Counted from the first letter of the stretch, positions 1 through 36,517 are shown. The stretch: 36,517 bases of DNA from Candidatus Bathyarchaeota archaeon (GCA_003661975.1 QMXE01000004.1:1-36517), one strand, 5' to 3'. Notes: generated from the sequence alone by a model not told the origin. Program-made: numbers and translations.

Positions 1-319
1 AAATAATTCTCCCTTTCACTAATCGGCGGCATCCTAAGGCACATCTCACATATGTTCTGGTGTATCGCCGCGTTTTTCCTCTTATTATGTTACTTTAGAT
101 TCCTTCGTCTATTAAGGATTTTAATGCCATTCAATTATCGTGGGCCATGAGAAGATAGGGGAATCACAGCAATTCCTTCTCTAATAACCATGATCATCAT
201 CAAATGATAGGTCCGTGCGTTTAACTAGATTAATTAAGGAGCATGTTCCAAGGATGTCTTCGGCTGATTCTTCCATAATCCTCTGAATGAAAGAGGCGTC
301 ACTTAAATAATTTAAGTCC

Positions 320-661
320 TTATATGAGGAGGCTTTCGATCACCTCTCTTAACGGCTTATCGAAGAGTTCTCGGAGTTTATTCAGGACGTTTTCGCCCTT
401 CTCTGTTATCGAGTAGTACTTGATGTTTCTACGGCCCTTCCGAATCCACTCTCCCCTTATAAGGTCTTTCTCCTCAAGCTCATATAGAAGCGGATAGATT
501 ATTCCAGATGCGAACTTTAAGTCTGTAAGCCTGCAAATCTCCTTTAATATGGCATATCCGGACATCTTCTTCTGGCTCAGAAGCCAGAGTATTATGGCTC
601 TGCTTAAACCCTTAACGGTCTTCCGGAAAAGTTTCTCTTCTATATCAGACAAGCAGATCAC
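320..661 (-). CDS. PadR family winged-helix transcriptional regulator
   Basis: 113 aa; 'LWLLSQKKMSGYAILKEI...GIIYPLLYELEEKDLIRGEW...KYYSITEKGENVL' is a typical PadR wHTH pattern. Confidence 0.85.
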   Translation of the reverse strand: MICLSDIEEKLFRKTVKGLSRAIILWLLSQKKMSGYAILKEICRLTDLKFASGIIYPLLYELEEKDLIRGEWIRKGRRNIKYYSITEKGENVLNKLRELFDKPLREVIESLLI

Positions 662-729
662 CCAGCGGGCTACAAGACAAGATATTTTATTGAAAAATTT
701 AAAAATTAACCATTGCTTATGTTTGTGTT

Positions 730-749
730 TGTTTCAAGTTACTGAAACA
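730..749. promoter_or_regulatory. Inverted repeat TGTTTCA-N6-TGAAACA in the PadR/radical-SAM divergent intergenic region, possible operator
   Basis: Perfect 7-bp arms read directly; located between the PadR start (661) and the radical SAM start (1075). Confidence 0.35.
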
Positions 750-1074
750 GGTCCCGCTTATTTGGTGCATTTGAATACTCTATAATTCTCTGAAGCCCTT
801 TTCAGGCCCTATACATGTGGACATAAGCGATTTTTGTTGCTTTACTTTTTGGAATGAAAATTGGCGGTGAGAAATAAGCAATTCGATTTTTCAGCATTTT
901 GAAGGATGATCAGTAACTTCATGAAGATAGTGTAGTTAAGCATTCTAATTCGCGTAACCTATAGCAACCTAATCCTGCATGGATTAACTGATTTTCATGT
1001 GTGATGAGATTTTATAATTGGGATTATATCAAAATTTAAATGTCTTAAAAATTATAATATGGTGTGAGTTTACT

Positions 1075-2550
1075 ATGACTAAGGTGCTATTAACTGCCGA
1101 CAGAACTTTAATGAGTGATTATCATCATCATGAATTTGTCGGTTTTGGCACATGCGCTCCTCCAAATGTCATTCCGGACTGGCTCTACAGCTGGCTTTTC
1201 TTTCCGCCAATTAAAACAAAGAATGGAATTCCGGTAGCGGCGCCGTATGGACTGAGAAAAGTTGAGGCTCAGCTCATAAAGGAGGGAATCGATGTTCTAA
1301 CGGTTGATCCGGATCACTTAGATAAGTATATCGATGATGCTGAGGTTTTAGGGATCCACGTTATGGATCCATTTGGGTTAGGTCCTGCCTCAAGCACCTT
1401 TGCTGCCGTACTCAAAAAGGAACCTTTCCTCGCTAAGCATTTCCGATTGTTACTGGAAAATCCGATAATTAGAAGGGCTAAAAGGCGGGGGCTTAAAATT
1501 ATTGTTGGCGGGCCGGGTGTTTGGCAATTCAAATATAAACCGGAATTTGTTAAAGAGCATGGGATTGACTGCATAATTGATGGGGAAGCCGAGAAGGTTG
1601 TTGGAAAGATTTTTAAAGCTGCACTTAATAATGATGAGCTTCCCCAATATTATGAGGTAAGCCTGAAGGAGACTCCGAGTCTAGATGAGATACCAGACAT
1701 TGTTGCTCCATCCATAAATGGCCTGATCGAGATTGGGCGTGGATGCCCGAGGGGATGTAAATTTTGCAGTGTGACTTTGAGGCCTTTACGTTGGTATCCC
1801 TATGAGAAGATAATGCGGGAGATAAGCGTAAATTTGGAGAGCGGCTATACCGCCCATACATGCCTCCACGCTGAGGACGTTATGCTTTACGGCTCATCAA
1901 ACACAATGCCGAAAGATGAGAAGCTGATTAAGCTGCATGAATTTGTCGTTAAAAAATGTGAAGGGATGGGATGGAGCCACTGTTCACTCGCCGCCGTAGC
2001 CGCAAAGCCAAGACTCTTCGCAACCATAGCGGAGATAATTAAGCAGAAGCAACCTTGGTGGGGTGCAGAGATAGGCATAGAGACGGGCTCGCCGGAGCTG
2101 GCTAAAAAGATTATGCCAGCGAAGGCGCATCCATTCAAGCCGGAAGAGTGGCCGGATGTCGTGCGTACCGGAATGGGTTTAATGCATGATCACGGCTTGG
2201 TTCCAGCTTGCACATTAATTGTAGGCTGCCCAGAAGAGACGGAGGATGATCTTATCAAAACGATTGAACTGATGGATGATCTTAAGGATATAAAAAGCCT
2301 TATAGTTCCATTATATTTTGTGCCTATGGGAAGACTTAAAGATGAAGACTGGTTTAAATGTGAGGAGATAACTGGGCTTTACCGAGAATTGCTGGTTAAA
2401 TGTCTAAAGCATGATGTGCGATGGGTATACTCTCTTATAGACGATTCCTTTGCGGGCAGATGGTACAAGCCCTTTATAACTTTACTCTACAAACTATTTG
2501 TTAGAATAATCGAATATAGATGTAAAAAAGCTGGTGTTCCCACGAGGTGA
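1075..2550 (+). CDS. B12-binding domain radical SAM protein
   Basis: N-terminal Rossmann/B12-binding-like region, then 'GRGCPRGCKFC' (CxxxCxxC) and 'GAEIGIETGSPELAKKIM'. Start chosen at ATG 1075 (MTKVLLTADRTL), preceded by ggtgtgag, rather than TTG 1018. Confidence 0.85.
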   Translation: MTKVLLTADRTLMSDYHHHEFVGFGTCAPPNVIPDWLYSWLFFPPIKTKNGIPVAAPYGLRKVEAQLIKEGIDVLTVDPDHLDKYIDDAEVLGIHVMDPFGLGPASSTFAAVLKKEPFLAKHFRLLLENPIIRRAKRRGLKIIVGGPGVWQFKYKPEFVKEHGIDCIIDGEAEKVVGKIFKAALNNDELPQYYEVSLKETPSLDEIPDIVAPSINGLIEIGRGCPRGCKFCSVTLRPLRWYPYEKIMREISVNLESGYTAHTCLHAEDVMLYGSSNTMPKDEKLIKLHEFVVKKCEGMGWSHCSLAAVAAKPRLFATIAEIIKQKQPWWGAEIGIETGSPELAKKIMPAKAHPFKPEEWPDVVRTGMGLMHDHGLVPACTLIVGCPEETEDDLIKTIELMDDLKDIKSLIVPLYFVPMGRLKDEDWFKCEEITGLYRELLVKCLKHDVRWVYSLIDDSFAGRWYKPFITLLYKLFVRIIEYRCKKAGVPTR

Positions 2551-2556
2551 GCGTGT

Positions 2557-4089
2557 ATGCAGATTGATGAGATCGAAAATGCTTTTTTCTCAGCATTTGT
2601 AAATCCGATCTTGAGGAGAGTTGTGGGATTTCTGGATTATGACTGCCCTGAAGATGGAAATATGCTTATAAAGTCTCTTAGGGTCTTCTTGGGGCAGAAT
2701 GTTACGCTCTGCGATAGATGTAAAGCCGTTTACGAGAACTTGGCTAAGCCATTATATGAGATAGGCAGCAAGCTTCTGCGGGTCGATAAAGGCTTTATGA
2801 GGCATCAGTTTCTTGAAGATCAGTATGGCGAAGCTTGGCTTCGCGGATTCGCGCTTATGATGAGGGGAGTTAAAAAGTATGGCATTAAGATTCCATTTGT
2901 ACCTGCAGCTCCATTCCTAATAGTCTGGAACTACACTTACAAGTGCAATCTTAAATGTAAACACTGCTATGAGAATGCTGGAAGAAGCAGAAAATATGAG
3001 CTATCAACGGATGAAGCAAAACAAGCGATAGATATTCTCTCGAGGCTTGCGGGAGTCGGGCTTCCCGCCTTATCCTTCAGTGGGGGAGAGCCCCTTGCAA
3101 GAGAGGACTTCTTTGATATTGTATCCTACGCTAAGAAGAGAATTCCCTACCTTAGCTTAGCAAGCAACGGGACATTAATAACGAAGGATAATGCAAAGGG
3201 GCTCAGAGATGCAGGGATTGATTATGTTGAGATAAGTCTTGACGGCGCTTCAGCCGCAACGCATGACTGGTTCCGTGGAATTCCAGGAGCATTTGAAAGG
3301 ACAATGGAGGGGATAAAAAACTGCATTGAGGAGGGAATTGACACATGCATAGCAACAGTTGTTCATAGGCAGAACCTTGCTGAAATTGAAAAGATTTTGA
3401 ATTTGGCTGATGAGCTCGGCGTGAGGTTCATGCACTTCAATTATATTCCGACTGGAAGGGCGAAGGCCCATCTGGAATTGGATTTAACGCCGAAGGAGAG
3501 GCTTCACGTCCTACATTTGATAGGAAATAAGATAATCGATTTGTATTTGCGATCCAAAGAGGAAGAATTGAAGTTTGGAAAGTCAAATGTGAAGGTTGAC
3601 CGTTTCTTCAGCACCTGCCCACAATACGCTAGCATAACTAAGGAGCTCTCACATGAGAAGGGTGAGACATTCATGGTTGAAGCACACTACGCCGCAAAGA
3701 AGGGTGTGGAAAACGTAGCGAACTTCCTTGGCGGATGCGGTGCTGGAAGGCTCTACTGCGCGATAGAGCCGAATGGAGATATAAAGCCATGCGTATTCTT
3801 CCCAACAAACGAGGAGACAGTTCTTGGAAATATCCTAAAGGATGACTTTGAAGAGATATGGGATAATCATCCGCTACTATGGAAGCTTCGAATAAGAGAA
3901 AAACTGAAGACGTATGAGGTGAATGGCAAAATTGTCGGCTGCGGCGCATGTCCAGACAAGTACATCTGCGGAGGCTGCCGTGCAAGAGCCTACAGCTACT
4001 TCAACGGAGACGTAACAGCCCCAGACATAGGATGCATAAGAAACGAGGAACTATGGAACCTAATAATCAACGTCAAAGCTAATGAATAG
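2557..4089 (+). CDS. Radical SAM protein with C-terminal SPASM-like auxiliary Fe-S cluster region
   Basis: 'CNLKCKHC' core motif, 'SFSGGEPL', C-terminal 'CGAGRLYCAIEPNGDIKPCVF...CGACPDKYICGGCRARAY'. Starts 6 bp after the upstream radical SAM stop. Confidence 0.9.
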   Translation: MQIDEIENAFFSAFVNPILRRVVGFLDYDCPEDGNMLIKSLRVFLGQNVTLCDRCKAVYENLAKPLYEIGSKLLRVDKGFMRHQFLEDQYGEAWLRGFALMMRGVKKYGIKIPFVPAAPFLIVWNYTYKCNLKCKHCYENAGRSRKYELSTDEAKQAIDILSRLAGVGLPALSFSGGEPLAREDFFDIVSYAKKRIPYLSLASNGTLITKDNAKGLRDAGIDYVEISLDGASAATHDWFRGIPGAFERTMEGIKNCIEEGIDTCIATVVHRQNLAEIEKILNLADELGVRFMHFNYIPTGRAKAHLELDLTPKERLHVLHLIGNKIIDLYLRSKEEELKFGKSNVKVDRFFSTCPQYASITKELSHEKGETFMVEAHYAAKKGVENVANFLGGCGAGRLYCAIEPNGDIKPCVFFPTNEETVLGNILKDDFEEIWDNHPLLWKLRIREKLKTYEVNGKIVGCGACPDKYICGGCRARAYSYFNGDVTAPDIGCIRNEELWNLIINVKANE

Positions 4090-4121
4090 TCCTTACAAGG
4101 AGACCATGAATTTTTACAAAA

Positions 4122-4155
4122 TTTTCTCAGTAATTGAGAAAAAATTTAAATAATT
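4122..4155 (+). promoter_or_regulatory. Inverted repeat TTTTCTCA-N5-TGAGAAAA adjoining a TATA-like AAATTTAAATA upstream of the ATPase gene
   Basis: Perfect 8-bp arms (4122-4142) plus an AT-rich TATA-like box about 25-30 bp before ATG 4175, compatible with a leaderless transcript. Confidence 0.4.
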
Positions 4156-4174
4156 TTTCTTCATAAGTGTACTT

Positions 4175-5455
4175 ATGCAGCCATCTCTTATTAGAGACTA
4201 TATTATTGAGTGGAGCAGAAAGGATCTTCCTAGGGGTATCGATAGGGAGCTCCGGGTTCCATTCAGGAAGGACAAGATTGTCTCGATTATAGGGCCTAGA
4301 AGGGCTGGTAAGACCTACTATTTCTATCAGCTAATGCAGAGGAATAGAGAAAACTCGCTTTATCTAAACTTTGAAGATACAAGACTGATCGATGTGGACT
4401 TTAGGGAGATAAGGAGCTTACTGAGGATTTACATAGAGACTTCAGGTAGGGTTCCGGAGAATATCTTTTTCGATGAGGTTCAGAATGTAAGGAGATGGGA
4501 GATAGCGTTAAGGGAGCTTTTGGATCTGCGGCAATATAATATTTTTGTAACGGGCTCCTCTTCAAGGCTCCTGAGCAGAGAGATAGCCACGCAGCTTAGG
4601 GGAAGAACCTTCTCTTATCTGCTTCTGCCATTCAGCTTCAGGGAGTTCTTGATGGCGAAAAAATTCCTTGTTAAGAAGCATCTAACATTGGATGAAGCTG
4701 CCCACATAAAGGGTCTTTTGAGGGATTATCTCGAGTTCGGAGGCTTCCCAGAAGTCGTATTTGAGGAGGTAGAGAAGGAGAGGATACTGAAGGAATATTT
4801 TGAAATGATTCTTTTTAGGGATATAGTTGAGAGGCATCATCTTAGAAACATAAGTCTCGCAAGATTTCTACTCTCATTCTTCCTACAAAACTTCTCGGGA
4901 GAGTTCAGCGTGAACAGGATTTCGAAGGCTCTTGGGCACAGAAAGTTCGGGAAAAACACGCTTTACAGCTATGTTGATAAGGTTCAGGACTCCGTGGCCG
5001 TTTTTTTCCTCAACAGGTTCTCTTTCAAAGTCTATCAGAGGGAAAGATGGCCGAAAAAGGTTTATTTATGCGATTTAGGCTTGGCTAGAATCATGAGGTT
5101 TTCTGAGGATATAGGGAAAAAGATGGAAAACGTCGTCTTTTTAGAGTTGCTGAGACAGACGAATAAGAGGCCGCTGCTTGAAATATATTACTGGAAAAAT
5201 ACTCGTGGTGCGGAAGTAGACTTTCTACTCAAGGAAGGGGTGAGGATTGAAGAGCTAATACAAGTAACATATGCGTCTGGAAGGGATGAAATCGCGAATA
5301 GGGAGATTAAATCTTTAATAGATGCATCAAAAGAAACTCGATGTGATAATCTTCAAGTGATCACATGGGACTACGAGGACGAACTCGAAATTAAGGGTAA
5401 AAAAGTCAAATTCACTCCAGTCTGGAAATGGCTACTATCAAAGCATCTCAGTTAA
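4175..5455 (+). CDS. AAA+ ATPase with C-terminal DUF4143-like domain
   Basis: Walker A 'GPRRAGKTYY', Walker B 'ENIFFDEVQNV', 'VTGSSSRLLSREIATQLRGR', C-terminal 'YYWKNTRGAEVDFLL'. Confidence 0.9.
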   Translation: MQPSLIRDYIIEWSRKDLPRGIDRELRVPFRKDKIVSIIGPRRAGKTYYFYQLMQRNRENSLYLNFEDTRLIDVDFREIRSLLRIYIETSGRVPENIFFDEVQNVRRWEIALRELLDLRQYNIFVTGSSSRLLSREIATQLRGRTFSYLLLPFSFREFLMAKKFLVKKHLTLDEAAHIKGLLRDYLEFGGFPEVVFEEVEKERILKEYFEMILFRDIVERHHLRNISLARFLLSFFLQNFSGEFSVNRISKALGHRKFGKNTLYSYVDKVQDSVAVFFLNRFSFKVYQRERWPKKVYLCDLGLARIMRFSEDIGKKMENVVFLELLRQTNKRPLLEIYYWKNTRGAEVDFLLKEGVRIEELIQVTYASGRDEIANREIKSLIDASKETRCDNLQVITWDYEDELEIKGKKVKFTPVWKWLLSKHLS

Positions 5456-5572
5456 GTTAAAGACTTTAATATCGACGGTTACATGACGCCATTTACAATG
5501 CATAGACCTAAAGACCAGCCTCAACATTCTTATTTATGGGGGAGTATAAGCATCATTAAAGGGGTGTAATCT

Positions 5573-6709
5573 TTGAATAGGGTTGATGTAAGAGTTGATC
5601 CAAGAATTGAACTATTATCTGTAGTGCAAATGTTTACTTCATGGAAGGATGTTGTAATTGTAAAGAGAGATTATGAATATAAAAAAGAAGTATTGGAATG
5701 GTTCAGGTCCTATGAAAATCATAGAGTTGTTGAACTTTGTGAATGCTTGAGAGATCTTGAATGCGCGTGTATGCTAACAGGCTTTATGGTTCACGTGACA
5801 GAACCACCAGAACTTAAATTTGCAGAGAGATTAGACCTCAACACAATTTATACTTTTACATGGTTTATTTGTAGCAAATTAGGAAGATGGTTTAACAAGT
5901 ACTTTGGCAAGAGTGAGACTATAAAACTTTACGGTATCAATCGGAACAGATATGCATTTCTTCCCGGGCTTAAAGCCCGTGCAGAGGAGGAACTTATTTT
6001 ATTGGGAGAACTTATGGCCAAGAGGGTGCTTAATGAGTTCATCGAATATCTCAGAGATTTTGTATACAAGTCTAATTTTATGGAGTTCTTCAATATGCAT
6101 AAAGGCTTTTATGAATCTATTGTTGAAAAGAGCAAATTGAGGTATACCGTCCCTAAGATGATAGGTTATCTTGAAGATTTCTTCAAGAAATATGAAGAAG
6201 ATGCTAGCATAATCCTCTGTCCACTATATAGTTCATTCGGCTTTGGGCATAAACTCGATAATAAAGTTTTTGTATTTGTTGGATCAAGAAGGATAGATAA
6301 TGATTTTCCTATATTTGAAGGCGTAGAAGATCTCATATTGGATGAGCTAAGTAGAGGTAGAATTGTGAGCATACTCTGTGAAAAATATTTTGATGAAATT
6401 ATGGAGTACTCTCACTTATTTGAGCGTCTAGGAGATTACGTAAAGTCTACACACGGATCATGGATTCAAGCTCTTAATGTTCACTTAGCCACTGCAATAG
6501 AAGCTCTCATAAAGTATCACTATATGCACGCTTCTAAAGAAGAAATAGCCTCTTATCTCGATTGGAGGAATAGAATGGGCTTTATATTCATTGAAGACTT
6601 TTATAAATTGTTGAATGAATATGCTGAGAATAAAGATGAGTACAGCAGTTTTGAAGAATTCTTTCCTAAAATTATTAAATTGTTAAAAAATCTTGCCGAA
6701 TCAATATGA
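5573..6709 (+). CDS. DUF4932-like protein (metalloprotease-related family) with degenerate active-site motif
   Basis: N-terminal 'VDPRIELLSVVQMF...YKKEVLEWFRSYENHRVVEL' and C-terminal 'GFIFIEDFYKLLNEYAENKDEYSSFEEFFPKIIKLL' resemble DUF4932 from memory. TTG start at 5573. Confidence 0.6.
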   Translation: MNRVDVRVDPRIELLSVVQMFTSWKDVVIVKRDYEYKKEVLEWFRSYENHRVVELCECLRDLECACMLTGFMVHVTEPPELKFAERLDLNTIYTFTWFICSKLGRWFNKYFGKSETIKLYGINRNRYAFLPGLKARAEEELILLGELMAKRVLNEFIEYLRDFVYKSNFMEFFNMHKGFYESIVEKSKLRYTVPKMIGYLEDFFKKYEEDASIILCPLYSSFGFGHKLDNKVFVFVGSRRIDNDFPIFEGVEDLILDELSRGRIVSILCEKYFDEIMEYSHLFERLGDYVKSTHGSWIQALNVHLATAIEALIKYHYMHASKEEIASYLDWRNRMGFIFIEDFYKLLNEYAENKDEYSSFEEFFPKIIKLLKNLAESI

Positions 6710-6870
6710 AATTTAGCAAAGAATTTTAAATTCAGAAACTTTCATATCTACTTCCCATGATTTTTCATCTTCTACCATTGTTGCAAAATGTTTTGTTATG
6801 CTTTCAAGAAGGCTCGGACGTGAAGGAGTTTCTTGCTGGATAAACCTCATGGGTTCACATCTAAGGGGAA

Positions 6871-7200
6871 GGGCTTAACAGAGCAGAACAAGAGCCGCCC
6901 ACTATACGGGAGAAGGCTGAAGGGCAGAAATGTCCTCAGAACTACATTCTACGGGAAGTGTCATGTGAAATTGTGCATGCCGTGCACAGGGAAGACGAGA
7001 AAAAGGCAGTTGAAGCGTACGGTCGACTGCTGAACAGGATAGAGGAGCTAAACAATATTGTCATTTAGAGATCGGCTTAAGAGATCGCCGAAGCCGCAAG
7101 CGCCACTGTAGACCAGCTCCTAAAAGCGGCGAGAAAGCTTCGCATCCTCGAAATCCTAGCCGTAAAGGGAAGGTCAGTCGCGAAAAAGCGGGAACTGACG
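6871..7200 (+). pseudogene. Decayed coding region; one part reads like a translin-family fragment
   Basis: Frame 6871-7068 reads 'GEGLNRAEQEPPTIREKAEGQKCPQNYILREVSCEIVHAVHREDEKKAVEAYGRLLNRIEELNNIVI*' without a good start. Another open frame follows: 'EIAEAASATVDQLLKAARKLRILEILAVKGRSVAKKRELTCSH*'. Confidence 0.3.
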
Positions 7201-7395
7201 TGTTCTCACTAGAGGAGCGTAAGAAAAAACTTCAAAATCGATATATGCAAGTGGGCTAATTCTCAGATCACATCTACTGGTTGCGAGTTGAGCATCCATA
7301 GAATTTTTTCTGCATGGTGTGTCCACGAGAAAAATTTTCTTTATAAAGTTTATTTATATAGTGGCTTGTTTGGGTCCATCTGGTCTGCGCGGTTG

Positions 7396-7731
7396 TTATG
7401 TAATCTTTCGTTTTGTTATAAGAAATATTATTGTGGCTGAGGCTAATCCGATGATTGCTATGGCTGCGGCCTTTGGGATGGAGTTGATCAGTCTTGAGGT
7501 TATCGTTTCGGTTCTTCTCTCTGCGGAGCTCTCTAATTCCCCCTTCAATTCTGGTTTGGGCACGCTCTTTTCCTTCTTCTCCTGTAAACTCTTCACTGAC
7601 TCGCTGAATTTTCGCATCTCTCCTGTAGGCTTGACTGGATGATGATCCTGCATTATCAGCATTGGGATGATCATCATTCCAATCCCGAGCATTACGGCAA
7701 GCGCGACATATACTATTTGCTTGATCATCAA
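7396..7731 (-). CDS. Small membrane protein, one TM helix at each end with a charged middle
   Basis: 111 aa; N-terminal 'IVYVALAVMLGIGMMIIPMLIM', C-terminal 'AAAIAIIGLASATIIFLI'. Confidence 0.55.
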   Translation of the reverse strand: MMIKQIVYVALAVMLGIGMMIIPMLIMQDHHPVKPTGEMRKFSESVKSLQEKKEKSVPKPELKGELESSAERRTETITSRLINSIPKAAAIAIIGLASATIIFLITKRKIT

Positions 7732-7867
7732 CTCTCCTTCCCGCAGATCCGCACTATATTACTTGGAGAAAACTGTTAATATGTCTACGTTTTAGAACAC
7801 TGCCTAGCAGAATTATTTAGGGGTATCTTTTATCTTGAGAATGCAAAGATATTTCTGTTGATGGGGA

Positions 7868-8836
7868 ATGGAGAGGTTAGCCGTAGGAGTCGATGTTGGA
7901 GGAACGAATATCCGCGTTGCTCTTGGGGATGAAAGGGGAAGGATCATAGCGAGGATCTCGGAGAGGACGGAGAAGCATAGGGGGCCTGAGGGCATTAGCA
8001 GGCAGATTGCACGGAATATCCGTAGCCTGATTGAGAGAATTGGGGGAAAGAAGATTGAGGGGATAGGCATAGGCTCAGCTGGCCCCCTAGACCTTAAGAG
8101 GGGCGGATTAATGAAGCCAACGAATATCCCATACGACTTCGTTCCACTCGTAGAGCCGTTGAGGGAGGAGTTTGATCTCCCAGTATACCTCCTAAATGAC
8201 TGTTCAGTAGCTGTTGTCGGCGAGAGGTTCTTCGGAGCCGGAAAGGAGCATGAGAATCTTGCTTACATCACATTGAGCACCGGAATAGGCGGAGGCATCT
8301 ATGTTGATGGGCATCTCCTCATCGGGAAGGATGGAAACGCAACTGAGATCGGGCACTTCACAATAGACTGTGAGGGGAGACTCTTATGCGGCTGTGGGAA
8401 GAGGGGGCATTGGGAGGCATACTGCTCCGGAAATGGAATACCAAACTACGTTAAATTGCTCCTCTCAGAGGAAGATCCCGAAGAGGTCAAAGATTCCCTC
8501 CTGATGCGTAAAATTAATGGCAATCTAAATTTGCTGACCGCAAAGATATTATATGACTGCGCAAAGGCAGGAGATCCCCTATCACTAAAGCTCACAGATA
8601 GAATCGGCGTTCTAAACGCTATAGGCTTCGCGTGTGTAATCGACGCCTACGATCCATCATTAATAACCGTCGGGGGCTCAATAGCCCTAAGAAACGAAAG
8701 TCTAGTCCTATCGCCGATAAGGAAATACGTTGGAGAGCATGCTCGAAACCGAGTTCCAGAGATAAGGATCACGCCGCTCGGAGATGACGTTGTGCTCTAC
8801 GGAGCCATAGCCATGGTCTTCCACCCAATAGAATAG
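7868..8836 (+). CDS. ROK family sugar kinase (glucokinase-like)
   Basis: 'GVDVGGTNIRVALGD', 'LSTGIGGGIYVDG', ROK Zn motif 'CEGRLLCGCGKRGHWEAYCSG'. Confidence 0.93.
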   Translation: MERLAVGVDVGGTNIRVALGDERGRIIARISERTEKHRGPEGISRQIARNIRSLIERIGGKKIEGIGIGSAGPLDLKRGGLMKPTNIPYDFVPLVEPLREEFDLPVYLLNDCSVAVVGERFFGAGKEHENLAYITLSTGIGGGIYVDGHLLIGKDGNATEIGHFTIDCEGRLLCGCGKRGHWEAYCSGNGIPNYVKLLLSEEDPEEVKDSLLMRKINGNLNLLTAKILYDCAKAGDPLSLKLTDRIGVLNAIGFACVIDAYDPSLITVGGSIALRNESLVLSPIRKYVGEHARNRVPEIRITPLGDDVVLYGAIAMVFHPIE

Positions 8837-8876
8837 GGAGGGGATCATAAGGACTTACGACAATCATTGGGGATAG

Positions 8877-10739
8877 ATGAACTTGGAGGACACATCGAGA
8901 ATTAAGGCTGAGACCTCAGATTTGAAGATGCGATTTATGGATCTGTTTCCATACAAGCCATACACCGAACAGTTAGAGTTCATGAAGGATATTGAATCCA
9001 CGATGCTAAGGGGAGGGATCTTAGTAGCCGAGGCATGTAATGGATTCGGAAAGACCGCATGCGCCTTAGCCTCAACCCTCCCATTCGGAAGGAGAATAAT
9101 CTACGCAACCAGAACGCATGAGCAGGTGCGCCAAGTATTACATGAGATCCAGAAGATAAATGAGAAGTCTGGAATGGAGTTCTCCGCTGTAGCATTGGCC
9201 AGCCGACAGAACCTCTGCCTAAATGAGATCTGCAGGAGACTACCAGTCTTCGAGGCCATAGAGACATGCAAGGTTCTACGCAAGGCTCATAGATGCCCAT
9301 ACAGGGCTAAATTCACATACTCAGACCTGGATCTCCCACCTGTCCTATCAATGGAGAAGCTAATCCAGTATGGCAGGAGGAAGGGTCTCTGCCCATACTT
9401 TCTCTCCAGAGAGGCTGCTAAGGATAGAATGGTCATCGTGGCGCCCTACCAGTATATCTTCAATGAGAACATCCGACTTAAGGTTGGACTTGAGATAAGC
9501 GATAGCATATTAATCTTCGATGAGGCGCATAATGCAGATAAGATAGGGCAGGAGGCATTAAGCGATACTCTCTCGGAGCGTGGATTAAAGAGCGCAAAAA
9601 GAGAACTTAAGATGCTTGATCATCCATCCGAATTCATAGATGGACTGCTCGAACTACTTGAGAGAAAAGTATCAGATGAGCCCTCAATAGCTTCCGGAGC
9701 CGAATTCTACGAGGAACTTGAAGAGTCACTGCTTGATGATATCTCTCTCATAATCGATTATTACCTGCCCTTCGTCGACGACATCAGGAGACTTAAGATC
9801 CTCAGAGGTCAGGTTCCAATATGCCACCTCAACGGCCTACTAAACTTCCTATCCCTCATAGAATCCAGCGATAGGGAGAGCTACATAGCCATATACAAAA
9901 GATCCAAGTCGGGGTTGAGGATGGTCGAGTATAGATGCTTAGATCCAAGCTTAGCGATAAAACCCGTGATCGAAGAAGCCTACGCAGCCCTAATAATGTC
10001 CGGAACGATCTCCCCCATGAATTATTTTACTGAGATACTTGGCCTCTCAGAGGCCGACTGTAAAACCTACTCTGCAATAGCCAAGCCGGAGAATGTGCGC
10101 ACATACGTGGATACCTCACTATCAACGAGGTTTAAGGAGAGGAATGAGGAGACATTGAGGATATACGGTGAGAGATTATCCAAGCTCGTAAGGAATGTGC
10201 CTAACGGAGCCCTAATATTCTTTCCACAGAGGGATCTGATGGAGCAGGCCTTAAAGATCTGGATACAGAATGGCTACGTAGAGAAGAGGGGCGGGGAGCT
10301 CTTCATCGCTGGAAAGAGGATCTTCATTGAGGGGAAAACCGCGAGGGAGAACGCTCAGATAGTAAGCGAGTATAAGAGGGCGACTAAGACTGCTGAGGGA
10401 GCAGTCTTATTCGCAGTCTTCCGTGGAAGGAACTCTGAGGGATCAAACTTCCCCTATGAGGAGGCCAGGGGGATCTTCAACATCGGCCTGCCCTACGCAG
10501 ATTATAACGATCCATACGTGAAGGCTCAGATTGAATATTTGAATAGGAGGAGGCCTAAGCTGGGGAATCTCTGGTATGTGATGGATGCCTTCAGAGCGGC
10601 AAATCAGGCTCTTGGAAGGGGCATAAGACATAGGGATGACTGGTGCCACTTCTACCTTATGGATCGTAGATACGCGACTTACCGGAGGTTCATCTCGAAG
10701 TGGGCATTAGTGAATGGCATGGAGAGGATCGCGTATTAG
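8877..10739 (+). CDS. XPD/Rad3-family DNA helicase (COG1199-type, Fe-S)
   Basis: 'EACNGFGKTACALA' Walker A, clustered Cys (NLC...EIC...ETC...HRC...GLC), 'ILIFDEAHNAD' DEAH box, 'ALGRGIRHRDDW' motif VI. Confidence 0.93.
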   Translation: MNLEDTSRIKAETSDLKMRFMDLFPYKPYTEQLEFMKDIESTMLRGGILVAEACNGFGKTACALASTLPFGRRIIYATRTHEQVRQVLHEIQKINEKSGMEFSAVALASRQNLCLNEICRRLPVFEAIETCKVLRKAHRCPYRAKFTYSDLDLPPVLSMEKLIQYGRRKGLCPYFLSREAAKDRMVIVAPYQYIFNENIRLKVGLEISDSILIFDEAHNADKIGQEALSDTLSERGLKSAKRELKMLDHPSEFIDGLLELLERKVSDEPSIASGAEFYEELEESLLDDISLIIDYYLPFVDDIRRLKILRGQVPICHLNGLLNFLSLIESSDRESYIAIYKRSKSGLRMVEYRCLDPSLAIKPVIEEAYAALIMSGTISPMNYFTEILGLSEADCKTYSAIAKPENVRTYVDTSLSTRFKERNEETLRIYGERLSKLVRNVPNGALIFFPQRDLMEQALKIWIQNGYVEKRGGELFIAGKRIFIEGKTARENAQIVSEYKRATKTAEGAVLFAVFRGRNSEGSNFPYEEARGIFNIGLPYADYNDPYVKAQIEYLNRRRPKLGNLWYVMDAFRAANQALGRGIRHRDDWCHFYLMDRRYATYRRFISKWALVNGMERIAY

Positions 10740-11936
10740 TCAGCTCCTCCTAATTATGAAGAATGTCATTCCGAGAATTGAGACTGATGCTAATGTCATG
10801 CTGTATAGGGCTGCGGCTGATGGACCGTAAAACTGCCATAACCCTCCAAAAACGGTATTGGCGATTAAGAAGCACATGCCGACGATGAGGTAGTATAGGC
10901 CGTAAGCCGTGCCCCTCCACTCACCGCTTACATATCTGGGAATTAAAGCTCTCCCAACGGTATTTACGATTCCATCATAGGCTCCGAAGAGAATAGCCAT
11001 TAAAAGAGCAACAAAATAGTTTCTGGGAGAGAGGAAAAGTGAGATCGTGACTGCTAAGAAGGCTCCATAGCCCATCACGAGAACCTTCTCACGTCCAATC
11101 CTATCAGATAGGATACCGGATGGTATTGCAATTAAGGTATGGGCCAGATTGATCAGTGCATACAGGATTGGGATCATGTATTGGCCGAATCCAGCCTCGC
11201 TTGCATTGAGAAGCACAAATGAGTAGTTAAAGGCTCCGAGGGAGAAGATGCCCATGATCAAGAGTAGAAGCAGAAGATCCCCCTTCAAGATCCTGCTCAT
11301 CCCATATAACAGTCTGGTCTTACGTCCAGTAGTAGCGGCCGTTCTTTCCTGAACGAATAGGATGAGGATTAGCAGCGCTATTGACCCGGGTATTAAGGAG
11401 AGCCAAAAGACGCTTCTGATGGTTAAGCCCATAACGTATAGTAGTAGCGATGCGGTAAGCGGGCCGAGGATCGCTCCCATCTGATCGAGGGTTCTATGAA
11501 GCCCAAACGCTATCCCCCTTCTCCTTTCATCTATCGATTCGCTGAGGAGGGCATCTCTGGGAGAGGTTCTAATTCCCTTCCCAACCCTATCGGTCACGCG
11601 GATGGCGAGAGCCTCAAAGACGTTGGTTGTAACTGCAAAGAAGGGCTTTGCAATATTCGATATCGCATAGCCCAAAAAGATCAATATCTTCCTCTTCCTC
11701 AATCTGTCAGAGAATACCCCAGAGACTATCCTCATGCAGTGGCTGATGGACTCGGCTATCCCCTCAATAACCCCTAATGCCGCACTTCCAGATCCTGGAA
11801 GATTAACTATGAATACTGGAAGTAAGCTGAGAACCATCTCCGTTGAGACATCCGTAAAGAAGCTCACAAAGCCTAATGCGAATATGTTTCTAAGCGAGGA
11901 ACTAGGAGTTTCCCTCTCTTTCACATCATCCGACAT
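10740..11936 (-). CDS. Major facilitator superfamily transporter
   Basis: Multiple hydrophobic helices; 'DRVGKGIRTSPRDALLSESI' and 'GILSDRIGREKVLVMGY' loop motifs. Confidence 0.9.
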   Translation of the reverse strand: MSDDVKERETPSSSLRNIFALGFVSFFTDVSTEMVLSLLPVFIVNLPGSGSAALGVIEGIAESISHCMRIVSGVFSDRLRKRKILIFLGYAISNIAKPFFAVTTNVFEALAIRVTDRVGKGIRTSPRDALLSESIDERRRGIAFGLHRTLDQMGAILGPLTASLLLYVMGLTIRSVFWLSLIPGSIALLILILFVQERTAATTGRKTRLLYGMSRILKGDLLLLLLIMGIFSLGAFNYSFVLLNASEAGFGQYMIPILYALINLAHTLIAIPSGILSDRIGREKVLVMGYGAFLAVTISLFLSPRNYFVALLMAILFGAYDGIVNTVGRALIPRYVSGEWRGTAYGLYYLIVGMCFLIANTVFGGLWQFYGPSAAALYSMTLASVSILGMTFFIIRRS

Positions 11937-12059
11937 TACAAGTTCCTCTTAAGGCTTTAACGTTCAAACTAAAAAGGTTTTCTTCTTGAAAACCTAATGA
12001 GAAAGAAACGAGGGATATATTTAACATTTGACTCGCTCTAATGGGAGCGGAGGCATGCA

Positions 12060-12506
12060 TTGAATCGTAGAGATGTGATCATAACTCTCATTGGGAAGGG
12101 ACAGGCTAGGATTGGAGAGGCATTCATTCATAGAGGGCCGGGGTCAAAATGTGAGGGATGCGAATACTCAAAGGTATGCATAGATAATGTAAAGCCTGGA
12201 AGGATCTATGAGATTGTAGGAGTCAGGGATAGAACGATCTTCTGCAGAAGGTATAAGATCGAGATGCAAGTCGTTGAGGTTGTAAATGCTAAGATCAAAG
12301 CGGCGATTCCTTCGAGGCAAGCCGTTCCAGGGGCAATAATAACCTTCAGAGCATCAACATGCGATATGGAGAGCTGCGAGTATCGCAGCCTCTGCTTTCC
12401 CGTAGGCCTGTTCCCCAATGATCGCTGCGAGGTCTTAGAGGTCACTCGGACTCTTCCTTGCCCTCTCGGCTTTTCTCTGAAGGAGGCGTTTCTTCGGCTG
12501 GTTTAG
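12060..12506 (+). CDS. UPF0179 family protein
   Basis: Cys pattern 'CEGCEYSKVC...CDMESCEYRSLCFPVGL' and C-terminal 'CEVLEV...CPLGFSLKEAF' match archaeal UPF0179. TTG start; TATA-like 'gatatattta' near 12015. Confidence 0.88.
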   Translation: MNRRDVIITLIGKGQARIGEAFIHRGPGSKCEGCEYSKVCIDNVKPGRIYEIVGVRDRTIFCRRYKIEMQVVEVVNAKIKAAIPSRQAVPGAIITFRASTCDMESCEYRSLCFPVGLFPNDRCEVLEVTRTLPCPLGFSLKEAFLRLV

Positions 12507-13188
12507 GCTTCTCAAATGTCTCGGTGAAAGTAACCGTCGTTTTCTCCGGGAAGAACTTCGTTATATCCATGAATATGCCTCTCTTTGCAATCTGGATTCC
12601 CTCAATGTAGAATGCCTCCTCCGGAACTGCTATAGTCACGCTCTCCTTCCTAATCTTTATCTTGAACTTTTCTATGTTAACCTGTGGGATTCTACGGTGG
12701 ATCAGAGCGGAGATCTTCTCCCTGACGGTCTGGAGCTTTTTCTTGACTGTCACCTCGTATATCAGCGTCTTCCCTGCAAGGGGAGGATTAAAATCTAAGA
12801 GGACCCTTCCAGAACCTACAGTTCTAACAGTCGCTAATTGACCATCAACTTGAACCTGCATGCCAACCTGAGGAGTTATCCCCTGAGCCCTAAGCTTCCT
12901 TAGAGGATACAGCTTGATCTTGCTGGGATCCCTCTTCCCAAAGCCCTTCTCCGGAGGAATCTCAATCCTCTCTTTCTTCCCTAATTCCAGATTGAGTAGG
13001 CTTTCATCCAATGCCTTTAAGACCCATCCTTCTCCCACGACGACCAGTATTGGCTCGTAGAGCATTCCCTCTTTGTATATGCCCTCCTTCCTCGCGATGT
13101 CCTCTATCGTCGTATCGAAGACCTCTCCTGTCTCAGAAACTCTTGCGACGTAATCTATCAGTAGGAAGTCTCCCTTCTTAAACGGCAT
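12442..13188 (-). CDS. FKBP-type peptidyl-prolyl cis-trans isomerase (archaeal SlyD-like long form)
   Basis: 'GDFLLIDYVARVSETGEVFDTT...GEGWVLKALDESLLNLELGKKERIEIPPEKGFGKRDPSKI...VLLDFNPPLAGKTLIYEVTV'. Confidence 0.95.
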   Translation of the reverse strand: MPFKKGDFLLIDYVARVSETGEVFDTTIEDIARKEGIYKEGMLYEPILVVVGEGWVLKALDESLLNLELGKKERIEIPPEKGFGKRDPSKIKLYPLRKLRAQGITPQVGMQVQVDGQLATVRTVGSGRVLLDFNPPLAGKTLIYEVTVKKKLQTVREKISALIHRRIPQVNIEKFKIKIRKESVTIAVPEEAFYIEGIQIAKRGIFMDITKFFPEKTTVTFTETFEKPKPAEETPPSEKSREGKEESE

Positions 13189-13237
13189 CGGCGAAACCTC
13201 TTATTCAAAACCTAACCGTTACTCAACCATTTAAACA

Positions 13238-13933
13238 TTACTTTTCATCGAGAACTCCAAATTTAACGTTAATGCTATCTGCCTCTAGCTGTGCTAAGAC
13301 ATAATAGCCATGCCTAACAGGTCCAGGATTGACTAGAACTGTATCTCCGATCCTATCTTCGCCTCTGGCCTCATGGATGTGCCCGCAGAACACGGCGAAT
13401 GGCTTCCTCTCCTCTATGAACCTCCTCACGCTCTTGCTTCCGGCATGAAGATGTAAACGGGTCTTATCAAGCCTAGTATTGTATGGTGGCGAATGAGAAA
13501 TGAGTATCAGTCTTCCCCTAACATCCACATTCCGGAGCGCCCTATCCAATTCAGCCATTATCTGCTCCTCATCGATCTCGAAGAAGGTATGGAATGGTGT
13601 TGGAGGGCTTCCCCCAACGCCTACGAAAATGTAATCTCCATGCTGGTATGCTCTGCCATGAATCTGCGTTGCACCCTCTAACTCTAAATCTAGTAGGGAT
13701 TGTGGATCACAGTTTCCCGGGACGAAGAGCACCGGAACTTTCGTCTCTGTAACGATTGAGAGAAGCCTCTCAGCATCCCTTACCGTGCCGAAGTTAGTTA
13801 TATCCCCGCAGACAAGCACTATTTCAGCCCTCTCCTCCCTAGCCCTATCTGAAAATCTCCTCACCATCTCTTCATCTCCATGAAAGTCTGATCCGACGAT
13901 GATCCTCAAGCCTGCCAACCTCCCATCATGCAA
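13238..13933 (-). CDS. Calcineurin-like metallophosphoesterase
   Basis: 'IIVGSDFHGDEE', 'VLVCGDITNFG', 'FVPGNCDP', 'ISHSPPYN', 'FCGHIHEARG'. Confidence 0.92.
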   Translation of the reverse strand: MHDGRLAGLRIIVGSDFHGDEEMVRRFSDRAREERAEIVLVCGDITNFGTVRDAERLLSIVTETKVPVLFVPGNCDPQSLLDLELEGATQIHGRAYQHGDYIFVGVGGSPPTPFHTFFEIDEEQIMAELDRALRNVDVRGRLILISHSPPYNTRLDKTRLHLHAGSKSVRRFIEERKPFAVFCGHIHEARGEDRIGDTVLVNPGPVRHGYYVLAQLEADSINVKFGVLDEK

Positions 13934-13987
13934 GATGAGAGAGCATCTTAAAGATTAAACCGAAAAATGCGGCTCTTGATTGGCATC

Positions 13988-14785
13988 TCACATCTTGAGT
14001 ATAATGTCTAATGCCGCCTTGCTGTCCAGCGCAGCCTTTAACGGATGCCCCGGATATGGAGAGACCTCGACATTTAAGTATCCATCATAGCCTACATCCC
14101 TAAGGGCCTTCATCACCTCAGACCAGGGAATATCCCCCTCAAGCAGCTGCCTAAACTGCATATTGCTCCGCAGGAAATCCTTGACGTGCACGCAGACAAT
14201 TAAATCTGAGAGGTGACGGATCCAATGTTGAGGATACCCCATGAAGAAGACGTTTCCAACGTCAAAGTATACCTTAACGTTTGGATGATCGATCTCCTCC
14301 ACAAATCTTCTAAATTCAAGCGGGCTGTATAGGAATCTATTCCAGACATTCTCTATTCCAAGGATGACTCCATAATCCTCGGCGGTTGAGGCTGACTCTA
14401 ATATGCTGCTCTTGGAGAGGCTCCACATCTCCTCATAGGAGACTTCTGGAGTGGCAACTGCCGGAACTACTAGGAGAACCTTCGATCCAATATCGGAGGC
14501 GAATTCGCATCCCTTCCTTATAATCTCTATTCCTCTCTCCCTAATCTTCTTGTCTGGGCTGGCAAGATTATACTTCCATAAGAGGCCTGTACATAGGCTT
14601 GGAAGCTCCAGCCCTAAAGATTCAGCCTTCTCCCTTACTTTTCGCCTCTTACTCCCTGGAAGTTCCAGAATTTCCTCATTTAAGTTCAATTCAACCCCGT
14701 CAAATCCTATTTCTGCGGATGCCTCAAGGATCCTGTCTATGCTGAATCCGGATGGGTATATCCACGCGTTAACTCCCTTCTTCAT
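13988..14785 (-). CDS. Sugar phosphate isomerase/epimerase (xylose isomerase-like TIM barrel)
   Basis: 'IGFDGVELNLNEE', 'LGIENVWNRFLYSPLEFRRFVEEIDHPNVKVYFDVGNV', 'VHVKDF', 'YDGYLNVEVSP'. Confidence 0.9.
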   Translation of the reverse strand: MKKGVNAWIYPSGFSIDRILEASAEIGFDGVELNLNEEILELPGSKRRKVREKAESLGLELPSLCTGLLWKYNLASPDKKIRERGIEIIRKGCEFASDIGSKVLLVVPAVATPEVSYEEMWSLSKSSILESASTAEDYGVILGIENVWNRFLYSPLEFRRFVEEIDHPNVKVYFDVGNVFFMGYPQHWIRHLSDLIVCVHVKDFLRSNMQFRQLLEGDIPWSEVMKALRDVGYDGYLNVEVSPYPGHPLKAALDSKAALDIILKM

Positions 14786-14787
14786 GT

Positions 14788-15789
14788 CTAAGCCTCTCCT
14801 TCAGATAGTGGTAGTCTAACGGGTTTTCCCGCTTCCATTGATCTCCTCGCCGCCAATGTGAGTTCTAAGGTCTTGGCGCCCTCCCTAATAGGTATCCTCG
14901 TCTCCTCATCGTTGATGATTGCTCGAATCAGATCCTCGGATTCAAGTAAGTAAACGTCCCTCTTATCCCATTCCCTAACAACCCTTCTCCTCTCAGTCGA
15001 ATAGATGCTTAATGTATTTGCATCTTCAGCATACAGCGTATATTTCTTGGTTGCCATAAGCCATCTAAGCCACCATTGAGAGGCGGCTCCCCAAGTAGTC
15101 GCCGAGATTGATCCTATAGCGCCGGACTTGAAGCGGAAGATCGTACAATTAACATCCTCAATGTTCATGTCCGGAATGTCGGTCCAGAAGATCCTATTCA
15201 TATGCCCATATACCTCTTCAACATCGCCGCAGAGATATCGGAAAACATCGTATAGGTGCGTGGACTGCTCAACTACCTGCCCGCCACTCTTGCTTCTATC
15301 TTTCCACCAATCCCTGCCTAGGAAGTGACACCAATACCATCCAACGGCCAATCCGACCTCTCCAGCCTCTCCAGCATCTATAAGATCCTTTATTCTCTCA
15401 ACGGCGTACCCAAACCTAACGCAGTATCCAACCTGGCTTTTAACGTCATTCTTCTCTACGGCTCGAACCATACTCCATGCCAGCCTCATGTTTAGGGCTA
15501 TGGGCTTCTCGATGAATATGTGTATTCCCTTCTCAGCTGCCACCTCAACCTCATCTGAATGTGCGAAGGGAGGCAGGCAGACGTAGAGGATATCTAGCTT
15601 CTCCTTATCAAGCATCTCACGCCAGTCAGTGTATGCTCTTCCGCCATAGTTTCTCGAGAAGGCCTCAGCCTTCTCCTTAACTACATCGGCGAACGCCGCC
15701 ATCTCAACATCCTTTATGATTTTTAATCTCTCAGCGTGGATACGTGCGATTCCCCCGCATCCTATCATGCCTACCCTCAACTTCTCCAT
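14788..15789 (-). CDS. Gfo/Idh/MocA family NAD(P)-dependent oxidoreductase
   Basis: 'RVGMIGCGGIARIHAERLK', 'VCLPPFAHSDEVEVAAEKGIHIFIEKPIALNM'. Start placed at the internal Met (MEKLRVG), not the 15897 ORF start. Confidence 0.93.
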   Translation of the reverse strand: MEKLRVGMIGCGGIARIHAERLKIIKDVEMAAFADVVKEKAEAFSRNYGGRAYTDWREMLDKEKLDILYVCLPPFAHSDEVEVAAEKGIHIFIEKPIALNMRLAWSMVRAVEKNDVKSQVGYCVRFGYAVERIKDLIDAGEAGEVGLAVGWYWCHFLGRDWWKDRSKSGGQVVEQSTHLYDVFRYLCGDVEEVYGHMNRIFWTDIPDMNIEDVNCTIFRFKSGAIGSISATTWGAASQWWLRWLMATKKYTLYAEDANTLSIYSTERRRVVREWDKRDVYLLESEDLIRAIINDEETRIPIREGAKTLELTLAARRSMEAGKPVRLPLSEGEA

Positions 15790-15922
15790 CCCAAACACCA
15801 AGGCAGCGCTAAATTGAAGATAACACTCAGACCCTTTAAGGATTTCCCAGATATGCCGCTCCCTCATAGAGTTAAAAACGCTTTTATTAATAGCCAAATT
15901 TATCTAATTCAAGGTGGAATGA

Positions 15923-17209
<1,287 letters not shown>

Positions 17210-17212
17210 GGC

Positions 17213-17605
17213 CTAAACGTACCCGTTGATCTCAAGTTTAGACTTCTGCCTCAAATATATAGTTGTTAATCCAGCCTTTCTCAGTCTTTTCCTCAGTTCG
17301 GAGTCGTTTGTTGCGACGGGCATCCCCGTATCCTTAGCCACTCTGAGGATGACATCGTCGTAGCTCTCTCCCTTTCTCCTCTCTACATTTATAACCTCGC
17401 ATTTCTCAGCCAATCTTAGGGCTGTGGAGAACTGCAAGTATCTCATACCTGAACTTCTCTTCAGTATCCTCCTAATCTCCTCTATGGTTGTCGATAGGAT
17501 CACCGGCTCAGCCCTACCCAGGAGGCCATTAAGTTCCTCGAATATGTCTATCCTAAATTGCAGGGGGATCAGCAGAAAGTTTAGGTCTAAAATAACCTTC
17601 ACCAT
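17213..17605 (-). CDS. PIN-domain protein (FCF1/VapC9-like)
   Basis: 'VKVILDLNFLLIPLQFRIDIFEEL...VILSTTIEEIRRILKR...DDVILRVAKDTGMPVATNDSELRKRLRKAGLTTIYLRQKSKLEI'. Start at MVKV, 1 bp after the pdxA-like stop. Confidence 0.85.
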   Translation of the reverse strand: MVKVILDLNFLLIPLQFRIDIFEELNGLLGRAEPVILSTTIEEIRRILKRSSGMRYLQFSTALRLAEKCEVINVERRKGESYDDVILRVAKDTGMPVATNDSELRKRLRKAGLTTIYLRQKSKLEINGYV

Positions 17606-17606
17606 C

Positions 17607-18629
17607 TTACTCTCTCGTGGGTTCGTAACGGTAAATCTTGGATAAGTGAGCCGCCAGCTTGATCGCCTCCTTAAGGCTCTTAGGGTTCGCAATGCCCTTA
17701 CCGGCAATATCATATGCTGTTCCATGATCGACGGATGTCCTTATGAATGGCAACCCTAAAGTCACGCTGACTGTTCCATAGAAATCCGCTGTCTTAGCGG
17801 CTATATGCCCCTGATCATGATATAGGCTGAGAACGGCGTCGTATCCTCCCTCAAAGGCCTTATGAAAGACGGAATCTGCAGGTATGGGTCCAACGGCGTT
17901 GACTCCCATTCTCTGAAGCTCCTTAACTGCTGGGATTATCTCCTTCTCCTCCTCATCCCCTATCAACCCTCCATCCCCCGCATGGGGATTCAAAGCTGCA
18001 ATAGCTATCAACGGCCTATCAATGCCTAAACGTTGCAGTTCAGAAGATATTCTGGTCACTGCCTTTACGATGCGTTCCTTCTTCACAGCCCTTACAGCCT
18101 TAGCTAATGGAACATGCCTCGTTAAAAAGAAGATCTTAACTCCCCTAACCCAAAACATCATTAATGGATCCTTAACTCCGCATAGTGCTCCCAACATCTC
18201 AGTATGCCCAATAAATGGGATTCCAGCCAATCTTATTGCCTGCTTATTTATTGGGCAAGTCGCTATGGCATCTATCCTTCCCTGCAATGCTAGATCAACG
18301 GCTTTTCTTATATACTCGGCTGATGCTCTTCCACCCTCAGCTGAGGCAACGCCAAGCCTAAATTTGGATCGATCAATATTATCCAGATCGATAAGATCGA
18401 TGGTTCCGGATCTTCCCGATGCATCCTCGGGTGAACTTATCCTCCTCAATGAGGCCTTAAAATTCAGCTTCGCCCCGAGATCCTCTAGGAGTTTATAATC
18501 GCCGATTATTATTGGCCTGCATAACTCGTAAATTCTGGAGTTCATGAGTGCCTTAAGAGATATCTCGGGGCCTATCCCAGCCGGGTCACCCATAGTCACG
18601 CCTATGATCGGCCTTTCTTCCCGTCTCAT
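17607..18629 (-). CDS. pdxA: PdxA family 4-phosphate dehydrogenase (4-hydroxythreonine-4-phosphate dehydrogenase-like)
   Basis: 'IGVTMGDPAGIGPEISLKAL', 'PINKQAIRLAGIPFIGHTEML', 'LNPHAGDGGLIGDEE', 'LYHDQGHIAAKTADF', 'SVDHGTAYDIAGKGIA'. Confidence 0.93.
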   Translation of the reverse strand: MRREERPIIGVTMGDPAGIGPEISLKALMNSRIYELCRPIIIGDYKLLEDLGAKLNFKASLRRISSPEDASGRSGTIDLIDLDNIDRSKFRLGVASAEGGRASAEYIRKAVDLALQGRIDAIATCPINKQAIRLAGIPFIGHTEMLGALCGVKDPLMMFWVRGVKIFFLTRHVPLAKAVRAVKKERIVKAVTRISSELQRLGIDRPLIAIAALNPHAGDGGLIGDEEEKEIIPAVKELQRMGVNAVGPIPADSVFHKAFEGGYDAVLSLYHDQGHIAAKTADFYGTVSVTLGLPFIRTSVDHGTAYDIAGKGIANPKSLKEAIKLAAHLSKIYRYEPTRE

Positions 18630-19586
18630 CTAATCCACCGCATTCTCGATCTTATCTAGTCTCTCAGTTCCCTTAAATGAGGGTTTTGAGCAGCAGACCT
18701 CGCATTCAACGCCTTCATCTCGGAATGCCTCTCCCATTGCCTCGGCAACATCTAATGCTGAAGCCTTAGCCGAGTCTATTATGGCAATGACCGCTGGCCC
18801 GGCTCCGCTAATAGCCGCTCCTGCCGCCCCAGCCTTCAGGGCCGCTCTCTTAACTTCCTCATATCCGGGAATCAGCCTCTTCCTGTATGGCTCAACCAGG
18901 AGATCCATCATTCCACGTCCAATCATATCTATGCTGCCCATATGAAAGCCAGCGACAAGATAGGCTGCATTCTGAGCGTTCAGAACTGCATCCCTGAATG
19001 ACACTCTTTTAGGCAGTATTGCCCTTGCAGTTGCAGTCTTATCCTCAGCTGTCTCTATGCGGGGCAGGGCCAAGGCTACCTCTAGGCTCGGAGGGGGATC
19101 AAGTCGAACGGCGCTTATGGAGTCTCCGATTGTCCGAACTATTGTGAAGCCGCCGAGGATAGATGCTGCTACATTATCCGCGTGGCTCTCTCCAGCCGCC
19201 GCCTTCTCTCCAAACGCAGCCCACCTGACAATCTCATCTCTGGTTAATCCGAGATTTAGTATCTCATTTAGTCCATAGGCGCAGGCAGCCGCTGACGCCC
19301 CGCTGCTTCCAAGCCCCATCCTCAATGGTATTCCCTTATGCAGTTGTATCTTAACGCCTACATCCCTATTCTTTAGGAGGCTCTTAGCTACGAGGCCAGC
19401 CGTGTTCCTCTCCGGATCACTAGGTATCTTTTCGGCTTCCAATCCAGTAACTTCAACCTCTATTCCTTCGTCTGTAAGTTCTATTGTAAGCGTGTCATGA
19501 AAGGCTTCTAGGGCTAAGCCGAAGGAGTCGAATCCCGAGCCCAGATTCGCCGAGCTACATGGAGATCTAACGCTTATCTTCTTCAT
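18630..19586 (-). CDS. thrB: Homoserine kinase (GHMP family)
   Basis: 'SPCSSANLGSGFDSFGLAL', 'PLRMGLGSSGASAAACAYGLNEI', 'ESHADNVAASILGGFTI', 'AAISGAGPAVIAI'. Confidence 0.94.
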   Translation of the reverse strand: MKKISVRSPCSSANLGSGFDSFGLALEAFHDTLTIELTDEGIEVEVTGLEAEKIPSDPERNTAGLVAKSLLKNRDVGVKIQLHKGIPLRMGLGSSGASAAACAYGLNEILNLGLTRDEIVRWAAFGEKAAAGESHADNVAASILGGFTIVRTIGDSISAVRLDPPPSLEVALALPRIETAEDKTATARAILPKRVSFRDAVLNAQNAAYLVAGFHMGSIDMIGRGMMDLLVEPYRKRLIPGYEEVKRAALKAGAAGAAISGAGPAVIAIIDSAKASALDVAEAMGEAFRDEGVECEVCCSKPSFKGTERLDKIENAVD

Positions 19587-19642
19587 AATCCCTCACTTAC
19601 ATAGGGGGCTCTCCGCAAATATAATTGAGCACTCGTAAAGTT

Positions 19643-20767
19643 TTATTTGAGCCTCTCATTTATTGGTGGAAGCTCGGCGTCTTCACGACCGATCCACTTA
19701 CGCTTCTTCCTCAAGTATTCCCTGTATGTTTTATATGAGACTTCTGGTGGGCATCTATGATCGATCATTGGTATGTATCCTCCCTCTTCGAGTAGTGGCG
19801 TAAGTCTTTCCAGCTCCTTATCGATTGATCTCCCTCCGGGGATTATTGCCAGCTTATTAACATACCCCATCAATAGAACTTTACGTCCAAATTCCTCTCG
19901 TATCTTATATGCATCCGTAAATCTCGCCTCCAGAGGGAACATGCAGTTTATTCCTCCCTTAAGCCATCCGGGGACGAGCTTGCTTATATCACCGTCGGAG
20001 TCGAGGACGTTTATTGTAACGCCATACTCCTTAAGAACTTCAGTGACCTTTCTGTATCTTGGAACCATAAACTCCTCGAATAGTCGGACTGAGATGAGCG
20101 GTCCCCTACTGTAGCACATGTCCTCCCACCAGCCCGCAAAGTCCACCTTAACATCTCTGAGAGCTCTCCTGATTATGGTGATCCATAATTCTACCAGCGT
20201 GTCCATCATCTCCGCCACCCAATCCGGATCTTTATAGAAGGCTATGGAGATGCCCTCTACGCCCATCCAGTTTCTAAGCCATCCGTAGAGGCTTCCAACG
20301 CTTATTCCCAGCGGATAATCTCTATCTCTATAGCTCTTGGCTATCTCCTCCCAATTCAATGGGAAGCGGCCGGGCGTATCCGGTTTGAGGAACTCCCTGA
20401 AGCGCTCCCAATCATCGCGGTTCTTGAGTGGATATCTGAGGTAATGTGGAACTGAGGATGAGCCTACAGTGCGGATGTATATGCCGCCCATTCCATCATC
20501 AACGATCTGCCTGTCACCCTCATCCTTAATTATTCTCTCTGGAAGAGGCGGCCAAAATCCAGTTCTAATAGGTAACCATTCGAGGCAATCCCACCCCTCA
20601 AGTCCCAAATACAACTCGACATCTCTATTAGTTCGTTTCTCAAGTGGCAAGCCTTCCCTATGCCATCTTATGATTGTCTCATTCCAAAATCCAAACTCGT
20701 AATCAGGGACTCTATCAACATCCTTGAACTGGAATGTGCGTAAGAATCGTTCCCTATGATTCATCAT
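19643..20767 (-). CDS. Uroporphyrinogen decarboxylase (URO-D) family protein, probable methyltransferase-type
   Basis: 'MNHRERFLRTFQFKDVDRVPDYEFGFWNETI', 'WEDMCYSRGPLISVRLFEEFMVPRYRKV', 'LDSDGDISKLVPGWLKGGINCMFPLE'. Confidence 0.88.
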   Translation of the reverse strand: MMNHRERFLRTFQFKDVDRVPDYEFGFWNETIIRWHREGLPLEKRTNRDVELYLGLEGWDCLEWLPIRTGFWPPLPERIIKDEGDRQIVDDGMGGIYIRTVGSSSVPHYLRYPLKNRDDWERFREFLKPDTPGRFPLNWEEIAKSYRDRDYPLGISVGSLYGWLRNWMGVEGISIAFYKDPDWVAEMMDTLVELWITIIRRALRDVKVDFAGWWEDMCYSRGPLISVRLFEEFMVPRYRKVTEVLKEYGVTINVLDSDGDISKLVPGWLKGGINCMFPLEARFTDAYKIREEFGRKVLLMGYVNKLAIIPGGRSIDKELERLTPLLEEGGYIPMIDHRCPPEVSYKTYREYLRKKRKWIGREDAELPPINERLK

Positions 20768-20890
20768 AAGGCCTCCTAATAATCGAGATCAAAGCTGCCC
20801 CTAAAAAGATTTATTTTCTGACGAATTTCCAGAAATTTATCTTACAATTAAAGGCTTACAGTTCCAAAAAGGAGAATCAACCCCGATTCG

Positions 20891-21190
20891 TTAAGCGATC
20901 TTAGAGATGTAAACTTTCATGTCCCCGCCTTCCTCGATAAGCTTCAGTTTACACTCATTTGTTAGAACCTTTATTGTATCACCCTCACGTTCAATCTGAA
21001 CGTCCTCATCGATCACTGGTTCCGTATTGATGCTGAGAGTCGTGACGTTCGGGCTTCTCCATGTAATCTCATATCCAGATTCTTTCTTTTCAATTATGAA
21101 TCCGCCATAAATATCATAGGTGATCTCCTGAATTTCAGGTTCCTTCTTTCTTCTCCTGAAAAGTCTCATCCTAATATCCTCCGGCTTCAT
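20891..21190 (-). CDS. Hypothetical beta-rich 99-aa protein
   Basis: Intact ORF between URO-D-like and pckG genes; no family recognised. Confidence 0.55.
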   Translation of the reverse strand: MKPEDIRMRLFRRRKKEPEIQEITYDIYGGFIIEKKESGYEITWRSPNVTTLSINTEPVIDEDVQIEREGDTIKVLTNECKLKLIEEGGDMKVYISKIA

Positions 21191-21263
21191 CCAAAATCAT
21201 CCGTACAGACTTAAAAAGCTTGTTATTCCTCGATAAGGCGGCAGATTTGAATCCTGCCCCCTT

Positions 21264-23192
21264 CTACTCTTCCTCGAATTTTTCTGGCGAAATGTAATCG
21301 CCGAACTTCTTCCTCGCCTCGATGAGCCTTTCGCGTTGCTGATTAAGTATCTGGAAGAATTCATCCGGCGTGTCAGATACCTTATCCCTATAGAAGTTCT
21401 CAGCCCTCTTAATCTTAGCTAGGTTTTCTGGAACCCTAATCGTAAACTGCTTGATGTAATCTTCCTTTTTATACTCCTTATCTAGAACTTTCCTGAAGAG
21501 CACTTTTAGATCATCATACTTCGGGATTAATCCGGTTGGAGCCCTCAATGCTCCAACATCTCTGTGCACACGTAGCTCCATCCACTTAACCCATACGTGC
21601 TTATCCTCCGGGGCATTTAGATACTCGCCTGTCTCCAAGTCTCGTAGGAAGTAATTGACGCCGAAGATTATCGGTTGCCTCTTGAGTTTCCTTCCAAATT
21701 CAAGGTAGTTCCTTAAGTTCTGTCCGAGAGGTATGGAGATGAAGTCCTGAGCGCTCATCATATTTATTTCCGGAACGCCCTCCTTGTCGAGAGTCGCGAA
21801 TGTCGTTTCCGTCTCTAATGCCGCTCCATAGCAGATGATGCCGTGCTCCCAGCTGAAGCTCTGCTGGACTGGCACGTAGGCCTTACTATCCCTGCCTCCA
21901 TACATTATTCCACGGATCTCCACGCCCATGGGATTCTCTAATTCAGGATCGCAATTCTCCAGCCTCTTCAATGATATTGTGTATCGTGCATTCTTATGGG
22001 CTGGTGGAATGGGATTTCCATGCTCATCCTTCTTGCCTTCCCACCAATACCCAGTATAGTTTATTCCATCCTTTGGAAGCTCGCATCCCATTCCAAGCCA
22101 GTAGGGCTTTCCATCCTTAACAAGAACATTTGAGAATATAACTTCGCCTGGGGATGTAAGCGCCTTATATATGACCGGATCATCCTTCGGATTTATTCCC
22201 TTAAGGATCCCGAATATGCCGCATTCAACGTTCACACCGCGGGCAACGGAGTTCACATTACGAATATAGGCGATATCATCTCCGAGTATAGTCTCCCCCG
22301 GAAGCATAGCAGTTGATGTCTTGCCGCATGCGCTTGGGAATGCCCCGGCGAAGTATGTTTTACGGCCGCCCGGTCCATGAACGCCCATGATCATCATGTG
22401 CTCAGCTAACCATCCCTCCTGATTCGCCTTGCGAATGGCGAGGCGGAAGGCTAGCTTCTTAAATCCTACGGAGTTCCCTGCATATTGGGTGTTAACGCTG
22501 TAGATCGTATCCTCGCTATAGTCTATGTATATCCGTTTCTTATCAGGCTCGGCGCTGACCATGTTCTCATCGAGCTTCCCGGCTGAATGCAAAACCTTAA
22601 GGAATGGCCTGTCGGGCTCTGAGTTGCAGAACTCCTCATATCCGGGCCTGAATAGTATCGATTCGGAATGAGCTACATACCATGAGTCCGTGCACTGTAA
22701 TCCAAGTATCGTAAATATTGATCTTGGAGGGCCGAGAGAGACGAAGCGAACGATCATAGTCCGTCCATTCATGGAGTTTTTAAGCAGACTCTTAACCTCT
22801 GCCAGTCCCTCATCCCTATCTATCTGATTTAGAGCCTTGCTTAGATTATCGCCCTTCGGAACCAGATATTTTGTTGCCCTGCGATCCCTGCCTTGATCAT
22901 AGGGTCCATCAAAATGAACCGTGTGTCCAGGGATTGCAAGCGGCTTCTCCTCTCCAGTCTCGATGGCCATTCTCCGGATATACTCCAACTCATCAGCCGT
23001 GTCACTGCATATGAAGATATCCCTTGGATTGCAGAGCTCAGCGCACTCGGCTATGAATTGATGTACCTTCGGATTCTTTATCCTAGAGAGCTTCAAGTAG
23101 TCATCTTTGCTTATCTTTGAACGGATCTTACTGATATACTCGTTCACCATCTTGTTTTTCACCCTTGATCGGGCACCGCTCATCATCGGCAT
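21264..23192 (-). CDS. pckG: Phosphoenolpyruvate carboxykinase (GTP)
   Basis: 'FAGAFPSACGKTSTAMLPGETILGDDIAYIR', 'VNVECGIFGILKGINPKDDPVIYKAL', 'FGVNYFLRD'. Confidence 0.97.
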   Translation of the reverse strand: MPMMSGARSRVKNKMVNEYISKIRSKISKDDYLKLSRIKNPKVHQFIAECAELCNPRDIFICSDTADELEYIRRMAIETGEEKPLAIPGHTVHFDGPYDQGRDRRATKYLVPKGDNLSKALNQIDRDEGLAEVKSLLKNSMNGRTMIVRFVSLGPPRSIFTILGLQCTDSWYVAHSESILFRPGYEEFCNSEPDRPFLKVLHSAGKLDENMVSAEPDKKRIYIDYSEDTIYSVNTQYAGNSVGFKKLAFRLAIRKANQEGWLAEHMMIMGVHGPGGRKTYFAGAFPSACGKTSTAMLPGETILGDDIAYIRNVNSVARGVNVECGIFGILKGINPKDDPVIYKALTSPGEVIFSNVLVKDGKPYWLGMGCELPKDGINYTGYWWEGKKDEHGNPIPPAHKNARYTISLKRLENCDPELENPMGVEIRGIMYGGRDSKAYVPVQQSFSWEHGIICYGAALETETTFATLDKEGVPEINMMSAQDFISIPLGQNLRNYLEFGRKLKRQPIIFGVNYFLRDLETGEYLNAPEDKHVWVKWMELRVHRDVGALRAPTGLIPKYDDLKVLFRKVLDKEYKKEDYIKQFTIRVPENLAKIKRAENFYRDKVSDTPDEFFQILNQQRERLIEARKKFGDYISPEKFEEE

Positions 23193-23336
23193 CGATTCAT
23201 CTCTGAAGTTTGAGTGTCTGCCTCATAATTCACATATACCCCTTATAACCGGTTGGGTTCATCTTTTAAATTTTTCGGTTAAGATGGATAATCCATAAAG
23301 GCGATTCTGCATTACCGTTAAGCGGAGGCAGACCAT

Positions 23337-24131
23337 GTGAAGGTCGGTTATATCCAATTTAAACCAATATTCGGAGAGAAGAAAAGGAATATCCAGCGTG
23401 CATTGAGGTTCCTTGAGAGGAGCGTGAAGGAAGATGCAGACCTAATGGTTCTCCCGGAGCTCTTCAACACCGGATATGTTTTCAGGTCAAGAGATGAGGT
23501 TGAGCGGCTCTCTGAGGAGATCCCAAATGGCGAGACCACAAGAGTGCTCGCCAGATTTGCAGAGGAGAATTCTCTCTGTATTGTGGCTGGAATCTGCGAG
23601 AGAAATAGAGATAAATTCTATAATTCAGCCGTGCTTATCCAACAAGATGGGAAAATAAGCGTTTACAGGAAGGCTCACCTATTCTATAAGGAGAAGATCT
23701 GGTTCTCTCCAGGCGATACTCAATTCTCAGTGTATGATATTGGATGTGCAAGGATCGGCATCATGATATGCTACGACTGGTTCTTCCCAGAAGCTATCCG
23801 CGTGCTCTCCCTGAAAGGAGCCGAGATCATATGTCATCCATCTAATCTCATATTGCCTTACTGTCAAACGGCGATGCTTGGAGCAGCGATTCAGAATAGA
23901 GTCTTTATTATAACGGCTAATCGTGTGGGCTCTGAGCGTGGAGTAAATTTCACTGGCAGAAGTCAGATAGTCGCCCCCAACATGAGTATCCTCGCTCAGA
24001 GCGGAGAGAAAGTCGAGGAAATCAGGATCGTTGAGATAGATCCAAAGGATGCAGATTCAAAGAGGATCACAGAACTTAATGATTTATGGTCTGATCGCAG
24101 AATTGATCTCTATAAACCACTACTCACTTAG
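23337..24131 (+). CDS. Carbon-nitrogen hydrolase (nitrilase superfamily)
   Basis: Glu in 'MVLPELFNTGY', Lys in 'YRKAHLFYKE', Cys in 'IGIMICYDWFFPEAIRVLSLKGAEII'. Confidence 0.94.
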   Translation: MKVGYIQFKPIFGEKKRNIQRALRFLERSVKEDADLMVLPELFNTGYVFRSRDEVERLSEEIPNGETTRVLARFAEENSLCIVAGICERNRDKFYNSAVLIQQDGKISVYRKAHLFYKEKIWFSPGDTQFSVYDIGCARIGIMICYDWFFPEAIRVLSLKGAEIICHPSNLILPYCQTAMLGAAIQNRVFIITANRVGSERGVNFTGRSQIVAPNMSILAQSGEKVEEIRIVEIDPKDADSKRITELNDLWSDRRIDLYKPLLT

Positions 24132-24183
24132 TTTATGCTCTCTAATTCAGCCATTAGAATGTTCGCTCAGAAGTCAAATTTAC

Positions 24184-24209
24184 TTGCTGATACTTTCAGC
24201 CATCAGCAA
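24184..24209. terminator. Perfect hairpin TTGCTGAT-N10-ATCAGCAA downstream of the nitrilase gene
   Basis: 8-bp perfect arms read directly; terminator role is a guess. Confidence 0.25.
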
Positions 24210-24264
24210 ATAATATCTCTAGGAGCCTCCCAGATCCATTCCAGATCAGCGCATGCCCTTAAAA

Positions 24265-24393
24265 ATGAGATCTGAATGGCTGAAGCGGTTGGATCAGCCA
24301 TTAAAGGAGGTCATCCTTGAAGGGGTTAGAGGACTGGATAATCGCCTAAATGAAGAGGATCTGCCTCTCCATGCTTTGAGTTCACTTGTATAG
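24265..24393 (+). CDS. Possible small ORF (42 aa), below the ORF-track cutoff
   Basis: MRSEWLKRLDQPLKEVILEGVRGLDNRLNEEDLPLHALSSLV*; amino-acid composition looks protein-like, but there is no family match. Confidence 0.25.
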   Translation: MRSEWLKRLDQPLKEVILEGVRGLDNRLNEEDLPLHALSSLV

Positions 24394-24396
24394 AGT

Positions 24397-25062
24397 TCAT
24401 TTTGAGATCAGTGTTGATGAGAAGGTGGATATCAGCGCCATCTCAATTACGGCTCCCAACAGGAGTAGAAACGAGCATATAGCTATGTATTTCGCTGCAT
24501 TCATGGCTTCAGCTCTTACGCCTCTAAATCTATACTTTACTAGGTATATGGAGAGGAGTATGCTCTCCATGATCGCTAGGCTATAGGAGATGTATTCCAG
24601 CCATGCATGTGGAAAGATCATTATGCTCATGAGTAGGATCAGTGGATTGGCACCTACCGTTCGGCTTATGGCCGCCAAGACCTTTCCGGTAGAATAGAGC
24701 ACATAGAATCCGCCTATGGGCCCGATAAATGGGATGAACATGATTAGGCAGTACATTAGGTTGTTTCCGAAGATCAATCTGACCCCAACCTTCCTGATTA
24801 TTTCCTCCATCTCATTGAAGTCTTTGACTATTGTCTTAGCTTCTGTGACGTTTACGTTTGATAATGCACCGGCTGAGGTCACGATTAGGCAGAGAAGTAG
24901 AACTGCGGAGAACAATAATAATCGTTTCAATCCGGATATTGGACGGATCTCCTCAGCCTCAACTCTCCTATAAACCTCTCTTATCGGCGCTCCACAGTTA
25001 GGGCAAAATCTCACTTCCTCATCTTCGGGAAGCTTCATTCCACACTTGGTACAGTAGGGCAT
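24397..25062 (-). CDS. Zinc-ribbon membrane protein
   Basis: N-terminal 'YCTKCGMKLPEDEEVRFCPNCGAPI', then several TM helices. Confidence 0.8.
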   Translation of the reverse strand: MPYCTKCGMKLPEDEEVRFCPNCGAPIREVYRRVEAEEIRPISGLKRLLLFSAVLLLCLIVTSAGALSNVNVTEAKTIVKDFNEMEEIIRKVGVRLIFGNNLMYCLIMFIPFIGPIGGFYVLYSTGKVLAAISRTVGANPLILLMSIMIFPHAWLEYISYSLAIMESILLSIYLVKYRFRGVRAEAMNAAKYIAICSFLLLLGAVIEMALISTFSSTLISK

Positions 25063-25107
25063 TTAAATCATCGCTTAAAGATCCCAAAAAGACTCTGAAA
25101 AGCTTTT

Positions 25108-26130
25108 CTAATCTTTGCTCTGGCATTTTTCTAGGGCTATCCATAAGTGATCGGATATTGGACGAATGAGCTTCTCGACTCTCCCGTTAGCCTTGACTAG
25201 AATGCGTTGCTCGGGATCATCCAGAAATTCGCCTATAATCTCCGCATTAACTCCTTCATCCCTAAGATTCCTCAATATTCTATCGGCTAATCCTGGATCT
25301 GCCGATATGAGTAGCGCTCCGGATCCGATCAGCTGTAGCGGATCGATATTGAAGAATCTGCAGATCTCCCATGTCTCCTCGAAAATGGGTATTTTGTCCT
25401 CAAAGACCTTTACGCCGAGATTTGCTGCATCGGCCATCTCGTGTATTCCGCCCAGAACTCCTCCCTCCGTCGGGTCATGCATGGCAGTGACCCCGCCAGT
25501 ATTAAATGCTAAAATCGCATCCTTCACAACGCTTATTTTATCGTAGAACTTCATGGCTGAATCTAAGATGTTATCTGCGATCTCATCTTTAACTATGTGA
25601 TAGGCCTCAGATGCTAAAATTGCTGTTCCCTCTATTCCAGCTCCCTTCGTCAGAATCAGCTTGTCTCCAGGCCTTGATCCCCCGGAAGTCACGTATCTTC
25701 CATCTTTAGCGAATCCCATTGCGCATCCAACTATTATCGGCCTATCAAGATCCGGAGTGGCCTCGGTATGTCCGCCGATCACCGCTATACCCAGAGACTT
25801 CGCGGCCTCATCTATCTGTTTAGATATCTCATATACCATCTTATCGGTTGAGTCTTCTGGGAGGAGGATGCATGACGTGAAGAATGCTGGTGGAACTCCG
25901 AAGACGGCGATGTCATTCGCGTTTATGTGAACTGCCAGCCACCCGACTCTTTCGGATGAGCCAGTTATAGGATCCATCGCTGATATTAGAATTTCATCTC
26001 CAATCTTCACTACTGAGCCGTCCTCTCCTAGTGCTGGTCCGAGCAGAACCTCCCCTCTCTCGGCACCGAGATGCCTAAAGATGGAGTTCCTCAGTATCTC
26101 AGGCGGAACCTTGCCCTTTGGCAGCCTCAA
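25108..26130 (-). CDS. AIR synthase-related protein, HypE-like
   Basis: 'DPITGSSERVGWLAVHINANDIAVFGVPPAFF', 'GGHTEATPDLDRPIIVG', 'MHDPTEGGVLGGIHEMADAANLGV'. Confidence 0.88.
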   Translation of the reverse strand: MRLPKGKVPPEILRNSIFRHLGAERGEVLLGPALGEDGSVVKIGDEILISAMDPITGSSERVGWLAVHINANDIAVFGVPPAFFTSCILLPEDSTDKMVYEISKQIDEAAKSLGIAVIGGHTEATPDLDRPIIVGCAMGFAKDGRYVTSGGSRPGDKLILTKGAGIEGTAILASEAYHIVKDEIADNILDSAMKFYDKISVVKDAILAFNTGGVTAMHDPTEGGVLGGIHEMADAANLGVKVFEDKIPIFEETWEICRFFNIDPLQLIGSGALLISADPGLADRILRNLRDEGVNAEIIGEFLDDPEQRILVKANGRVEKLIRPISDHLWIALEKCQSKD

Positions 26131-26281
26131 GTCTCAATCCTCGCGATCCGAAGTATCGATAAGACCGAGAATAAATTAAGTTTATCCATAAACTAGGGTC
26201 TGAACCCGACTTAACGGTGATACGCATCATCTCGGTTTGGGGATAAAAGATTTAAGGGCCAGTCAAGCTCTATCTATCTTG

Positions 26282-26349
26282 GTGGGTGATGACAGATCTG
26301 ACCCTTCTGATCAGAACCCGATGATGTAGATCTTGAGTGTGGAACCCAC
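26282..26349. other. Nested palindromic element immediately 3' of the dockerin gene, possible structured RNA or terminator
   Basis: GTGGGT...ACCCAC outer arms, AGATCT...AGATCT inner arms, TTCTGATCAGAA palindrome at the centre. Plus strand also carries GTGATGA and ATGATGT boxes. Confidence 0.3.
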
Positions 26350-29300
26350 TTATCTATTCTCTTTAAGGATCTCATCTAAGAGGGAATGAACATCCATCAT
26401 ATCGACTTTTCCATTTCCATCAAGATCAGCGCTTATAACAGACTTTTCGATTCCCTCAGCGATCCTTAAAACTCTGACTAGATCGGCCACTGTTAATTGG
26501 CCGTCCCTATCTATGTCCCCGGCTCTGCATGCGGAGGCTCCGGATTTAATTGCTCCTCTCTGGATTATCCACCACCTCCTAATGTCTGAAACGTCTACTT
26601 TATAGACCTTTAATTTGCCGGTTGGAGATGCTTTAACTCCCTCTCCCATCCTCAAGTTGAGCTCCGTCCCGTTAGATTGGACAGTAACGTTCCCCTCGAT
26701 TGTTACCAGATTTGTGAATTTTCCATCTGTGACATTGAGAAGGAATTGGCTGTGCGGAACCACCACTACATTGCCAGCCTTTATCGTGTATCCGCCGCCA
26801 ACTCCCGGTATACAATTGACATGCACCTCTCCATTCAGAACTCTGACCCATCTACGCTCAAATCTTACTCTCCCAAGAGATCCCCTCAGAGTCATAGAGG
26901 CGCCTACTCTGCCATCATGTGAGTATATGACAATCTTGACTGGAAAGCCCAAGGAGGTTACTCCGCTACCGTCAACAGCCGTCAAGAAGATCAGATCGCC
27001 AGCAGTCAAGTAGTATGATGTGTAGCCATCATATACTCTTGCGGTTGGAGATATGATTTCCGGCGCGAGGTTATAAATTAGGATAGGCTTTCCCATTACT
27101 GTAGATCCGCTCATCTTAAATGGCCGTATTCTGAGGCTGTTTGGCATATTATATTTTGTTGGGCTCATGTAGTAAAGCGCTAATTCCCACATGTCCGTTT
27201 TCTCGTGCAGGTATTTTGCTAATGCGACGTATATGACCTCATCTACTATAAGCGGGTATCTGCCAATAACCATCCTGGCTGAGTGCACGGAACCCCAAAA
27301 TATCTTGTATGCTCTAACGGCTCTCTCCGCGTCTGGATGGTATCTTGGGTCTTCATCGTTCCAGTAGAGCACGGCTAGGAGGAGACCTGCAACCCTGCCC
27401 TCAACGGTATTGCCAGTGAATCCTAGGGGCAGATTATGGAATCCATAGAAGTTGGAGCTCGTATAGAATTTGGGCTTTTCTGGAAGAGGCGTTGTGATGT
27501 TTATGTATGGCTGGCACTTCAGATAATCTATGAGTAGAGTTCTTAGGAATTCCGTGTGTCCCTCGTCGAAGGCTCCGAATGCGCTCCAACTCCATATTGG
27601 TATCGCCTTATTCAATATCGGAATGAATAATGCTGGGAATGGCTTATCTATCGCGTGGGATTTCCCGTATAGAAATGAATTTATCAGCCACTGTTTTGGA
27701 TTGAATAGTCCGCCAGTATCCGTGAAGCATTGTAATCTTATGTAATGTCCGGTCTCCTCAAAGAAGTCTCCAAATGTATCGCTTGTGCTGAATCCCATTC
27801 TCGTGTATTCAAGACTGAACATGTTGGATGGATATGGTAGATAAATAAGGTCTCCTTGGGTTACGATGAATTGAGGCTGTGAATGGCCATATTCTATCTT
27901 GAAGTCGTGTATTAGCTTCTCGGCTTCTCCGACTCCGGCTTCACTCAAGAATTTTATTAGGGTCTTTCTTATGAGTTCCTCCCAGACGGCGTATGGTCGA
28001 ATTCTAATCTTGAAGCCGGAGGAGACATCAGCTGGAGAGTTCTTGAGGTATGGTGATACTAAACTCCAATCACTCTTTTCTGTTTTGATTATGCAGTTCG
28101 CCGTGTATATTACGTAGATTTTTATTCCTTCCTTTGAGGCTTCAACCTCATATTTTATTCTCGCATCCTTGAATGCCTCCCTCGCCTTAAAGTAGGACTG
28201 AAGACTTGGGGGATAATTTCCAGTTATGATGAGGAAGTATGTTCCAGTGATGACTCTGCCATTCTTATCCCGAAAGATCAGATGCTCCATTTCCAAAGGG
28301 TTCTTCTTAAGTTTCCTTTGCAAGCTTCCATGCTTGACTGTGATCTCAAATGATGATATGCTGGCTGTTCCAGTCGAGAGCGGAGCGGCCTCCACACTTA
28401 AATCGTCATTTATCTTCGTCTCAACCTCTACAATCACTTGTCCACTAACAGTTACATACGGGATTATAGTTATGCGATCTGCGCTCTTCGCTCCCGCATC
28501 ATCCACGACTGTAAGCTCCACAGTATAGGTCTTGCCTGCCTCAACCTCAAAGCTCACCGCCGTAACGTTTTCTTCCTCTTTGATCTCCTCTCCATCCTCA
28601 TAGATTATCCACTTATACTTGACTATTCTTCCATCAGGATCCTTCGAGGCGCTGGTTACAGTTACGATCTCACCTGGCCTCGGCTTCTCAGGTGAGACCT
28701 TTATCTTAGCCTCCGGGGGGATATTCCTCACTTGAGAGAGTATTCGCTTGATCTCCTTGCTCACATCTACCATTACCTTCTTCTTGCAGACGGCCTTATC
28801 GAAGAATGCATCCCAAATGTAGAATGTGAAGTTGAGAGTGCTCAGTCTTCTCAAGTCCTCCTTGCTCCTGAAGCGCAGAATGCACCATTGGTCTCTAAAC
28901 ATGAATCTGCCGCTTGTCTCATTCACTTGCCTCTTTAACGGGGTGAATCTTGGGGTGAATCCATTTTTTATCTCTCCGGAGAACAGAATCTCATCTACTG
29001 TCTTTTCAGTTGCATTTTCGTCTAGTATCTTCTTCACTTCGAAACACATGTGATCTTCTTCTCCTCCTCCGGAAACATCGATTCTGAAGAATGCGGGATC
29101 ACGAAAGTCCCACTCTTTCTCTTTAAGAAGCGCCCTCCTTACAGTTATGTTTCCATCAGCCGATACGAAAACAAACAGCCAGTACGGCTTCTCATTTTCC
29201 TCTCTAAACTCAAAATGCAACCGGTAGGCGAAGTTGTTAATTTTAAAGTTGCCTCCCCGGACGAGTATGAAGGGCGGCTCATATCGAAATGGAACTTCAA

Positions 29301-30813
29301 ACTCCCCGCTCCTCGCAATCACGGCTATTGCCCGCTTAGGCAGAGTCTCCCTAGGCCCAATCGGATATGGAACGATCCATCTTGGCTCCTGCAGCTCCAA
29401 CCATGTGTAAAATATCAGTTTCCTTACACGGTTTAGCCAAGCGATCTCCTCGAGAACCAATCCTGTCCTCGCCGATTTTTCACCTTGAATTACCCCACGT
29501 ATAACCCTAAAGCGAAGTTTTGGAAACTCATCTCGGACAATCTCTTTCTTCTCAACGCCTTTCCACCTGCCCTCCGGAATAGTCAGATACGGAATAAAAG
29601 CATACCACGTTCTGCCTCGATACCCATATGGCGTACTCTCAGCCTCTTCGCAGAAGCCTCCTTGACAGAAGCCCGGGGAGAGAGCACGCACTCTCATATT
29701 GAACTTGCTTCTGATCTCATCGATGCATGATGTATACCTGCCCGCCTTAACGCAGGGGAAATAAAGCCTGTAATCTTCCCCCAACTCGTGGAGTATCATC
29801 TCGCGTAGTTCAACCTCGGCGGTTACGCTCCACTTATAATCGAAGTATACATTATCTTTGGATGTAACGGAGAATTTTGCATTCCTAATTGAGATTTTCC
29901 CACTAATGAGGTTGATCTTCCCCTTAAACTCATCAGTGACATTAACGAATGTAACTGGGATGATGAGAGAATCCAGAAGAACCTTCCTATATGACTTTGA
30001 GATGTAAGCTCCCCTCTCCTCATCATAACTGAAGAAGTAAATGTATTTGATGAGGCTCACGTTAATCTTATACTCGCCGGGTTTCTTCTTCGCACAGACG
30101 TATGCTTGGCGTTCCCATTTATCCTCTTTGCACCAAGATGAAAGAAGCGTCTTATTCTCATCCACAAACTTAACCGTTAATAGAGAGTTTCGGGCAGCCG
30201 AGTTCAGCTCTCCCTTAATATTCAATCTTTTTCTCTCTACGAGTATGACTGGCAGAAGCTTGTCAAGGGATGTAAGGCTCCCATAGAATAGGGTCATCTC
30301 CCTCAGGCTCAGAGACTTTGGATCGCAGGTTATTCGGCCTAAAGGCTCCCCACCATCCGTCGTAATTGGAACTTCCTTTGTGAGCACAACTCTTCCGGAG
30401 GAATCCTTAACCCTCAAGATCACGTTAAATGTCCCGGATATCCCGTCGGGGACATCAAAGTGGATATGTCTCGGCTTACTGCATTCTCCCCTAATCGTGA
30501 ATCTCGTAGTATCCGCCATGAATTCATCGACGGGATGCCACACATCCATCTCGATGATCAGTTTTGGAAGGACAACTTCAACAGTATACGTCTCGCCTTC
30601 GGGGCATTTCCAAGCGACCGATATAAATGTGGTTTCCGGTGAGTGCGGAGATGCTGATGGTATGCTCTTTGGGCTGATTGAGATTATAGGGGCTTTCGAG
30701 GATTCTACTTTTAAAGGCGAAATGGAGAATTGAGGGCTGACAAGGCAGATAAGAAGTAGAAATGTAAGGGCTCTTCCGTGAATCCTCTTTACCATAATCC
30801 CATTTCTTAACAT
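26350..30813 (-). CDS. Large secreted protein with PKD-like domain, degenerate zincin-like region, FecR-like stretch and C-terminal type I dockerin
   Basis: Signal peptide 'VKRIHGRALTFLLLICLVSP'; PKD-like 'PPEAKIKVSPEKPRPGEIVTVTSASKDPDGRIVKYKWIIYEDG...YTVELTVVDDAGAKS'; 'FFEETGHYIRLQ...DEGHTEFLRTLL'; C-terminal dockerin repeats. Met at 30795 is a possible alternative start. Confidence 0.85.
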   Translation of the reverse strand: MLRNGIMVKRIHGRALTFLLLICLVSPQFSISPLKVESSKAPIISISPKSIPSASPHSPETTFISVAWKCPEGETYTVEVVLPKLIIEMDVWHPVDEFMADTTRFTIRGECSKPRHIHFDVPDGISGTFNVILRVKDSSGRVVLTKEVPITTDGGEPLGRITCDPKSLSLREMTLFYGSLTSLDKLLPVILVERKRLNIKGELNSAARNSLLTVKFVDENKTLLSSWCKEDKWERQAYVCAKKKPGEYKINVSLIKYIYFFSYDEERGAYISKSYRKVLLDSLIIPVTFVNVTDEFKGKINLISGKISIRNAKFSVTSKDNVYFDYKWSVTAEVELREMILHELGEDYRLYFPCVKAGRYTSCIDEIRSKFNMRVRALSPGFCQGGFCEEAESTPYGYRGRTWYAFIPYLTIPEGRWKGVEKKEIVRDEFPKLRFRVIRGVIQGEKSARTGLVLEEIAWLNRVRKLIFYTWLELQEPRWIVPYPIGPRETLPKRAIAVIARSGEFEVPFRYEPPFILVRGGNFKINNFAYRLHFEFREENEKPYWLFVFVSADGNITVRRALLKEKEWDFRDPAFFRIDVSGGGEEDHMCFEVKKILDENATEKTVDEILFSGEIKNGFTPRFTPLKRQVNETSGRFMFRDQWCILRFRSKEDLRRLSTLNFTFYIWDAFFDKAVCKKKVMVDVSKEIKRILSQVRNIPPEAKIKVSPEKPRPGEIVTVTSASKDPDGRIVKYKWIIYEDGEEIKEEENVTAVSFEVEAGKTYTVELTVVDDAGAKSADRITIIPYVTVSGQVIVEVETKINDDLSVEAAPLSTGTASISSFEITVKHGSLQRKLKKNPLEMEHLIFRDKNGRVITGTYFLIITGNYPPSLQSYFKAREAFKDARIKYEVEASKEGIKIYVIYTANCIIKTEKSDWSLVSPYLKNSPADVSSGFKIRIRPYAVWEELIRKTLIKFLSEAGVGEAEKLIHDFKIEYGHSQPQFIVTQGDLIYLPYPSNMFSLEYTRMGFSTSDTFGDFFEETGHYIRLQCFTDTGGLFNPKQWLINSFLYGKSHAIDKPFPALFIPILNKAIPIWSWSAFGAFDEGHTEFLRTLLIDYLKCQPYINITTPLPEKPKFYTSSNFYGFHNLPLGFTGNTVEGRVAGLLLAVLYWNDEDPRYHPDAERAVRAYKIFWGSVHSARMVIGRYPLIVDEVIYVALAKYLHEKTDMWELALYYMSPTKYNMPNSLRIRPFKMSGSTVMGKPILIYNLAPEIISPTARVYDGYTSYYLTAGDLIFLTAVDGSGVTSLGFPVKIVIYSHDGRVGASMTLRGSLGRVRFERRWVRVLNGEVHVNCIPGVGGGYTIKAGNVVVVPHSQFLLNVTDGKFTNLVTIEGNVTVQSNGTELNLRMGEGVKASPTGKLKVYKVDVSDIRRWWIIQRGAIKSGASACRAGDIDRDGQLTVADLVRVLRIAEGIEKSVISADLDGNGKVDMMDVHSLLDEILKENR
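26353..26523 (-). other. Type I dockerin domain within the 1487-aa protein
   Basis: Two Ca-binding F-hand-like loops: 'GDIDRDGQLTVADLVRVLRIAEG' and 'ADLDGNGKVDMMDVHSLLDEIL'. Confidence 0.88.
28455..28720 (-). other. PKD-like domain within the 1487-aa protein
   Basis: 'SKDPDGRIVKYKWIIYEDGEEIKEEENVTAVSFEVEAGKTYTVELTVVDDAGAKSADRITI' pattern; coordinates approximate. Confidence 0.75.
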
Positions 30814-30948
30814 TATCTCTCACGTAGATTCCATTACTACATTTCAAGATTTTGACCTTTCAGCATTTTATAACTTTCTGAGAGACCAGTAGAAAACTTA
30901 TAACTTCATTCCTTGAGATTAATATTAAGGTGATGGGCTGAACTAATA

Positions 30949-32349
30949 ATGCATAGTAAATATTCGCGTCTACTACTGCTGCTTATACCGTTAGTTTTAA
31001 TTGTGCCTGCGAATCCCTATATCTCCGCTGCATCCCCAGCTCATAAGATTTATATTGGCTCTAAGACCTTGAAGGTCGGCTCTGAGGCTACCATGGAAAT
31101 AAGGATTTTGGGAGCCGAGGATGTCGCTGGAGCACTCATAGAAGTCACCTATAATAGTTCGATATTGAAGGTCGTGAGTGTTGAGCAGGGCGACTTTCAA
31201 GTATTCGGTTCAAATCATAGCAGGCCGGGATCACTTAGAATCGTAGGCGCAAGCGCCGAGGCCCTAGGTAAGTCTGAGGCGTTAATGGCGAAAGTTACGT
31301 TCAGAGGCATCTCCAGTGGGGCTTCAGCATTAAAGATCGTGAGGGCTGAGCTATGCTATGAGAATGGAACTTTCATCCGTGACATTGAATTTAAGGATGG
31401 AGCGGTTAAGGTTTTAGATTACATTTGGATCGTAGATATCGAGCCTAAGAGCGGAACTGAGCTGATAACGGAGAAGACATATACGTTTAAGCTCACCGTG
31501 AATTATTCATTTACGTCTGCGGATTATGGATATATAGGTTTGGTCGCCAAGATCAACGATCTAAAGAATCCAAGCATAGCACATAAGAAGATCCCGATCT
31601 ATGGTTATAAAATCGCGGATGTAAAGGATCTCACCTTAAATGTTGACATTCCAAGCGACGCGGAAAAACTATACGTCGCTGTTCGGCTTCTAAAGGGCAA
31701 CGAGACATCCACGGAGATATATGATGTGGTCGAGTATCAGGTTAAGAAGAGTGGATGCTTAATAGCGACGGCCACCTTCGGCTCCGAGCTCTCCCCAGAA
31801 GTCAACTTCCTAAGATCCTTCAGGGATCAGGAGGTTCTCTCAACATATGCCGGAAGATGCTTCATGGAAGTATTCAATAACTTCTATTATTCTTGGAGCC
31901 CCAACGTTGCTGTCTTCATAAGAAAGAATGCGATCGTCAAGACGGCCTTCAAGATTCTCTTATATCCGCTGATAATGATCCTTCACTTATCATCATTCAC
32001 ATACCGTTGCCTCAGCCAATTTCCAGAAGCCGCTATACTCGCAGCCGGCTACGTGGCAAGCTCCCTGATAGGATCAGTATATCTCGGATTGCCCCTATCT
32101 CAAATTAAACGTTTCAGAAGAATGGAGTGCCGCATACTGAAGGCTTGGATCTACTCAGTGCTTCTAATCCTAATTCCAATAGTCCAAGCTGAGGCTATGC
32201 ATTCCGTTCAGCTGATGATGGCGACAACAGCGATATTCGTCCTACTAAACATAGGCTTCTCCTCGATCCTAACTGGAACACTTATCGCTAAGGGAGTATC
32301 TATCCTCCCTCAAATAATCAAAAAGAAATGGACACGGAGCTATCTATAA
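30949..32349 (+). CDS. Membrane-anchored cohesin-domain protein with CFI-box-CTERM and multi-TM tail
   Basis: Signal peptide 'LLLLLIPLVLIVPANPYISA'; cohesin-like 'KIYIGSKTLKVGSEATMEIRILGAEDVAGALIEVTYNSSILKVVSVEQGDF...LMAKVTFRGISSGASALKIVRAELC'; 'CLIATATFGSELSPEVNFLRSFRDQEVLSTYAGRCFMEVF'. Confidence 0.85.
   Translation: MHSKYSRLLLLLIPLVLIVPANPYISAASPAHKIYIGSKTLKVGSEATMEIRILGAEDVAGALIEVTYNSSILKVVSVEQGDFQVFGSNHSRPGSLRIVGASAEALGKSEALMAKVTFRGISSGASALKIVRAELCYENGTFIRDIEFKDGAVKVLDYIWIVDIEPKSGTELITEKTYTFKLTVNYSFTSADYGYIGLVAKINDLKNPSIAHKKIPIYGYKIADVKDLTLNVDIPSDAEKLYVAVRLLKGNETSTEIYDVVEYQVKKSGCLIATATFGSELSPEVNFLRSFRDQEVLSTYAGRCFMEVFNNFYYSWSPNVAVFIRKNAIVKTAFKILLYPLIMILHLSSFTYRCLSQFPEAAILAAGYVASSLIGSVYLGLPLSQIKRFRRMECRILKAWIYSVLLILIPIVQAEAMHSVQLMMATTAIFVLLNIGFSSILTGTLIAKGVSILPQIIKKKWTRSYL
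31039..31422 (+). other. Cohesin domain
   Basis: Beta-sandwich pattern with 'ALIEVTYNSSILKVVSVEQGDF' and 'LMAKVTFRGISSGASALKI'; boundaries approximate. Confidence 0.8.
31756..31929 (+). other. CFI-box-CTERM surface-protein domain
   Basis: 'CLIATATFGSELSPEVNFLRSFRDQEVLSTYAGRCFMEVFNNFYYSWSPNVAVFIRKN'. Confidence 0.85.
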
Positions 32350-32464
32350 GCCTAAAGCCAATTTTGGGATGTGGAGACTGAAGGCTGGGAGGCGCTCAGC
32401 CACTGCATCGATTAGCCTTCAGTCTCCCACATCCCCTCACCCAGATGGGTGAGCGTTTAGGCTT
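32348..32464. other. Nested inverted-repeat element able to fold as a three-way junction
   Basis: P1 AAGCCTAAA (32348-32356)/TTTAGGCTT (32456-32464); P2 32366-32386 with 32414-32435 (21 bp, one bulged C); P3 CTCACCC-AGAT-GGGTGAG (32436-32453), directly abutting P2. Confidence 0.6.
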
Positions 32465-32481
32465 CTTTTGGCTTTATCGCT

Positions 32482-33042
32482 CTATGCCGTCTCAGCTGTT
32501 TCTACGTTGCACTCAACGTTATACTGTGCATTCTTGGTGAAGACCGTTATGCCTATCGTTACTCCTATGTCGCTGATTGATATGCCATCCGGATTCTTTA
32601 TGTAGATTATCATTGTATCTCCGGATGCTAAGGGCTTATCATTCGTGTCATTTGAGAATGAGGCGCTCCGTCCTGAAGTATACTCGAAGTCGCTCCATGT
32701 CGGATTTGCACTCGGGCAGTTAAGTGATGTTGAGATTGAACTGTTAAGCCTTGTATAGTAGACTTTAGACCATGAAACCTCAACTCCCCTCACTTGAATC
32801 TTATCTATTACCACATCTCTTCCGCCAACATTATCGATCGCCAATGCAACGTATGCTGTTCCATTATTATAGACCCAAACGGCCTGCTTTCCAACTTTTA
32901 AGGCTTCCTGCTGGGTTCTCGTAGACGATATGTTCGTGGCATACATGGTGACGACTCCGGCCAAGAGCACTGAGACGACCAGTATTATCAGCGTTGAGAC
33001 CACATTGCTTAGCGCTGTCCTATTTCTTCTTAATCTTCTCAT
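32482..33042 (-). CDS. Archaeal type IV pilin-like protein with class III signal peptide
   Basis: 'MRRLRRNRTALSNVVSTLIILVVSVLLAGVVTMYATNISSTRTQQEALKVG', then a beta-rich region with several N-x-S/T sequons. Confidence 0.85.
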   Translation of the reverse strand: MRRLRRNRTALSNVVSTLIILVVSVLLAGVVTMYATNISSTRTQQEALKVGKQAVWVYNNGTAYVALAIDNVGGRDVVIDKIQVRGVEVSWSKVYYTRLNSSISTSLNCPSANPTWSDFEYTSGRSASFSNDTNDKPLASGDTMIIYIKNPDGISISDIGVTIGITVFTKNAQYNVECNVETAETA

Positions 33043-33295
33043 TCAGCACCCTCCATGCTCGAACTCATGAGGCTCAATCAGGCGATATTAGAATTTGTGT
33101 GTCTTGAATGGAAACAGACAATTCAGACTCAGGGTTCAGACGATATCTTTGAGCGGTTGATTCATACATCAGAAGCGGTCTAACACTACGGTTTCTTGTC
33201 CCCTCTGGAGGATCTGGCATGCCCATCCAGTCTGAATCGACAATAGTCTTTAACGTTCATAAATTGAATATTTTTGTTCCATAACTCTTGAGTAA

Positions 33296-34096
33296 TTGAA
33301 GTATTTGATGGTGGAGTATATGTGCCATCTCGAGCTCATACGGATATTGCTGAGTCTCATTTTTCTTTCAGTCTCATCATGGTATGACTATAAATTCAGG
33401 GAAGTTTCGGATAGGATTTGGCTGTTATTCGCTCCAATAAGCCTCGTCTTAACATTCACGCAGTATTACCTTGAGTTCACAATCAAGGCTGACTATTCAA
33501 TCTTCCTCTTTTGGCTCCTCTCCCTTGGAGTCACAATTCCCATCTCCCTACTCCTTTTTTATCTGGGCTTCTTCGGAGGGGCAGATGCAAAGGCTCTAAT
33601 ATGCCTATCGCTCGCGATGCCAGCATATCCCAGCATATCGAATGCACAGTTCAATTCTATGCTCCCAATATTCCCATTGGCCGTTCTAGTAAATGCAGTA
33701 TTTGCAGCTTCCGCGCTCACTCTAATAATAACATGCCATAACATCTTCGAATATCTGCATGTCAGAGGAGAAATGTTCAGGGGATTTGAGCATGAACCAT
33801 GCTGGAAGAAGATGCTGGTCTTCATTACTGGAGTTAGAATTAACCCGAAGAGGCTGAAGGATTCCCATTACATACCATTGGAATATGCTGTTAAAGGAAA
33901 AAGTGGCGAAGTCACTAGGTACCTAAGGGTTTCTCCTCAGATCGAAGAGGAATGTCCAGCACATATTGAGGTTCTTAATGGGCATGTATGGGCCACGCCT
34001 GGACTGCCATTCCTCATATTCATGACCATTGGCTATGTAATTGCGCTTCTCCTCGGAGACTTCGTAGACTGGATGCTCATCCTATTATTTCCTTAG
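33296..34096 (+). CDS. Class III signal peptidase / prepilin peptidase (FlaK/PibD-like A24)
   Basis: 'SVSSWYDYKFREVSDRIW' (first Asp) and 'LGFFGGADAKALICLSLAMP' (GxGD-type second Asp), within multiple TM helices. Confidence 0.88.
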   Translation: MKYLMVEYMCHLELIRILLSLIFLSVSSWYDYKFREVSDRIWLLFAPISLVLTFTQYYLEFTIKADYSIFLFWLLSLGVTIPISLLLFYLGFFGGADAKALICLSLAMPAYPSISNAQFNSMLPIFPLAVLVNAVFAASALTLIITCHNIFEYLHVRGEMFRGFEHEPCWKKMLVFITGVRINPKRLKDSHYIPLEYAVKGKSGEVTRYLRVSPQIEEECPAHIEVLNGHVWATPGLPFLIFMTIGYVIALLLGDFVDWMLILLFP

Positions 34097-34425
34097 CCTC
34101 GATGATCTATCTGTGTGGATGGCAGGTTAATATGCGTAATCATTTGCTTCTTATCGTTTGAGTTAGTAAGTATCATTAAGAGGGCATGTGCGGCCTCAAA
34201 GTTTTTTAGGGCGATCCTACCCTTCTCGGTAAGATGATAAGTTTTCCTCTTCCCTTTCTGGCATATCTTCAAAAGGTCATTTTCGACTAGGGATCTCATG
34301 ATCTGCTTGAATGGTCTCCAGGCCAGATTACACTTATACATTATGTTGGTCGGTTTGCATGTTCCCGCCTTAATAGTTCTTAGAATGTCAAGATAAATCT
34401 CTATAATGGATCTCTTTCTCGTCAT
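34093..34425 (-). CDS. Winged-helix DNA-binding protein
   Basis: 'IYLDILRTIKAGTCKPTNIMYKCNLAWRPFKQIMRSLVENDLLKICQKGKRKTYHLTEKGRIALKNF'. Confidence 0.82.
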   Translation of the reverse strand: MTRKRSIIEIYLDILRTIKAGTCKPTNIMYKCNLAWRPFKQIMRSLVENDLLKICQKGKRKTYHLTEKGRIALKNFEAAHALLMILTNSNDKKQMITHINLPSTQIDHRG

Positions 34426-34547
34426 ACTGATCCATATTTTTGTTCAGATATGCTCCGCTTTTATTTTTTGTGTATCTAAATTCTTTGAGATCTCGGTTAC
34501 AGACTAGAAAGATTAAGTTAATTTGCCATTTCCGTTAATTTCCTGCT

Positions 34548-35327
34548 TTATCTCTTGAAATTCCACTCTTTCCTCGAGTATACCTCATCTTTCAATCTTT
34601 GAGCTAATTCTTCCTCAAACTCCGTTATGTCTCCGCGTATAAGCTTAATCTTGAGAGATTCCTCAAATCCCTTTATGATGGCCTCCTTCAACTCCTCGAA
34701 GCTAACGTCCCTTCCCAGTGCATCTCTGATCGACGTCACTCTCTCCTTAACCGCTCTTATCATCTTATCTCTTATCTTCTCACTTGGCACCTTCAAGACC
34801 CTAAACATCAATTCCGGATCAACTCTTCTAAGAATAGTTCCATGCTGAAGGATTACATGCATCCTACGTGTCTGAGCATTACCCGAAATCTTCTTTCCAT
34901 GGACAACTATATCATTTATGGGCTTGAATTCCGCTGGAATTCCAAGCAAACGTAACCCCAAAACTAAGCCTGAACATAGTTTCCTATAGGTCTCCAGAAA
35001 GTCTTCCGAGACAAGCCTATGATCTTCATCGACGACTATGCTATATGTTAGTTCTCCATCTGTATCATGATAGACTGCTCCTCCGCCCGTTCTCCTTCTC
35101 ACGTAGTCTATACCCATCTCATCGCATGCCTCAATATCGACTTCCTCCTCCATGCTCTGGAAGTATCCTATCGAAACCGCCGAGGGCATCCATCTATAGA
35201 GTCTTATGGTGTTCGGAACGAGTCTCCTTGATCTGGCAGTGGCTATTGCCTCATCCAAGGCCATATTATAAAATGCATCGTTCAAGCCAGTATCTAATAG
35301 TCTCCATTCCTCAGCCATTCTCCTCAC
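34548..35327 (-). CDS. lplA: Lipoate-protein ligase A, catalytic subunit (archaeal split form)
   Basis: 'WRLLDTGLNDAFYNMALDEAI', 'RRRTGGGAVYHDTDGELTYSIV', 'KPINDIVVHGKKISGNAQTRR'. Confidence 0.93.
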   Translation of the reverse strand: MRRMAEEWRLLDTGLNDAFYNMALDEAIATARSRRLVPNTIRLYRWMPSAVSIGYFQSMEEEVDIEACDEMGIDYVRRRTGGGAVYHDTDGELTYSIVVDEDHRLVSEDFLETYRKLCSGLVLGLRLLGIPAEFKPINDIVVHGKKISGNAQTRRMHVILQHGTILRRVDPELMFRVLKVPSEKIRDKMIRAVKERVTSIRDALGRDVSFEELKEAIIKGFEESLKIKLIRGDITEFEEELAQRLKDEVYSRKEWNFKR

Positions 35328-35595
35328 CAGCCATCATTATGCATCTTGCAAGGTCCTCTGGTGATGCTCCTAGAAGAACAGCTCCCTTACGTGAGAGAGC
35401 ATCCCTTATGAGACTGCTTATTCTCTCTTCGTTTAATATGCATCCCCTCAGTGTTCGCTCTATATCCTCGATCGTCTCCTCCGGATGAAGGAAGAAGTCC
35501 CCCATTATCTTAATCTCTTCAATTCTTCCCTCATTTAATGTCAAGTTAACCTTTATCATCTTTCCCCCCTTAACCTTGTATGTAGCCTTTCCCAT
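35311..35595 (-). CDS. lplB: Lipoate-protein ligase accessory subunit (LplB / C-terminal domain)
   Basis: 'GKATYKVKGGKMIKVNLTLNEGRIEEIKIMGDFFLHPEETIEDIERTLRG'; overlaps lplA by 17 bp. Confidence 0.88.
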   Translation of the reverse strand: MGKATYKVKGGKMIKVNLTLNEGRIEEIKIMGDFFLHPEETIEDIERTLRGCILNEERISSLIRDALSRKGAVLLGASPEDLARCIMMAGEENG

Positions 35596-35698
35596 GGGTC
35601 ATCACCGATAAGCCTGAGAATCTCAATTCTCTATTTAGGCAGTTTGATCATCCATAAAAGTTGTGGTTGAAGTATCAATGTGAAGTTATCCGCGCCGG

Positions 35699-36298
35699 TT
35701 AATCTCTCCTTTTTAGGACTAGGTGGTCTATGGCTATGCGTAGAGCCTCAAAGACCTCATCTTTACTGAGGAAGTTCACATCTATTACCATGTGGAATGG
35801 CGTGAAGTCCTCCCCAAGCGTAAATCCATAAAGCCTCTTATAGATCATTTTTGTTCTGGCCTCTTTCTCCCTGAGAAATCTTAGGGCATCCTCGAATGAT
35901 AGGTTATCTCTTTCTGCTATCCGCCTTGCCCTCACATCCTCGGAGGCTTCAAGCCACACTTTAAATCCGCCCTCGAGGAGCCATGGCACGGCCCAACTAT
36001 CGAATATGACTCCGCCCATCCTAGCCCATTCAAGCTGCTTCTGATCAACTCTCCTATCTATCTCTAGATTCTTCTCCCTCTCCTTGAGGAATCTCATGCC
36101 CTCCTCGGTCTCCCACCATCCCTCCCCACTTACATTATAGCCCATCTCAGCCGCTACGGCCTTTAAGGCATCTCCCCCAGAAAAATACTTTAATCCGTAA
36201 TGCTGAGCGAGTCTTTTAGCCGCTGTGCTCTTCCCAGACCCCGCCATCCCGCAAATGCAGATCACAATCTTCCTTCCATTATCAACTTTAGGATTCAC
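35699..36298 (-). CDS. cmk: Cytidylate kinase (archaeal CMP kinase)
   Basis: 'VICICGMAGSGKSTAAKRLAQHYGLKYFSGGDALKAVA', 'VIFDSWAVPWLL', 'VWLEASEDVRARRIAERDNLSFEDALRFL'; upstream DUF106 partner. Confidence 0.85.
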   Translation of the reverse strand: MNPKVDNGRKIVICICGMAGSGKSTAAKRLAQHYGLKYFSGGDALKAVAAEMGYNVSGEGWWETEEGMRFLKEREKNLEIDRRVDQKQLEWARMGGVIFDSWAVPWLLEGGFKVWLEASEDVRARRIAERDNLSFEDALRFLREKEARTKMIYKRLYGFTLGEDFTPFHMVIDVNFLSKDEVFEALRIAIDHLVLKRRD

Positions 36299-36313
36299 GC
36301 CTCATCTCCCCGG

Positions 36314-36517
36314 TTATTTCGTTTGTGTTTGAACGCCGAACCCCATTGGGACGCCTAAAATTCGTGATACAATAGTCGTTGAGGTCATGGAGCATATTAC
36401 ATACCAGTAGAATAGGTTTAGGGGATATGGAGGCGATCCGGTGATGAATGGTATCGAGAATGGGAGGTAAGCCACAGTCTTATTGCCGAGATAGAAGATT
36501 AAGACCTGCCATACCCC
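36314..36517 (-). CDS. DUF106 / EMC3-like membrane insertase, C-terminal fragment truncated by window edge
   Basis: Minus-strand frame reads 'GVWQVLIFYLGNKTVAYLPFSIPFITGSPPYPLNLFYWYVICSMTSTTIVSRILGVPMGFGVQTQTK*', typical of the archaeal DUF106 C-terminus; order DUF106-cmk is a known archaeal arrangement. Confidence 0.78.
   Translation of the reverse strand, partial: GVWQVLIFYLGNKTVAYLPFSIPFITGSPPYPLNLFYWYVICSMTSTTIVSRILGVPMGFGVQTQTK

Follow-up and report, generated by a model that had tools for sequence, protein, structure and literature searches.

What might an archaeon do with a cohesin and a dockerin that are encoded by two adjacent, divergently oriented genes? Cohesin-dockerin pairs are high-affinity docking modules, best known from bacterial cellulosomes, and to our knowledge the function of the archaeal ones has been an open question ever since their discovery in Archaeoglobus. 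Non-cellulosomal cohesins and dockerins are known in ANME (PMC9012536, PMC5244752), M. maripaludis (PMC11452385) and also Archaeoglobus fulgidus, where their partners are mostly unknown and surface anchoring has been proposed. In ANME, the cohesins are found in multi-cohesin proteins and the dockerins on ABC-transporter binding proteins or S-layer proteins (PMC9012536). The locus described here lies in a stretch of 36,517 nucleotides (the window) from a Candidatus Bathyarchaeota archaeon (GCA_003661975.1, QMXE01000004.1:1-36517), whose genome (G000) is 92.9% complete, has a GC content of 45% and is congeneric with G003. Our reading is that the pair probably represents a non-cellulosomal surface docking system, in which a single-cohesin receptor holds peptidase-like dockerin proteins.

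Table 1. Features of the divergent cohesin/dockerin gene pair, in window coordinates.
Feature	Position	Strand	Basis or remark
1487-aa secreted dockerin protein	26350..30813	-	open frame; presumed docked partner
Type I-like dockerin, two 12-residue calcium loops (residues 1431-1485)	26359..26523	-	PF00404, motif
Conserved pre-dockerin domain ending in RRWW (residues about 1289-1417)	26563..26949	-	BLASTP to fused protein
Peptidase-like core (about residues 945-1235)	27109..27981	-	co-linear with fused congener protein
DEGHTE, place of third metal ligand	27550-27567	-	within peptidase-like core
EETGH, place of HExxH	27745-27759	-	within peptidase-like core
PKD domain (residues 699-779)	28477..28719	-	PF18911, PF22352
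Shared intergenic region of divergent pair	30814..30948	.	135 bp
466-aa cohesin receptor/anchor protein	30949..32349	+	open frame
Signal peptide (residues 1-28)	30949..31032	+	hydrophobic segment 8-26, then AAS
Cohesin domain (residues about 30-157)	31036..31419	+	PF00963, AlphaFold2 model, Foldseek
Ig-like beta-sandwich linker domain (residues about 158-268)	31420..31752	+	second all-beta domain in model
CFI-box (CLIATATFGSELSPEV...), residues 270-342	31756..31974	+	NF041770
Membrane helices (361-381, 396-417, 419-446)	32029..32286	+	hydropathy scan

The two open frames and the gap between them (Table 1) are exactly as the original prediction had described. This gap contains two TATA-like elements (TTTATAA at 30867 and CTTATAA at 30897), motifs whose window-wide frequency is not above chance, and a search of its 135 bp for sigma-70-type promoters and terminators found none; the two genes may be regulated from it. 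Also near the pair, in window positions 32482-34096, are a pilin-like archaeal gene (PF07790, below cut-off) and a gene of a prepilin-peptidase family (PF06847).

The identity of the smaller protein as a cohesin rests on both sequence and structure. The Pfam scan finds PF00963 over residues 35-124 with 27.8 bits, above the cut-off of 24.1, and the cohesin sequence weakly matches the solved scaffoldin cohesins 2vn5/1g1k. In a Foldseek search of the PDB, an AlphaFold2 model of the cohesin and the Ig-like domain that follows it (pLDDT 80.6) matches cohesins best (E 9e-9), with a target TM-score of up to 0.71 to single cohesin modules, so that the domain initially described as cohesin-like has both an HMM and a structural match. 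Further downstream, the CFI-box and membrane helices that had been noted after the cohesin are borne out by NF041770, which scores 70.2 bits against an NCBIfam cut-off of 40, and by about three membrane helices in a hydropathy scan. The first two of these helices are separated by a basic loop (KRFRRMECR) and the tail of the protein is also basic, which by the positive-inside rule would place the loop and the tail inside the cell and the ectodomain outside. A further segment, 329-347, is likewise hydrophobic in the hydropathy scan, and it is better read as a candidate membrane-surface helix rather than a spanning one, because the ectodomain would be secreted with the basic loop and tail inside.

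The 1487-aa partner has an N-terminal hydrophobic signal segment and, in the same hydropathy scan, no further hydrophobic stretch long enough to span a membrane. Its PKD domain scores above cut-off with two families (PF18911, 33.7 bits; PF22352, 32.2 bits; E 4e-8). The two complete dockerin loops that were first reported at its C-terminus are both present (DIDRDGQLTVAD and DLDGNGKVDMMD, residues 1433-1444 and 1463-1474). A search with PF00404, the test suggested at the time, gives a divided result: the dockerin is above the cut-off of 22.9 bits in a six-frame genome search (25.9 bits) and below it in a plain Pfam scan (20.0 bits). This is the weakest of the domain calls, which in our view is settled by the candidate calcium-loop motif and by a paralog, because the six frames of the window contain the double motif once and 2000 residue shuffles not at all, and because PF00404 gives 31.1 bits for the homologous C-terminus of the paralog.

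What would such a dockerin bring to the cell surface? The Pfam search finds no glycoside hydrolase family in either the 1487-aa or the 466-aa protein, in line with the original prediction, which had recognised no such module and had proposed a non-cellulosomal use of the pair. That proposal is reinforced by the presence of only one cohesin in the genome and by the finding that neither of its two dockerin proteins contains a glycoside hydrolase or other polysaccharide enzyme family. The large protein has instead a peptidase-like core, which had been overlooked, with no Pfam match and no PDB sequence match, and its AlphaFold2 model, with a pLDDT of 36, is too poor to show a fold. At the HExxH position, the window protein has EETGH and its paralog EEAGH, and HEWGH is found only in a fused congener protein that is described below; both docked paralogs retain the catalytic E, the second H and the glutamate further downstream. 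Because HExxH thus reads EExxH in both paralogs, the core is probably non-catalytic or altered, and we infer that the cargo would be a pseudo-enzyme or an altered metalloenzyme.

Within the order, the two genes are found together or not at all. Of its 163 genomes, only G000 and G022 have the large dockerin protein, and only these two have the full cohesin anchor; G022 belongs to another family of the order, and its two genes are again divergent neighbours with different outer neighbours. The G022 proteins are 45% (large protein) and 51-52% (cohesin anchor) identical to those of the window; the contig ends within its large-protein gene, ahead of the dockerin position, and an extra 196-aa ORF with no Pfam match lies between the two divergent genes (L012 2960-3547). 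In the congeners G003 and G001, the flanks are the same as in the window, with an AIR synthase-like gene on one side and an archaeal pilin gene on the other. Since these flanks enclose one unrelated gene instead, encoding 408-415 aa (L095 3013-4257, L096 3069-4292), the cohesin-dockerin pair was most likely gained or lost as one unit, and this site looks exchangeable. A relative of that gene exists elsewhere in G000, and it is distant (22% identical). Four further genomes of the order gave matches to the large protein, which were set aside because they cover the PKD stretch only, and a scan of the named genomes with the large-protein alignment found no additional relative. Two relatives with names, JAGGUU010000157.1 and WAQA01000067.1, are likewise Candidatus Bathyarchaeota contigs.

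The count of sockets and plugs within the genome is equally simple. Over the whole of G000, there is one cohesin match and there are two dockerins below E 1e-4, that of the window protein and that of a 1507-aa paralog on contig C35 (L016:8224-12744), which is 56% identical over its length to the 1487-aa protein; both credible dockerins thus belong to the same paralogous protein family. A third, weak dockerin match on contig C164 (L017) was set aside, its GC content being 57% as against 45%. This contig is probably a bacterial contaminant; it carries a lumazine synthase-like gene, a lipoprotein-like dockerin protein and a bacterial-looking gene set. The paralog raises the first rival explanation, namely that the cohesin would be a general socket and would mainly bind the C35 paralog or the dockerins of other cells, the adjacency of the two genes reflecting their duplication history. 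It would explain why the dockerin of the C35 paralog has the better score (31.1 bits versus 20.0 in the window protein), and dockerin genes are indeed common across the class. Against it, the adjacent pair has been retained in another family (G022), and a comparison of the window and C35 dockerins shows 18 of 25 identical residues in repeat 1 versus 8 of 25 in repeat 2 (Fisher p 0.01), as would be expected if both dockerins used repeat 1 on the same cohesin. With a p value of only 0.01, this pattern of a conserved repeat 1 and a diverged repeat 2 is suggestive only, and fits a common partner that would be bound through repeat 1. We therefore regard a general socket as unlikely, and prefer the docking of both paralogs on the one cohesin.

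A further line of evidence for docking comes from a natural counterpart in which the same anchor is covalently attached to a similar protein. In G003 (G003:C132, L055/L011, 1-3960), a 1320-aa open frame, the 5' end of which is cut by the contig, encodes in this order Ig-like domains, a metallopeptidase-like region (HEWGHH...EEGTAD), an RRWW domain and an anchor of the same Ig-like/CFI-box/membrane type, 81-83% identical to that of the window and sharing its Ig-like domain; neither a dockerin nor a cohesin is present in this open frame. The RRWW domain of the 1487-aa protein matches that of the fused protein (BLASTP E 2e-5), and the peptidase regions are co-linear (hhalign E 0.0019, with a probability of only 14), which makes homology of the two peptidase-like cores a moderate case. 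In the window's own genome, an apparent ortholog of the fused protein is cut by the contig start (C161, L013 3-635); its remaining 211 C-terminal residues are 83% identical to the window anchor, and the gene context is that of G003. The fusion junction is visible in one assembly only. The anchor tree places the window anchor in one group with the G022 cohesin anchor and both fused anchors (support 100/99). If the group is rooted on G022, the fused form is most simply explained by an exchange of the cohesin for the cargo, a direction that is not firm. Because the G003 anchor is covalently fused to a similar protein that lacks both dockerin and cohesin, docking and covalent fusion look interchangeable, and the fused counterpart is the strongest clue to mechanism: attachment is covalent there and would be non-covalent, via dockerin and cohesin, here.

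How general is this anchor? In a search with the anchor protein, 44 of 257 class genomes have matches, mostly to the C-terminal CFI-box/membrane module, some of the weakest being to the CFI-box only or to the cohesin only. The module is present in up to six copies per genome and has a near-constant length of about 185-200 residues. It recurs as a C-terminal anchor of secreted Bathyarchaeia proteins (e.g. L060, L061, L047, L048), and the other ectodomains ahead of it include a purple acid phosphatase (L060) and an M6 peptidase (L061). Cohesin-CFI-box proteins are also found, in two forms, in family f18, and the supported branches of the anchor tree force at least two cohesin-label changes (the best tree needs four). 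From these matches and the tree, we read the CFI-box/membrane module as an anchor in general use among Bathyarchaeia, on which a cohesin was apparently acquired in at least two lineages. Two candidates were left out as cohesin anchors: G077, whose CFI-box protein bears another ectodomain, and G033, whose cohesin-like modules sit in a protein without a CFI-box anchor. In an f18 genome (L057, G206:C6, 2398-9371), three co-directional genes include, in the middle, a cohesin-CFI-box-membrane anchor unrelated to that of the window, between two genes for cohesin+dockerin proteins, one of 1198 aa with HELGH and the other secreted. This is an independent association of a cohesin-CFI-box receptor type with a peptidase-like dockerin protein, and may be a locus for a compact surface complex in a different family of Bathyarchaeia. 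Across the class, 101 of the 257 genomes have cohesins and 97 have dockerins, and the two occur together in 80 genomes (odds ratio 31, p 2e-29, relatedness ignored), so that the description of archaeal cohesins and dockerins as scattered, from which we started, is an understatement for Bathyarchaeia. Also overlooked at that stage were how widely the CFI-box anchor is distributed, its direct fusion to a similar protein and the own-genome paralog with its second dockerin.

These findings also bear on a second rival, in which the cohesin-like and dockerin-like modules would be stabilising or adhesive and would not bind each other, the genes being merely co-regulated genes for surface proteins. 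The modest domain scores would be compatible with this, as would the cohesins of A. fulgidus and M. maripaludis, for which PMC11452385 shows no partner. It sits poorly, however, with the strong class-wide co-occurrence of the two modules, with the presence in G000 of one cohesin and two dockerins of one family, with the covalent fusion that takes the place of the pair in G003 and with the statement in PMC9012536 that archaeal cohesin-dockerin binding has been measured, and we consider it distinctly improbable. That the pair are chance neighbours is scarcely credible, even with the pair in two genomes only, since a lone cohesin would lie beside one of two dockerins with a likelihood of about 0.2% (our estimate, assuming about 1800 genes), and the arrangement is retained, among other neighbouring genes, in a second family, with congeners lacking both genes at the same site.

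The preferred reading, a surface docking system, can be set out as a sequence of steps. After export, the 466-aa protein would stay anchored in the cytoplasmic membrane via the CFI-box and three helices at its C-terminus, with its one cohesin displayed on the Ig-like spacer. The 1487-aa protein and its C35 paralog would be secreted, and their C-terminal dockerins, presumably in a calcium-dependent manner, would bind the cohesin of the 466-aa protein, which would keep both of them at the cell surface. The cargo would be a multidomain protein with a peptidase-like core, which may serve as a binding or inhibitory surface protein. The original proposal of a single-cohesin receptor that anchors the large protein is thus supported by the HMM and structural evidence for the cohesin and by the neighbourhood in G022, from which we infer binding. 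A bolder extension, put forward tentatively, is that one cohesin receptor serves several paralogous cargos and that fusion and docking are interchangeable on a general CFI-box anchor for the same peptidase-like cargo.

By analogy, the window pair would work like the anchoring step of a cellulosome, yet it is not a cellulosome, because there is no scaffoldin and no carbohydrate-active cargo. Bacterial anchoring scaffoldins likewise have a membrane- or wall-held extracellular cohesin, and bacterial type I dockerin enzymes are likewise secreted with a C-terminal two-loop dockerin. The window pair differs in that it has one cohesin, in that no carbohydrate-binding or glycoside hydrolase module was found in it, in that its anchor is of the CFI-box type instead of an SLH or sortase signal, and in that its cargo is peptidase-like. 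The systems of A. fulgidus, ANME and M. maripaludis represent the same non-cellulolytic archaeal use; unlike in ANME, the CFI-box anchor here bears only one cohesin, and it has a defined partner encoded next to it as well as a fused counterpart. The C-terminal domain is shared with other CFI-box-CTERM proteins (NF041770), whereas most CFI-box/membrane proteins of the class carry other ectodomains directly and the window anchor carries a cohesin. In the literature searched, which mostly excluded subscription journals, no paper was found on the CFI-box or on Bathyarchaeia cohesin/dockerin pairs; as far as this searchable literature shows, the combination of a single-cohesin CFI-box anchor, a defined travelling partner and a covalent counterpart is new.

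In conclusion, the locus is a small, self-contained example, with a single cohesin, two dockerins from one protein family, a defined membrane anchor, a pair that travels together and a natural fused counterpart. Both the pairing and the topology are testable, and the example hints that the CFI-box, an undescribed domain, is part of a membrane anchor. If the extended proposal were true, Bathyarchaeia would have a minimal and exchangeable surface display system built on the CFI-box anchor.
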